DNA from: Thauera sp.
Lineage (GTDB): Bacteria; Pseudomonadota; Gammaproteobacteria; Burkholderiales; Rhodocyclaceae
NCBI GenBank assembly: GCA_024235615.1
Contig: JACKMB010000001.1
Coordinates: 124,001 to 188,000 of the forward strand
DNA: 64,000 nucleotides
Direction of reading: 5' to 3'
The position numbers were made by a program, and so were the translations under genes. The notes below the pieces were generated by a model that did not search any database, had not been told where the DNA came from, and saw only the letters and a list, made by a program, of their open reading frames with translations. This document shows positions 1-64,000 of the stretch, piece after piece. Every line of letters starts with the position of its first letter. Position 1 is the first letter of the stretch.

Positions 1-1
1 C

Positions 2-55
2 CATCAGCAGAAATCGAAGACACTGGAACTGACAGGGTCGGGTGGAAATAGTTCA
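2..55 (-). promoter_or_regulatory. Possible ECF-sigma promoter at the left edge, reading out of the window
   Basis: On the minus strand TGAACTA (49-55) is followed after 16 bases by TCAGT (28-32), loosely resembling the GAACTT/TCTGA pattern of RpoE-type promoters. An ATG on the same strand (2-4) sits at the very edge. In many proteobacteria nadB lies back to back with rpoE, so this could be the start of an autoregulated rpoE. The match is partial and the gene lies outside the window, so this is a weak inference. Confidence 0.25.
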
Positions 56-117
56 GGCATGAGGAGCTTCGTCGCCAGGGCCCGACGATCCGCGCGCGCC
101 CGGCGGCCTGTCACCGC

Positions 118-1758
118 ATGCTATATTTCCTTCCCCGCAAATCCCGCCCGAGCGACATCTTGCTGAAACAGTACGACGTACTCATTCTTGGCAGCGGCAC
201 CGCCGGCCAGTCGATGGCCCTCCGCCTGGCGGACCGCCTGCGTGTGGCGCTCGTGACCAAGCGCGAACTCGCAGACAGCGCGAGCAACTGGGCGCAGGGC
301 GGCATCGCCGCGGTGCTCGACAATACGGACAGCATCGAAGCCCACATCCAGGACACCTTCGTCGCCGGTGCAGGCCTTTGCAACCCGCAATCGACACGCT
401 TCGTGGTCGAGAACGGCAAGCGCGCGATCGAGTGGCTGATCGACCGCGGCGTGCCCTTCACCCGCGAAGCCGACTCCCAGCTCGGCTACCACCTCACCCG
501 CGAAGGCGGCCACTCGCATCGACGCATCATCCATGCGGCCGACGCAACCGGCGCCGCGGTGCAGGCCACGCTCGGCGACCATGTGCGCCGGCACCCGAAC
601 ATCGACATCTTCGAGCACCACATCGCGGTCGACCTGATCACCGGTGACAAGCTCGGCCAGCCGGGCGCAGGCTGCCTCGGCGCCTACGTGCTCGACATCG
701 AGGGCGAGCGCGTGCTCACCTTCGCCGCGCGCAACACCGTGATCGCAACCGGCGGAACGGGCAAGGTGTACCTGTATACGACCAACCCCGACGTCGCCAC
801 CGGCGACGGCGTCGCGATGGCCTGGCGTGCCGGTTGCCGCGTGGGCAACATGGAGTTCATCCAGTTCCACCCCACCTGCCTCTACCACCCGCAGGCCAAG
901 TCCTTCCTGATCTCCGAGGCGGTGCGCGGCGAGGGCGGGCTGCTCAAGCTGCCCGACGGCACCCGCTTCATGCCCGATCACGACCCGCGCGAGGAGCTCG
1001 CCCCGCGCGACATCGTCGCGCGCGCGATCGACTTCGAGATGAAGAAGCGCGGCATCGACTGCGTGTACCTGGACATCAGCCACAAACCCGCCGACTGGCT
1101 GCGCGGCCACTTCCCCAACATCCACGCCCGTTGTCTCGAGCTCGGCATCGACATCACGAAGGAACCGATCCCGGTCGTACCGGCGGCGCACTATTCCTGC
1201 GGCGGCATCATGACCGACCTCGCCGCGCGCACCGACGTTCCCGGGCTCTACGCCGTGGGCGAGTCGGCGTGCACCGGACTGCACGGCGCCAACCGCCTGG
1301 CGAGCAACTCGCTGCTCGAGTGCCTGGTCTTCGGCGAGGCTGCCGCGGAGGACATCCTCTCCAAGGAGAACACGCCTGCGCCGGTGCTGCCCGACTGGGA
1401 CGAGAGCCGCGTCACCGACGCCGACGAGGAGGTGGTGATCTCGCACAACTGGGCGGAGCTGCGTCGCTTCATGTGGGACTACGTCGGCATCGTGCGCACC
1501 AACAAGCGCCTGCGTCGCGCCCAGCACCGCATCCGCCTGCTGTCGCGCGAGATCCACGAGTTCTATTCGAACTTCCGCGTCAGCAACGATCTGATCGAGC
1601 TGCGCAACCTGGTGACCACCGCCGACCTGATCGTGCGCTGCGCGCTCAAGCGCAAGGAGAGCCGTGGACTGCACCACTCGCGCGACTTTCCCGAGACCCT
1701 GCCGAAGGCGCGCGACACCGTCCTTCGCCCGCAAGCACCCCGGCCCCGCAAGGGCTGA
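118..1758 (+). CDS. nadB: L-aspartate oxidase NadB
   Basis: FAD enzyme that oxidises L-aspartate to iminoaspartate, the first step of de novo NAD synthesis. The dinucleotide-binding loop GSGTAGQ lies near residue 25. SWAQGGIAA near residue 57, the HxxxGGHSHRR stretch near residue 126 and the late [18 protein letters not shown] segment are typical of the fumarate reductase/aspartate oxidase family. At 546 aa it is slightly longer than usual (about 530). The ATG at 118 has no clear ribosome binding site and a TTG at 160 is a possible alternative start, so the first 14 residues are uncertain. It converges on the YgfX-like gene with a 59-bp gap. A pentanucleotide run (CCCTG repeated) lies just after its stop, near 1775-1790. 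Confidence 0.95.
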
Positions 1759-1817
1759 ACAGCCGCGCAGGCCCTGCCCTGCCCTGCCCTGACGCGGGCC
1801 GTCGCAGTGCGGTCGCT

Positions 1818-2315
1818 TCAGGGCGCGGTGTTCCCTGGCGGCACGCGCCCGGCACGGTGGCGCAACCAGACCCTGAGCAGTCGAAAGCTGCCTGCCGACA
1901 GATTGTCGGGTACGAGGAACAGTCTTCGCACGCGCGATGCTTCAGCCTCCGCCGCTGACTGCGCCACCGGATCGAGCGCGAACCACGCCGCCATCGGCAA
2001 CACCACCTGCGAATCCGCGCGCACCCGGTACAGGCCACCGGTTCCTCCGGGCTCCCTCGACAACTCGAGTGCGCCATCGCCCTCCAGCCACACCGTGCAG
2101 CCTTCCAGACCGGCCTGCGTGCGCAGGCCGCGCAACAGCGACACCAGCAGCGAACCCCAGGCGCCAGCGGCGATCAGCCCATCCACGCCTCCGCCTCCCC
2201 ACTCGCGGAAAGCCGGGACATGAAAAAGCGCCAGTGCGGCCGCGACATGCACGACCCACACCGACGCTTTTATTGTGCTCGAGCCGCGCAGCTTCAGTTC
2301 GATCGGGAACCGCAT
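1818..2315 (-). CDS. YgfX-like small inner-membrane protein
   Basis: 165 aa. Two hydrophobic segments at about residues 15-33 and 44-60 suggest two membrane helices, followed by a soluble tail containing W, RR and LFLVPDNLSAGSFRLLRVWLR. That ending resembles the YgfX/CptA family, in which a similar phrase with RLRVWLR closes the protein. YgfX-like genes commonly sit near nadB and fab genes in betaproteobacteria, and this one starts 22 bp after fabF on the same strand. The family has been described as a toxin-like modulator of the cytoskeleton in E. coli, but a function here cannot be read from sequence. The assignment rests on topology, tail and context. Confidence 0.6.
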   Translation of the reverse strand: MRFPIELKLRGSSTIKASVWVVHVAAALALFHVPAFREWGGGGVDGLIAAGAWGSLLVSLLRGLRTQAGLEGCTVWLEGDGALELSREPGGTGGLYRVRADSQVVLPMAAWFALDPVAQSAAEAEASRVRRLFLVPDNLSAGSFRLLRVWLRHRAGRVPPGNTAP

Positions 2316-2337
2316 GCCGCGCCGCCGCGCAGACGGA

Positions 2338-3573
2338 TCAGACCCGGCGGAAGACCAGGGTGCCGTTGGTTCCGCCGAAGCCGAAGTTGTTCTTCAGGGC
2401 CACATCGATCTTCATCTCGCGAGCGACGTTGGCGCAGTAGTCCAGGTCACACTCGGGATCCTGCTCGAAGAGATTGATCGTCGGTGGCGAGACCTGGTGA
2501 TGCACCGCGAGGGCGGTAATCACCGACTCCAGACCGCCGGCGCCACCGAGCAGGTGGCCGGTCATCGACTTCGTCGAGTTCACCACCAGCTTCTTCGCGG
2601 CATCCACGCCGAAGGCGAGCTTGATCGCGTCGGTCTCGTTCTTGTCGCCGAGCGGGGTCGAGGTGCCGTGCGCGTTGAGGTAGTGCACCTGATCGACGCT
2701 GACGCCGGCATCCTTCATGGCGTTGACCATGCTGCGGCGCGGACCGTCGGTGTCGGGTGCGGTCATGTGGTAGGCGTCGCCGCTCATGCCGAAGCCGGCA
2801 ATCTCGGCGTAGATCCTGGCGCCACGGCGCTTGGCGTGCTCGTACTCCTCGAGCACCATCACGCCGGCGCCCTCGCCGAGAACGAAGCCGTCACGCCCCT
2901 TGTCCCACGGACGGCTGGCGGTGGCGGGATCGTCGTTGCGGGTCGACAGCGCCTTGGCGGAGCCGAAGCCGCCGATGGCAAGGTTGGTCACGGTGGACTC
3001 GGCGCCGCCGCACACCATCACGTCCGCGTCACCGTAACCGATCATGCGCGCGCCCATGCCGATCGCGTGCAGGCCGGTGGTGCAGGCGGTGACGACCGCG
3101 AGGTTGGGCCCCTTCATGCCGAACATGATCGACAGGTTGCCCGAGATCATGTTGATGATGGTGCCCGGAATGAAGAAGGGCGAGATCTTGCGTGGACCGC
3201 CACCGAGGAAGTCGTTGTGCGTATCCTCGATCATCGGCAGTCCGCCGATGCCCGAGCCGATGTTGATGCCGATGCGGTCGGCGTTGGCCTCGGTGACCTC
3301 GATGCCGGAGTCACGGATCGCCTGGATGCCCGCCGCCATGCCGTAGTGGATGAAGACATCCATGCGGCGCGCCTCCTTGGGCGACAGGTAGGCGGACACG
3401 TCGAAATCCTTCACCTCGCCGGCGATGCGGGAAGCGAAGTTGCTCGCGTCGAAACGGGTGATCGGACCGATGCCGCTCTTGCCGGCGATCAGGTTGGACC
3501 AGGCTTCGGTGACAGTATTGCCGACAGGCGAGATCACGCCCAGACCGGTGACGACGACTCTACGACGCGACAC
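2338..3573 (-). CDS. fabF: 3-oxoacyl-ACP synthase II (FabF)
   Basis: Condensing enzyme that elongates acyl-ACP with malonyl-ACP in fatty-acid synthesis. 411 aa, the normal length. The active-site cysteine is in TACTTGLHA (about residue 163) and the two catalytic histidines are in [11 protein letters not shown] (about 303) and [12 protein letters not shown] (about 339), giving the Cys-His-His triad. The N-terminus [18 protein letters not shown] is typical. It is the last fab gene of the leftward operon, about 100 bp beyond acpP. Confidence 0.97.
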
Positions 3574-3671
3574 AGGCGACTCCGTTGAAATCGTTGGGGA
3601 AATTCAGACCTGTCCGCTTGCCGCTGCGATGCGCGGTAACGCGGACAGGGGACGCGCAGAATGCGCGCGGG

Positions 3672-3911
3672 TTACTTCTTGAGGTGGGCGTTGACGTAGT
3701 CGATCGCCTGCTGGACGGTGGTGATCTTCTCGGCCTCTTCGTCCGGGATCTCGCACTCGAACTCTTCTTCCAGCGCCATGACCAGCTCCACGGTGTCCAG
3801 CGAATCCGCGCCCAGATCATCGACGAACGAAGACTCGGTCTTGATCTCCGATTCGTTCACGCCAAGTTGCTCAGCGACGATCTTCTTGACGCGCTGTTCG
3901 ATGTTCTCCAT
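3672..3911 (-). CDS. acpP: Acyl carrier protein
   Basis: 79 aa, strongly acidic, four-helix carrier of growing acyl chains. The phosphopantetheine serine is in [18 protein letters not shown] (about residue 38). A Shine-Dalgarno AAGGAGTT precedes the ATG. The 88-bp gap to fabG contains a TAGAAT hexamer that could be the -10 of an extra promoter, which would suit the high demand for ACP. It lies between fabG and fabF, the standard order. Confidence 0.97.
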
Positions 3912-3999
3912 GAACCAACTCCTTCCTGAGGGTGACAGGTGAATGTAAAAAGCCGGCGTATTCTACCAAAACGCCGCAGAACCGCTATCCCGACGCGAA

Positions 4000-4749
4000 T
4001 CAGGACATGTACATGCCGCCATTGACGTGCAGGGTGGTGCCCGTCACGTAGGCGGCAGCGGGGGAAGCGAGGAACGCGACGGCGCCGGCAATTTCTTCCG
4101 GACGGCCGAGGCGACCCAGCGCGATGTTGCCGAGCAGGGCGTCGCGCGCGGCCTCGGGCAGCGCGCGCGTCATGTCGGTGTCGATGAAACCGGGGGCGAC
4201 GCAATTGACCGTGATGTTGCGGCTGCCGAGCTCGCGCGCGAGCGCGCGCGTCATGCCTGCCACGCCCGCCTTGGCCGCCGCGTAGTTGGCCTGCCCCGGG
4301 TTTCCGGAGCTGGCCACCACCGAGGTGATGTTGATGATGCGGCCGTTGCGGGCCTTCATCATGCCGCGCATCACCAGCTTGCTCATGCGGAAGACGGCGC
4401 GCAGGTTGGTGTCCAGCACCGCATCCCAGTCCTCGTCCTTCATGCGCATCGCGAGGTTGTCGCGGGTGATGCCGGCGTTGTTGACCAGGATGCCGACGGC
4501 GCCGAAGCGCTTCTCGACCTCGCCGAGCAGCGCTTCGCAGGCGGCGGCGTCGGTCACGTTCAGCGCCATGCCGGCACCCTGGATGCCGGCGTCGGCGAGC
4601 GCCTTGCCGATGTCGGCGGCGCCGGACTCGGAGGTGGCTGTGCCGACCACCGTGGCGCCGAGGCGGCCGAGTTCGAGCGCCACCGCGCGGCCGATGCCCC
4701 GCGACGCGCCGGTGACCAGGGCGACCTGGCCTTCGAGCGAGAAACTCAT
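4000..4749 (-). CDS. fabG: 3-oxoacyl-ACP reductase (FabG)
   Basis: NADPH-dependent short-chain dehydrogenase that reduces 3-ketoacyl-ACP. 249 aa. It has the cofactor loop TGASRGIGRA (about residues 14-23), NNAGITRDN, the catalytic serine in NITSVVASSGNPGQ (about 142), and the YAAAK active-site tyrosine and lysine (about 155-159). It starts 3 bp after fabD ends, so the two are translationally close. Confidence 0.97.
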   Translation of the reverse strand: MSFSLEGQVALVTGASRGIGRAVALELGRLGATVVGTATSESGAADIGKALADAGIQGAGMALNVTDAAACEALLGEVEKRFGAVGILVNNAGITRDNLAMRMKDEDWDAVLDTNLRAVFRMSKLVMRGMMKARNGRIINITSVVASSGNPGQANYAAAKAGVAGMTRALARELGSRNITVNCVAPGFIDTDMTRALPEAARDALLGNIALGRLGRPEEIAGAVAFLASPAAAYVTGTTLHVNGGMYMS

Positions 4750-4752
4750 GTC

Positions 4753-5682
4753 TTACCTCACCGCCGCAATGGCTTGTTCCAGGCTCGCCGCGTCGTGCGC
4801 CGAACCCCCTTCGACTTCCTTGGCGATGCGCTTGGTCATGCCGGCGAGCACCTTGCCCGGGCCGCACTCGATGACGTGGCTCATGCCGCGCGCGGCCATG
4901 GCCTGCACGAGCTCGATCCAGCGCACCGGCGAATAGGCCTGGCGCACGAGGGCATCACGAATCTTCTCGGGATCATCGTACACCGCGACGTCGACGTTGT
5001 TGATGACGTCGATTTCCGGCTTGACGATGCTCACCCCGGCGAGGCGCTCGGCAAGCCGCTCGGCCGCCGGGCGCATCAACGCGCAGTGGAAGGGAGCGGA
5101 CACGGGCAGCAGCACGGCACGCTTGGCACCCTTGGCCTTGGCGATCTCGCTCGCGCGCTCCACCGCCGCCTTGGCGCCGGCGATCACGATCTGGCCAGGG
5201 GCGTTGAGGTTGGCCGCCTCGACGACTTCGCCCTGCGCAGCCTCGGCGCAGGCGGCATGCACCGCGTCGGGCTCCAGGCCCATCACCGCGGCCATCGCCC
5301 CTTCGCCCGCAGGCACGGCCTCCTGCATCGCCTGCGCGCGGAAGCGCACCAGCGGCACGGCGTCCTTGAAGGCCATCGCACCCGCAGCGACGAGCGCCGA
5401 GTATTCGCCCAGGCTGTGCCCGGCCACCACGGCCGGCTTCGGCCCACCTGCGGCCAGCCAGGCGCGCCACGCCGCCACGCCGGCGGTCAGCATCAGCGGC
5501 TGGGTGTTGACGGTGAGCGCGAGGCGCTCGGCGGGGCCGTCGCAGACCATCGCCCAGAGGTCCTCGCCGAGCGCCTCGGAGGCTTCCGCAAAGGTGTCAC
5601 GGATGACGGCGGACTCGCCGTAGGCGGCCATCATGCCGACCGACTGCGAACCCTGGCCGGGAAAAACCAGCGCAAACGCCAT
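4753..5682 (-). CDS. fabD: Malonyl-CoA:ACP transacylase (FabD)
   Basis: Loads malonyl groups from CoA onto ACP. The frame is open upstream of 5682, but the family N-terminus MAFALVFPGQGSQSVGM begins at 5682 and is preceded by GGAG, so this start (309 aa) is chosen. The oxyanion/active-site motifs are FPGQGSQ near the start and GHSLGEYSALVAAG with the nucleophilic serine at about residue 92. A catalytic histidine lies in SAPFHCALM (about 201). It sits between fabH and fabG in the operon. Confidence 0.96.
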   Translation of the reverse strand: MAFALVFPGQGSQSVGMMAAYGESAVIRDTFAEASEALGEDLWAMVCDGPAERLALTVNTQPLMLTAGVAAWRAWLAAGGPKPAVVAGHSLGEYSALVAAGAMAFKDAVPLVRFRAQAMQEAVPAGEGAMAAVMGLEPDAVHAACAEAAQGEVVEAANLNAPGQIVIAGAKAAVERASEIAKAKGAKRAVLLPVSAPFHCALMRPAAERLAERLAGVSIVKPEIDVINNVDVAVYDDPEKIRDALVRQAYSPVRWIELVQAMAARGMSHVIECGPGKVLAGMTKRIAKEVEGGSAHDAASLEQAIAAVR

Positions 5683-5728
5683 GCTGTTCTCCGCTTGTAT
5701 CAAAGGTGGGAAATCGGGGAAAGGAAAC

Positions 5729-6694
5729 TCAGAAATCGATCAGGGCGGCGCCCCAGGTGAAGCCGCCGCCGACGCCCTCGACCACGATGCGGTGCCCCGG
5801 ACGCAGTTGCCCGGTACGCACCGCCTCGTCGAGCGCGAGCGGAATCGACGCCGCCGAGGTGTTGCCGTGGTGGTCGAGCGTGGTGACCACGCGCTCCATC
5901 GGCACGCCGAGCCGCTTCGCGGTCGCCTGGATGATGCGGATGTTGGCCTGGTGCGGGATCAGCCAGTCGATGCTGGACGCCTCCACGCCGGCTGCATCGA
6001 GCACCTCGTTGGCGACGTCGCCGAGCACCTTGACCGCGAACTTGAACACGGCCTGGCCATCCATGCGCAGGAAGGGGTCGCCGATCACCTGGCCGGAGGC
6101 CACGCCGCCGGGCACGCACAGGATGGGGTGATGGCTGCCGTCCGCGTGCAGCGCCGAGGCGAGGATGCCGGGATGCTCCGAGGCCTCGAGCACGACCGCG
6201 CCCGCACCGTCGCCGAACAGCACGCAGGTGGCACGATCGGACCAGTCGAGGATGCGCGAGAACACCTCTGCGCCGATCACCAGCGCGCGCTTGTGGCTGC
6301 CCGAGCGGATGAACTTCTCGGCAACGCTGAGCGCATAGATGAAGCCGCTGCAAACCGCCTGCACGTCGAAGGCCGCGCCGCCGTTGCGGATGCCGAGCTT
6401 GGACTGCACCAGGGCGGCGGTGCTGGGAAAGATGTAGTCGGGCGTCGAGGTGGCGACGATGATGAGGTCGATGTCCTCGGCCTCGCAGCCGGCGGCCTCG
6501 ATCGCGCGCTCGGCGGCGACGCGGGCGAGATCGCTCGCGCCGGTGTCGGCGGCGGCCAGGTGGCGGCTGCGGATGCCCGAGCGGCTCACGATCCACTCGT
6601 CCGACGTCTCGATGCCGCGCTTGACCAGATCGTCGTTGCTGACCGGCTCGCCTGGCAGATAGCTGCCCGTACCGGCAATCCGTGCGTAGATCAT
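5729..6694 (-). CDS. fabH: 3-oxoacyl-ACP synthase III (FabH)
   Basis: Initiates fatty-acid synthesis by condensing acetyl-CoA with malonyl-ACP. The frame is open far upstream, but [20 protein letters not shown] is the conserved start and its ATG overlaps the plsX stop by 4 bp, giving 321 aa. Catalytic Cys is in [12 protein letters not shown] (about residue 112), His in [12 protein letters not shown] (about 245) and Asn in [11 protein letters not shown] (about 275). Confidence 0.97.
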
Positions 6695-7707
6695 GCGTTC
6701 ACCTCGTTCATGCTCGCCATGCGTTCGGAGATGCGCTCGATGAGCCGGTTCGACGCCGCCTCGGCCGCACGCGAGAGTGCATTGCCGAAGGCGAGCACGT
6801 CGGCCGAGCCATGGCTCTTGAGCACCACGCCGCGCAGGCCGAGCAGCGGCGCACCATTGTAAAGACGATGATCGACCCGCTTCTTGAAGCGCTTGAGCAC
6901 GGGCATCGCCGCCACCGCCAGCAACTTGGTGAACAGCGTGCGCTTGAACTCCTGCTTCAGGAATGCTCCGACCATCTGTGCCAGGCCCTCGGAGGTCTTG
7001 AGCGCGACGTTGCCGACGAAGCCGTCGCAGACGACCACATCGACGGTGCCCTCGTAGATGTCGTTGCCCTCGACGTTGCCGTGGAAGTTGAGACCGCTGT
7101 TGCGCAGCAGATCCCCCGCCTCCTTGACGACGTCGTTGCCCTTGATGACCTCTTCGCCGATGTTGAGCAGGCCGACGCTGGGACGATCCTTGTGCTCGAT
7201 CGCGGCAACGAGCATGGCGCCCATCACGCCGAACTGGAGCAGGTGCTCGGCGCTGCAATCGACGTTGGCGCCGAGGTCGAGCACGTAGGTGTGCCCCTTC
7301 ATCGACGGCAGCACGGTGGCGATCGCGGGGCGGTCGATTCCCGGCAGGGTCTTCAGCACGAAGCGCGAGATCGCCATCAGCGCGCCGGTGTTGCCCGCCG
7401 AGACGGCCGCGTTCGCCTCGCCTGCCTTGACGAGGTCCACCGCGACCCGCATCGACGAGTCCTTCTTGTTGCGCATGGCGATCGCGGGCGGATCGTCCAT
7501 GGCCACGACCTCGGAGGCCGCGCGCACGCGGATGCGTGCGCCAAATTCGGTGCTCGCGTTGCCGAGCAGGGGCGCGATCGCCTCCTCCCGCCCGACGAGG
7601 ATCGCGCTGGCCTGGGGATGGCTGCGCAGGAATTCCAGCGCGGCAGGCACGGTCACGACCGGGCCGTGATCGCCACCCATGCAGTCGATCGCAATGGTGA
7701 CACCCAT
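6691..7707 (-). CDS. plsX: Phosphate acyltransferase PlsX
   Basis: Converts acyl-ACP to acyl phosphate, the donor for PlsY in phospholipid synthesis. 338 aa, starting [16 protein letters not shown], the family signature. [10 protein letters not shown] (about residues 104-113) and the Asn/Gly-rich substrate segments are present. Its stop overlaps the fabH start (ATGA). A terminator-like hairpin lies between rpmF and plsX, so some plsX transcription may depend on read-through or on an internal promoter. Confidence 0.96.
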
Positions 7708-7742
7708 CGGGTTCTCGCGTGATTTCAGGTTCTAGGAGCCGG

Positions 7743-7780
7743 AAAAAAGGCGGCGCCGGCGCAGTGCGCCCGACGCCGCC
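7743..7780 (-). terminator. Hairpin plus T-run after rpmF
   Basis: On the minus strand a GC-rich hairpin (outer arms GGCGGCG and CGCCGCC, inner arms GGCGC and GCGCC around ACT) is followed at once by six T. It has the form of an intrinsic terminator or attenuator between rpmF and plsX. It would let ribosomal protein L32 be made in excess of the lipid enzymes downstream. Confidence 0.6.
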
Positions 7781-7802
7781 CTTCGGAATTCAGGCAGCAG
7801 GA

Positions 7803-7982
7803 TTACTCGCCCTTGCCCTTGGCGACCTTCTTGCCACGGTAGAAGCCGCTCGGGCTCACGTGATGGCGCAGGTGGGTCTCACCCGTGGTGGGCTCGACGG
7901 CCAGCGCCGGACCGGTGAGGAAGTCGTGGGCACGATGCATGCCACGCTTGGAGGGGGACTTCTTGTTCTGCTGAACGGCCAT
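7803..7982 (-). CDS. rpmF: 50S ribosomal protein L32
   Basis: 59 aa, beginning [20 protein letters not shown] and ending in a Lys/Gly-rich tail, the canonical short basic L32. It belongs to the large ribosomal subunit. As in many bacteria it follows yceD (29-bp gap) and precedes plsX. It lacks the zinc cysteines found in some L32 forms, the usual case in proteobacteria. Confidence 0.97.
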
Positions 7983-8011
7983 GAGTAAGACTCCTAAGAC
8001 AAATATCGCGC

Positions 8012-8536
8012 CTAGTTCGCGCTGTGACTGCCTCGCAGCGACGCCAGCGCAGCGAAAGGCGATTCCTTCGACACGCCACCCTCGGGCTGGGGCGCATCAC
8101 AAACCTGGTGTCGCGGGGCGATCGGCAAGGCGAGCAGGATCTCGTCCTCGACCAGGGCAAGCACGTCGAGCTCGCCGTCGAGCTCGATCGCATCGACCTC
8201 GTCGTCCTCGAGCTCTTCCTCGGGGATCTGCTGCCCGGAACGCACCGGCTGCAGCGAGGAATCGACCTTCACCGGCCACGCCATCCCGCCGAGACAGCGC
8301 TGGCAGCAAAGCTGCAACTCTCCCTCGACCACAAGGCGCAGGCGCGGCTCGAGCCCCTCGACGCCATCGACCATCGACCCCTCGATCCGCCACGACACCT
8401 GCCCCACGGAAGACGCAAGCGCATCCGTCAGGCGCAGCATGTCCGCGACTGCGGCAACGCCTTCCAGCGTGCGCGCCTCCGCAGCGAAACGAAACGGGTC
8501 GGGGATGATCCTGGACGGATCGCCATGTTGCGACAT
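8012..8536 (-). CDS. yceD: YceD/DUF177 23S rRNA accumulation protein
   Basis: 174 aa. The DUF177 family is required for normal 23S rRNA accumulation and is almost always found before rpmF, as here. The core contains [16 protein letters not shown] (about residues 75-90), the family cysteine pair, followed by an acidic stretch [27 protein letters not shown] typical of the C-terminal half. The reading frame extends farther upstream; the start [10 protein letters not shown] at 8536 is chosen because it follows a promoter-like region and gives the usual length. Confidence 0.88.
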
Positions 8537-8548
8537 AAGCCGTGCATG

Positions 8549-8575
8549 ATAATATTTTTCGGATCCGCCTGTAAA
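8549..8575 (-). promoter_or_regulatory. Candidate sigma-70 promoter of the yceD-rpmF-fab operon
   Basis: In the 141-bp gap between yceD and the divergent maf gene, the minus strand reads TTTACA (8570-8575), 15 bases, then TATTAT (8549-8554) in a locally AT-rich patch. The spacer is short; an overlapping TATCAT three bases on gives 18. Position and AT content favour a promoter. Confidence 0.45.
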
Positions 8576-8677
8576 GGCTTCATTCAATTCGGGAAGCGTT
8601 TCCGCACGCCCTTCCCTCCAGCACAGTCGCGTGAGCTCCACGGCCAGTCGGCGCCGGAGCAAGCATGCACCGAAGCC

Positions 8678-9253
8678 ATGAAGATCGTCCTCGCCTCCAC
8701 CTCCGCCTACCGCAGGATGCTGCTCGAGCGCCTGCAACTGCCCTTCGACACCGACCGACCGGAGACCGACGAGTCGCCGCTGCCCGGCGAGCCCCCTGCC
8801 GTCACCGCCGAACGCCTGGCGCTCGAGAAGGCGCGCGCGGTCGCCGCGCGCTGGCCCGACGCGCTGATCATCGGCTCCGACCAGGTCGCGCACCTCGGCG
8901 ACGAGGTCTTCGGCAAGCCCGGCACCGAGGCGCGCGCGATCGCGCAGCTGCAGCGCATGCGCGGCCAGACCGTGGTCTTCCACACCGCGCTCGCCCTGCT
9001 CGACACGCGCAGCGGACACGCGCAGATCGACGGCGTGCCGACGCACGTGCGCTTCCGCGACCTCAGCGACGACGAGATCCGCCGCTACGTCGAGCGCGAA
9101 CGCCCGCTCGACTGCGCAGGCAGCGCCAAGTCCGAAGGACTCGGCATCACCCTGCTCGAGGCGATGAGCGGCGACGACCCCACCGCGCTGATCGGCCTGC
9201 CGCTGATCGCGCTCTCGCGCATGCTCCGCGCCGCCGGAGTGCAGCTGCCATGA
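8678..9253 (+). CDS. maf: Maf/YceF family nucleotide pyrophosphatase
   Basis: House-cleaning pyrophosphatase of the Maf superfamily. The YceF branch hydrolyses 7-methyl-GTP. The reading frame continues upstream of 8678, but MKIVLASTSAYRRMLLERL is the conserved N-terminus (191 aa). The SxSxxR phosphate loop (about residues 7-13), SDQVAHLGDEVFGKPGT (about 68-84) and the CAGSAKSEGLG segment (about 147-157) are visible. Its stop overlaps the next start (ATGA), so the two are probably co-translated. It is divergent from the fab operon. Confidence 0.92.
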   Translation: MKIVLASTSAYRRMLLERLQLPFDTDRPETDESPLPGEPPAVTAERLALEKARAVAARWPDALIIGSDQVAHLGDEVFGKPGTEARAIAQLQRMRGQTVVFHTALALLDTRSGHAQIDGVPTHVRFRDLSDDEIRRYVERERPLDCAGSAKSEGLGITLLEAMSGDDPTALIGLPLIALSRMLRAAGVQLP

Positions 9254-9978
9254 CCGAGCCCAGGCCACGGCGCGGCAGCCTCTATCTCGTCCCGGTGGCG
9301 CTCGGCGAGCACACGCCCTGGGCGCACTTCCTGCCCGCGCAGGCGCAGGCGATCGCCGCAGGCTTGCGCCACTTCGTGGTGGAGACGGCGCGCGCTGCGC
9401 GCGCCCACCTCAAGCAGCTCGACTATCCGCACCCGCTGCGCGAGACCGACATCCGCGAGCTCCCTGCCGAAGCCGCGGACGCCGTGCTCGACACCCTGCT
9501 CGCCCCCGCGCTCGCCGGCGCCGACCTCGGCCTGCTCTCGGACGCCGGCTGCCCGGCGGTGGCCGACCCTGGCGCCCGCCTCGTGGCGCGCGCGCACGCG
9601 CTGGATATCCGGGTCGTGCCGCTGGTCGGCCCCTCCTCCATCCTGCTCGGGCTGATGGGCTCGGGGCTCAACGGCCAGAGCTTCGCCTTCCACGGCTACC
9701 TGCCGGTGGCCGAGGGCGAGCGCGACGCCGCGCTGCGCACGCTCGAGGACGAGTCGCGCAGGCTCGGGCGCACGCAGATCTTCATCGAGACGCCCTATCG
9801 CAACGAGCGCATGTTCGAGGCGCTGCTCCGCACGCTGAAGCCCGAAACCCGGCTGTGCGTGGCCTGCGAGCTCAACACCGCGGGCGAGCTGCTCCTCACC
9901 CGCCCGGTGCGCGAGTGGAAGAAGGCCGCACGCCCCGCCCTCGCCCGCCGCCCGGCGCTCTTCCTGCTGCTGGCCTGA
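9250..9978 (+). CDS. SAM-dependent methyltransferase of the RsmI/tetrapyrrole methylase fold
   Basis: 242 aa. GSLYLVPVALG at residue 9, LGLLSDAGCPAVADPGARLVARAH (about 94-117) and VVPLVGPSSILLGLMGSGL (about 123-141) are the SAM-binding elements of the tetrapyrrole (corrin/porphyrin) methylase superfamily that includes RsmI. It is shorter and divergent from true RsmI, and such maf-linked paralogues are common in betaproteobacteria with unknown substrate. FIETPYRNERMFEALL (about 180-195) matches the RsmI-type C-terminal domain, so an RNA or small-molecule substrate is possible. Confidence 0.8.
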   Translation: MTEPRPRRGSLYLVPVALGEHTPWAHFLPAQAQAIAAGLRHFVVETARAARAHLKQLDYPHPLRETDIRELPAEAADAVLDTLLAPALAGADLGLLSDAGCPAVADPGARLVARAHALDIRVVPLVGPSSILLGLMGSGLNGQSFAFHGYLPVAEGERDAALRTLEDESRRLGRTQIFIETPYRNERMFEALLRTLKPETRLCVACELNTAGELLLTRPVREWKKAARPALARRPALFLLLA

Positions 9979-9993
9979 ACGGCGCCGCGTAGC

Positions 9994-10650
9994 TCAGGCG
10001 TTCGCCAGCAGCCAGCCGGCCAGCTCGCCCGGCGTGCGCACGCAGGCGAGCGGAGATTCCGCAGCGAGCACCTCCATCGGGTGCGCGCCGAAGCCCACCG
10101 CCAGGCCGCCGGTGCGGGCGTTCTTGGCCATCTGCAGATCGTGGGTGGTGTCGCCGATCATCAGGGTGCGCTCGGGCGTCGCACCGAGCTCGTCCATCAG
10201 CTCCTCCAGCATCGCCGGATGCGGCTTGGAGAAGCACTCGTCGGCGCAGCGCGTGGCGTGGAAGTAGCGCCCCAGCCCGGTGTGGCCGAGCGCGCGGTTC
10301 AAGCCCAAGCGGCTCTTGCCGGTGGCGACCGCGAGCAGGTGGCCGCGCCCGGCGAGCGCGTCGATCAGCGCATCCACGCCCTCGAAGAGGCTCAGCTCGT
10401 GGTCCGAAGACAGATAGTGGTGGCGGTAGCGCTCGACCATGCGCGGATAGGCGGCCTCCTCGAGCTCGGGGATCGCGTGGCGCAGCGCATCGCCCAGGCC
10501 GAGGCCGATCACGTAGCGCGCGCGCTCGTCGGGCGGCGGGGGCAGGTCGAGGTCGCGCGCCGCGGCCTGCATCGCGCGCACGATGGCGGCGGCCGAGTCC
10601 ATCAGGGTGCCGTCCCAGTCGAAGACGATGAGGTCGAAGCGTTCAGCCAT
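9994..10650 (-). CDS. HAD-superfamily phosphatase, phosphoglycolate-phosphatase-like
   Basis: 218 aa. HAD motif I is FDWDGTLMDSA (about residues 9-19), motif II is VATGKS (about 113), motif III lysine is in SKPHPAML (about 145) and motif IV is MIGDTTHDLQMAKNA (about 164-178). The cap is helical, as in Gph-type enzymes. It overlaps rluC by 8 bp. The rluC-HAD pair is a common arrangement in betaproteobacteria. The exact substrate cannot be deduced. Confidence 0.88.
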   Translation of the reverse strand: MAERFDLIVFDWDGTLMDSAAAIVRAMQAAARDLDLPPPPDERARYVIGLGLGDALRHAIPELEEAAYPRMVERYRHHYLSSDHELSLFEGVDALIDALAGRGHLLAVATGKSRLGLNRALGHTGLGRYFHATRCADECFSKPHPAMLEELMDELGATPERTLMIGDTTHDLQMAKNARTGGLAVGFGAHPMEVLAAESPLACVRTPGELAGWLLANA

Positions 10651-11602
10651 TTTTTTTCTCCGCGGCGTCGAGCCGGTCGAGGAAGGATTGCAGGTCCGCG
10701 GGCAGCGGCGACTCGAAGGCGAGCGGCGCACCGGTGAGCGGGTGGGCGAAGCGCAGCTGCGCCGCGTGCAGGAACATGCGCCGCAAGCCCTCGCCCTCGA
10801 GGCGCTTGTTGAGCGCGAAGTCGCCGTACTTGTCGTCGCCGCACAGCGCGAAGCCGAGGTGGGCCAGATGCACGCGGATCTGATGCGTGCGCCCGGTCTT
10901 GAGTTCCACCTCGAGCAGGCTGTAGTCGCGCCAGCGCCGCACCAGGCGCACGATGCTGTGCGCCGCCTTGCCGTCGTCGGCGACGCGCACGCGGCGCTCG
11001 CCCTCGGCGGTCAGGTACTTGAACAGCGGCGCCTTGACGTGCTGCAGCGGATTCGACCAACGCCCCGGCACCAGGGTGAGGTAGCGCTTCTGCACCGCGC
11101 CGTCGCGCATCATGTCGTGCAGCGCGGTGAGCGCCGAGCGCTTCTTCGCCACGATCAGCAGGCCGGAGGTCTCGCGGTCGAGGCGATGTGCGAGCTCGAG
11201 CATGCGCAGTTCCGGGCGCTGCACGCGCAGCTGCTCGATCACACCGTAGCTCACGCCGCTGCCGCCATGGACCGCCTTGCCGGAAGGCTTGTCGATGACC
11301 AGCAGCGCGTCGTCTTCATACACCACCGGCAAAGGCTTGCCCGCCGGCGCGGGTGCGGCGCGGGTCGGCTCGGCGACGCGGATCGGCGGAATGCGTACCT
11401 CGTCGCCCTCCTGCAGGCGATAGGTCTGCTGCACGCGTCGCCCGTTCACCCGCACCTCGCCGCTGCGCAGGATGCGATAGACGTGGCTCTTGGGCACGCC
11501 CTTGGCGATGCGCAGGAGGTAGTTGTCGATACGCTGGCCGGCTGCGGCCTCGTCGATGCGTTCGTGGCGAACCACGATCGCTTTGCCTTCAATCGTCGTC
11601 AT
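10643..11602 (-). CDS. rluC: 23S rRNA pseudouridine synthase RluC
   Basis: 319 aa. An S4 RNA-binding domain (about residues 20-75, [13 protein letters not shown]... VRVNGRRV) precedes the RluA-family catalytic domain with the conserved [16 protein letters not shown] motif (about 140-155), whose aspartate is the nucleophile. RluC modifies uridines in the peptidyl-transferase region of 23S rRNA. The start [11 protein letters not shown] at 11602 is preferred over an upstream in-frame ATG at 11644 because family members begin close to this point. It is divergent from rne, which is a classic neighbour of rluC. Confidence 0.93.
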
Positions 11603-12053
11603 GAAATATACTTTCGCGCGGTTTGACCGGTCGCTGCCACCCAAGTGCGGCGCGTCACCAGTCCGTCAGGTCGAAACACCTGCTCCGGACGACGCGCGCA
11701 GACTGCTGGCAAAGAGCCCTGAAGAGCGCTCCCGGTTGAAACCCTTGCCCGCCATCCAAGGCCGAAAAGGCGCCGATGGTAACGCAAGCGATCCCCTTCG
11801 ACACACCCATCCAGCCCCCGGGTTGGATTTTGACGCGCGAGTCACCGACGCAGGATCAAATGTTCCGGCCACGCAGCCGCACCGGCACCGCGGGCGGGAA
11901 CAAGAGAAATTCGACCAGCCGACCCATCACAGCCCTGTTAACCCACCGGATGAAAGCAGCAGCAGCCCTACCCAATCGCTCCTGATCCCGGAAAGCGCGA
12001 TGGTGCGCGCCGTTCGTCCTGCCCGTGTGTCTTCTCGCGGGAGAACGATCCAA
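11603..12053. other. 451-bp divergent intergenic region, rluC/rne, including the rne leader
   Basis: No convincing gene lies here. It must contain promoters for both rluC and rne. In E. coli the rne mRNA has a long structured 5' leader through which RNase E controls its own message, and the long space here would allow the same. I could not identify a strong -35/-10 pair or an obvious conserved hairpin by eye. A purine-rich GGGAGAACGATCC stretch just before the rne ATG could serve as its ribosome binding site. Confidence 0.4.
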
Positions 12054-15000
12054 ATGAAGCGCATGCTTTTCAATGCGACGCAGGCCGAAGAACTGCGCGT
12101 CGCGATCGTGGACGGTCAGAAACTGATCGACCTCGATATCGAATCGGCCGCCAAGGAAGAACGCAAGAGCAACATCTACAAGGCCGTCATCACGCGCATC
12201 GAGCCCAGCCTCGAGGCAGCTTTCGTGGACTATGGCGCCGACCGCCACGGCTTCCTGCCGTTCAAGGAAATCTCGCGTTCCTACTTCCAGCCCGGCGCGG
12301 ACGCCAAGGCCTCGATCAAGGAGGCCCTGAAGGAAGGCCAGGAGCTCATCGTCCAGGTCGAGAAGGACGAGCGCGGCAACAAGGGCGCTGCGCTCACCAC
12401 CTACATCTCGCTCGCCGGCCGCTACCTGGTGCTCATGCCCAACAACCCGCGCGGCGGCGGCGTCTCGCGCCGCGTCGAGGGCGACGAGCGCGCCGAACTG
12501 CGCGAGAACATGGATCAGCTCGACGTGCCGCAGGGCATGAGCCTGATCGCCCGCACCGCCGCCATCGGCCGCAGCGCGGAAGAGCTGCAGTGGGACCTCA
12601 ACTACCTGCTGCAGCTGTGGACTGCCATCGAGGGCGCGGCGCAGAGCCAGTCCGGCGCCTTCCTGATCTACCAGGAAGGCAGCCTGGTGATCCGCGCGAT
12701 CCGCGACTACTTCCAGCCCGACATCGGCGAGATCCTGATCGACACCGACGACATCTACGACCAGGCCACGCAGTTCATGGCCCACGTGATGCCGGGCAAC
12801 GTCGCGCGCGTGAAGCGCTACAGCGACGACGTGCCGCTGTTCTCGCGCTTCCAGATCGAGCACCAGATCGAATCGGCCTACTCGCGCCAGGTGAACCTGC
12901 CGTCGGGCGGCGCCGTGGTCATCGACCACACCGAGGCGCTGGTCTCGATCGACGTCAACTCGGGTCGCGCCACCAAGGGCTCGGACATCGAGGAGACCGC
13001 CTTCCGCACCAACTGCGAGGCGGCCGACGAGATCGCCCGCCAGTTGCGCCTGCGCGACCTCGGCGGCCTGATCGTCATCGACTTCATCGACATGGAGTCG
13101 GCCAAGAACCAGCGCGAGGTCGAGAACCGCCTGCGCGACGCCCTGCGCCACGACCGCGCCCGCGTGCAGACCGGCAAGATCAGCCGCTTCGGCCTCCTCG
13201 AGCTGTCGCGCCAGCGCCTGCGCCCGGCGCTCGCCGAGACCAGCTACATCACCTGCCCGCGCTGCAACGGCACCGGCCACATCCGCAGCACCGAGTCGTC
13301 GGCGCTGCACATCGTGCGGATCCTCGAAGAAGAGGCGATGAAGGACAACACCGGCGCCGTGCACCTGCAGGTTCCGGTCGACGTCGCCACCTTCCTGCTC
13401 AACGAGAAGCGGGTCGACATCGCCCGCATCGAGATGCGCCACAAGGTGCAGCTCATCATCGTGCCCAATCGCCACCTCGAGACGCCGGCGCACGAGATCA
13501 TCCGCCTGCGCCACGACCAGCTCAACGCCGAGGACATCGCGCTGGCGAGCTACCAGATGGTGCAGAAGCCCGTCGAGGAAGACGCCCGCCTGCCCTCCAA
13601 GACCAGCGAGCGCCCGACCCGACCCGAAGCCGCGGTCAAGGGCATCGCCCCGTCGCAGCCGGCCCCGATGGCCGCCGCCGAGCCGGCCCCCGCGCCCGCC
13701 CCGACCCCCGCAGCGCCCGAGCCCAAGGGCCTGATCGCGCGCATCATGGGCTGGTTCTCGGCCGGCAAGACCGCGCCAGCCCCTGCACCCGCAGCGGCGG
13801 TCGAAGACACCCCCAAGCGCGAGGCGCGTCCGCGCGGCGAGCGCAGCGGCGAAGGGCGACGCAACGGCGGCAGCAACGGCGGGCGCGGTCGTCGCGGTGA
13901 GCGCGACGGCGAGGCGCAGGCCTCGACCCGCGGCAACCGCAGCGAGCGTGGCGAGCGCAGCGACCGTAGCGAGCGCAGCGACCGTGGCGAGCGCAGCGAC
14001 CGTGGCGAGGGCAACGAGCGTCCCCAGCGCATCGCCACCGAGCGCGCGGAGCGCCCCGAGCGGGCGGAACGCACAGAGCGCGGCGAAGGCGGCCGCCGTG
14101 GCCGCAGCCAGCGCGGCGAGCGCGCCGCGGAAGGCGCCGAGCTGCGCGCGACGCCGGTAGAGGACGATCTGCTGAAGGCCGCCAGCGCTGCGGCCATGAC
14201 CGCGGCCGTCGCTACCCCGGAGGCAGGCGCGACCGAGGTCGTCGCCAGCACCGAAGCCGCTGAAGAGGAAGGCACCCCGTCCGAGAAGCGCCGCCGTCGC
14301 GGCCGTGGTCGCGGACGCCGCGCGAGCGAGGCGCAGGGCACCAGCGTGGGCGCCGAAGCGGGCGCCGAAGCGGAGGTCTCCTCCGCAGAAGGCTCGCCCG
14401 CGACGGCAGGATCGCCGCTGATCGCTGCCGGCAGCGCCACCGCGGAGCTTGCCGACGCAACGCTCGAACGCGACGGCTCGTTCATGGAAGCGTCGACGCC
14501 TTCCCCTGCAAGCGTGGAGGAAACGGCCGAGCTGCCGATCGCCAGCAGCGCGGCGCACGACATCGAACCGGTCGTCACGCCTGCGCCGGAGGCCCTCCTG
14601 GCTCCAGTGGCCATCGGCGGGCCCGTGGAGGCCACCACGGAGATCGCGACCACGATGGGGGTCGCCGCGCCAGCCCCGGCTGAGACGATCGAGACGGCAT
14701 CGGTCGAACCCGTTCCTGCTGCCGAGGAAGCAGTCGTCGAGCATGCGGCCGCAGCGGAGGCGCCGGCTGCCGAACTGCCCGAGCCGGAAGCGGCTCCGGT
14801 GATCGAGTCGGCTGCTGCCGAGGAAGCGCCCGCGGCTTTCGAGGGGGCTGCCCCGACCATGCCGCTCGTCGACATCGAGCCCGCACGCGCGCCCGAGCCG
14901 GAACCTTCCGCAACGAAGATCGGCGGCACGACCTCCGAGGCAGCCGCGGAGCTTCGAACGGCGGAGGCTGCGCAGCCTTTCGACATCGACGCCCTCGAGG

Positions 15001-15260
15001 CAGCCGAACAGGCCGCCCTCAGCGCCTTCGAATCGACCGTGGTCCGGGCAATGGAAGCGGGCCGCGCCGCTCAGGCTCCGAGCGCCCCGATCTCGGTGCC
15101 GCCCGGTGATGGCGGGCTGATCAAGATCGAGACCGACCCGGCCAAGCGCGGCCAGTTCGGCAGCGGCGCGGTGGAGCAGCCGGTCCGTCTCGGCCGCAAG
15201 CCGCGCGCGGTTGCGGTGGTCGTCGACGAGCCGCTGCAACAGGTCGAGACGCGCAAGTAG
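12054..15260 (+). CDS. rne: Ribonuclease E
   Basis: 1068-aa endoribonuclease and scaffold of the RNA degradosome. The catalytic half begins [21 protein letters not shown]. An S1 domain occupies about residues 37-120, the metal-binding aspartates are in [11 protein letters not shown] and [11 protein letters not shown], and the zinc link that joins dimers is [10 protein letters not shown] (about 399-408). The C-terminal half (from about residue 500) is low-complexity: an Arg/Ser/Gly/Glu block with SERSDRGE-type repeats near 627-660, then a long Ala/Glu/Pro-rich tail. Such disordered tails carry RNA-binding and partner-binding motifs. The frame is open upstream to 11523, but the conserved N-terminus fixes the ATG. 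Confidence 0.96.
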
Positions 15261-15419
15261 CAGGCTCGACGACGCCGCGGTGGTGGTGGATGATCACTGC
15301 CGCGGCGTTACGCTTCGGACGGGGTCCCGTCCCTGTCAGTGCAAGCTGCCGAGGGCGGCGCGATTTGCGTGCGCTGTCAGTTCAATCGAGCGCGCCGCCT
15401 CAACGCAGAACCGGTAAAC

Positions 15420-15483
15420 GCAGAGCGCGCCCGCCTGCAGGGCGCCGCCAACGCGGCGGTCGCTGCAGGCGGGCGCGCTCTGC
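15420..15483. terminator. Perfect 21-bp inverted repeat between convergent rne and galU
   Basis: Arms at 15420-15440 and 15463-15483 are exactly complementary over 21 bases, with a 22-base loop that can itself fold (CCGCC/GGCGG). The position between two converging genes suggests a bidirectional transcription stop or mRNA 3'-end protector. There is no T-run directly after it in either direction, so it is not a textbook intrinsic terminator. Confidence 0.55.
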
Positions 15484-15505
15484 CGGCGCCGGGCTTCTCG
15501 ATGTA

Positions 15506-16408
15506 CTACTTCTTTTTCGCGACCGACGGCTCCGCGCCGAAGCGACCGCTGAGGTATTGAGCAAACTCCGGGCCGGTTTCCGGATGACGCAGGCCGAACT
15601 CGATCGTGGCCTTCAGGTAGCCGAGCTTCGAGCCACAGTCGTAGCGCACGCCGTTGAACTGGTAGGCGAGCACCGCCTCCTCCTTGAGCAGCGAAGCGAT
15701 CGCGTCGGTGAGCTGATACTCGCCGCCTGCGCCCGGCTTGAGCGCGCGGATGTGATCGAAGATGCGCGGGGTCAGGATGTAGCGGCCGACCACCGCCTGG
15801 GTCGTCGGCGCCTCCTCGGGCTTCGGCTTCTCGACGATGCCGGTCATGCGCTGCACCTGGCCCTTGTCGGACTCGGTGCTGACGATGCCGTAGCTGCGGG
15901 TCTCCTCGCGCGGCACGTTCATGGTGCCGAGCACCGAGCAGCGGTGGTAGTTATAGACATCCACCATCTGCTTGAGCACCGGCGTGCCGTCCTTGTTGTC
16001 CAGCAGGTCGTCGGCGAGGATCACCGCGAAGGCCTCGTCGCTGACCACGTGACTCGCGCACTGCACGGCGTGCCCGAGGCCGAGCGCCTCCGACTGGCGG
16101 ATGTAGATGCAGTTGACGCCCTTCGGCACGGTCTTGCGCACGATCTCCAGCAACTCCTTCTTGCCGCGCGCCTCGAGCTCGGTCTCGAGCTCGTAGGCCT
16201 TGTCGAAGTGGTCCTCGATCGAGCGCTTGGTGCGGCCGGTGATGAAGATCATGTCGGTGATTCCGGCGGCGACCGCCTCTTCGACGGCGTACTGGATCAG
16301 CGGCTTGTCGACGATCGGCAGCATCTCCTTCGGGCTCGCCTTGGTGGCGGGCAGGAAGCGCGTGCCCATGCCGGCAACCGGGAAAATCGCCTTGGTGACT
16401 TTCTTCAT
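15506..16408 (-). CDS. galU: UTP-glucose-1-phosphate uridylyltransferase
   Basis: 300 aa. Makes UDP-glucose for exopolysaccharide, LPS and trehalose-type glucosides. The nucleotidyltransferase signature [17 protein letters not shown] (about residues 13-29) and [16 protein letters not shown] follow directly. The start [13 protein letters not shown] at 16408 is the family start; the in-frame extension to 16471 is not conserved. The protein ends in VAKKK. Confidence 0.96.
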
Positions 16409-16487
16409 TTTTATTGCTCTCCCATGAATTGAGGGTGTTGCGACGCAGCAGCGGGCGCGATCATGCGGCAAGCGTGCGCGCTTTGCA

Positions 16488-19651
<3,164 letters not shown>

Positions 19652-19688
19652 TTGGATCCCAGAAATGCTCCGTGTAGCTTGTCCTGCG

Positions 19689-22600
19689 TCACGCTGCGGC
19701 CGGGTCGGCCAGGCGCAGCGCCTCTTCGATATCGACTTCCACCACCCGCGAGACGCCCTGCTCCTGCATCGTCACCCCCACGAGCTGCTGCGCGAACTCC
19801 ATCGTGATCTTGCTGTGGCTGATGAAGATGAACTGCGTCTGCGCGGACATGCGCTTGACCATGTTCGCATAGCGCTCGGTGTTCGTGTCGTCCAGTGGCG
19901 CATCCACCTCGTCGAGCATGCAGAACGGCGCCGGATTGAGCTGGAACATCGAGAACACCAGCGCGATCGCGGTGAGCGCCTTCTCCCCGCCCGAGAGCAG
20001 GTGGATCGACGCGTTCTTCTTGCCCGGCGGCTGGGCGACGATCTGGATGCCGGCGTCGAGGATCTCCTCGCCGGTCAGCACCAGTTCGGCCCGTCCGCCG
20101 CCGAACAACTGCGGGAACAGGGCGCCGAACTGCCGATTGACCGTATTGTAAGTGTCCTGAAGCTGCTCGCGCGTCTCGCGATCGATGCGGCGGATGGCAT
20201 CCTCCAGGGTGTCGATGGCCTGCAGCAGGTCCTCCGTCTGCGCGTCGAGGTAGCCCTTGCGCTCGGAGGCGGTCGCGAGCTCGTCGAGCGCGGCCAGGTT
20301 GACGGCGCCGAGCTCGGCGATCTCCCGCGCCAGGCGGGCGACCTCGCGCTGCAGGGTGGATTCTTTCGGGTCGGCGGCGAGCAGCGGCTGGAGCGCCGTC
20401 TCGTCGGCACGGGCCTCGACGAGGCGCTCCTCGAACTGGGCAACCGCGATTTCAGCCGCCTGCAGCGCGAGGCGCAGCTCGGCTACGCGCGCGCGGATCG
20501 GCGCCGCCTCGTGCTCGGTGCGCAGGCGCAGCTCCTCGACCTGCTTGAGCGCCGCGGCGGCCTCGGCGAGCGCGTCGCGGCGGGCGGCGAGCGCGGCCTC
20601 GCGGCGGCCGCGCAGCGCCAACGCCTCCTGCAGCGCGTCGGCGCTGCGGTGGTCGTCGGTGGCGTCGAGCTCGGCGCTGCGGGTGGCGAGCTCGGCGACG
20701 ATGCGCTCGAGCTGCTCGCCGGCGAGCTGCTGGTTGCGCGCGATGTCCTCCAGCTTGCCCGCGCATTCGCGTTCGGAGAACCGTGCCTCCTGCAGCTCGC
20801 GCGCCGCCGACTGTTCGAGCGCGCGCGCCTCGCGCACGGCATGCTCGCGCTCGCGCAGCACCTCGGTGGCGGCATCGAGGCGCTCGCGCTGCAGCTCGGC
20901 GAGCTCTGCCGCACGCGCCTGCTCGAGCTCGGCACGCGTGAGGTGCTCGCGCTCGGCGGTCTCCAGATGGACGATGTCTTCGAGGTCGCGCGCGAGCTGC
21001 TCGCGGCGCTCCTCGGCGCGAGCACGCGCCTGCGCGAGCTTGAGCACCTCGACCTGCTCCGCGTGCACCTGCGCCTGCAGCGTCTGCAGCTCGCGGCGCA
21101 GGCCGTTGATGCGTTCCTGCAACTCGCTCGCCGCCGTCTCGGCCATCAGCAGTGCGTCGTGCGCCAGATGCGCCTCGTCCTCGCGCGCCTGCAACTCGGC
21201 GGCAAGGCCCTCGATCTCGCGCTGGCGCTCGATCACGCCGTGGGTGCGCGCATCCGGGGCGTGGTGGATCAAGGCGCCGCGGGTCAGGATCTGTCCGCGC
21301 GGCCCCACCAGGCAGGTGCTCGGTGCCAGCTGCGCGCACCGCGGCAGCCAGTCGTCCAGCCGCTCCACCGCCCACGCGCCGGCCAGGAAGTCACCCACCA
21401 GCCCGCGCAGGGCCGGATCGCGCACCGCGACCAGGCGCGCAAGCGCCCGCGCATTCGCGCCTGCCGGCGCTCCTACAAGGGGGGGCGCTTCGGCGCTGGG
21501 CCCGGGGCCGCCGGAGAGCGCGAATGCCGTGGCTGACGGGTGCGTCGCCTCGTCGCACGCGTTCGCCCCTGCCGGCGCTCCTACAGGGGGGGGTGTTTCG
21601 GTGCTGGACGCAGGGGCGGCGGCAGGCGCGAAGCAGGCTGCGGGGTCGAGCGTCGATGGGGTAACCGGAAGGGCGATGGCGAGCGACTCCGGTGGCGTCT
21701 CGTCGAGCACGGTGTGCGCGGCCGCAAGCGCCACCGCCGCATCGGGCGAGGTGAGCGCGGACAGGCGCTCGCGCAGCACGGCTTGCACTGCCTCGTCCCA
21801 GCCGTCCTCCACCTGCAGCTGCTTCCACAGCGGCGGCAGCGCGTCGAGGCCGTGACGCTTCAACCAGTCTCCCAGCTTGCCCTGGGACTGCACGCGCGCC
21901 TGCAGCTGCACCAGGGCGTCGCGCCGCGCGCGCAGCTCGGTCAGACGGCGCTGCACCGCGCGCTCATGCTCGAGCGCGGCCTTCAGTGCGGCCTGCGCGT
22001 CGGGCAGGCGCGGCTGCGCCTCGGCGAGCGCCTGCTGGAGCGCCTCCAGCTCGTCCTGCACCACCTCCAGGCGTGCCTCGCGCTCGGCGAGGACACGCTC
22101 GTCGGGGCCGACGATCGCGCCGCGCTCGCCTTCGAGCCGGCCGCGACGCTGCTGCAGGGCTTCGAGCGCCCGGACGGCGCTCGCGCGTCGGGTCTCCTCC
22201 ACGCGCAGCTGCTGCTCGGTCTGGGCGAGCTCGCGGCGCGCCGCGGCCATGGTCGCGTCGGCGGCCTGGCGGGCGGAATCCAGCTCGGGCAGGCGATCGG
22301 CGATCTCCAGGTGGCGGGCTTCGGCATGCTCGGCGCGCAGCGCGGCGTTCTCGGCGAGCGCCTGCCAGCGCTCGCGGTCGGCGGCGAGCGCCTCGCGGCG
22401 CGAGGACCAGTGCCCGCGGTCGAGCTCGAGCTGCGCCAGACGCGCCTCCAGACGCTTGCGCGCCTCGCCGAGGTGCTGCAGCTCGGTCTCCAGGCGCGCG
22501 ACCTCGGCGCTCACCGCGAAGAGGTCGTTCTGCGCCACATGCACCGCTTCGGAGGCCTCGAAGTGCGCGTCGCGTCGCGCCTCCACGCCGGCCTCGAGCT

Positions 22601-23399
22601 CCTGCAGGCGGGCGCTGTCGGCCTCGATGCGCCTGCTCGCCTCGTCGAGCGCCGCTGCTACGCGGCCGTGCTCGGCGCGCGCCTCGTTGCGCTTGACCAG
22701 CCACAACAGCTGCTGCTTCTCGACGTGCGCGGCGTCGAGCGCGCGGTAGCGCGCCGCCACCGCGGCCTGCGCCTCCAGATGCACGATGCGCTCGCCGAGC
22801 TCCATGCGGATGTCGTCGAGGCGGGCGAGGTTGTCGCGTGCGTCGCGCAGTCGGCCCTCGGTCTCCTTGCGCCGCTCGCGGTACTTGGTGACGCCCGCGG
22901 CCTCTTCGAGGAAGCCGCGGATCTCCTCCGGGCGCGCCTCGATGATGCGCGAGATCATGCCCTGCTCGATGATCGCGTAGGCGCGCGGCCCCAGGCCGGT
23001 GCCGAGGAAAAGGTCGATCACGTCCTTGCGGCGGACGTGCACGTTGTTGATGTAGTAGGTCGACTCGCCCGAACGGTCGAGCACGCGCTTGACCGAGATC
23101 TCCGCATAGCGCGACCACTGCCCGGCTGCCCTGCCCTCGGCGTTGTCGAAGACCAGCTCGACACTCGCGCGCGACACCGGCTTGCGCGTGGTCGAGCCGT
23201 TGAAGATCACGTCCTGCATCGACTCTCCGCGCAGCGCGGACGCGCGCGTCTCGCCCAGCACCCAGCGCACGGCGTCGATGATGTTCGACTTGCCGCAGCC
23301 GTTGGGCCCGACCACGCCGACGAGGTTGCCGGGGGTGAGCACGGTGGTGGGATCGACGAAGGTCTTGAAACCGGCGAGTTTGAGCTTGGAGAGACGCAC
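19689..23399 (-). CDS. smc: Chromosome partition protein Smc
   Basis: 1236 aa. Walker A is VGPNGCGKSNIIDAVRWVLG near residue 32; the signature HLLSGGEKALTAIAL and Walker B FCMLDEVDAPLDD are near the C-terminus. Two long coiled-coil arms surround a hinge at about 540-740. The start is taken as GTG at 23399 (VRLSKLKLAGFKTFVDP), the family N-terminus; the upstream ATG would add 26 unconserved residues. The protein is longer than the usual 1150-1190 aa. Much of the excess is an Ala/Pro-rich segment around residues 595-655, part of which is encoded by two REP-like repeats in the same frame, each giving VGAPAGANA. Confidence 0.95.
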   Translation of the reverse strand: MRLSKLKLAGFKTFVDPTTVLTPGNLVGVVGPNGCGKSNIIDAVRWVLGETRASALRGESMQDVIFNGSTTRKPVSRASVELVFDNAEGRAAGQWSRYAEISVKRVLDRSGESTYYINNVHVRRKDVIDLFLGTGLGPRAYAIIEQGMISRIIEARPEEIRGFLEEAAGVTKYRERRKETEGRLRDARDNLARLDDIRMELGERIVHLEAQAAVAARYRALDAAHVEKQQLLWLVKRNEARAEHGRVAAALDEASRRIEADSARLQELEAGVEARRDAHFEASEAVHVAQNDLFAVSAEVARLETELQHLGEARKRLEARLAQLELDRGHWSSRREALAADRERWQALAENAALRAEHAEARHLEIADRLPELDSARQAADATMAAARRELAQTEQQLRVEETRRASAVRALEALQQRRGRLEGERGAIVGPDERVLAEREARLEVVQDELEALQQALAEAQPRLPDAQAALKAALEHERAVQRRLTELRARRDALVQLQARVQSQGKLGDWLKRHGLDALPPLWKQLQVEDGWDEAVQAVLRERLSALTSPDAAVALAAAHTVLDETPPESLAIALPVTPSTLDPAACFAPAAAPASSTETPPPVGAPAGANACDEATHPSATAFALSGGPGPSAEAPPLVGAPAGANARALARLVAVRDPALRGLVGDFLAGAWAVERLDDWLPRCAQLAPSTCLVGPRGQILTRGALIHHAPDARTHGVIERQREIEGLAAELQAREDEAHLAHDALLMAETAASELQERINGLRRELQTLQAQVHAEQVEVLKLAQARARAEERREQLARDLEDIVHLETAEREHLTRAELEQARAAELAELQRERLDAATEVLREREHAVREARALEQSAARELQEARFSERECAGKLEDIARNQQLAGEQLERIVAELATRSAELDATDDHRSADALQEALALRGRREAALAARRDALAEAAAALKQVEELRLRTEHEAAPIRARVAELRLALQAAEIAVAQFEERLVEARADETALQPLLAADPKESTLQREVARLAREIAELGAVNLAALDELATASERKGYLDAQTEDLLQAIDTLEDAIRRIDRETREQLQDTYNTVNRQFGALFPQLFGGGRAELVLTGEEILDAGIQIVAQPPGKKNASIHLLSGGEKALTAIALVFSMFQLNPAPFCMLDEVDAPLDDTNTERYANMVKRMSAQTQFIFISHSKITMEFAQQLVGVTMQEQGVSRVVEVDIEEALRLADPAAA
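21454..21476 (-). repeat. REP-like element inside smc (copy 1)
   Basis: A full match to the dispersed 23-bp repeat. On the smc coding strand it starts GTAGGAGCGCC and ends GGCGCGAA and is read as Val-Gly-Ala-Pro-Ala-Gly-Ala-Asn (about residues 642-649) in the Smc hinge region. Confidence 0.9.
21562..21584 (-). repeat. REP-like element inside smc (copy 2)
   Basis: Second copy, one base off consensus, exactly 108 bp from copy 1, so the frame and the VGAPAGAN peptide are repeated (about residues 606-613). The surrounding PPPVG and PPLVG context suggests that a longer unit was duplicated. Confidence 0.88.
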
Positions 23400-23665
23400 A
23401 GCGGGCAGTGGGAAGACGGCGGGACGTGCAGCCCGGCGATCCGCCCCGGCGCACCCCGCGTTTGCGGCCGGCATCATACCACCGCGCCGAAGGCATCCCG
23501 CGCGTTGGCCTCGTATCGAAACCTTATGCGGCGCGGTCAGGCAAGCGCGCCGCGCCGCGCGATCCCGCGCCCGCGCGTGCCTCGTGGCCTTCCAACGGGC
23601 GCCGCCGCCATACGCAGGTATACTCGGCGCCCGCGTCCATTGCCGGCCAAGGAGCCCGCGTCCCC

Positions 23666-24859
23666 GTGAATCCGAACCTCGCCCGCCTGCAGAGCTATCC
23701 CTTCGAAAAACTGCGCGCCCTCTTCGCCGACGTCGAGCCGCCCGCGCATCTCAAGCCGATCCGGCTTTCGATCGGCGAACCGCAGCATCCGACTCCGGGT
23801 TTCATCCGCCAGACTCTGGCCGACAACCTCGGCGGCCTGTCGAGCTACCCCGCCACGCTCGGCAGCGATGCGCTGCGCGGCGCGATCGCGCACTGGCTGG
23901 AGCGCCGCTACGGGCTGCCGAAGATCGACCCGGCCAGCCAGGTGATCCCGGTCGCAGGCACGCGCGAGGCGCTGTTCGCCTTCGCGCAGTGCGTGGTCGA
24001 TGGGGGCAGGCCCGGCGCGAAGGTGCTGTGCCCGAACCCGTTCTACCAGATCTATGAAGGCGCGGCCCTGCTCGCCAACGCCGAGCCGATCTTCATCAAC
24101 AACCTGCCCGAGAACGACTTCGGCTCTGACTTCAGCAGCATCGACGAGGCCACTTGGCGCGACATTCAGCTCGTGTACGTGTGCTCGCCGGGCAACCCCA
24201 CCGGGCGCCTCTTGAAGCTCGACGAGTGGAAGACCCTGTTCGAGCTGTCGGACCGCTACGGCTTCGTGATCGCAGCCGACGAGTGCTATTCCGAGATCTA
24301 CTTCGACGACGCCGACAAGCCGATCGGTGGCCTGGAGGCGGCCTGGCGCCTGGGGCGCACGGATTTTCGCAACGTGGTGATGTTCTCCAGCCTGTCCAAG
24401 CGCTCGAACGTGCCGGGCATGCGCTCAGGCTTCGTCGCCGGCGACGCCAGGATCCTGAAGGACTTCCTGCTCTACCGCACCTACCACGGCTGCGCGCTCA
24501 ACCCGGCGGTGCAGGCGGCCTCGGTGGTGGCCTGGAACGACGAGGAGCACGTCGAGGAGAACCGCCGCCTCTACCGCGACAAGTTCGCCCGCATCACCCC
24601 CATGCTGCAGCCCTGGCTGCCGGTGTCGCTGCCCGACGCCGGCTTCTACTACTGGGTGCGCACGCCGATCCCGGACACCGAGTTCGCCCGCCGTCTGCAG
24701 GCTGAATATAATGTGACGGTCCTGCCGGGCAGCTACCTGGCCCGCGAAGCCAATGGCGTCAACCCGGGCGCCGGTTTCGTGCGCATCGCCCTGGTGGCCG
24801 ACACCCACGAGTGTGTCGAGGCCGCCGCGCGCATCATCGATTTCTGCAAAACCCTCTGA
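23666..24859 (+). CDS. dapC: Succinyldiaminopimelate transaminase DapC
   Basis: 397 aa PLP aminotransferase (fold type I) of the succinylase branch of lysine/diaminopimelate synthesis. It interconverts N-succinyl-2-amino-6-oxopimelate and succinyl-DAP with glutamate. [11 protein letters not shown] (about residue 173), [11 protein letters not shown] (about 205-215) and [16 protein letters not shown] with the PLP lysine (about 242) are visible. GTG at 23666 follows AAGGAG by 11 bases and gives the DapC N-terminus [19 protein letters not shown]; longer forms are unsupported. dapD begins 14 bp downstream. Confidence 0.95.
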
Positions 24860-24873
24860 GAGAGAATCCCTAC

Positions 24874-25695
24874 ATGCACGCTCTGCAATCGATCATCGAC
24901 ACCGCCTTCGAGAACCGCGCCAGCCTGTCGCCCGCTGCCGCCCCCGCCGAGATCCGCAACGCGGTGGAAGAGGTCATCGCCGGCCTGGACGCCGGCACGT
25001 TGCGCGTGGCCGAGAAGAAGGACGGCCAGTGGGTGGTCAACCAGTGGATCAAGAAGGCGGTGCTGATCTCCTTCCGCCTGCGCGACAACGAGGTGGTGCA
25101 GGCCGGCGGCCTCAACTTCTTCGACAAGGTGGCGACCAAGTTCGGCGACTACACCCCCGAGCAGTTCCGCGAAGGCGGCTTCCGCGTGGTGCCGCCGGCG
25201 GTGGCGCGCAAGGGCAGCTTCATCGGCAGGAACGTGGTGCTGATGCCCTCGTACGTGAACATCGGCGCCTATGTGGATGAAGGCACGATGGTCGACACGT
25301 GGGCCACCGTCGGTTCGTGCGCGCAGATCGGCAAGAACGTGCACCTGTCGGGTGGCGTCGGCATCGGCGGCGTGCTCGAGCCGGTGCAGGCCGGCCCGGT
25401 CATCATCGAGGACAACGTCTTCGTTGGCGCGCGCTCGGAGGTGGTCGAGGGCGTGATCATCGAGGAGAATGCGGTGCTGTCGATGGGCGTGTACATCGGC
25501 ATGAGCACCAAGATCTACGACCGCGAGACCGGCGAGGTGACCTACGGCCGCGTACCGGCCGGCGCCGTCGTGGTACCGGGCAGCCTGCCCTCGGCCTGCG
25601 GCAAGTACAGCCTGTACTGCGCCGTGATCGTGAAGCGGGTCGACGCGCAGACGCGCGCCAAGACCGGCATCAACGAGCTGCTGCGCGGCGCCTGA
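24874..25695 (+). CDS. dapD: Tetrahydrodipicolinate N-succinyltransferase
   Basis: 273 aa. Succinylates tetrahydrodipicolinate with succinyl-CoA. The left-handed beta-helix hexapeptide repeats are clear ([38 protein letters not shown], about residues 119-156). It forms a pathway cluster with dapC and dapE. The ATG lies 12 bases after an AGAGAG purine run. Confidence 0.97.
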
Positions 25696-25709
25696 GGGGG
25701 CGGGCGGAA

Positions 25710-25929
25710 TTCGCGCCTGCCGGCGCTCCTACATGAACCTTCACGCATCACCCCTGCAGGAGCGCCGGCAGCCGCGAACATAGAACCGCCACGCCCCTGT
25801 AGGAGCGCCGGCAGGCGCGAACATCGAACCGCCGACGCCCCTGTAGGAGCGCCGGCAGGCGCGAAGACCGGCGCGATGCGTGTGTGGCCAGTGGTGCAAG
25901 CCCGGATGCGCGCCTGCCGGCGCTCCTAC
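25710..25929. repeat. Cluster of five REP-like elements between dapD and pilU
   Basis: Copies at 25710-25732 (-), 25756-25778 (+, variant), 25799-25821 (+), 25843-25865 (+) and about 25907-25929 (-). The outer copies face inward, which would let the transcript fold into long hairpins. The 338-bp gap (25696-26033) otherwise holds only the pilU ribosome binding site and presumably its promoter. Spacing is irregular (20-46 bp), so this is not a CRISPR array. Confidence 0.88.
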
Positions 25930-26033
25930 AGGCGGGCGCCGCGAAGATGCAGACGTAGCGGCGTTTGCAGCAAGCGTGCGCTTGCGCTGCGTGCGGGCGG
26001 CTTATTTTTTGGTGACGACAGGAGTCCGACGGC

Positions 26034-27206
26034 GTGATCTTCGACAATCTCTTCCAGTTGATGGCCGAGAAGAAGGCCTCGGACATCTTCATCACCGCCG
26101 GCACCCCGATCCACATCAAGATCCAGGGCCACACCATGCCGATCAACCAGCAGGTCATGGACCCGCTGATGATCCAGCGCATGCTCCACGAGGCCATCAC
26201 GCCGGCCCAGCAGTCGGTGCTCGACCGCGAACGCGAGCTCAACCTGTCCTTCGGCCGGCGAGACCTCGGCAACTTCCGCGTCAACGTGTTCTGGCAGCGC
26301 AACTCGATGGCGGTGGTGGTGCGCTACATCCAGAGCGATATCCCGAGCATCGGCGCGCTCGGCCTGCCGCCGGTGCTCGACGACATCGTCCTCGAGAAGC
26401 GCGGCCTGGTGCTGGTGGTGGGCGCGACCGGCTCGGGCAAGTCGACCACGCTCGCGGCCATGATCGATCATCGCAACCGCAACCGCAGCGGCCACATCCT
26501 CACCATCGAGGACCCGATCGAATACCTCTTCAAGCACCGCAAGTCGGTGGTGAACCAGCGCGAGGTGGGCATCGACACCTTGAGCTGGGGCGAGGCCCTG
26601 CGCAACGCCATGCGCCAGGCGCCCGACTGCATCCTGATCGGCGAGATCCGCGACCGCGAGACCATGCAGGCGGCGATCTCCTACTCGCAGACCGGCCACC
26701 TGTGCCTGGCGACGCTGCACGCCAACAACGCCTACCACGCGCTCAACCGCATCGTTAACTTCTTCCCGCTGGAAAACCGCCAGCTGCTCTACCTCGACCT
26801 CGCGGTGGCGCTGCGCTGCGTCATCTCCCAGCGCCTCGTGCGCAAGCCCGACGGCAAGCGCATCCCGGCGGTCGAGATCCTCATGAACACCCGCCACATC
26901 GCCGAGCTGGTCGAGCGCGGCGAGCTCAACGCGATCAAGGAGGCGATGGAGCAGTCGCTCGCCCAGGGCTCGCAGACCTTCGAGCAGGCGCTGTACCGGC
27001 TCCACCACGAGAACATCATCACCCTCGACGAGGCGCTCGCCAACGCCGACTCGCCGAGCAACCTGCACTGGCTGATCAACAACGCGCAGATGCAGAGCGA
27101 CCCGATGCTGACCGTGAATGGCAACACCTCGATCACCGGTTTCGAGGCCACCAACACCGACGGCGCCTCCTTCCAGGAATTCACCCTGGACCTCAACAAC
27201 AACTAG
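26034..27206 (+). CDS. pilU: PilT/PilU-type twitching-motility ATPase (PilU-like)
   Basis: 390 aa hexameric retraction ATPase of type IV pili. N-terminal PAS-like region, then Walker A GATGSGKSTTLAAMID (about 132-147), the Asp box TIEDPIEYLFKHRKSVVNQREVG (about 162-184), Walker B CILIGEIRDRETM (about 203-215) and the His box GHLCLATLHANNA. The acidic Asn/Thr-rich tail and the length fit PilU better than PilT. The GTG start follows AGGAG (26020-26024) at normal spacing. It interrupts the dap cluster on the same strand and ends 24 bp before dapE. Confidence 0.9.
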   Translation: MIFDNLFQLMAEKKASDIFITAGTPIHIKIQGHTMPINQQVMDPLMIQRMLHEAITPAQQSVLDRERELNLSFGRRDLGNFRVNVFWQRNSMAVVVRYIQSDIPSIGALGLPPVLDDIVLEKRGLVLVVGATGSGKSTTLAAMIDHRNRNRSGHILTIEDPIEYLFKHRKSVVNQREVGIDTLSWGEALRNAMRQAPDCILIGEIRDRETMQAAISYSQTGHLCLATLHANNAYHALNRIVNFFPLENRQLLYLDLAVALRCVISQRLVRKPDGKRIPAVEILMNTRHIAELVERGELNAIKEAMEQSLAQGSQTFEQALYRLHHENIITLDEALANADSPSNLHWLINNAQMQSDPMLTVNGNTSITGFEATNTDGASFQEFTLDLNNN

Positions 27207-28476
<1,270 letters not shown>

Positions 28477-28579
28477 AGGAATCATCGCGACCGACTGCGC
28501 GGACACTGCTACGATCGGCACCACGCCCGAAGCGACCGCGACGCGGTTTGCACGCCCCCATCCACGAAACGAGCTCTCC

Positions 28580-29539
28580 ATGCCTGAAACCCATCACGAC
28601 GACGCCCCCGACCACGAGCTCGAGCAGAACCCGGACCACGAGCACGAACATGAGCACGGCCCGCTCGCCGAGCTCGTCACGGTGCGCGACTGGCTCCGCT
28701 ACGCCGTCACCCGCTTCAACCGCGCCGGGATCTTCTGCGGCCATGGCGTGCACGACAGCTTCGACGAAGCCGTATGGCTCATCCTGGGCACCCTGGCGCT
28801 GCCGCTCGACCGCCTCGAGCCCTTCATGGACGCCTGCATTCCGTCCGAGGAGCGTATCGCCCTGCTCGAAGCCATCGAGCAACGCGCCGACGAGCGCATT
28901 CCCACTGCCTACCTCCTCGGCGAGGCCTGGCTGGGCGACTTCCGCTTCACCGTCGATTCGCGCGTCATCGTTCCGCGCTCCTTCTTCGCCGAGTTGCTCG
29001 AGGATGGCTTCGCGCCCTGGGTGGAGGATCCGGAGGCGGTGGTCAGCGCGCTGGACCTGTGCACCGGCTCGGGCTGCCTTGCGATCCTGATGGCGCATGC
29101 CTTCCCCAACGCCGAGGTGTGCGCGGTCGATCTGTCGGAGGATGCGCTCGAGGTCGCGCGCATCAACGTGGCCGACTACGGTCTGCAGGATCGCATCGAA
29201 CTGGTCCACGGCGACGTCTTCGAGGGCCTCGAAGGGCGCCGCTTCGACCTCATCCTGAGCAATCCGCCCTACGTCACCGCCGAGGCCATGGACGCGCTGC
29301 CGCCGGAATACCTGCATGAGCCGCAGATGGCGCTCGCCTCGGGCGAGGACGGCCTGGACGTGGTGCGCCGCCTGCTCGCGGAGGCTGCCGATCACCTCAA
29401 TCCGGGCGGCATCCTGGCGGTCGAGGTCGGGCATAATCGCGACATCGTCGAGGCTGCCTTCCCCGACCTGCCCTTCCAGTGGCTGTCCACCCGTGGTGGC
29501 GACGACATGGTCTTCCTGCTGCACCGCGAGGATCTCTGA
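28580..29539 (+). CDS. prmB: Protein-(glutamine-N5) methyltransferase, ribosomal protein L3 specific (PrmB)
   Basis: 319 aa. SAM-binding DLCTGSGCLAILMAHAFPNAEVCAVD (about 156-181) and the catalytic ILSNPPYVTAEAM (about 229-241) define the N5-glutamine methyltransferase family; the N-terminal YAVTRFNRAGIFCGHGVHDSFDEAVWL is typical of PrmB rather than PrmC. Unusual feature: residues 4-28 are very rich in His, Asp and Glu (HEHEHEHG), a possible metal-binding or solubilising tail. A start downstream of it is conceivable but no better ATG or ribosome binding site was seen. Confidence 0.92.
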   Translation: MPETHHDDAPDHELEQNPDHEHEHEHGPLAELVTVRDWLRYAVTRFNRAGIFCGHGVHDSFDEAVWLILGTLALPLDRLEPFMDACIPSEERIALLEAIEQRADERIPTAYLLGEAWLGDFRFTVDSRVIVPRSFFAELLEDGFAPWVEDPEAVVSALDLCTGSGCLAILMAHAFPNAEVCAVDLSEDALEVARINVADYGLQDRIELVHGDVFEGLEGRRFDLILSNPPYVTAEAMDALPPEYLHEPQMALASGEDGLDVVRRLLAEAADHLNPGGILAVEVGHNRDIVEAAFPDLPFQWLSTRGGDDMVFLLHREDL

Positions 29540-29584
29540 AACGCTTCCCCGCGTCCCGACCACTACCTTCATCCATCCAGGCAC

Positions 29585-30043
29585 ATGGCAAGCGAGAGAC
29601 CGATCCTGCTGGTCGAGGACAACCCGGACGACGAGGCGCTGACCTTGCACGCACTTTCGCGCAACCGCATCAGCAGCCCGGTGGTGGTGGCGCACGATGG
29701 CGTTGAGGCGGTGGAATACCTGTTCTCGACCGGCAGCCGCGCGGGGCAGACGCTGCCGCCGCTGCCCGCGGTGGTGCTGCTCGATCTCAAGCTGCCGCGC
29801 ATCGACGGGCTGGAGGTGCTGCGCCGCATCCGCGCCGACCAGCGCACCGCGCTTCTACCGGTGGTGGTACTGACGACCTCTCGCGAACCGCTCGACCTCG
29901 CCCAGGCCTACCGTCTGGGAGCCAACAGCTACATCCGCAAGCCGGTGGATTTCGACCGCTTCGAGCGTGCAATCGGACTCATCGGGCACTACTGGCTGGA
30001 GCTCAACGAGACCACGGAGACGGTCGCGCGCGGCGCATATTGA
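29585..30043 (+). CDS. Single-domain response regulator (Rcp1-like receiver)
   Basis: 152 aa with only a CheY-like receiver: acidic pair VEDNPDDE (about residue 10), phospho-acceptor aspartate in VVLLDLKLPRIDG (about 62), Thr/Ser in VVLTTS and lysine in YIRKPVDF (about 117). The length and the inserted AVEYLFSTGSRAGQ loop match the Rcp1/phytochrome-associated subfamily. No histidine kinase or output domain is encoded nearby, so partner and role are unknown. It lies 45 bp after prmB. Confidence 0.88.
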   Translation: MASERPILLVEDNPDDEALTLHALSRNRISSPVVVAHDGVEAVEYLFSTGSRAGQTLPPLPAVVLLDLKLPRIDGLEVLRRIRADQRTALLPVVVLTTSREPLDLAQAYRLGANSYIRKPVDFDRFERAIGLIGHYWLELNETTETVARGAY

Positions 30044-30061
30044 GCCTCCGCGATGCTTCAT

Positions 30062-30153
30062 GTAGGAGCGCCGGCAGGCGCGAACAAGGCGGCGAAAATC
30101 CCGACGCGCGGCGGATATCCGACGGCCCTGTTCGCGGCTGCCGCAGCTCCTAC
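30062..30153. repeat. Inverted pair of REP-like elements between convergent genes
   Basis: A consensus copy at 30062-30084 (+) faces a variant at 30131-30153 (-) in the 153-bp gap between the response regulator and iscX. Placement between convergent 3' ends fits a bidirectional terminator or mRNA-end stabiliser role. Confidence 0.8.
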
Positions 30154-30196
30154 GGGGGGCCGCTGCGCGACGGGTTCTTTGGCGCAAACTCGGGCC

Positions 30197-30391
30197 TCAG
30201 GCGACCTCGTCGATCCAGGCCTGCTGGATGCCTTCGAGGATGCGTTCGCCGCAGCGCTTCGGGTCGTCGTCGAAATCGGGCAGGGCCATCACCCAGTTCA
30301 TCAGGTCGACGAAATTCACCCGCGTCGGGTCGACGTCGGGGTGCGCGTCGGTGAGCTGGATGGCGATCTCCTGAACTTCGGTCCACTTCAT
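30197..30391 (-). CDS. iscX: Fe-S assembly protein IscX
   Basis: 64 aa acidic protein that binds IscS and modulates cluster assembly. MKWTEVQEIAIQL... NFVDLMNWVMALPDFDDDPKRCGERILEGIQQAWIDE is the family sequence almost end to end. The ATG at 30391 lies one base beyond the fdx stop. The in-frame extension to 30463 lies inside fdx and is rejected. Last gene of the isc operon. Confidence 0.95.
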   Translation of the reverse strand: MKWTEVQEIAIQLTDAHPDVDPTRVNFVDLMNWVMALPDFDDDPKRCGERILEGIQQAWIDEVA

Positions 30392-30392
30392 G

Positions 30393-30734
30393 TCAGTGCT
30401 TTCCTTCGCGAGCCATGTTGATCGTGTAGCGCGGAATCTCGACCACCAGCGGAGTGCTGGCAACCACCGCCTGGCAGGACAGACGCGACTGCGGCTCCAG
30501 GCCCCAGGCCTTGTCGAGCAGATCCTCCTCCTCGTCCTCGGCGCTGTTCAACGAGGAAAAGCCCTCGCGCACGATGACGTGGCAGGTGGTGCAGGCACAG
30601 GATTTCTCGCAGGCATGTTCGATGTCGATGCCGTTTTCGAGCAGCGCGTCGCAGATGGTGGTCCCGGGGGCGGCCTCGAGGACGCTGCCGTCCGGACAGA
30701 GTTCGACATGGGGAAGGACGATGATCTGGGTCAT
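30393..30734 (-). CDS. fdx: Isc-type [2Fe-2S] ferredoxin
   Basis: 113 aa adrenodoxin-type ferredoxin that supplies electrons for cluster assembly. Cluster ligands are in CEKSCACTTCHV (about residues 42-53) and the distant cysteine in RLSCQAVVA (about 85-93). It starts MTQIIVLPHVELCPDG, 10 bp after hscA. Confidence 0.96.
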   Translation of the reverse strand: MTQIIVLPHVELCPDGSVLEAAPGTTICDALLENGIDIEHACEKSCACTTCHVIVREGFSSLNSAEDEEEDLLDKAWGLEPQSRLSCQAVVASTPLVVEIPRYTINMAREGKH

Positions 30735-30744
30735 GGGCGAAGTT

Positions 30745-32613
<1,869 letters not shown>

Positions 32614-32641
32614 CGGTGCTGTTCCGTGCCTTTCTGGCGTT

Positions 32642-33175
32642 CTAGTTTTCGAGCGCGAGCAGCGCTTCGTCGATTTCCTGCTGGAGCTTGTCGATGAACA
32701 TCAGTCGACGCACGGTGTCGGCCGCGGCTTCGTAGTCCTGGTGCTCGTCGAGCTGCGCCGCGAGGTGACCGCGCACCTCGCGCGCATGCCCGAGCAGACG
32801 CCGGTGCAGGTCCTCGAGCTCCGAGACCTCGGCGGCCTCGCGCGCCTCCTCCACCGCCTCGCGCCACTCCATCTGTTCCATCAGGAACTCGGCGGACATC
32901 GCGGTGTTGGTCTCGAGCGCGGCATCGACCCCGGCGAGCTCGAGCAGGTACTGGGCACGCGCGAGCGGCTTGCGCAGCACGCGAAAGCCTTCATTGACCC
33001 GCGTCGCCCACTGCATGGAGCGTCGCTTCTCGAAGTCGGAGAGGTGGGCGTGTCGGTCGGGATGCACGCGCCCCTGCAGCTCGTGCCAGGCGGCTTCGAG
33101 CGCGCCTTCGTCGAGCGCATAGCGGCGCGGCAGGCCGAAGAGCGCGAAGTAGTCCTGCGTCAGGTCGATGCTCAT
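32642..33175 (-). CDS. hscB: J-type co-chaperone HscB
   Basis: 177 aa. An N-terminal J domain with the HPDR motif ([18 protein letters not shown], about residues 36-53) stimulates HscA ATPase, and a C-terminal three-helix domain (about 90-175) binds IscU. It lacks the N-terminal zinc knuckle of eukaryotic HscB. It starts 10 bp after iscA. Confidence 0.96.
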
Positions 33176-33185
33176 CGGGCGCGGC

Positions 33186-33509
33186 TCAGACGTTGAAGCT
33201 CTCGCCGCACCCGCACTGGTCCTTGACGTTCGGGTTGTTGAACTTGAAGCCCTCGTTGAGACCTTCCTTGACGAAGTCGAGCTCGGTGCCGTCGAGATAG
33301 GCCAGGCTCTTGGGGTCGATGACGACCTTGACGCCGTGGCTCTCGAAGACCTCGTCCTCGTCCTCCGTCTGATCGACGAACTCGAGCTTGTAGGCCATGC
33401 CCGAACAGCCCGAGGTCTTCACGCCGAGGCGAATGCCGAAGCCCTTGCCGCGCTTGGCGATGAAGTTCGAGACGTGGCGCGCAGCCGATTCAGAAAGCGT
33501 GACAGCCAT
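33186..33509 (-). CDS. iscA: A-type iron-sulfur carrier IscA
   Basis: 107 aa. The three conserved cysteines are in [12 protein letters not shown] (about 35) and [11 protein letters not shown] (about 99 and 101), the A-type carrier signature. It carries or delivers [2Fe-2S]/[4Fe-4S] clusters. 26 bp downstream of iscU. Confidence 0.96.
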
Positions 33510-33535
33510 GTTTCCTCCTCTTCGACGAAGGCCGC

Positions 33536-33919
33536 TCAGGCCTCATGCTTCTTTTTATAGTCCGCCACGGCGGCCTTGATCGCATCTTCGGCCAGGATCG
33601 AGCAATGGATCTTCACCGGCGGCAGCGCGAGTTCCTCGGCGATCTGCGTGTTCTTGATCTCGAGCGCCTGGTCGAGGGTCTTGCCCTTGACCCACTCGGT
33701 GACCAGCGAGCTCGACGCGATCGCCGAGCCGCAGCCGTAGGTCTTGAACTTCGCGTCCTCGATCACGCCGTCCTTGCCGACCTTGATCTGGAGCTTCATC
33801 ACGTCGCCACAGGCAGGCGCGCCGACCATGCCGGTGGCGACGCCGTCCTCTTCCTTGCCGAAGGAGCCGACGTTGCGGGGGTTTTCGTAGTGGTCGAGGA
33901 CCTTTTCGCTGTATGCCAT
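33536..33919 (-). CDS. iscU: Fe-S scaffold IscU
   Basis: 127 aa scaffold on which clusters are built. Three cluster-ligand cysteines are present: APACGD (with the conserved Asp), [12 protein letters not shown] and [20 protein letters not shown] contains the LPPVK motif recognised by HscA. The ATG at 33919 sits 66 bp after iscS. Confidence 0.97.
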
Positions 33920-33985
33920 GTTTTTTCTCCTGCTGGGGCGGTGAATCGCTTCACCTGCAATTTATATCATCTTCTGCACTAAAGT

Positions 33986-35197
33986 TCAGTGGGCAGCCCA
34001 CTGCACCGCGTCGAGATCGACGCCGTCCTTGTACATCTCCCACAGCGGCGACAGCTCGCGCAGCTTGCCGATCTTGTCGTGCAGGAGCTTGATCGTGTAT
34101 TCGATCTCTTCCTCGGTGGTGAAGCGGCCGATGGTGAAGCGGATCGAGCTGTGCGCGAGTTCGTCGTTGCGGCCGAGCGCGCGCAGCACGTAGGACGGCT
34201 CCAGGCTGGCGGAAGTACAGGCCGAGCCGGAGGAGACCGCGATGTCCTTGACCGCCATGATCAGCGACTCGCCCTCGACGTAGGCGAAGGAGATGTTGAG
34301 GTTGTGCGGCACGCGCTGCTCGAGGTCGCCGTTCACATAGGTGGCCTCGAGGTCGGTGAGGCCGGCGAGGAGGCGGTCGCGCAGCTTGCCGACGCGGGCG
34401 TTCTCCTCGGCCATCTCCTCGCGGGCGAGACGGAAGGACTCGCCCATGCCGACGATCTGGTGGGTGGCCAGCGTGCCCGAGCGCAGGCCGCGCTCGTGGC
34501 CGCCGCCGTGCATCTGCGCCTCGAGGCGGACGCGCGGCTTGCGGCGCACGTAGAGCGCGCCGATGCCCTTCGGGCCATAGGTCTTGTGCGCACAGAAGCT
34601 CATCAGGTCGACCTTGAGCTTGTCGAGGTCGATGTCGACCTTGCCGGTGGCTTGCGCAGCGTCGACGTGGAAGACCACGCCCTTCTCGCGACAGAGCTCG
34701 CCGATCTCGGCGATCGGCTGGACGACGCCGATCTCGTTATTCACGAACATCACCGACACCACGATGGTGTCGGGTCGGATCGCCGCCTTGAGCACCTCGA
34801 GGTCGATCAGGCCGTTCTCCTGCACGTCGAGATAGGTCGCCTCGAAGCCCTCGCGCTCGAGCTCGCGCACCGTGTCGAGCACGGCCTTGTGCTCGGTCTT
34901 CACCGTGATGATGTGCTTGCCCTTGCCCTGGTAGAAGTGCGCCGCACCCTTGATGGCAAGGTTGTTCGATTCGGTCGCGCCCGAGGTCCAGATGATCTCC
35001 TTGGCGTCGGCATTGACCAGCGCGGCGACCTGTTCGCGCGCATCCTCGACGGCCTTCTCGGCCTCCCAGCCGTAGGCGTGCGAGCGGCTCGCCGGGTTGC
35101 CGAAGTGCTCGGTCAGCCAGGGGATCATCTTTGCCGCCACGCGCGGATCGACCGGGGTCGTCGCCGAGTAGTCGAGGTAGATGGGGAACTTCAGCAT
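33986..35197 (-). CDS. iscS: Cysteine desulfurase IscS
   Basis: 403 aa PLP enzyme that takes sulfur from cysteine. The Schiff-base lysine is in [17 protein letters not shown] and the persulfide cysteine in [17 protein letters not shown] (about residue 327). The C-terminal end, [22 protein letters not shown], is the IscS-specific tail that docks IscU. The start [17 protein letters not shown] at 35197 is the family start, five codons inside the longer frame. It lies 57 bp after a second desulfurase gene. Confidence 0.97.
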
Positions 35198-35254
35198 TGT
35201 GTCTCTCCGCACTTTCTTCGTTAGCGAGTTCGGTGGATGGCCAGCGTGGCCGGT

Positions 35255-36418
35255 TCAGGCCCCGATCGAGGCCAGGCTCTTGAGCTCGTCCGTCACTCGG
35301 ACGAAGGTTTCGATGAAGCTATGCACGTCGTCCGCGCGCGTGTCGCGGCCGAGGCTTACGCGCACCGCGGCGCGCGCCAGCCCGGGCTCCACGCCCATCG
35401 CCAGCAGGGTGTGGGACGGCTCGGGGTTCGCGCTCGAGCACGCCGAGCCGCTCGCGCAGGCAAACCCGGCTCGGTCCAGGCGGCCGACCAGGGTCTCGCC
35501 GTCGATGTCCTCGACGGCGAAGAATACGGTATTCGGCAGGCGCGGGGCAGCCACCGAGAAGATCCTCGCGCCGCGCCCGGCGAGCGCAGCGCAAAGTTCG
35601 TCGCGCAGTGCGGCCAGGCGCACGGCCTCGGCTTCGCGCCGCGCCACCGCGCGCGTGCAGGCCACGCCGAAGCCGACGATCGCGGCGACGTTTTCGGTGC
35701 CCGAGCGCAGCCCGCGCTCCTGCCCGCCACCGGCGATCAGCGGCGCCAGCTCGACGCGCTTGTCCACCACCAGCGCGCCCGCGCCGAGCGGCCCGCCGAT
35801 CTTGTGCGCCGACAGCGTCATCGCGTTCACGCCGAGCGCGCGGAAATCCACCGCCACCTTCCCCAGCCCCTGCACCGCGTCGGTGTGGAACCAGGCGCCG
35901 CTGGTGCGCGCCTCGCGCGCCAGCGCGGCCACGTCCTGCAGGACGCCGGTCTCGTTGTTGGCCAGCATCACCGACACCAGGCCGGGGCGGGATTCGAGCA
36001 CCGCAGCCCAGTCCGCGAGGTCGATCCGGCCCTGATCGTCCACGCCGATCTCGCGCAGCGTCCAGCCCGCGCGCCGCAACTGGCGGGCGGGCTCGCGCAC
36101 GCACGGATGCTCGATCGCGCTCACCGCGACCACGCCCGGCTTGAGGTTGGGCGCGGCGCCCTTGAGGAAGAGGTTGTTGGCCTCCGAACCGCCGCTGGTG
36201 AAGATCACCTCGGTCGCGTGCGCGCCGACCGCTTCCGCCACCCGTGTGCGCGCCTCGTCCACCGCCGCACGCGCCTGGCGGCCGTACTCGTGGCGGCTCG
36301 AGGCGTTGCCGAATCGCACCGGCTCGGCCGCGCCGAGCCAGGGCAGCATGGCCTCGCGCACGGCCGGGTCGAGCGGCGTGGTCGCGTTCCAGTCGAGGTA
36401 GGCGGGGGTGAAGCTCAT
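35255..36418 (-). CDS. Second cysteine desulfurase (NifS/IscS family) between iscR and iscS
   Basis: 387 aa. It has the same fold and motifs as IscS: PLP lysine in TLSAHKIGGPLGAGAL (about 203), persulfide cysteine in CASGSACSSANPEPSH (about 324), and HTDAVQGLGK for the cofactor aspartate. It is clearly a paralogue, not a duplicate: the C-terminal IscU-docking tail of IscS is missing (ends DELKSLASIGA) and the sequence differs throughout. 12 bp after iscR, so it is the first structural gene of the operon. It may serve another sulfur acceptor (tRNA thiolation, molybdopterin); the acceptor is not known from sequence. Confidence 0.9.
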   Translation of the reverse strand: MSFTPAYLDWNATTPLDPAVREAMLPWLGAAEPVRFGNASSRHEYGRQARAAVDEARTRVAEAVGAHATEVIFTSGGSEANNLFLKGAAPNLKPGVVAVSAIEHPCVREPARQLRRAGWTLREIGVDDQGRIDLADWAAVLESRPGLVSVMLANNETGVLQDVAALAREARTSGAWFHTDAVQGLGKVAVDFRALGVNAMTLSAHKIGGPLGAGALVVDKRVELAPLIAGGGQERGLRSGTENVAAIVGFGVACTRAVARREAEAVRLAALRDELCAALAGRGARIFSVAAPRLPNTVFFAVEDIDGETLVGRLDRAGFACASGSACSSANPEPSHTLLAMGVEPGLARAAVRVSLGRDTRADDVHSFIETFVRVTDELKSLASIGA

Positions 36419-36430
36419 GCGCGCCTCGGG

Positions 36431-36913
36431 TCAGACGGCGGCGATCTCGTGCACCGGCATGCGGCTGCGCCGGCGCACGCTCTTGAGCACCGTCATGTCG
36501 GGGTCGGGCCGCACCTGATGCTTGACCAGCGCCTCCAGGCTCACCGAGTCGAGGTAGGCGTAGATGCGCTGGTTGAGGTTGGACCACAGGTGGTGGGTCA
36601 TGCACACGTGGTCGTCGTGGCAGTTCTCCTTGCCGCCGCACTGGGTGGCGTCCATCGGCTCGTCGACCGCGATGATGATGTCGGCGACGGTGATCTCGTC
36701 CATCGCTCGCGCCAGACGGTAGCCGCCGCCGGGGCCGCGCACGCTGTTGACCAGCTTGTGCCTGCGCAGCTTGCCGAAGAGCTGCTCGAGGTAGGACAGC
36801 GAAATGCTCTGGCGCTCGGCGATGCCCGCCAGCGTGACGGGGCCATCCCCCTGGCGTGCAGCCAGGTCGATCATCGCGGTCACCGCAAACCGTCCCTTGG
36901 TCGTAAGTCGCAT
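36431..36913 (-). CDS. iscR: Rrf2-family Fe-S regulator IscR
   Basis: 160 aa. Winged helix (MRLTTKGRFAVTAMIDLA...) with the recognition helix around SISLSYLEQLFGKLRRHKLVNSVRGPGGGYRLA, then the cluster-binding loop CGGKENCHDDHVCMTHHLW with three cysteines and a histidine, as in IscR. In its [2Fe-2S] form IscR represses its own operon. The start at 36913 is the conserved MRLTTKG; the upstream frame is promoter DNA. It heads the operon iscR-desulfurase-iscSUA-hscBA-fdx-iscX. Confidence 0.96.
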   Translation of the reverse strand: MRLTTKGRFAVTAMIDLAARQGDGPVTLAGIAERQSISLSYLEQLFGKLRRHKLVNSVRGPGGGYRLARAMDEITVADIIIAVDEPMDATQCGGKENCHDDHVCMTHHLWSNLNQRIYAYLDSVSLEALVKHQVRPDPDMTVLKSVRRRSRMPVHEIAAV

Positions 36914-36963
36914 GAGGCTCTCCTCGAAGGCTGTCCGGGCTCGCGCGTGCCGTGGGCCGCCGA

Positions 36964-37012
36964 ATATCCCATCATTTTGGTCGAGTATATGGATCCCGAC
37001 AAAAACGGTCAA
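36964..37012 (-). promoter_or_regulatory. iscR promoter with IscR-type-1-like operator
   Basis: Minus strand: -35 TTGACC (37007-37012), 17-base spacer, -10 TATACT (36984-36989). A 25-bp box at 36964-36988, beginning ATACTCGACC and ending TGGGATAT on the minus strand, covers the -10 and the expected start point. It agrees with the E. coli IscR type-1 consensus (ATASYYGACT...AGTCRRSTAT) at 20 of 25 positions by hand count. This geometry fits autorepression. Confidence 0.75.
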
Positions 37013-37095
37013 CTAATCGAGGATGAAGGTGCGCCCTTGCAGGCGCGGCGCCAAAGCAGCGCAGAGATGGAGGTAGGCCGACCCCGTGCGCTGCT

Positions 37096-37284
37096 CTCGC
37101 GCCTGCCGGCGCCTACAGAAGCCGGCGCGGGTCGCGAGCACTTGGAGGTGCGCCGGCAGGCGCGAATGGGCCGCGGGGGAAGGGATGCGCGTCGGGTGGC
37201 CGAGCGCCGCTTTCGCGCCTGCCGGCGCTCCTACAGGAACCGGCGCGGGTCGGGAGCACTTGTAGGAGCGCCGGCAGGCGCGAA
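37096..37284. repeat. Four REP-like elements upstream of the iscR promoter
   Basis: Copies at 37096-37116 (-, shortened), 37143-37166 (+, variant), 37212-37234 (-) and 37262-37284 (+), alternating in orientation. They fill the gap (37013-37323) between the iscR promoter and the 3' end of cysE, so they lie in the cysE 3' untranslated region. Nothing else is seen in this gap. Confidence 0.88.
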
Positions 37285-37323
37285 AGCGGCCGTCGGTCCA
37301 TCGACGCGGAGGGCGCGTGCTGC

Positions 37324-38079
37324 TCAATCCACCATCCGCGACAGGCGCCCCGGGTCGAAATCGTCGTTCGGCGCCACGGTGTCGTCGAGCTTGATCCCGG
37401 CGGCCTCGAGGCGCGCGAGGATGGCCTGCAGACGGCGGTCGGTCTCCACCGAATGGTCGAGCAGTCCGTGCAGCGCCTTGGCGACCGGGTCGTCCATGTC
37501 GCGGGTCACGCCGTAGGCGCTGAAGCCGATCTGCTCGGCCTTCTGCTCGCGCGCGGCATCGCGCTCGGAATCGAGGATGCGGGCGGGGTTGCCCACCGCG
37601 GTGGCGCCGGCGGGCACCGGCTTGACCACCACCGCGTTGGAGCCGACCTTGGCGCCGTCGCCCACCGTGAAGCCGCCGAGCACCTTCGCGCCCGCGCCCA
37701 CCACCACGCCGCGCCCCAAGGTGGGGTGGCGCTTGGTGCCGCGGTAGAGCGAGGTGCCGCCGAGCGTGACCCCCTGGTAGATCGTGCAGTCGTCGCCGAT
37801 CTCCGCGGTCTCGCCGATCACCACGCCCATGCCGTGGTCGATGAACACGCGGCGGCCGATCCTGGCACCGGGGTGGATCTCGATCCCGGTAAGCAGGCGG
37901 CCGATGTGGCTGGCGAAGCGCCCCGCCCAAAACCAGCCGCGGCGCCAGGCGCCGTGGGCGAGGCGATGGAACATCAGCGCGTGGATGCCGGGGTAACAGG
38001 TCAGCACCTCGAGCGTGGAGCGCGCGGCGGGGTCGCGCTCGCGGACGCTGGCCAGGTCTTCTCGGAGGCGGCTGAACAT
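37324..38079 (-). CDS. cysE: Serine O-acetyltransferase
   Basis: 251 aa. Makes O-acetylserine, the carbon acceptor for cysteine synthesis. Left-handed beta-helix hexapeptides ([37 protein letters not shown], about residues 67-110) with the catalytic His/Asp region, plus the short-type N-terminus [20 protein letters not shown]. It is of the shorter CysE class often found beside isc operons. The start at 38079 removes an unconserved 24-residue extension. A promoter with an IscR-like box lies upstream, which suggests control by Fe-S status. Confidence 0.93.
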
Positions 38080-38150
38080 GATGAAGGGACTCCCGGGTGT
38101 GCGCAGAAACAAGAAAGCGGAGCGGCACCGCCCAAGCGGGCGGGACACCA

Positions 38151-38176
38151 ATTCCCGATCATTTTAATCGACTATA
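38151..38176 (-). promoter_or_regulatory. cysE promoter with IscR-type-1-like operator
   Basis: Minus strand: -10 TATAGT (38171-38176); no good -35 was found. A 25-bp box at 38151-38175 (begins ATAGTCGATT, ends TCGGGAAT) matches the IscR type-1 consensus at 21 of 25 positions and the iscR box at 19 of 25. Its register relative to the -10 is identical to that in front of iscR. Confidence 0.7.
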
Positions 38177-38213
38177 CCGCACCCCCGAAAGCCCGCGCCT
38201 TGCGCGCAGCCGC

Positions 38214-38474
38214 GTTCGCCCCTGCCGGTGCTCCTACAAAAGCTTCCGACCCGCGCCGGTTTCTGTAGGAGCGCCGGCAGGCGCGAAAGCGGCGCACGGT
38301 CACCCGACGCGCGTCCCTTCCCCCGCGGCCTTGTTCGCGCCTGCCGGCGCTCCTACAGAAACCGCCGTGCTTCCGGACGTCTGCAGGGGCGGCGCAAGCC
38401 GCGAGCCGGGCGGTCGCGCAATCGACGCGGGGGGCATCCCTGGCGTGGTCTTCGCGCCTGCCGGCGCTCCTACA
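38214..38474. repeat. Five REP-like elements between trmJ and cysE
   Basis: Copies at 38214-38236 (-, two mismatches), 38265-38287 (+), 38334-38356 (-), about 38382-38407 (+, degenerate) and 38452-38474 (-). They alternate in orientation at 40-75 bp spacing and fill the trmJ 3' region (38177-38511). Apart from the cysE promoter no other feature is seen. Confidence 0.87.
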
Positions 38475-38511
38475 AGAACCCCCGCAAGATCGTCCGCGCA
38501 GTGTGCAGCGA

Positions 38512-39249
38512 TCAGCCGCGGCGGCGGGGGGTCTCGAAGGTGGTGAGCATGCCGCGCAGCAGGGCGACCTCCTCGCGCTCGAGCCGCACGCGGTTGAACA
38601 GGCGCCGCATGCGCGGCAGCAGGCGCTTGGGGTTGGCGGGGTCATGAAAGCCACTGGCGGTGACGGCGCGCTCGAGGTGGGCCATGAAGCCCTCGAAGTC
38701 GGCATGGGTGGCCGGCTCGGGCTGCGGGTCGGCAGGCGCGGCAGCATCGCCGAGCGCGGCCATGCGCAACTCGTAGGCCAGCACCTGCACCGCCGCGCCG
38801 AGGTTCAGCGACGAGAACTCCGCGTCGGTGGGGATGGTCACGGGAAGGCTGCACAGGGCGGCTTCCTCGTTGGTGAGCCCGCTGGTCTCGTTGCCGAACA
38901 CCAGCGCCACCGCGCCGTCCTGCGTGCGCCCCACCAGTTCCACCGCCGCGTCGCGCGCCTGCAGGCGCGGCAGCGATAGCTCGCGCCGACGCGCGGTGAG
39001 CGCCGCCGAGAAAACCGTGTCGGCGAGCGCCTCCTCCAGGGTGTCGACCACGCGCGCCTTCTCCAGCAGGTCGGCCGCACCCGAGGCGCGCGCGCTGGCG
39101 ACCTCGTCGGGAAAGGACTCCGGCGCGACCAGCCAGAGCTCGCGCAGGCCCATGGTCTTCATCGCGCGCGCAGCGGCGCCGATGTTGCCGGGGTGGCTGG
39201 TACGGGACAGCACGACGCGGATGCCGTCGAGCGCAAGGGGGCGATTCAT
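38512..39249 (-). CDS. trmJ: tRNA (cytidine/uridine-2'-O-)-methyltransferase TrmJ
   Basis: 245 aa SPOUT-class enzyme that 2'-O-methylates tRNA position 32. Family motifs: VVLSRTSHPGNIGAAARAMKTMGL (about residues 12-35), VALVFGNETSGLTNEEAALC (about 113-132) and PTDAEFSSLNLGAAVQVLAYELR (about 139-161), which form the trefoil knot. The suhB/trmJ/iscR neighbourhood matches that of E. coli. Confidence 0.94.
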   Translation of the reverse strand: MNRPLALDGIRVVLSRTSHPGNIGAAARAMKTMGLRELWLVAPESFPDEVASARASGAADLLEKARVVDTLEEALADTVFSAALTARRRELSLPRLQARDAAVELVGRTQDGAVALVFGNETSGLTNEEAALCSLPVTIPTDAEFSSLNLGAAVQVLAYELRMAALGDAAAPADPQPEPATHADFEGFMAHLERAVTASGFHDPANPKRLLPRMRRLFNRVRLEREEVALLRGMLTTFETPRRRG

Positions 39250-39392
39250 ATTAAAATTCCGCGTTTTCCGAATTTGCCGGGCTGCCTGCCCGGAACGTGG
39301 CCCGAGGGCCGCGCGGCGGCTCGATGAAGCGGGCGGCGGCGCGCACCCGGCGCACGTGGCAGGCCCCGATTCTTTAACCGAGACCGCTCCGC

Positions 39393-40193
39393 ATGCATCC
39401 CACCCTGAACATCGCCGTCAAGGCCGCCCGTCGCGCCGCGACCGTCATCAACCGCGCGTCGACCCAGCTCGATCTGCTGACCGTGCAGTCCAAGTCGCCC
39501 AACGACTTCGTCACCGAGGTCGACCGCGCCGCCGAGCAGGCGATCATCGAGGTGCTGCGCGACGCCTTCCCGGGGCACGGGATTCTAGCAGAGGAGTCCG
39601 GCGAGTCCGGACCGGAGAGCGAGTTCACCTGGATCATCGATCCGCTCGACGGCACCACCAACTTCATCCATGGCATGCCGCAGTACGCGGTCTCGATCGC
39701 GCAGACCAAGAACGGCGTGCTCGAGCACGCGGTGGTCTACGATCCCAACACCAACGAGATGTTCACCGCCTCGCGCGGCGCCGGTGCCTTCCTCAACGAC
39801 CGCCGCATCCGCGTCTCGCGCCGCACCCGCCTCAACGAGTCGCTGATCGGGACCGGTTTTCCCTTCCGCCAGTTCGACCACGTCGACGCCTACCTGGCAA
39901 TGTTCAAGGAGCTCACCCAGAAGACCGCCGGCATCCGCCGCCCGGGCGCCGCCTCGCTCGACCTCGCCTACGTGGCCGCGGGCCGCTTCGACGGCTTCTG
40001 GGAGATGGGTCTGTCGCCGTGGGACATGGCGGCAGGCGTACTGCTGATCCAGGAGGCCGGCGGCCTGGTGTCCGACCTCTCGGGCGAGGCCAACTACCTC
40101 GCCACCGGCAACCTCGTCGCGGGCTCGCCGAAGATCTTCGGCCAGCTGCTGCCGATCATCCAGGCCTGGCGCCCGGCCAATCTGCAGGCCTGA
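39393..40193 (+). CDS. suhB: Inositol monophosphatase family protein SuhB
   Basis: 266 aa. Metal-binding motifs [10 protein letters not shown] (about 65), [20 protein letters not shown] (about 80-99) and [19 protein letters not shown] (about 207-225). SuhB hydrolyses inositol-1-phosphate and in E. coli is also a component of rRNA antitermination complexes. It is divergent from trmJ over a 143-bp gap. Confidence 0.95.
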
Positions 40194-40203
40194 GGACCGC
40201 CGC

Positions 40204-40734
40204 TCAGGACGCCCCCGGAGAACCCGGCGCGCGCAGGGTCAGCGTATCGCCGCGCTGGGTGAACTCCAGGTGACGCAAAGCAGACATGCCGAGCAGCACC
40301 TCGTCGCCCTGCATGCCCGGGTTGAGGTGACCGGCCACGTCGCGGAACTCGAAGGGGCCGAAGGCGAGGCGCGGAATGCGCGTCTGGCGCACCGTCACCG
40401 CGCCGTTGGCGGTCCGCACCGACGCCGGCGCGCCCGCCTGCAGTCCCAGTTCCGCGGCGAGGCGCGCGGGCACCGACACCTGTGTGGCGCCGGTGTCGAG
40501 CAGCAGGCGCACCGGACGGCCGTTGATCTCGCCCGGCAGCAGGTAGTGCCCGGCGCGGTTGCGCTGCAGCACCAGCTCGCTGGCGCCGGGGGCGACCACG
40601 AGATTGCGGTTGGGGTCCTCGCGGCGCTCGATCGCGCCGTCGAAGCTCACCCAGCCCAGCGCGAGAAAGGCGAGCGTCGCCAGCAGGCCCAGCCTGCGGC
40701 CGATGCGGCGGGTGTCGGCGTCCGGGGTGTTCAA
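40204..40734 (-). CDS. Membrane-anchored retropepsin-like aspartic protease (TIGR02281 type)
   Basis: 176 aa. One N-terminal membrane segment ([17 protein letters not shown], about 15-31) and then a single retropepsin domain with the active-site [19 protein letters not shown] (about 78-96) and a second flap-like part ([28 protein letters not shown]). A single aspartic lobe implies an active dimer. Members of this family are widespread in proteobacteria with unclear substrates. It converges on suhB (10-bp gap) and is divergent from mutS. Confidence 0.85.
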
Positions 40735-40810
40735 GTCGGTCCTTCCTTCGATCCACGGTGATAATCCTGCCTATGCTGACGACAGCACGGCAACCGGGAG
40801 GTTTCTTCAA

Positions 40811-43525
40811 TTGGCAATCCGCAAGCCGCCCTTCGACGACACCGCCATCCGCCCCGCCGCCCTGAGCGAGGCCGAGATCGGCGCCCACACGCCAATGATG
40901 CAGCAGTACCTCCGGATCAAGCAGCAGCATCCGGACACCCTGCTCTTCTACCGCATGGGCGACTTCTACGAGCTCTTCTTCGACGACGCCGAGAAGGCCG
41001 CGCGCCTGCTCGACATCACGCTCACCACCCGCGGCCAGTCGGGCGGCAAGCCGATCCGCATGGCGGGCGTGCCCTTCCACGCGGTCGAGCAATACCTCGC
41101 CCGCCTGGTCAAACTCGGCGAATCGGTGGTGATCGCCGAGCAGGTGGGCGAGCCGGGCGCGACCAAGGGGCCGATGGAGCGCGCGGTGAGCCGCATCGTC
41201 ACCCCCGGCACGCTGACCGACGCCGCGCTGCTCGACGACCGCCGCGATTCCCTGCTGCTCGCCGCCAGCCTGCACCGCGGCGTGCTCGGGCTAGCGTGGC
41301 TGAACCTCGCGAACGGCGACTTCCGCCTCATGCAGTGCCCGTCGGATGCGCTGCAGGCGCAGTTCGAGCGCCTGCGCCCGGCCGAAGTGCTGGTGCCCGA
41401 CGGCCTCGCCCTGCCGCTCCTCGACGCGCTCGCCCCCGCGCAGCGCCGGCTGGCCGACTGGCAGTTCGATGCCGAGACCGGCACGCGCCTGCTCACCACC
41501 CACTTCGGCACCCGCGACCTCGCCGGCTTCGGCGTCGAGGACCTGCCGGTGGCGCTCGGCGCCGCCGCGGCCCTGTACGACTACGCCCAGGCCACCCAGC
41601 GCCAGACGCTCGCCCACGTCACCGGCCTCGTCGTCGAGCGCGAATCCGAAACCCTGCGCCTGGACGCCGCCACCCGGCGCAACCTGGAACTCACCGAGAC
41701 CCTGCGCGGCGAGTCCTCGCCGACCCTGCTGTCGCTGCTCGACACCTGCGTGACCAGCATGGGCTCGCGCTGGCTGCGCCATGCCCTGCACCACCCGCTG
41801 CGCGAGCGCGCCGAGCCCGCCGCGCGCCATGCCGCGGTGGCCGAGCTGGTGGGTGCGGCCGAAGCGGACATGAACGTCGAGGCGGGCGGTACAGGGGGCG
41901 GCGCAGTGGCGCAGGGCGCCGGCGCCGCCGGCCTGGCGCTGGCCGGCCGCGACGGCCGCGTCGCCTTCGCAGTGCGCGGCGCGCTGCGTGGCGTGGCCGA
42001 CGTCGACCGCATCACCGCCCGCATCGCGCTGCGCAGCGCGCGCCCGCGCGACCTCTCGGCGCTGCGCGAGAGCCTGCTGCGGCTGCCCGAGCTCGCCGCC
42101 GCGCTCGCCCCTTGCCGCGCGCCGCTGCTCGCCGAGATCGTCGGCGCGCTCGCCATCGCCCCCGAGCCGCTCGCGCTGCTGCAGCACGCCATCGCCGCCG
42201 AGCCCGCCGCCATGGTGCGCGATGGCGGCGTGATCGCCCCCGGCTTCGATGCCGAGCTCGACGAGCTGCGCGGCATCCAGACCAACTGCGGCGAGTTCCT
42301 GATGGCGCTGGAGACCCGCGAGCGCGAGCGCAGCGGCATTCCCGGGCTCAAGGTCGAGTTCAACAAGGTGCACGGCTTCTACATCGAGGTCAGCCGCGCC
42401 AACGCCGACAAGGTGCCCGACGACTACCGCCGCCGCCAGACGCTGAAGAACGCCGAGCGCTACATCACGCCCGAGCTCAAGGCCTTCGAGGACAAGGCGC
42501 TGTCGGCCAACGAGCGCGCGCTGGCACGCGAGAAGCTGCTCTTCGACCAGGTGCTGGACGTGCTCGCCGCGCACATCCCGACTTTGCAGCGCATCGCGCG
42601 TGCGCTCGCCCTGCTCGACGGCCTCGCCGCGCTGGCCGAGGCCGCGCTGCGCTACGGCTACGTGCAGCCGCGCTTCGTCGACACCCCAGGCTTGAACATC
42701 GTCGGCGGCCGCCATCCGGTGGTCGAGCGCCAGGTCGAAAGCTTCATCCGCAACGACGCGCGCCTGGCCGCCACCCGCCGCATGCTGATGATCACCGGTC
42801 CCAACATGGGCGGCAAATCGACCTTCATGCGCCAGGTGGCGCTGATCTGCCTGCTCGCCCACGTCGGCAGCTTCGTGCCGGCGGACGCCGCCGAGCTCGG
42901 GCCCCTGGACGCCATCTTCACCCGCATCGGCGCCTCGGACGACCTCGCCTCGGGGCGCTCGACCTTCATGGTCGAGATGACCGAGGCCGCCGCCATCCTG
43001 CACGGCGCCACCGAGCGCAGCCTGGTGCTGATGGACGAGATCGGCCGCGGCACCTCGACCTTCGACGGCCTCGCGCTCGCCTTCGCGATCGCCCGCCACC
43101 TGCTGGAGAAGTCGCGCGCGCTGACGCTGTTCGCCACCCACTACTTCGAGCTCACCCGGCTCAACGCCGACTACCCCGAGTGCGCCAACGTGCACCTGGA
43201 TGCGGTCGAGCACGGCCACCGCATCGTCTTCCTGCACGCGCTGGAGGAAGGCCCGGCGAGCCAGAGCTACGGCATCGAGGTCGCCGCCCTCGCCGGCATC
43301 CCGGCCACGGTGATCCGCGACGCCAAGCGCCGGCTGCGCGCGCTGGAGAACCGCGAGATCGACGCCGGCCCGCAGGCCGACCTCTTCGCCGACCTGCCCG
43401 AACCGGAGGACGCACCGCTGTCGCACCCGGTGCTCACCGAGCTCGCCGACATCGACCCCGACGCGCTCACCCCGCGCGAGGCGCTCGAACGCCTGTACGC
43501 CCTCAAGCGCCTGGCCGCCGGCTGA
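40811..43525 (+). CDS. mutS: DNA mismatch repair protein MutS
   Basis: 904 aa. The mismatch-reading Phe-X-Glu is in [26 protein letters not shown] and the ATPase has Walker [16 protein letters not shown] and the Walker B/signature region [28 protein letters not shown] at 40811, 9 bases after GGGAGG (40796-40801), gives the usual start shortly before [13 protein letters not shown]; the frame upstream is not conserved. A Gly/Ala-rich insert of about 30 residues ([19 protein letters not shown], near residue 360) is unusual and makes the protein somewhat longer than E. coli MutS. Confidence 0.95.
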
Positions 43526-43529
43526 GCGG

Positions 43530-43645
43530 CGCACTCCGGATCATCCCCCAGCCCCTAACCGGCCCCCCAGCGCCCGACACCACCGCGAGCCCCCCGCACC
43601 CACCGCTCCTCATACCTCACCCCTGACGCCTCCCACCCCATGAAT
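43530..43645 (+). terminator. C-rich, G-poor tract after mutS, possible Rho-dependent terminator
   Basis: From the mutS stop to the next start, the plus strand is strikingly rich in C and poor in G (CCCCCC runs, CACCCACC, CCTCACCCC). A long C>G stretch without secondary structure is the usual composition of Rho loading sites. No intrinsic hairpin is present. This is a compositional inference. Confidence 0.4.
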
Positions 43646-44410
43646 CCCCCCATCGACATCTCCGAAGAAGCCGGCGTGCGCTACCTGCACTTCGGCTCCG
43701 ACTGGATCCAGGGTGCGATGCGCATCCGCAAGCCCTACGCCCTCGAGCTCGCCTACACCCGCGAGATGATGGCCGGCCTGCTGCTGCGCGACGGTCTCGC
43801 CGCCGACGGCGCGCACTGGCCGCGCAAGGTGCTGATCATCGGCCTGGGCGCGGCCTCTCTGGCGCGCTTCGTGCATCACCACCTGCCGCAGGCCAGGATC
43901 CGCGTGGTCGAGATCGCGCCCGCGGTGGTCGCCGCCGCGCGCCAGTTCTTCAAGCTGCCGACGGAGGACGCGCGCTTCTCGGTGCATATCGGCTGCGGTG
44001 CGCAGTTCGTGCTCGAGCACGATGAGGAATGGGACTACGTGCTGGTCGACGGCTTCGACCGCAACGCCCGCGCCGGCGTGCTCGACACCGAGCCCTTCCA
44101 TCAGGCGGTGCGCGCGCGGCTGTCGGCGCGCGGGATCATGGCGGTGAACCTCTTCGGCCGCTCGCGCGGCTACAAGGCCAGCCTGGAGCGCATCGTGCGC
44201 GCCTACGAAGACCGCGCGCTCGCCTTCCCGTCCTGTGACAGCGGCAACGTCGTCGCCTTCGGCGCGGCGGGCGAGCCGATCGAGCGCGCCGTCGAGGAAC
44301 TGCGCGAGCGTGCCCGCCAGCTGAAGACCGAGACCGGCCTCGACCTGCTGCCCACGGTGACTCGCCTGGAGGTCGCGGGCAGCTTGCCCGGCGGCGTGTT
44401 ACGCATGTGA
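43640..44410 (+). CDS. Spermidine synthase-like methyltransferase-fold protein
   Basis: 256 aa. VLIIGLGAASLARFVHHHLPQARIRVVEIAPAVVAAARQFF (about 63-103) is the nucleotide-type fold of polyamine synthases and YVLVDGFDRNARAG (about 133-146) matches the region that holds the catalytic aspartate. The N-terminal domain is reduced compared with true SpeE, and neighbours are unrelated to polyamine metabolism, so the substrate is uncertain. Confidence 0.72.
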   Translation: MNPPIDISEEAGVRYLHFGSDWIQGAMRIRKPYALELAYTREMMAGLLLRDGLAADGAHWPRKVLIIGLGAASLARFVHHHLPQARIRVVEIAPAVVAAARQFFKLPTEDARFSVHIGCGAQFVLEHDEEWDYVLVDGFDRNARAGVLDTEPFHQAVRARLSARGIMAVNLFGRSRGYKASLERIVRAYEDRALAFPSCDSGNVVAFGAAGEPIERAVEELRERARQLKTETGLDLLPTVTRLEVAGSLPGGVLRM

Positions 44411-44533
44411 GGCGCGGCCGAGCTGGCAGTGCTGGATCCAGGGCGCACGCCCCCATGGCCAGAACCCGCCGGCCCGCGTTATTGTCCACACGTTCGGATG
44501 CCTGAACATCCGCAACCCGATAGGTTGGAAACG

Positions 44534-44737
44534 ATGAACACTTTCCTGATCACCCTGCTCGTCGTCGGCCTCGTGATCCTGGCGATGGCGATCGGCGTCC
44601 TCTTCGGCCGCAAGCCGATCGCCGGAAGCTGCGGCGGGCTCGGCGCGATGGGCCAGGACTGCGAGTTCGGCTGCAAGAAGCCGTGCTCGAAGCGCCAGGC
44701 CCGCGCGCTGGCGGCGCAGGCCGAACAACAACACTGA
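44534..44737 (+). CDS. NqrM/DUF539-like small membrane protein
   Basis: 67 aa. One N-terminal membrane helix ([22 protein letters not shown], residues 3-24), then [27 protein letters not shown] with four cysteines. The [18 protein letters not shown] segment is the hallmark of NqrM, the factor that matures Na+-translocating NADH:quinone reductase by inserting iron-cysteine centres. No nqr genes are near. The upstream extension of the frame is not conserved. Confidence 0.75.
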
Positions 44738-44749
44738 TTCCCGGGAGAC

Positions 44750-45160
44750 ATGATGCTCGGTTCGCTGCTCGTCAAGGACTACATGGTCGGCGATCACCTC
44801 GCCTTTTCGCCCAATACCGACCTGCTCAAGGCGGTTCATCTCCTCCTCAAGCGCGGCCTCAGCGGTGCGCCGGTCGTCGACGAGAACCAGCGCCTGGTCG
44901 GCTTCCTGTCCGAGAAGGACTGCCTCAAGGCGGCGCTCGACGCCTCGTATTTCCGTCGCGACGAGGGCACGGTGGAAGACTTCATGAGCCGCGACGTCAC
45001 GTCGATCTCGGCGAGCGCGAGCCTGATCGACGCGATCGAGCTTTTCCTGTCCAAGAACTACCGCAGCCTGCCGGTGGTCGAGGGCTCGCGCCTGATCGGC
45101 CAGCTCTCCCGCCACGACATCCTCAAGGGTCTCGAGAAGGTTCGCCGCGACGAGCGCTGA
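44750..45160 (+). CDS. Tandem CBS-domain protein
   Basis: 136 aa made of two CBS domains (about residues 8-60 and 78-130), each with the typical ALxVVxxxGxLxG-like ending (APVVDENQRLVGFLSEKD and LPVVEGSRLIGQLSRHDI). CBS pairs bind adenosine nucleotides and regulate partners. It begins 12 bp after the NqrM-like gene, preceded by GGGAG, so the two are likely co-transcribed. Confidence 0.88.
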   Translation: MMLGSLLVKDYMVGDHLAFSPNTDLLKAVHLLLKRGLSGAPVVDENQRLVGFLSEKDCLKAALDASYFRRDEGTVEDFMSRDVTSISASASLIDAIELFLSKNYRSLPVVEGSRLIGQLSRHDILKGLEKVRRDER

Positions 45161-45274
45161 AAGTCACCGCTGCACGTCTCGCCGGGTGCGAAGGCGGAGT
45201 GCAGCCTTCGATGCCCGGCCTGCGCGGCGATCGCCAGGGTCGCCCCCTGGCGGCCCCCGCCGCGGATGCATGCC

Positions 45275-46000
45275 TCAGCCCGCCTGCGCCGGATCCCCCT
45301 CTGGCGGCAACCAAAGGCACAGCCCCTTGTTCGCCTTCGCGATCTCCGCGAGCACCGCGTCATGGGCGGTGCATTCCTCCGCGCTCGCGCGCAGAACCGG
45401 AATCGCGGCGCGCAACAGGGGGGCGCCTTCGCTGTCGGCCTCGCGCGCCGAGGGCTCGTCGTCGAGCCCGATCATCAGGCTCTCCTGGCCGCGCGTCATT
45501 GCCAGGAAGACCTCGGCGAGCAGCTCCGCGTCGAGCAGCGCGCCGTGCAGCTCGCGGTGCGCGTTGTCGATCTCGTAGCGGTCGCACAGGGCGTCGAGCG
45601 AGGCCTTCTTGCCCGGGTTCTGCTCCTTGGCGAGCTTGAGCGTGTCGATGACCCCGGCACACAGCACGCCCAGCCTGGCGCGCCCGAGGCGGTCGAGCTC
45701 GGCGTCCAGGAAGCCGACGTCGAAGCTCGCGTTGTGGATCACCAGCTCGGCGTCGCGCACGAAGTCCTCGAAGTCGGCGACGATATCGGAGAACTTCGGC
45801 TTGTCGGCGAGGAACTCCTCGGTGATGCCGTGCACCGCCACCGCCTCGGCGTCGATGCCGCGCCCGGGGTTGATGTACACGTGGTAGTGGCGGCCGGTAA
45901 GGCCGCGGTCGAGCAGCTCGACGCAGCCGATCTCGATGACACGGTCGCCGTTGCGCCAGTCGAGGCCGGTGGTTTCGGTGTCGAGGACGATCTGTCTCAT
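45275..46000 (-). CDS. dnaQ: DNA polymerase III epsilon (proofreading exonuclease)
   Basis: 241 aa. The DEDDh exonuclease motifs are all present: ExoI VLDTETTGLDWRNGDRVIEIG (D, E at residues 5-7), ExoII HNASFDVGFLDAEL (about 97) and ExoIII HRELHGALLDAELLAEVF with His and Asp. The C-terminal part (about 190-241) links to the alpha subunit and is less conserved. The start at 46000 is MRQIVLDTETTGL. It overlaps nothing and lies 13 bp after rnhA. Confidence 0.95.
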   Translation of the reverse strand: MRQIVLDTETTGLDWRNGDRVIEIGCVELLDRGLTGRHYHVYINPGRGIDAEAVAVHGITEEFLADKPKFSDIVADFEDFVRDAELVIHNASFDVGFLDAELDRLGRARLGVLCAGVIDTLKLAKEQNPGKKASLDALCDRYEIDNAHRELHGALLDAELLAEVFLAMTRGQESLMIGLDDEPSAREADSEGAPLLRAAIPVLRASAEECTAHDAVLAEIAKANKGLCLWLPPEGDPAQAG

Positions 46001-46013
46001 TGCCGGCAGCTCC

Positions 46014-46472
46014 TCAGCATTCCACCACGGCGCCGGACTTGCGCACCGCATCCACGCCGCGGCGCGCGAGCGCGTCGGCGCGTTCGTTCTCGGGGTGGCC
46101 GTTATGGCCGCGCACCCACAGCCACTTCACCTGGTGGCGCGACGCCGCCTCGTCGAGCGCCCGCCACAGGTCGGCGTTCTTCACCGGCTCCTTCGAGGCC
46201 GTCTTCCAGCCACGCGCCTTCCAGCCGTGGATCCACTCCGAGATTCCCTTCTGCACGTACTGGCTGTCGGTGTGCACCCGCGCCGCCACCGGGCGCTTGA
46301 GCGCCTCGAGGGCGCGGATCACCGCGAGCAGCTCCATGCGGTTGTTGGTCGTCGCCGGCTCGCCGCCCCAGATCTCCTTCTCGTGCGCGCCGGAACGCAG
46401 GATCGCGCCCCAGCCCCCGGGTCCCGGATTGCCGCTGCAGGCGCCGTCGGTATAGATATCCACTTCTTCCAT
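46014..46472 (-). CDS. rnhA: Ribonuclease HI
   Basis: 152 aa. Degrades RNA in RNA-DNA hybrids. Catalytic residues are visible: Asp in [17 protein letters not shown], Glu in [10 protein letters not shown], Asp in VHTDSQYV and the final Asp and His in [17 protein letters not shown]. The ATG lies 2 bp after the methyltransferase stop. The order gloB-methyltransferase-rnhA-dnaQ is the same as gloB-yafS-rnhA-dnaQ in E. coli. Confidence 0.97.
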
Positions 46473-46474
46473 CG

Positions 46475-47200
46475 CTACTGCATGTTCCTCGTCGAGCCGT
46501 CGCGCTGGGCGACCGGCGAAAGTCGTTTGGCCACGGCCTTGCGGCCGCGCCAGTGGGGGGTGATCAGCCGCATGCCCTGCACCCGCTTGACCCCGTGCAG
46601 CAGGTAGCCCGCCCCCAGCACCGGCCACCAGCGCGAGCCGGCGCGGTCGATGCAGCGCCAGCGCTCCAGCCATCGCGGAGTGCGCAAGGGCGGGGCGTAG
46701 CAGCCGAAGCGGCTCTCCTGGATCTCGAAGCCGAGCAGGGTGAGCCAGTCGCGGATGCGCATCGCCGAGCGGTAGTGCCCGCTCCACGGCGCCTCGGCAC
46801 CGCGGCGCGCCACCAGGCGGCGCAAGCCCCAAAGGCTGATCGGGTTGAGGCCGCTGATCACCACGCTGCCCTCGGGCACCAGTACGCGCTCGACCTCGCG
46901 CAGCACCCGATGCGGGTGCGCGGAAAACTCGAGCACGTGCGGCAGCAGCACCAGGTCGAGGCTGCCGGTGGCGAAGGGCAGCTCGTATTCGCTGCAGCAC
47001 AGGTCGCGGCCTTGCGGGCCGCAGTTGATCCGGCGCGGCATGCGATTGGCGCGCAGCAACTCCAACCCGGGCAGGCCGAGCTGCACCGCGTGATAGCCGA
47101 AGATGTCCGCCACCAGGCGGTCCAGCCCATCCTGCTCCCAGTCGAGCAGGTAGCGCCCCTGCGGGGTCTGCAGCCATTCCTCGAGCCGGAGGATTGACAT
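46475..47200 (-). CDS. YafS-like SAM-dependent methyltransferase
   Basis: 241 aa class I methyltransferase with a degenerate glycine-rich motif and clear downstream motifs ([41 protein letters not shown], about 78-118, in which the GD/LPHVLE element is typical). It occupies the place of E. coli yafS and is likely orthologous, function unknown. Its start (MSILRLEEW) lies only 28 bp from the divergent gloB start. Confidence 0.82.
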
Positions 47201-47228
47201 CGGCACTCAGGTCCTCACAATTCGCGGG

Positions 47229-48002
47229 ATGGACATTATCCCTATTCCCGCCTTCCGCGATAACTATATCTGGCTCGTCCACGACGGCCGCCATGCCCTG
47301 GTGGTCGATCCGGGCGACGCGACCCCGGTCGAGGAAGCCCTGCGCGAGCACGGCCTCACGCTCACCGCGATCCTGGTCACCCACCACCATCCCGACCACA
47401 CCGGCGGCATCGGCGCGCTGGTGGCGAGCCATCGTGTACCGGTGTACGGCCCCGCGCGCGAGTCGATCGCGGGTGTCGTCCATGCCGTCGCCGACGGCGA
47501 CGAGATCCACCTGCCCGCACCCGCCCTCACGCTGCGCGTGCTCGACGTGCCCGGGCACACCGCCGGCCACGTGGCCTACGTGGGCATGGACATCGAGCCC
47601 GGCCTGGTGTTCTGCGGGGATACGCTCTTTTCCGCCGGCTGCGGCCGGCTCTTCGAAGGCACGCCGGCCCAGCTCGGGCGCTCGCTCGCCCGCCTGGCCG
47701 CCCTGCCCCCCGACACCCGGGTGTATTGCACCCACGAATACACGCTGTCCAACCTGGCCTTCGCCCGCGCGGCCGAGCCCGACAACGCCGAACGCGATGC
47801 CTGGGCCGCGCACTGCGAGGCCCTGCGCGCCCGCGGCGAACCCACCCTGCCGAGCACCATCGCCCGCGAGCGGGCGATCAACCCCTTCCTGCGCTGCGAG
47901 CAGCCCGGGGTGATCGAGGCCGTCGCCGCCCAGGCCGGCAGCCGCCCGCAGGATGCGCTCGAGTGCCTCGCGGCGCTGCGTGCCTGGAAGGACCGCTTCT
48001 GA
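47229..48002 (+). CDS. gloB: Hydroxyacylglutathione hydrolase (glyoxalase II)
   Basis: 257 aa metallo-beta-lactamase-fold enzyme that hydrolyses S-D-lactoylglutathione. The binuclear metal motif is [13 protein letters not shown] (about 52-64), with further ligands in VPGHTAGHV and [17 protein letters not shown], then [11 protein letters not shown] and the C-terminal glutathione-binding RAINPFLR segment. It is divergent from the YafS-like gene over 28 bp. Confidence 0.96.
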
Positions 48003-48008
48003 GCCCCG

Positions 48009-49388
48009 ATGACTTCCTCCGATCTTCGTGCCGCCATTGCCCGCGGCAGCCGCAGGCGCGGCCCGTTGCTGGCCGCCTGCGCCCTCGCCCTGGCCGTTCT
48101 CGCCCCACCCGTGGCAGGCCAGGACAACGCTCCTGCCCCGCTTCCGGCCACCTCGCTGCGGATCGGCGACGCGGCTGAAGGCACGCTGGCCGCGATGCCC
48201 GCGCCCGAGACGGCGCGGGTGCTTACGCTCGACCTCACTCGCGACGCCCACGACATCTGGGACCGCATCCGCCGCGGCTTCGGCATGCCCGACCTCGACA
48301 GCCAGCGCGTGATGGACCAGCAGAGCTTCTACCTCAACCGCCCGCGCTTCCTCAAGCAGGTCTTCGAGCGCGGCGGGCGCTACCTCTACTACATCGTCGA
48401 CGAACTCGAGCGCCGCGGCATGCCCACCGAGATCGCCTTGCTGCCGATGGTCGAGAGCAGCTACAACCCGATGGCCTACTCGCGCGCGCACGCCTCCGGC
48501 CTGTGGCAGTTCATCCCCTCCACCGGCAAGCACTACAACCTCACCCAGGACCACTGGGTGGACGAGCGCCGCGACGTGATCGCCTCGACCAACGCCGCGC
48601 TCGACTACCTGCAGCGCATCTACGAGATGCACGGCGACTGGCACCTTGCGCTCGCGTCCTACAACTGGGGCGAAGGCGCGGTGCAGCGCGCGCTCAAGCG
48701 CAACGCCGAGGACGGCCTGCCGCTCGAATACGAGCACCTGCGCATGCCCGACGAGACGCGCAACTACGTGCCCAAGCTGCAGGCGATCAAGAACATCGTC
48801 TCCGAGCCCGAGCTCTTCCACTTCGAGCTGCCCTATGTCGCCAACGAGCTGCACTTCGTCAGCGTCGAGGCGCCCATCGGCGTGGACCTCGCTACCGCGG
48901 CGAAGCTCTCCGGCATGCCGCTGGACGAGTTCCTCGCCCTCAACCCGAGCTTCAACCGCCCGGCGGTGACCACACCGGGGCAGATCTTCATCGTCCCTAC
49001 CGACCGCGCCGAGCAGCTGCAGCAAGGTCTCGCCGAGCTCGACGAGGACGACGGCGAATGGCGGATGCACGTGATGGCCGCGGGCGAGACCCTCGAGGCG
49101 GTCGCCGCCCGCCACGGGCTAAGCTCGGCCGAGCTGCGCAAGCTCAACGGCCTCGGCCCCGGCAGCCGGCCGGGCGAAGGCTATTCGCTGCTGGTGCCCG
49201 ACGGCATCGATCCGGACGGCGCGCTCGAGGTGACCAGCCTGCTCCCGCTCGCCGCCACCGCCGCCCGCCAGCCCGGCCTCAAGCTCAACACCAGCAAGGC
49301 CCGCAGCGGCGAACCCCGCCTCAAGTCGCCCAAGACCAAGGCGCGCCCGGGCGAGAAGCGATCCGCCAAGCGCAGCAAGAAGCGCTGA
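48009..49388 (+). CDS. mltD: Membrane-bound lytic murein transglycosylase D-like
   Basis: 459 aa. An N-terminal signal segment ([18 protein letters not shown], about 20-37) targets the envelope. The SLT/GH23 domain has the catalytic glutamate in [36 protein letters not shown] and [16 protein letters not shown] LysM-like region follows (about 357-400), and the tail is very rich in Lys/Arg/Ser ([16 protein letters not shown]). No clear lipobox cysteine is seen. Begins 6 bp after gloB. Confidence 0.92.
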
Positions 49389-49420
49389 TCTCCCCCCCCT
49401 TTGCAGGAGCGCCCACCGCG

Positions 49421-49684
49421 TCGCCGCGACCACCCCATGCAGGAGCTCCGGAAGGCGCGAATCCGGCGACGAAGAGAGCGGCGGCGCATGGACCGCCGCC
49501 CGTTCGCGCCTGCCGGCGCTCCTACAGAAAACCAGCCGCATCGCCGCGACCACCTTATGCAGGAGCGCCGGAAGGCGCGAATCCGGCGACGAAAAGAGCG
49601 CCGGCGCATGGACCGCCGCCCGCTCGCGCCTGCCGGCGCTCCTACAGAAAACCAGCCGCATCGCCGCGACCACCCCGTGCAGGA
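49421..49684. repeat. 120-bp tandem repeat built from REP-like pairs
   Basis: A unit that contains a degenerate + copy and a consensus - copy recurs with a period of exactly 120 bp: 49421-49540, 49541-49660, and a third copy that breaks off about 49684. REP copies lie near 49439-49461, 49503-49525, 49559-49581 and 49623-49645. A few base changes separate the units. The gap 49389-49693 holds nothing else. Confidence 0.88.
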
Positions 49685-49693
49685 ACGTTCCAA

Positions 49694-51832
49694 TCAGTGA
49701 CGGGTGAGCGGCCAGTGGCAGCGCACGCGGTGGCCCTGGCCGAGGTCGGCGGGCTCGGGATAGCGGATCCGGCATACGTCGGTCGCGTGCGGGCAGCGCG
49801 GGTGGAAATGGCAGCCGGCGGGCGGAGCGAACGGGGAAGGCAGGTCGGCCATGATCGTGCCGGCAGGCGGCGAATCTGCGCCGAGGGGGTCCCCTGCCGC
49901 CACCGCCCCAGCGCTCGCTTCGACACCGGTCGAACCACCCACTGCCACGCCCCCATCCGGCACCGCCTCAACCACCCCCTCGATCCGCGGCACCGCCGCG
50001 AGCAGCGCCCGGGTGTAGGGGTGGCTGCGCACGCCGAGGACGCGTTCGATCGGCCCCTCCTCGACGATGCGGCCGAGATACATCACGGCGACCTCGTCGG
50101 CGAGGTATTCCACCACCGCGAGGTTGTGCGTGATGAAGAGGTAGGCGAGGCCTTCCTCGCGCTGCAGCTCGCGCATCAGGTTGAGCAGCTGCGCCTGCAC
50201 CGAGACGTCGAGCGCGCTGGTAGGCTCGTCGCACACGATCACCCGCGGCGACACCGCGAGCGCACGCGCCACCGCGATGCGCTGGCGCTGACCGCCGGAG
50301 AACTCGTGCGGATAGCGCCAGCGCATCTCCGCCGCCAGGCCCACGCGCTCGAGCAGCTCGGCCACGCGGGCCTGGCGTGCACGGTGATCGGCACCGATGC
50401 CGAGCGCCACCAGGCCCTCCTCGATGATCTCGCCCACCCGCATGCGCGGATCGAGCGAGGCGAAGGGGTCCTGGAACACCATCTGCACCGCGCGCCGCAG
50501 CGGCCGCAGGGCCTGGACCGGCAGCGTGTCGTAGCGCTCGCCGTCGAGCCATAGTCGGCCGGCGGTGGGCTCGATCAGGCGCAACAGGGCCTTGCCCACG
50601 GTGGTCTTGCCGCAGCCCGACTCGCCCACCAGCGCGAGCGTGCGCCCGGGCTGCAGGCGCAGGCTCACCCCATCGACCGCCTTCACATGGCCGACGGTGC
50701 GCCGCAGGAAGCCCTTGCGCACCGGAAAATGCACCGCCAGCTCGGCGACCTCGAGCACGCTCTGCGCCGGACGCGCGGCGACCGTGTCGACGGCGCCCGC
50801 GAGCGTGGCCACGAGCGGGCGCGGCACCGCCACACCCTCGTACAGATGGCAGCGCACCGCCTGCATGCCGACCGCGTGCCAGGCCGGCGCCTCCTCGTCG
50901 CAGCGGTCGAAGGCCGCCGGGCAGCGTTCGGCGAAGCGACAGCCGGGGAAGTGGCGGTCGGGCGGCGGCACGCTGCCCACGGGCGCGTCGAGCACCCCGC
51001 CGCGCTTGGCCGCCTCGGGCAGCGCGGCGAAGAGCTTGCGCGAATACGGATGCAGTGGCGTGGCGAAGAAGGCCGCGCGCGGTCCGGTCTCCACCACCTG
51101 CCCGGCATACATCACCCCCACGCGGTGGGCCACGCGCGCGACCACGCCGAGGTCGTGGGTGATCAGCAGCATCGCCATGCCCTCGCGCCGCTGCAGTGCG
51201 GCGAGCAGATCGAGCACCTGTGCCTGGATGGTGACGTCGAGCGCGGTGGTTGGCTCGTCGGCGATCAGCAGGCGCGGACGGCCGGCAAGCGCGATCGCGA
51301 TCATCACGCGCTGCTTCATCCCGCCCGAGAACTGGAAGGGAAACTCCTGCAGCCGGCGCTCTGGGTCGGGGATGCCCACCGCGGCGAGCAGGCGGCAGGC
51401 CTCGACGCGCGCCGCCTCGCCGCGCAGGCCGTGGGCGGCGAGCGCCTCGGCGATCTGCGCGCCCACGCTCATCACCGGGTTGAGGCTGGTGGACGGCTCC
51501 TGGAAGATCATGCCGATGCGCCCGCCGCGCACCCGCCGCATCGCCGCCTCGGGCAGCGCGAGCAGGTCCTCGCCGCCCAGGCGCACGCTGCCGGCGGCGA
51601 TGCGGCCGCCGTCGGGCAGCAGGCGGGCGAGCGCGAGCGCGGTCATGGACTTGCCGCAGCCCGATTCGCCGAGCAAGGCAAAGGTCTCGCCCGCGGCGAT
51701 GGCGAAATCCACCCCATCGACCGGGCGGACCTCCTCGCCATCGGTGCGCGCGATCGCCACGCCCAGGCCTTCGACGTGCAGCAGCGCCGCGGTCGCGGCT
51801 TCGGGGAGATCGGCGGGGAGCGGAGCGTTCAT
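49694..51832 (-). CDS. Double-ATPase dipeptide/oligopeptide-type ABC transporter subunit
   Basis: 712 aa with two complete ATPase halves, like YejF or a fused OppD-OppF. Half 1: Walker A LLGESGCGKSMTAL and signature FSGGMKQRVMIAIALAGRP; half 2: Walker A LVGESGCGKTTVGK and signature FSGGQRQRIAVARALAVSP. Each half ends with an Opp-type cysteine motif (CRFAERCPAAFDRC, CHFHPRCPHATDVC). Start MNAPLPADLPEA at 51832. No permease or binding protein adjoins, so the partners are encoded elsewhere. Confidence 0.92.
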   Translation of the reverse strand: MNAPLPADLPEAATAALLHVEGLGVAIARTDGEEVRPVDGVDFAIAAGETFALLGESGCGKSMTALALARLLPDGGRIAAGSVRLGGEDLLALPEAAMRRVRGGRIGMIFQEPSTSLNPVMSVGAQIAEALAAHGLRGEAARVEACRLLAAVGIPDPERRLQEFPFQFSGGMKQRVMIAIALAGRPRLLIADEPTTALDVTIQAQVLDLLAALQRREGMAMLLITHDLGVVARVAHRVGVMYAGQVVETGPRAAFFATPLHPYSRKLFAALPEAAKRGGVLDAPVGSVPPPDRHFPGCRFAERCPAAFDRCDEEAPAWHAVGMQAVRCHLYEGVAVPRPLVATLAGAVDTVAARPAQSVLEVAELAVHFPVRKGFLRRTVGHVKAVDGVSLRLQPGRTLALVGESGCGKTTVGKALLRLIEPTAGRLWLDGERYDTLPVQALRPLRRAVQMVFQDPFASLDPRMRVGEIIEEGLVALGIGADHRARQARVAELLERVGLAAEMRWRYPHEFSGGQRQRIAVARALAVSPRVIVCDEPTSALDVSVQAQLLNLMRELQREEGLAYLFITHNLAVVEYLADEVAVMYLGRIVEEGPIERVLGVRSHPYTRALLAAVPRIEGVVEAVPDGGVAVGGSTGVEASAGAVAAGDPLGADSPPAGTIMADLPSPFAPPAGCHFHPRCPHATDVCRIRYPEPADLGQGHRVRCHWPLTRH

Positions 51833-51932
51833 ACGCAGGGGGCGACCCTCAGAGGGGTGCAGCAGCAGGTCGAAGCGATGGGACGCGGACGGCCCCTGCC
51901 GCGCATGGCGCCACATGGGCCGCCCACATGTC

Positions 51933-51957
51933 GAAAGGGCCGCTTGCGCGGCCCCTT
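51933..51957 (-). terminator. Intrinsic-type terminator after slyD
   Basis: Minus strand: hairpin with arms GGGCCGC and GCGGCCC around GCAA, then TTTCG. It lies 17 bp after the slyD stop. The T-run is short. Confidence 0.6.
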
Positions 51958-51973
51958 GCGGACATCTGCGGGA

Positions 51974-52462
51974 TCAGTGGTGGTGGTGACCACCAGGGCC
52001 GTGCACGTGGCCGTGGCTGATCTCCTCGGCGCTCGCCGGGCGCACCTCGGCGACGGTGACGTCGAACACGAGCGCCACGCCGGCCAGCGGGTGATTGCCA
52101 TCGACCACGACCTTGCCGTCGGCGATGTCGGTGATGCGGTAGATCATGTCTTCCTCGCCGTCCTCGGAGACGCGCTCGAAGCTCATGCCGATCTCGATGT
52201 TGTCCGGGAAGAGCTTGGCGTCCTCGACCAGGATGAGCTCCTCGTCGTAGTCGCCGAAGGCGTCCTCGGGCTGCAGCTTGACCTGCAGCTGTTCGCCGAC
52301 CTTCTTGCCGTGCAGGGCTTCTTCCAGCAGCGGGAAGATGCCGTCGTAGCCGCCGTGCAGATAGACGAGCGGGTGTTCGCCGTCGTCGATCATCGCGCCT
52401 TCGGGGTCGCGCACGGTGTACTTCAGCGTCACCACGCTATTCTTGACGATTTCGTTTTGCAT
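51974..52462 (-). CDS. slyD: FKBP-type peptidyl-prolyl isomerase SlyD
   Basis: 162 aa. FKBP domain interrupted by the IF (insert-in-flap) domain (about 70-125), then a His-rich tail HGHVHGPGGHHHH. In SlyD this tail binds nickel and other metals for hydrogenase or urease maturation. The tail is shorter and less Cys-rich than in E. coli SlyD. The start overlaps bcp by 26 bp. Confidence 0.94.
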   Translation of the reverse strand: MQNEIVKNSVVTLKYTVRDPEGAMIDDGEHPLVYLHGGYDGIFPLLEEALHGKKVGEQLQVKLQPEDAFGDYDEELILVEDAKLFPDNIEIGMSFERVSEDGEEDMIYRITDIADGKVVVDGNHPLAGVALVFDVTVAEVRPASAEEISHGHVHGPGGHHHH

Positions 52463-52934
52463 TCCGGGGTTCCAGTTCCTTGACCAGTTCGAAAACCGCG
52501 GCGGCGTGGCCGCGGGGTGTCACATCGTAGAGCGCGTGGCGGATCCTGCCCTGCTTGTCGATCACGAAGGTCGACCGCCGCACGCCCATCTTCTTCATCC
52601 CGTCGACTTCGCGCTCCTGCCACACGTTGTAGAGCCGGCACACCTCGGTGTCGGAATCGGAGAGCAGGCGGATCGACAGCCCTTCCTGGTCGCGAAACTC
52701 GGCGTGGGTCAGGCAGTCGTCCGGACTCACACCGACCACGATGCAGTCGTGGCGGGCGAACTCGTCCTCGTGGTCGCTGAAGTCCGCAGCCTGGCGCGTG
52801 CAACCCGGGGTCTTGTCGCGAGGGTAAAAGTAGAGGACCACATTGTGCTTGCCGGCTGCCGACGCGAGGTCGAAAATTTCCATGTCGGCATCCGGCAACG
52901 AAAACGCGGGGGCGATGTCTCCGCTCTGCAGCAT
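52437..52934 (-). CDS. bcp: Thioredoxin-dependent peroxiredoxin Bcp/PrxQ
   Basis: 165 aa. Reduces hydroperoxides. The peroxidatic cysteine is in YFYPRDKTPGCTRQAADF (about residue 46). The usual resolving cysteine five residues on is absent (CTRQAAD in place of CT..AC), so it may resolve through another cysteine (C62 or C71 region) or as a 1-Cys enzyme. The start at 52934 removes an unconserved 29-residue extension. Its 3' end overlaps slyD. Confidence 0.92.
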   Translation of the reverse strand: MLQSGDIAPAFSLPDADMEIFDLASAAGKHNVVLYFYPRDKTPGCTRQAADFSDHEDEFARHDCIVVGVSPDDCLTHAEFRDQEGLSIRLLSDSDTEVCRLYNVWQEREVDGMKKMGVRRSTFVIDKQGRIRHALYDVTPRGHAAAVFELVKELEPRNAKRNRQE

Positions 52935-53155
52935 GTGTTCTCCCTGATGTGGCCCGGATTCTAGCCGAGACCCCAGGCGAACACTACCGCCGGGGCCACG
53001 GGCTTCGGACTGGTCGAGCATGGGGGTCTTCCTCCCTTTTCCTTGTCGTCGTGTCGGGTGCCGCCAGCCGACACCGTGACCAACGAATAGCCCAGATCTG
53101 GGCCGTACTCAAGTCGCAGCGCACCATCGTTCCGCCTTTCCTGGAGACCGCAAGC

Positions 53156-54193
53156 ATGCCCCGGCCCCATCCGAACGCCCCTGCCAGCCTCCCCTCCACC
53201 ATGCGCGCGATGCAGCTCGAACGCCCCGGCGAGGCCTTGCGCGCGGTGCGCCTGGCAGTGCCGCGCCCCGCTCGCGGCCAGGTGCTGCTGCGCGTGGAGG
53301 CCTGCGGCGTGTGCCGCACCGACCTCCACCTCATCGACGGCGAGCTGCCCGACCCAGTGCTGCCGATGATTCCCGGCCACGAGATCATCGGCTGCGTGGT
53401 CGAGCTGGGCGAAGGCGTCGGCGACGACGCCGGCATGGCGCCGGGGCAGCGCATCGGCGTGCCCTGGCTGGGATGGACCTGCGGCCACTGCGGCTTTTGC
53501 GCCAGCCACCGCGAGAACCTCTGCGACCACGCGCGCTTCACCGGCTACCAGATCCAGGGCGGCTACGCCGAATATACCGTGGCCGACGCACGCTACTGCT
53601 TTCCGATCGACGAGGCGCTCGACGCCGCCGAGGCCGCGCCGCTGCTGTGCGCCGGCCTGATCGGCTACCGTGCGCTGGAGATGGCCGGCGACGCGCGCAG
53701 CATCGGTCTCTACGGCTTCGGCGCTGCAGCCCACATCATCGCCCAGGTGGCGGTTTGGCAGGGCCGCGAGGTGTATGCCTTCACCCGTCCCGGCGACAAT
53801 GAAAGCCAGGCCTTCGCCCGTCAGCTCGGCGCCTGCTGGACGGGCGCGGGTGACGAACTGCCGCCCCACCCGCTCGACGCCGCGCTGATCTTCGCCCCCG
53901 CGGGCGAGCTCGTCCCTGCCGCGCTACGCGCCGTCGCCAAGGGCGGCACGGTGGTGTGCGCGGGCATCCACATGAGCACCATCCCCGCCTTCCCCTACGA
54001 CATCCTGTGGGGCGAGCGCCGCATCGTCTCGGTGGCCAACCTCACCCGCCGCGACGGCGACGAGTTCCTCGCCCTCGCGCCGAAGGTGCCGGTGCGCACC
54101 GAGGTCACCCGCTTTCCACTCGAAGAGGCCAACGAGGCGCTGCTGCGCCTGCGCCGCGGCGCGCTGCAGGGAGCGGCGGTGCTGCTGCCCTGA
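53156..54193 (+). CDS. Zinc-dependent alcohol dehydrogenase
   Basis: 345 aa MDR-family dehydrogenase. Catalytic zinc ligands are in EACGVCRTDLHLIDG (about 46) and PGHEIIGCVVELG (about 72), and structural zinc is held by four cysteines in CGHCGFCASHRENLC (about 105-119). The Rossmann part is SIGLYGFGAAAHIIAQVA. The substrate, probably a primary alcohol or aldehyde, is not deducible. The start MPRPHPNAPASLPSTMRAM at 53156 follows a GGAGA site. A 10-bp direct repeat (TGAATTCCCC) overlaps its stop. Confidence 0.88.
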   Translation: MPRPHPNAPASLPSTMRAMQLERPGEALRAVRLAVPRPARGQVLLRVEACGVCRTDLHLIDGELPDPVLPMIPGHEIIGCVVELGEGVGDDAGMAPGQRIGVPWLGWTCGHCGFCASHRENLCDHARFTGYQIQGGYAEYTVADARYCFPIDEALDAAEAAPLLCAGLIGYRALEMAGDARSIGLYGFGAAAHIIAQVAVWQGREVYAFTRPGDNESQAFARQLGACWTGAGDELPPHPLDAALIFAPAGELVPAALRAVAKGGTVVCAGIHMSTIPAFPYDILWGERRIVSVANLTRRDGDEFLALAPKVPVRTEVTRFPLEEANEALLRLRRGALQGAAVLLP

Positions 54194-54210
54194 ATTCCCC
54201 TGAATTCCCC

Positions 54211-54243
54211 TTGCCAGCGGCGCGGGACTGTTTAAAATTACAG
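54211..54243 (+). promoter_or_regulatory. lexA promoter with a perfect SOS box
   Basis: -35 TTGCCA (54211-54216), 16-base spacer, -10 TAAAAT (54233-54238). The sequence CTGT-TTAAAATT-ACAG (54228-54243) is a perfect CTGT-N8-ACAG LexA box overlying the -10, 19 bp before the lexA start. This is the arrangement for autorepression and for SOS control of the whole lexA-imuA-imuB unit. Confidence 0.88.
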
Positions 54244-54262
54244 CCATCCCATGGAGGCTGTC

Positions 54263-54871
54263 ATGACCGCCCGTAGCGAGAACCTCACCGCGCGCCAGCA
54301 GGAAATCCTCGACTTCATCCGCTCCACCGTCGAGTCCGAAGGCCGCCCGCCCACCCGCGCCGAGGTGTGCACCGCCTTCGGCTTCCGCTCGCCCAACGCC
54401 GCCGAGACCCACCTGCGCGCGCTCGCCGCCAAGGGCGCGATCCTGCTCGAGGAAGGCCGCGCGCGCGGCATCCGCCTGGCCGAGGCGCTCGGCCTGCCCC
54501 TGGTCGGCCGCGTCGCCGCGGGCAGCCCCATCCTCGCTGCCGAGCACGTCGAGGCGCGCTACCAGCTCGACCCCGCGCTGTTCTCGCCCCGGGCCGACTA
54601 CCTGCTGCGCGTGCGCGGCATGAGCATGCGCGACGCCGGCATCCTCGACGGCGACCTCATCGCGGTGCACCGCAACGGCGAGGCGCGCAACGGCCAGATC
54701 GTGGTCGCACGGGTGGACGACGACGTCACCGTCAAGACCCTGCAGCGCAAGGGGGCGGTGGTCGAGCTGCTCCCCGCCAACCCGGATTACGCGCCGATCG
54801 TCGTGGACACCCGCCGCGAGCCGCTGGTCATCGAAGGCGTCATGGTGGGGCTGATCCGCAAGGACCACTGA
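54263..54871 (+). CDS. lexA: SOS repressor LexA
   Basis: 202 aa. N-terminal winged helix ([44 protein letters not shown]), cleavage site Ala-Gly in [11 protein letters not shown] (about residue 80), nucleophile Ser in [13 protein letters not shown] (about 119) and general-base Lys in [10 protein letters not shown] (about 156). GGAGG (54253-54257) is 5 bp before ATG 54263 and therefore favours this start over the ATG at 54251. First gene of a cassette with imuA and imuB. Confidence 0.96.
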
Positions 54872-54893
54872 GCGACCCGATGCCGCGCCCACC

Positions 54894-55763
54894 ATGGCCC
54901 TCCCGCTCCAACGCCACGCCGACGCGTCGCTGCACGCCGCCGTTCCCGTCGCCACCGGCACGCATGACGTGCTTGCCGGCCTGCCTGCGGGCAGCGTGTG
55001 GCAGGCGAGCCGGCTCGCACAGGCTGGCGGGGCGGTGCTGCCGACCGGCTTCGCCGCGCTCGACGCCGAGCTGCCCGGTGGCGGCTGGCCGGCCGGTGCG
55101 CTCATCGAACTCCTCGCCGACCGCCCTGGCGTCGGCGAGCTGAGCCTGCTGCTGCCACTGCTCGGCGCCACCCCCTCCGCACGCTGGATCGTCTGCATCG
55201 CCCCGCCGCTGCTGCCCTACGCCCCTGCGCTGGCGAGCGCCGGCGTGCCGTTGTCGCGCCTGCTCGTCGTGCGTCCCGAACGCCGTGAAGACCTGCTCTG
55301 GGCTGCACGACAGGCCCTGCTGTCGGGCAGCTGCGCCTGCGTGCTGGCCTGGCCACAGCGCATCGACAACGCCGCACTGCGCCGCCTGCAGCTCGCCGCC
55401 GAGGAAAGCGCCACCCCGCTCTTCCTCTTCCGCCACGCCAGCGTCGCCGCGCAGCCCTCGCCCGCGGTGTTGCGGATCGCGCTCGCCCCCCACCCCGAAG
55501 GCCTGCAGCTACGCATCCTCAAGCGCCGCGGACCGCTCTCCACCGCAGCGCTCGTACTCGCTCTCTCACCTGGCGTCGGCAGCGATTCGCGGCTTCCGCC
55601 GCTCCTACACCAGAACCGGAGCCGCGCCGGTTCAGGTAGGAGCGCCGGCAGGCGCGAATTACGGCCCTCGGGCTCACGATCAACCTCGACGGAGTCGGGC
55701 ACACCGCTGTTCGCGGCTTCCGCCGCTCCTACAACAGAACCGGAGCCGCGCCGGTTTATGTAG
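54894..55763 (+). CDS. imuA: Translesion synthesis factor ImuA, C-terminus built by REP repeats
   Basis: 289 aa. The first ~230 residues are a RecA/SulA-like ImuA (VLPTGFAALDAELPGGGWPAGALIELLADRPGVGELSLLLPLL, LWAARQALLSGSCACVLAWPQ). ImuA works with ImuB and the polymerase DnaE2 in mutagenic SOS repair. From about residue 231 the frame runs through a 124-bp tandem REP array, giving RSAGRREL-type peptides, and the stop TAG is inside the last repeat (55761-55763). So about 59 C-terminal residues are repeat-derived and the native end is lost or extended. It begins 22 bp after lexA. Confidence 0.9.
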   Translation: MALPLQRHADASLHAAVPVATGTHDVLAGLPAGSVWQASRLAQAGGAVLPTGFAALDAELPGGGWPAGALIELLADRPGVGELSLLLPLLGATPSARWIVCIAPPLLPYAPALASAGVPLSRLLVVRPERREDLLWAARQALLSGSCACVLAWPQRIDNAALRRLQLAAEESATPLFLFRHASVAAQPSPAVLRIALAPHPEGLQLRILKRRGPLSTAALVLALSPGVGSDSRLPPLLHQNRSRAGSGRSAGRRELRPSGSRSTSTESGTPLFAASAAPTTEPEPRRFM

Positions 55764-55782
55764 GAGCGCCGGCAGGCGCGAA
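55586..55782. repeat. 124-bp tandem REP-like pairs encoding the ImuA tail
   Basis: Copies at 55586-55608 (-, variant), 55636-55658 (+), 55710-55732 (-, variant) and 55760-55782 (+). The inverted pair is duplicated with a period of exactly 124 bp; 124 is not a multiple of 3, so the second unit is read in another frame. The imuA stop codon lies in the last copy. Confidence 0.9.
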
Positions 55783-55844
55783 TTGCGGCCTTCGATCACG
55801 GACCACGGTCGCTTCATTCACCAACATTCAACCGGAGCGAATCC

Positions 55845-57425
55845 ATGTTGTGGCTGGCCATCCTGTTGCCGGCCCTGCCGCTGCAGGTGTTCACCCGCGG
55901 CGTGCGCGAGGCCCCACCGCTGGCGATCCTGTCGCCGCGGGGCCGGGTGCTGGCTGCCAGCGCGGCGGCGAGCGCGGCCGGCATCGAAGCGGGACAACGC
56001 GCCGCGAGCGCCCTCGCCCTGCTGCCCGAACTGCGCCTGCAGCCGCGCGAGCCGGCGCGCGAGGCCGAGGCCCTCGCCGAGATCGCCACCTGGGCCGGGC
56101 GCTTCAGTCCGCGGATCAGCCTGTCCGCTCCCGACGCGGTGCTGCTGGAGATCTCCTCCTGCCTGCGCCTGTTCGGCGGTGTGACCCAGATCGAGGCCGC
56201 CGTGCGCGAAGGCCTTGGCGGCCTGGGCTTCGCGGCCCGGCTGGGCTGCGCGCCCACAGCGCTGGCGGCGCGCTGGATGGCACGGACAGGCGCTCCTGCC
56301 GAAGGTGCGGCACCTTCGAGACCGATCCCCCCCTCCTTCCCATCCGCCCCCACCGCGCCATCCAACGCGCCCATCCACACCCCCTGCTCCACCGACGCCA
56401 CCCACGCCGACGCGCGAGACTGGCGCGCCGCGCTCGACCCGCTGCCGATTGAACTGCTGAGCGAGGAGGACGCCTGCGACGCCGCCACGCTGGAGTTGCT
56501 CGCCGGGCTCGGCCTGCGCACCCTGGGCGAGCTTCGCTGCCTGCCGCCCGCCGGGCTCGCCCGCCGTGGCGCGCAGGCGGCCGTCCGGACAATCGCCCGG
56601 GCACGTGGCGAGCTCGCCGATCCGCGCCCCTGGTTCGAGGCACCGCTGCGCTTCCACCACAAGCTCGCCCTGCCCGCGCCCGAACTTCACGTCGAGGCCC
56701 TGCTCTTCGCCGCGCGCCGCCTTTTCGCCAGCCTTGCCGCCTGGCTCGACGCCCGCCACGCAGCGATCGACCGCTTCTGCCTGCGCTTCGGCCACGGCTC
56801 GCGAGCACCCACCGAGATCGAGTTCGCGCTCGGCCGCCCGAGCCGCGACGAGGCCCGCTTCGCCCTGATCGTGCGCGAACGCCTGGCCGTGCTCGAACTA
56901 TCCGCCGAGGTCGACTCGATCACGCTGAGCGCGGAACGCCCGCTCCCTGCCGATCCCCGCGGCACCGACCTGTTCGGCGATCCCGCCCAGGCCGGCGACG
57001 ACGCCGCCCTGCTGCTCGCCCGCCTGCAAGCTCGGCTCGGCGAGAACGGCGTGCAGCGCCTCGATCTTCGCGCCGATCACCGTCCCGAGGCCGCCTGGCG
57101 AAATGCCAGACCGTCCGCGCCGGCCGTCCCCCCACGCGCCCGCCGCGACGCACCCCCAGGTGCCCCCTCGACGCGGACGCCCCCCCCGCCGGCAAGCACC
57201 GCCGCCAGACTGCGCCCGCTCTGGCTGCTGCCCGCGCCGCACCCGATCGCCGCCCCCCGCTACACCCTGCTCGGCGCCGCCGAACGCATCGAGACCGGCT
57301 GGTGGGACGGCATGCCCGTGCGCCGTGACTACTACCTCGCGCGCGACGCCGACAACGTGCTGTGCTGGATCTTCGAGAGCCTGGATGCGCCGGGACAATG
57401 GTTCGTGCATGGGTATTTCGGCTGA
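55845..57425 (+). CDS. imuB: Y-family polymerase homologue ImuB
   Basis: 526 aa. MLWLAILLPALPLQVFTRG is the ImuB start and GRVLAASAAASAAGIEAGQRAASALALLPELRLQ follows, as in the family. It resembles a Y-family polymerase but lacks the acidic catalytic residues expected for DinB, consistent with ImuB acting as a scaffold for DnaE2 and the sliding clamp. GIEAGQ and FGGVTQIEAAVREGLGGLGF are typical. An Ala/Pro-rich insert near residues 150-190 and a Pro-rich linker near 430-460 lengthen it. GGAG lies about 10 bp before the ATG. Confidence 0.9.
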   Translation: MLWLAILLPALPLQVFTRGVREAPPLAILSPRGRVLAASAAASAAGIEAGQRAASALALLPELRLQPREPAREAEALAEIATWAGRFSPRISLSAPDAVLLEISSCLRLFGGVTQIEAAVREGLGGLGFAARLGCAPTALAARWMARTGAPAEGAAPSRPIPPSFPSAPTAPSNAPIHTPCSTDATHADARDWRAALDPLPIELLSEEDACDAATLELLAGLGLRTLGELRCLPPAGLARRGAQAAVRTIARARGELADPRPWFEAPLRFHHKLALPAPELHVEALLFAARRLFASLAAWLDARHAAIDRFCLRFGHGSRAPTEIEFALGRPSRDEARFALIVRERLAVLELSAEVDSITLSAERPLPADPRGTDLFGDPAQAGDDAALLLARLQARLGENGVQRLDLRADHRPEAAWRNARPSAPAVPPRARRDAPPGAPSTRTPPPPASTAARLRPLWLLPAPHPIAAPRYTLLGAAERIETGWWDGMPVRRDYYLARDADNVLCWIFESLDAPGQWFVHGYFG

Positions 57426-57523
57426 CGGCGTCTTGCAAGGGCTCACGGAGCCCGCGCCGGGAGATCGGAGCGACGGGCGTAGTACACTTGTCCGGCTTCC
57501 AATTCGCTCCACGCCCCTACTCC

Positions 57524-58114
57524 ATGCCCGACACCTCCCCCACCGTCGCCGTTTCCGCGCCCTCCAACCGCAGCTCCACTCCTCCGCCGGGCGACCGTGA
57601 CCGCCGGCGCGCCTTGTTCGCGCTGCTGGTCTGCGTGGTCGCGCTGCCCGCCTCGTGGCTGTTGTTCAGCCAGCTCGAGCGGCTGTGGCCGGAGATCGTG
57701 CGACTCGAGGGAATTCCTTTCCTCGCGGCGGCCACCCTGCTCGGCGGCGCGATGGCGATCGGCCCGCTCGCCGCGGCCCTCGGCTTCCTGGTCGCGGTGT
57801 GGTTCGGGGTGCGCAGCGTCTATAGCCCGCGCAGCCGGACGACGCCGCTGCTCGACCGCGTCATCGTCGGTGCCGGCCTGCTGGTGTGGTTCATGCCCGC
57901 GCTGGCGGCGATCGCGCAGGCGGTGCGCGCGCTCATCACCGGACGCATCCATTTCGTGCGCCCGCCGCGCGACTACTTCCTCGCCACCGACCCGATCGCC
58001 TTCTGGCAGGGCGTCGGCTTCTGGCTGATCATCGCGGCGCTCGCAGGCTTCCTCGCCTGGCGCTACTGGCAGCCCAAACTGTTCCCGGCTGCCACCGCCA
58101 CACCCGCGGCCTGA
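57524..58114 (+). CDS. Hypothetical membrane protein
   Basis: 196 aa with about four membrane segments: ALFALLVCVVALPASWLLF (about 27-45), FLAAATLLGGAMAIGPLAAALGFLVAVWFGV (about 65-95), VIVGAGLLVWFMPALAAIAQAV (about 108-129) and GVGFWLIIAALAGFLAWRYW (about 165-184). A polar N-terminus rich in Ser/Pro precedes them. I do not recognise the family. It may be linked to imuB only by position (98 bp apart). Confidence 0.65.
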   Translation: MPDTSPTVAVSAPSNRSSTPPPGDRDRRRALFALLVCVVALPASWLLFSQLERLWPEIVRLEGIPFLAAATLLGGAMAIGPLAAALGFLVAVWFGVRSVYSPRSRTTPLLDRVIVGAGLLVWFMPALAAIAQAVRALITGRIHFVRPPRDYFLATDPIAFWQGVGFWLIIAALAGFLAWRYWQPKLFPAATATPAA

Positions 58115-58216
58115 GCGGGAGGCACTCCGCGACGGGTGCTCCCGCACCCGCGCGCCCGCTCCCGTCTCACCATCCGGCAGTGCGCGCCCACCCTGAACGC
58201 ATGACCTCGCGCCGCA

Positions 58217-60064
58217 TCAGCCCCCCAGCCAGCCCCGCCGCAACCTGAGAGCCTCGCTGTCGGCACGCGGGGCGAGCTTGAGCTCCTGGCGCTCGGCGGG
58301 CGGCGCCGCGAGTACCGCGCGAAAACTCATCAGCTCGTCACGCCGGAAGAGGTGCAGTTCCACCTCGTCGCCCGCGCGCCGGCGGGCGAGCAGTTCGTCC
58401 ACCGCCTTGGCGTTCGCGATCCTGAGCCCGTCGAGCGCGATCAGCACGTCCCCGGCCGAGATGCCCGCGGCCTGCGCCGGGCCGTCGTCGTACACGCTGG
58501 CGACCTTCGCCTCGCCCCCACCCGCGGCGAGCTTCATTCCGAGCACCGGCGCGCTTCCCGCAGCGTCGGCGCGCAGGGTCACGCCGAAAGGCCGCAGCAG
58601 GCGCGCCAGCGGCAGGTCCTCGCAGCCCTCCACCGCCTTCTGCAGCCACTTCGCCAGGCGTACGCCGAGGCGTTCGCCGCCCACCTCGCGCACCGCGGCG
58701 AAGATGCCGTCTTCGGGCACGCCGATCCCCGTGAGGCCGTGGCGCTGCCAAAGCAGGCGCATCACGTCGTCCAGGCTCGCCGCACCCTCGCTGCCGGCGC
58801 GCAGCTGCAGGTCGAGCGCGAGCCCGATCAGCGCGCCCTTGGCGTAGTAGCTGACGATGGCGTTGGGCGCGTTCTCGTCCTGGCGGTAGTACTTGGTCCA
58901 CGCGTCGAACGAGGACTCCGCCACGCTCTGCTTGAGGCGGCCGCTGCCACGCAGCACGTTGGCGATGTTCTTGCCGAGCAGCCCGAGGTAGTCGTCGATG
59001 CCGATCACGCCGCTGCGCACCAGGGCGAGATCATCGTAGTACGAGGTGAAGCCCTCGAAGGCCCACAGCAGCCGGGTGTGGTTCTCGCGCGCGAGCTCGT
59101 ATGGCGTGAACGCCGCCGGCTTGATGCGCTTGACGTTCCAGGTGTGGAAGTACTCGTGGCTGCACAGCCCGAGGAAGCTCTTGTAGCCGTCGGGCAGGCC
59201 CTCCATGCCCTTCCAAGGCAGCTCGGCGCGGCTGCAGATCAGCGCAGTCGACGCACGATGCTCCAGCCCGCCGTAGCCCTCGCCCACCACCATGGTGAGA
59301 AAGGCGTAGTAGTCCACCGGCGCCGGCGCGCCGAAGAGCGCGATCTGCCATTCGCACACCCGGCGCAGGTCGGCGCACAGGCGCTCGAGGTCGCAGTCGT
59401 GGCGGCCGGTCAGCGCGATGTCGTGCGGCACGCCCGCGGCCTCGAAGCGCGCCAGCGTGAAGCGACCCATCTCGACCGGATGGTCGATCAGCTCATCGTA
59501 GTCCGCGGCACGGAAGCGCCCGAAGCGGCACGCCTGGCCGGGGCGCCCATGCTCGGGCGGGAGCGCGGTGACGAGCTTCCAGTCGCGACCGCTCTCGCCC
59601 TCGGGGCGCTCGATGGTCACCACGCAGGGCGCGTCGCTGCGGCCTGCCACCGCGAGGAAGACACTGGTGCCGTTGAAGAAGCCGTGCGTGGTGTCGAGGT
59701 GGGCGGTGCGTACCGACAGGTCCCAGGCATAGACCTCGTAATGCACGCTCAGAGAGCGTGCTCCCCGCACCGGTGCCGCGCGCCAGGTGTGCTTGTCGAG
59801 CTTCTCCAGCGCGCAGGGCGCGCCGTCGGCCTCGGCGCGGATACGCACGATGTTGCGCGCGAACTCCCGGATCATGTAGCTGCCCGGGATCCACGCCGGC
59901 AGACTGAAGACCTGTCCTGCGGGATCGGGCTCGGCCACCGTGCAGCTCACCTCGAAGAGGTGGGCACCGGGGTTCGCCGGCCGGATGCGGTATTCGACCG
60001 CCGGCAACCGGCGATCATGAGACGACGGTGCGGCGGCGGACGAGCGGATGGATCGGGCGGACAT
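58217..60064 (-). CDS. M61-family metallopeptidase with PDZ domain
   Basis: 615 aa. The zinc-binding HExxH is in CSHEYFHTWNVKR (about 265-277), with the third ligand glutamate in LWAFEGFTSYYDD, both typical of M61 (glycyl aminopeptidase-like). A C-terminal PDZ domain (about 530-600, VYDDGPAQAAGISAGDVLIALDGLRI) regulates access. Start MSARSIRSSAA at 60064; the upstream frame overlaps tRNA genes and is rejected. No signal peptide is evident, so it is likely cytoplasmic. Confidence 0.9.
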   Translation of the reverse strand: MSARSIRSSAAAPSSHDRRLPAVEYRIRPANPGAHLFEVSCTVAEPDPAGQVFSLPAWIPGSYMIREFARNIVRIRAEADGAPCALEKLDKHTWRAAPVRGARSLSVHYEVYAWDLSVRTAHLDTTHGFFNGTSVFLAVAGRSDAPCVVTIERPEGESGRDWKLVTALPPEHGRPGQACRFGRFRAADYDELIDHPVEMGRFTLARFEAAGVPHDIALTGRHDCDLERLCADLRRVCEWQIALFGAPAPVDYYAFLTMVVGEGYGGLEHRASTALICSRAELPWKGMEGLPDGYKSFLGLCSHEYFHTWNVKRIKPAAFTPYELARENHTRLLWAFEGFTSYYDDLALVRSGVIGIDDYLGLLGKNIANVLRGSGRLKQSVAESSFDAWTKYYRQDENAPNAIVSYYAKGALIGLALDLQLRAGSEGAASLDDVMRLLWQRHGLTGIGVPEDGIFAAVREVGGERLGVRLAKWLQKAVEGCEDLPLARLLRPFGVTLRADAAGSAPVLGMKLAAGGGEAKVASVYDDGPAQAAGISAGDVLIALDGLRIANAKAVDELLARRRAGDEVELHLFRRDELMSFRAVLAAPPAERQELKLAPRADSEALRLRRGWLGG

Positions 60065-60173
60065 CGGCGGGCTCCGGCAGAACTGGTCTGGAAGAGGTCC
60101 AATCGTAACCGCATGGCCGGGCGCCGGGGAGGCGTACGAGGAGGAAGAAGCAATCGCCTGCGCGCTCAAAACG

Positions 60174-60199
60174 AAAACCCGGCGCGAGGGCCGGGTTTT
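60174..60199 (-). terminator. Intrinsic terminator after the tRNA-Val genes
   Basis: Minus strand: arms AAAACCCGGC and GCCGGGTTTT around a 6-base loop, with an adjacent T-run on both strands. It lies 9 bp after the last tRNA-Val and would end the tRNA transcript. Confidence 0.8.
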
Positions 60200-60207
60200 C
60201 GGGTGTC

Positions 60208-60282
60208 TGGTGGGCGGTACTGGGATCGAACCAGTGACCCCTGCCGTGTGAAGGCAGTGCTCTACCGCTGAGCTAACCGCCC
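60208..60282 (-). tRNA. tRNA-Val (anticodon CAC), copy 2
   Basis: 75 bases including an encoded CCA. Acceptor arms GGGCGGT and ACCGCCC, D-loop with TTAGCTCAGCGGTAGAGC, anticodon arm CTGCC-TTCACAC-GGCAG giving CAC (Val, GTG codons), and T-loop GGTTCGATCC. Identical to the copy at 60347-60421 by eye. Confidence 0.96.
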
Positions 60283-60346
60283 TGATCGGGATGCGCAAAC
60301 CGCAGCCTGACGCAGGTTTTTCAGGAAGGTGCACCACCGCTGCGGG

Positions 60347-60421
60347 TGGTGGGCGGTACTGGGATCGAACCAGTGACCCCTGCCGTGTGAAGGCAGTGCT
60401 CTACCGCTGAGCTAACCGCCC
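60347..60421 (-). tRNA. tRNA-Val (anticodon CAC), copy 1
   Basis: 75 bases with encoded CCA, same structure and sequence as the copy 139 bp downstream. The pair is probably transcribed together toward lower coordinates, ending at the terminator at 60174-60199. The region 60422-60595 upstream should hold their promoter; I found no clear pair of hexamers. Confidence 0.96.
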
Positions 60422-60595
60422 TTCCGAAAAGAGGCCGCATTCTAGAAGGCGGGCCGCCGGGCGTCAAGCGCAGGATCGCGGATCGGCCTGTCAAGCAGGG
60501 CGAGGCATGCGTGCGGCTTCCTGCGCCGCTCGATTCTCGGCCGCCGGCGCTGCTGCGCAAGCCAGGACCTGCCCCGGAACCACCGCAGCCACGAC

Positions 60596-60630
60596 AAAAA
60601 GGCCGCGCGGCGGATGCCGGGCGGCCTTTT
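60596..60630 (-). terminator. Intrinsic terminator after the phasin gene
   Basis: Arms AAAAGGCCGC and GCGGCCTTTT with a ~13-base loop, with T-runs in both directions. 39 bp after the phasin stop on the minus strand. Confidence 0.85.
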
Positions 60631-60669
60631 GCTGCGAGGCGGCGCGGACGCCGCCTGGCGGTGGCGCGA

Positions 60670-61218
60670 TTACTTCTTGGTCGCGGCGCTGACGGCCTTG
60701 ACGGTGGCTTCGGTCGCGGCGGCCATGTTGGCTTCGGCGACTTCAGCAGCCTGGCGGGCGGCCTTGCTGGCGTTGTCGTACAGGCTGTTGGCGGTGTTCA
60801 TCGCCGAACGGACGGCCTCGAACACGCCCTCGGAGCCGGCGGGGGCCTGCTTGGCAGCCTGCTCGAGCATCTCGTGGAAGCGCTTGTTCAGGTCGGCGAT
60901 CTGCTTCTCGAACAGGTTCGACACTTCCTGCTGGCCTTCGGTGGCGATCTCCTGGACGCTGCGGGCGTAGGCGACGGCCTTGTCGAGCATCGGCTTGGTG
61001 AGCTCACCCTGGAGCTTGGCGAGCTGCTGCGGGTCCTTGGCTTCGGCCAGCTTGCGGGTGGTGGCGACGCTGTCTTCGAGCACCGAACGCACGGTGTTGA
61101 GGTTGAGTTCGGCCAGGCGCTCGGCGCGGGCGATGGCGCTGTTGGCGAGCGACATCATGGCTTCGAGGTTGGCTTGGCCGACGGCGGCGAACTGCTCGGG
61201 GGTCTGGATCTTGGTCAT
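60670..61218 (-). CDS. phaP: Phasin (PHA granule protein)
   Basis: 182 aa. MTKIQTPEQFAAVGQANLEAMMSLANSAIARAERLAELNLNTVRS is the phasin_2 family start: amphipathic helices that coat polyhydroxyalkanoate granules. No signal peptide, no cysteine, Ala/Lys-rich tail. The start at 61218 follows AAGGAAA; the extension to 61323 reaches toward the promoter and is rejected. It implies that the host stores PHA. Promoter and PhaR-like boxes lie upstream. Confidence 0.94.
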   Translation of the reverse strand: MTKIQTPEQFAAVGQANLEAMMSLANSAIARAERLAELNLNTVRSVLEDSVATTRKLAEAKDPQQLAKLQGELTKPMLDKAVAYARSVQEIATEGQQEVSNLFEKQIADLNKRFHEMLEQAAKQAPAGSEGVFEAVRSAMNTANSLYDNASKAARQAAEVAEANMAAATEATVKAVSAATKK

Positions 61219-61313
61219 GGCTGGTTTCCTTGGTGAATTGCAGTGGAGTCGATGAAGCGTAAAAAATCCTGCGGTCCATGCGGCCCTGTTGCCCGAAAAC
61301 CTTCCGGCTTCGC

Positions 61314-61390
61314 TTTGCTGCACCGCACAATGGAGTCGATTATAGCGCCCCGAATTCGGTCGTCAACTCTTTTTTGCTGCACCGCAGCAA
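61314..61390 (-). promoter_or_regulatory. phaP promoter flanked by PhaR-like boxes
   Basis: Minus strand -35 TTGACG (61361-61366), 16-base spacer, consensus -10 TATAAT (61339-61344). A perfect inverted repeat TTGCTGC-ACC-GCAGCAA (61374-61390) lies just upstream of the -35, and a second related box (61314-61330, CTGC-ACC-GCAC core) just after the -10, over the expected start. The CTGC-N3-GCAG core resembles described PhaR operators; double binding would repress phasin until PHA is made. The long leader (61219-61313) holds nothing else recognised. Confidence 0.7.
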
Positions 61391-61506
61391 TTCTTTTGCA
61401 AACCCATCGGCAAGCGCCCGGAATCCATTCCGCAACGTCCGCGATCGTCTTCCAGCCAGGTTTCAAGCGCGTGACGATGCCCTCCACAGCCCCCTCGCCG
61501 ACCGGC

Positions 61507-61719
61507 TCATTCCGCCTTCTTCCTGCCCGGCGTCGCCGGGTCCTCCGGGTCGATGCCCCAGTCGCCATAGGTGTACCAGTCGTCGCCCAACAGCTCGATC
61601 GGGTGCTGGGTCCGCCCCGATCCATTGCCGCAGCCAAGGGCATCGACCGAGCAATACTTGTCGCATCCCCAGCAGATGCGTTCGGGGTTCTTCGGATGCA
61701 GGGGAAATTTCTTCGCCAT
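61507..61719 (-). CDS. DUF3079 small cysteine-rich protein
   Basis: 70 aa. MAKKFPLHPKNPERICWGCDKYCSVDALGCGNGSGRTQHPIELLGDDWY is the DUF3079 pattern, with four cysteines (CWGCDKYC, GCGNG) that could bind a metal. Function unknown. The Lys/Glu-rich end is short and divergent. The upstream ATG (61734) would add five residues. Confidence 0.85.
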   Translation of the reverse strand: MAKKFPLHPKNPERICWGCDKYCSVDALGCGNGSGRTQHPIELLGDDWYTYGDWGIDPEDPATPGRKKAE

Positions 61720-61810
61720 GACTACACTCTCCATTAGGGTGCCCGGGACGCCGACATGCTCGACCCCGCACGGGACACCCGGCTCGCGGCCGGGCGCGGC
61801 ACCTCCCCGC

Positions 61811-62161
61811 TCAGGCCTTGCGCTCGCCCTTGAGCATCACCAGCAGCATCTTGAACTGCGCGCACGGCGCCACCGCATGCGGCGCCCCCGCGGGAATCAG
61901 CAGCGTCGCGCCCTCACCCAGCCGATGAAGGTCGGCATCGACGCGCACCTCGGCCTCGCCCTCCACGCCGATCAGCAGCGCGTCGAAGGGCGCGGTGTGC
62001 TCGCTGAGGCCCTCGCCCTCGTCGAAGGCGAACAGTGTGACGCTGCCGGCGGCGTTTTTCACCAGCATGCGGCTCACGATCGCCTGCTGCTGGAAAGCGA
62101 GCATCTCCTTGAGCTTCTCGACGCGGATCTCGGTGCGCGCAGCGTTCGATCGATCGGTCAT
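61811..62161 (-). CDS. Cupin-fold protein
   Basis: 116 aa. A single small cupin barrel: LSEHTAPFDALLIGVEGEAEVRVD (about 54-77) and LGEGATLLIPAGAPHAVAP (about 83-101). The first histidine-motif is reduced to one His, so metal binding may be weakened. Such small cupins are usually of unknown substrate. The frame is open to 62188; MTDRS at 62161 is chosen because it follows an AGGGAGGG purine run. It is 76 bp from the HPP-CBS gene. Confidence 0.78.
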   Translation of the reverse strand: MTDRSNAARTEIRVEKLKEMLAFQQQAIVSRMLVKNAAGSVTLFAFDEGEGLSEHTAPFDALLIGVEGEAEVRVDADLHRLGEGATLLIPAGAPHAVAPCAQFKMLLVMLKGERKA

Positions 62162-62237
62162 CTCCGGTCCCTCCCTCTTGTCACGCACTTCATCGCAATG
62201 CTACTCCTGCACACGCGGAACGATCCGGCTGCGCCGC

Positions 62238-63344
62238 CTAAGCCGCGCGCTCGCCGGCGAAGAGCGCCGCCACCACGTCCGACTGGGTGATCATGCCGAC
62301 CAGCCTGCCGTCCTCGTCGGTCACCGGCAGGTGATGCATGCCGCCGTCCGAGAACGCCCCCACCAGGTCGGCAAGCGACTGCCCTGGGCGGGCGCTGCGT
62401 ACCCGTGCGCTCATGATCTCGGCGACCACGCGCGCGGTGCTCATGCGCGGCACCGGCTGCGGCTCGGGGTTGTGGCGGTCGATGAAGAAGTCCGGCACCG
62501 ACACGATGCCGACCAGCCGGCCGCCCTCCTCGACCACCGGCAAGGCCTTGATGCGGTGGTGCGCGAGCAGCGCCCAGGCCTCCGCCACCGGCGCCTGCGG
62601 ACCCGCGCTCACCACGTCGCGAGACATGATGTCGGCGCAGCGCAGCGCGCCCCAGGTGCGCCGGCGCGCGTTCATCTGCGCGCGCACCATGATCTCCTCG
62701 AGGTCGTCACGATCGACGTCGAGCACCTCGCCGAAGGAGGCCAGCGCCGCGTCGAGGTCTTCCGCGCGAAAGCCGACGCGCTTGCTCGGCAGCGGATCGG
62801 CAGTGTCGTGCGGCTGCGGGCGCGTCGGCGCCAGATGCGGGTAACGACGCCCGACCAGGTTGTTGAACAGGAAGGCCACCACCAGCATCGCCAAAGTGTT
62901 GGCAAGCACCGGCATCAGCGCGAAGCCGTAGCCGAGCTCATGCACCAGCGGGCCGCCCAGCACCGCCGTCAGTGCGACCGCCCCACCCGGCGGATGCAGG
63001 CAACGCAGCACGAACATCACCCCGACCGCGAGGCAGCCGGCCAGCGCGACTGCCGCACCGGTCTCGCCCAGCCAGCGGTAGCAGCCCACCCCGACGAGCG
63101 CCGATACCAGGTTGCCGGCCAGGCTCGGCCACGGCTGCGCGAGCGGACTCGCCGGCAAGCAGAAGAGCAGCACCGCCGATGCTCCCATCGGGATGATGAA
63201 CCACGGCACCTGTCCGCCCAGCGCCAGATAGCCGATCCACTCGGTGCATCCCAGCCCCACCGCCACCCCGAGCGTCCCCAGCGCCATCTCGCGCCGCCCC
63301 GCGGACAAGGCTGCGGGCAGGGAGAACAGTCGGGACAGGGACAT
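62238..63344 (-). CDS. HPP-family membrane protein with C-terminal CBS pair
   Basis: 368 aa. The N-terminal HPP domain (about 20-160) has several membrane helices and the family phrases LRCLHPPGGAVALTAVLGG and GYGFALMPVLANTLAMLVVAFLFNNLVGRRYP. HPP proteins are implicated in nitrite transport in chloroplasts and cyanobacteria. The C-terminal half has two CBS domains (about 230-285 and 300-365, e.g. HRIKALPVVEEGGRLVGIVS). Start MSLSRLFSL at 63344; an upstream TTG (63506) is not supported. The region 63345-63637 contains an AT-rich patch and probably the promoter. Confidence 0.85.
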   Translation of the reverse strand: MSLSRLFSLPAALSAGRREMALGTLGVAVGLGCTEWIGYLALGGQVPWFIIPMGASAVLLFCLPASPLAQPWPSLAGNLVSALVGVGCYRWLGETGAAVALAGCLAVGVMFVLRCLHPPGGAVALTAVLGGPLVHELGYGFALMPVLANTLAMLVVAFLFNNLVGRRYPHLAPTRPQPHDTADPLPSKRVGFRAEDLDAALASFGEVLDVDRDDLEEIMVRAQMNARRRTWGALRCADIMSRDVVSAGPQAPVAEAWALLAHHRIKALPVVEEGGRLVGIVSVPDFFIDRHNPEPQPVPRMSTARVVAEIMSARVRSARPGQSLADLVGAFSDGGMHHLPVTDEDGRLVGMITQSDVVAALFAGERAA

Positions 63345-63637
63345 CGGCGGGCTCCGCGGGTGACAGCGAACGAGGCGGCGAACGGGACGAGCCGCTGGCC
63401 GACCAAGCCTGGCTTGGGCCTGTCCAGGCGAGAGGCGCCTGCAGCGCAGGCGGGCAGTAGTGCTCGCCAAAGTGCTCGGCGTGACCGCCTCGACAAGGTC
63501 TCTCAATTACATCAAAAATTGATATTTTAAACCGGATCGCGGGGTGGCAAGGAAACGGGCTGTTGCATTGAGGGCGTGCGGACGGACCTTGTTCCGTGCT
63601 GCGCGGGCGCAACCTTGCCCCGTATCCCGCACCAAAT

Positions 63638-63669
63638 ACAAAAAGGCCCGGCATGCTATCCGGGCCTTT
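63638..63669 (-). terminator. Intrinsic terminator after tRNA-Val(UAC)
   Basis: Arms AAAGGCCCGG (63642-63651) and CCGGGCCTTT (63660-63669) around CATGCTAT, with a T-run on the minus-strand exit (plus-strand A-run). It lies 28 bp beyond the tRNA. Confidence 0.8.
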
Positions 63670-63697
63670 CGCTTCGCTTTGTACTCAAGCGGTTAGG

Positions 63698-63773
63698 TGG
63701 TGGGTGCTGACGGGGTCGAACCGCCGACATTCGCCTTGTAAGGGCGACGCTCTACCGACTGAGCTAAGCACCC
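63698..63773 (-). tRNA. tRNA-Val (anticodon UAC)
   Basis: 76 bases with encoded CCA. Acceptor GGGTGCT/AGCACCC, D-arm TTAGCTCAGTCGGTAGAGC, anticodon arm TCGCC-CTTACAA-GGCGA giving UAC (Val, GTA), T-loop GGTTCGACC. Lies directly downstream of the HU gene. Confidence 0.96.
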
Positions 63774-63812
63774 GCGCTTTCCCCGGCGCGGATGCCGGAG
63801 CAGCAAAGTCCG

Positions 63813-64000
63813 CTAGTTTACAGAATCCTTCAGCCCTTTGCCAGCGCGGAATTTCGGAACCTTGGCCGCCTTGATCTTGATGTTCTTGCCGGTGCGGGGG
63901 TTGCGCCCGGTGCGCGCAGCACGCTCGCCGACATAGAAGGAGCCGAAGCCCACGAGTGTGACCGTTTCGTCCTGACGGAGGGCCTCGGTCACCGCGGCGA
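63813..64000 (-). CDS. hupB: HU-family DNA-binding protein, 3' part
   Basis: C-terminal ~62 codons; the start lies beyond the window. The reading [37 protein letters not shown] and [14 protein letters not shown] is the HU/IHF core including the DNA-intercalating Pro arm (RNPRTG). Ends TAG at 63813-63815. Likely HU-beta; the tRNA-Val sits 39 bp downstream. Confidence 0.93.

Follow-up and report, generated by a model that had tools for sequence, protein, structure and literature searches.

Why should a mobile-type repeat be found repeatedly in smc while nearly all other genes remain free of it? The question is raised by a 64-kb window of DNA (positions 124001–188000 of contig C1 of the 4.01-Mb genome G000, which falls near Parazoarcus and Aromatoleum among the beta-proteobacteria and probably belongs to Thauera), in which the gene for the chromosome segregation ATPase contains a repeated element within the part that encodes its hinge. 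All coordinates below refer to the whole window unless a contig is named.

REP units in the smc hinge

The repeat TGTAGGAGCGCCGGCAGGCGCGAA is present twice on the coding strand of smc, in the same orientation and 108 bp apart. The locus is made up of the following features.

19689..23477, minus strand: smc, chromosome segregation ATPase; longest ORF 1262 aa; TIGR02168 (SMC_prok_B) with 1006.6 bits against a cut-off of 567.35
21562..21632, minus strand: REPIN-like unit 1, Smc residues 616–639, FAPAAAPASSTETPPPVGAPAGAN; its two inverted arms differ from the REP at 4 positions and 1 position
21562..21585, minus strand: REP of unit 1 (1 mismatch), encoding VGAPAGAN with no stop
21609..21632, plus strand: inverted arm of unit 1 (4 mismatches to the REP), encoding FAPAAAPA; upstream of the unit 1 REP copy on the coding strand
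21525..21561, minus strand: 37-bp spacer between the units, about ACDEATHPSATA; searched by blastn-short in a 1.48-Mb sample
21454..21524, minus strand: REPIN-like unit 2, Smc residues 652–675, FALSGGPGPSAEAPPLVGAPAGAN; paralogous to unit 1
21454..21477, minus strand: REP of unit 2 (0 mismatches), encoding VGAPAGAN with no stop
about 21501..21524, plus strand: strongly decayed inverted arm of unit 2; placed by homology with unit 1

The two in-frame copies were described by the original prediction at these places, and both are present as described, with 0 and 1 mismatches. Beyond that prediction, both copies have a decayed inverted partner: the REP copy is preceded by an inverted copy in unit 1 and by a homologous, more decayed arm in unit 2, so that each unit is a decayed inverted pair (REPIN) of about 71 bp with one intact and one decayed arm. 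The inverted arm of unit 2 was not detected in a scan allowing up to 8 mismatches and is assigned by homology; two inverted REPs in a long hairpin were found in unit 1 (4 and 1 mismatches) and in the congener G016 (6 and 0). Two segments of Smc of about 24 residues each (616–639 and 652–675) are consequently REP-derived, and the gene contains REPs wholly within a conserved reading frame that is free of stops. The units differ at 14 of 75 nt and look like copies of one another, in keeping with the duplication that had been proposed. In the 1.48-Mb sample, the spacer has a full-length match only at its own place. As RNA, units 1 and 2 form long hairpins of −37.8 and −41.4 kcal/mol (z scores against shuffled sequences of −4.07 and −2.31), and two intergenic REPINs of the window fold more strongly (−58.6 and −48.7 kcal/mol; z of −9.42 and −5.16). 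A sequencing or annotation artefact was considered and rejected: the ORF is intact, the same insert is present in a species with an Smc that is about 90% identical, and both arms of the protein are under purifying selection.

When the 4.01-Mb genome was scanned with up to 3 mismatches, the TGTAGGAGCGCCGGCAGGCGCGAA pattern gave 1016 sites and the same pattern read backwards, as a control, gave 0. The repeat consists of a TGTAGGA head followed by a 5-bp stem (GCGCC/GGCGC) around a 4-nt loop, with an RNA fold of −10.6 kcal/mol. It has a terminal GTAG outside the stem-loop, a high and mostly intergenic copy number and an associated REP-associated tyrosine transposase (RAYT), and is thus a GTAG-type REP by the marks described in PMC3733652 (Di Nocera and colleagues, 2013). 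The transposase gene is located on contig C5 of G000 (L131; NF047646, 144.7 bits against a cut-off of 80) and is flanked on both sides by matching REPs, which supports the proposal that the element is a mobile-type repeat. Transposase genes are likewise found among their own REPs in G009 and G021, and the corresponding gene of G001 is surrounded by REPs with a different stem, a class with 471 copies in G001 versus 3 in G000. The transposase (PF01797) was not found in the 77% complete assembly of G016, and a plasmid search with the transposase region gave no match. Presence and absence among species suggest that the REPINs may be mobile. The element is stop-free in five of its six frames, with stops only in the TAG frame, and its in-frame reading is therefore not in itself surprising.

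The segment between the GDWLKRH and DARTH motifs comprises 211 residues in the Smc of the window, 141–156 in 79 beta-proteobacterial Smc proteins (80 were fetched and L062 was dropped as an antisense ORF) and 152–189 in those 26 congeners for which the segment is complete. Because the 23 REP-free congeners also span 152–189 residues, the hinge loop was variable in length already before the REPs. The original prediction of 50–80 additional residues is broadly right: the excess is 55–70 residues over the wider group and only 22–59 within the genus. That prediction also withstood the comparison with orthologues on which it had staked itself, since repeat-free relatives lack these residues.

The Smc of G016 is about 90% identical to that of the window and contains exactly one unit at the same place, being 36 residues shorter; the flanks and the loop of this unit are homologous to those of the window. 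Its first arm is closer to unit 1 (5 differences in 24, versus 8 for unit 2) and its REP core is identical to that of unit 2 (0 differences in 25, versus 2 for unit 1), so that the second unit may have been gained in the lineage of the window or lost from G016. G009 is the closest relative as judged by Smc identity (98% in the pieces seen), but its assembly breaks within smc on both sides of the hinge; contigs C97 and C220 stop near residues 393 and 967, which leaves the hinge itself unassembled.

Distribution of REPs in the genome and the genus

REPs with up to 3 mismatches were counted in 1.48 Mb of G000 (37% of the genome; 1260 genes from a home-made gene caller, 87.7% coding). The great majority (346 of 364) are intergenic, ten overlap the 3′ ends of genes and eight are located within called ORFs. 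In all ten of the 3′-end cases the stop codon lies at the TAG of the REP, a use of this triplet that is already noted in PMC3733652. The eight in-ORF copies comprise two in smc, two in the linker of a fused dehydrogenase, three in the C-terminal tail of imuA and one in what, in our judgement, is likely to be a false 5′ extension of a gene. In G009, 106 of 106 REPs are intergenic (397 kb, on contigs chosen because they bear REPs). Within these samples, smc is the sole case of a REP inside a conserved folded domain. A general habit of residing in genes, as in the Rickettsia palindromic elements, was also considered and was rejected on the intergenic counts in the G000 sample and in G009.

Several other features were observed in passing. 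In imuA (window 54894–55763) the ImuA domain stops at residue 213 of 289, and the remaining ORF crosses a REP array and ends at the TAG of a REP. At C1:577330–582081 of G000 (L188, L189 and L234), NuoE/NuoF-like and NuoG-like ferredoxin/molybdoenzyme-type parts are joined in one 1583-aa ORF, which we take to be an NAD formate dehydrogenase of the FdsB–FdsA type, with two REPs in its linker. These parts are separate in the five relatives in which both were read (L235, L238, L240, L242 and L243), with the genes overlapping by ATGA, and a REP pair seems to have fused the two subunits; in G021 (L236) the first dehydrogenase gene likewise runs without a stop to the contig end. Intergenic REP arrays are present in the window at 49416–49655, 25690–25930 and 37092–38493, one of which is a 120-bp tandem duplication with 94% identity. 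A run of degenerate 9-bp repeats at 13928–14035 probably codes for a protein repeat that is rich in Arg and in Ser or Gly. Two identical adjacent tRNA-Val (CAC) genes are located at 60208–60282 and 60347–60421, and a tRNA-Val (TAC) gene at 63698–63773.

Across the genus, a REP is present in the hinge loop of 5 of the 28 congeneric smc genes with a visible loop, in three stem classes, and is absent from the other 23. The loop of G024 contains GTGGGAGCGGCGGCAGCCGCGA, which has another stem and is read in the same frame as VGAAAAA; that of G021 contains TTAGGAGCGCCCGCAGGCGCGAA at a contig end, read as LGAPAGAN, and the second half of the G021 smc was not found; that of G001 contains GCAGGAGCGACATCCGTCGCGA, which is in the reverse orientation, bears the stem characteristic of the family in G001 itself and has 5 mismatches. 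A structural definition of the REP (GYRGGA, a perfect 5-bp stem, a 4-nt loop and GA, with the GYRG head chosen in knowledge of the G001 case) has four matches in 3,978 nt of loops and none either in the remaining 93,750 nt of smc from the genus or in 79 beta-proteobacterial smc genes; it misses the G021 copy and unit 1. A search allowing up to 5 mismatches gave one chance-like match in G025, outside the loop, and one in L021. The sets of sites matched by the three REP patterns overlap.

Among congeners with a visible loop, five of the six that have more than 100 REPs carry one there, the exception being G007 (143 REPs of one class, none in the loop), versus 0 of 22 others (Fisher test, 6.1e-5; 7.3e-4 without G001 and 2.1e-4 with G018, which has 96 REPs, counted as REP-rich); these values are only a guide, since the threshold of about 100 was chosen in knowledge of the data and the species are related to one another. 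In an Smc tree calculated with the loop removed, at least two changes of REP state are required; G026, the sister of G024, has no REP in its loop. By the tree, loop REPs have at least two origins, and the stem classes suggest three arrivals.

Constraint on the insert and its probable origin

Selection was estimated against G016 (L084 only, 1208 aa; the G001 rows were dropped as an antisense ORF). The two arms of Smc have dN values of 0.030 and 0.034 and dS values of 0.238 and 0.275 (dN/dS of about 0.12), versus a dN of 0.194 and a dS of 0.176 for the insert (dN/dS of about 1.1, from 36 aligned codons of one species pair). Because dN in the arms is far below dS and the ratio in the insert is about 1.1, Smc is, judged by these rates, a working, constrained protein with an insert under no detectable protein constraint. 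Purifying selection on the inserted residues, as would mark a domesticated protein segment, was not seen in these 36 codons of one pair, and the domestication that had been claimed finds no support in these rates or in a loop length that varies without REPs. In unit 2 the REP core is identical to that of G016 at 25 of 25 nt, while 13 of the 47 nt of the arm and loop differ. The core retains codons that are rare in the genome (GTA, 1.7% of Val; GGA, 3.6% of Gly; GCA, 4.9% of Ala; AAT, 9.5% of Asn). Gene conversion among many copies would explain the identity of the core, as would a function as DNA or RNA.

The SMC hinge is functionally important. In the AlphaFold model, block means are 43–70 for Smc residues 605–674, falling below 50 for 635–646 and 648–654, and the hinge flanking the insert is mostly at 88–97 on both sides. 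A structural comparison of the model recovered solved SMC hinges, with 5h69_B as the best match (E value 1.7e-7). The inserted segment is thus predicted to be disordered, as the original prediction had proposed, and its view that the repeat is tolerated in the hinge agrees with the intact Smc ORF.

We consider it likely that transposase-driven REP insertions survive in smc in a tolerant, disordered hinge loop. The REP-associated tyrosine transposase would spread GTAG REPs as inverted pairs, one of which would have entered smc in a species ancestral to G000 and G016, at a length-variable loop between the two hinge halves that would be disordered and surface-exposed in the real protein. With an element open in five of six frames and an insert that preserves the frame, Smc would have remained intact. 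The second unit, 36 codons away in G000, would be a copy of the first made by local duplication in frame-keeping steps; it would have been gained there, or else lost from G016. Elsewhere in the genus, species would have taken up other REP classes in the same loop, which would act as a safe harbour, whereas insertions in the rest of smc and in almost every other gene would be purged. We infer that the transposase made the smc insertions and that tolerance, rather than function, explains their survival. Several observations speak against this explanation: tolerance alone predicts REPs in other disordered loops, and a within-domain REP was found in the sample in smc only; the identity of the core (25/25 nt, unit 2 versus G016) points to maintenance of the DNA sequence by gene conversion or function; PF01797 was not found in the 77% complete G016 assembly and the loop of G007, with its 143 REPs, is free of them; and the G001 copy has 5 mismatches and the G021 copy lies at a contig end.

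Tolerance alone also leaves unexplained why one loop was hit in several species, which leaves a little room for a hot spot or a function. It is unlikely that the REP is kept in smc for its DNA or RNA, as a rare-codon hairpin that slows translation between the hinge halves or as a protein-binding DNA site. Such a role would account for a core that is identical at 25/25 nt despite an smc dS of about 0.24–0.28, for the retention of GTA, GGA, GCA and AAT in that core, for units that still fold better than shuffled sequences (z of −4.07 and −2.31) and for the recurrence in five species, but the smc hairpins are weaker than those of the two intergenic REPINs (−37.8 and −41.4 versus −58.6 and −48.7 kcal/mol), 23 of 28 congeners have no loop REP, the orientation is reversed in G001 and gene conversion among hundreds of copies accounts for the identity equally well. 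We regard as similarly improbable the broader proposal that, in REP-rich species of the genus, the Smc hinge loop is a preferred site at which REPs are actively maintained: the element would be acquired repeatedly, its DNA would stay intact as the insert around it decays, and it would serve as a pause or binding element within smc; if true, such a kept REP would link the REP–transposase system to the chromosome-organising machine.

A preference of the transposase, or of recombination between REPs, for something in this stretch of smc would fit two or three independent arrivals in one loop with other sampled genes nearly REP-free. Position and orientation differ, however, among G000/G016, G021 and G001, and the loop sequence is unconserved, so that no shared target is visible, and we hold an insertion hot spot to be very doubtful. 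Still less credence is given to the insert as a selected protein feature, that is, a domesticated longer hinge loop: it has been retained in frame in at least two species and the hinge is important to function, but over the only 36 codons compared the synonymous rate of the insert does not exceed the non-synonymous rate, the REP classes of other species give different peptides and the loop is predicted to be disordered. Survival of transposase-driven insertions in a tolerant loop remains our preferred explanation. The loops of the genus provide a natural series in one SMC hinge, with no REP, one unit, two units or other REP classes. This series shows where additional sequence is tolerated in SMC proteins, and in it the fate of mobile DNA in an important gene can be followed.

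Relation to known REP systems

As in the REPINs and RAYTs described by Bertels and Rainey (2011; PMC3116915), inverted REP pairs appear here as putative mobile units with a RAYT among them; the units analysed there are in extragenic space, whereas two decayed units lie here within a gene. The Rickettsia palindromic elements described in PMC10969869 resemble the smc units in being palindromic and translated in frame within unrelated genes. They differ in being about 150 bp long and often in genes, whereas the REPs of G000 are nearly always intergenic, with smc as the exception; the smc unit, at about 71 bp and with a GTAG head, is set apart from that family by size and description.

The closest precedent is the account of intragenic GTAG REPs in PMC3733652, which describes them within genes of several species, often genes of DNA replication and repair, and includes Thauera sp. 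MZ1T, with 5-bp stems. Dimer inserts described there encode 20–30 amino acids, different REPs are found at about the same recB site in two Xanthomonas species, and either neutral insertion in loops or altered activity is proposed. The main text of that paper contains neither 'smc' nor 'chromosome segregation', its gene list being in Additional file 3, outside that check, and full-text literature searches gave no other report of REPs in smc or an SMC hinge, or of one loop repeatedly hit by different REP classes; among the ten of 634 papers listed by a looser search, no title deals with REPs in smc. The present case adds smc to the 2013 list of REP-bearing DNA-maintenance genes. It shares with the cases described there REPs and dimers in frame in conserved genes, 5-bp stems and the use of TAG as a stop. 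Intragenic REPs were thus already known, Thauera included, and what is unusual is the repeated choice of one loop: unlike the cases described in that paper, five species and three stem classes are represented here in a single loop, together with an expansion by one 36-codon unit.
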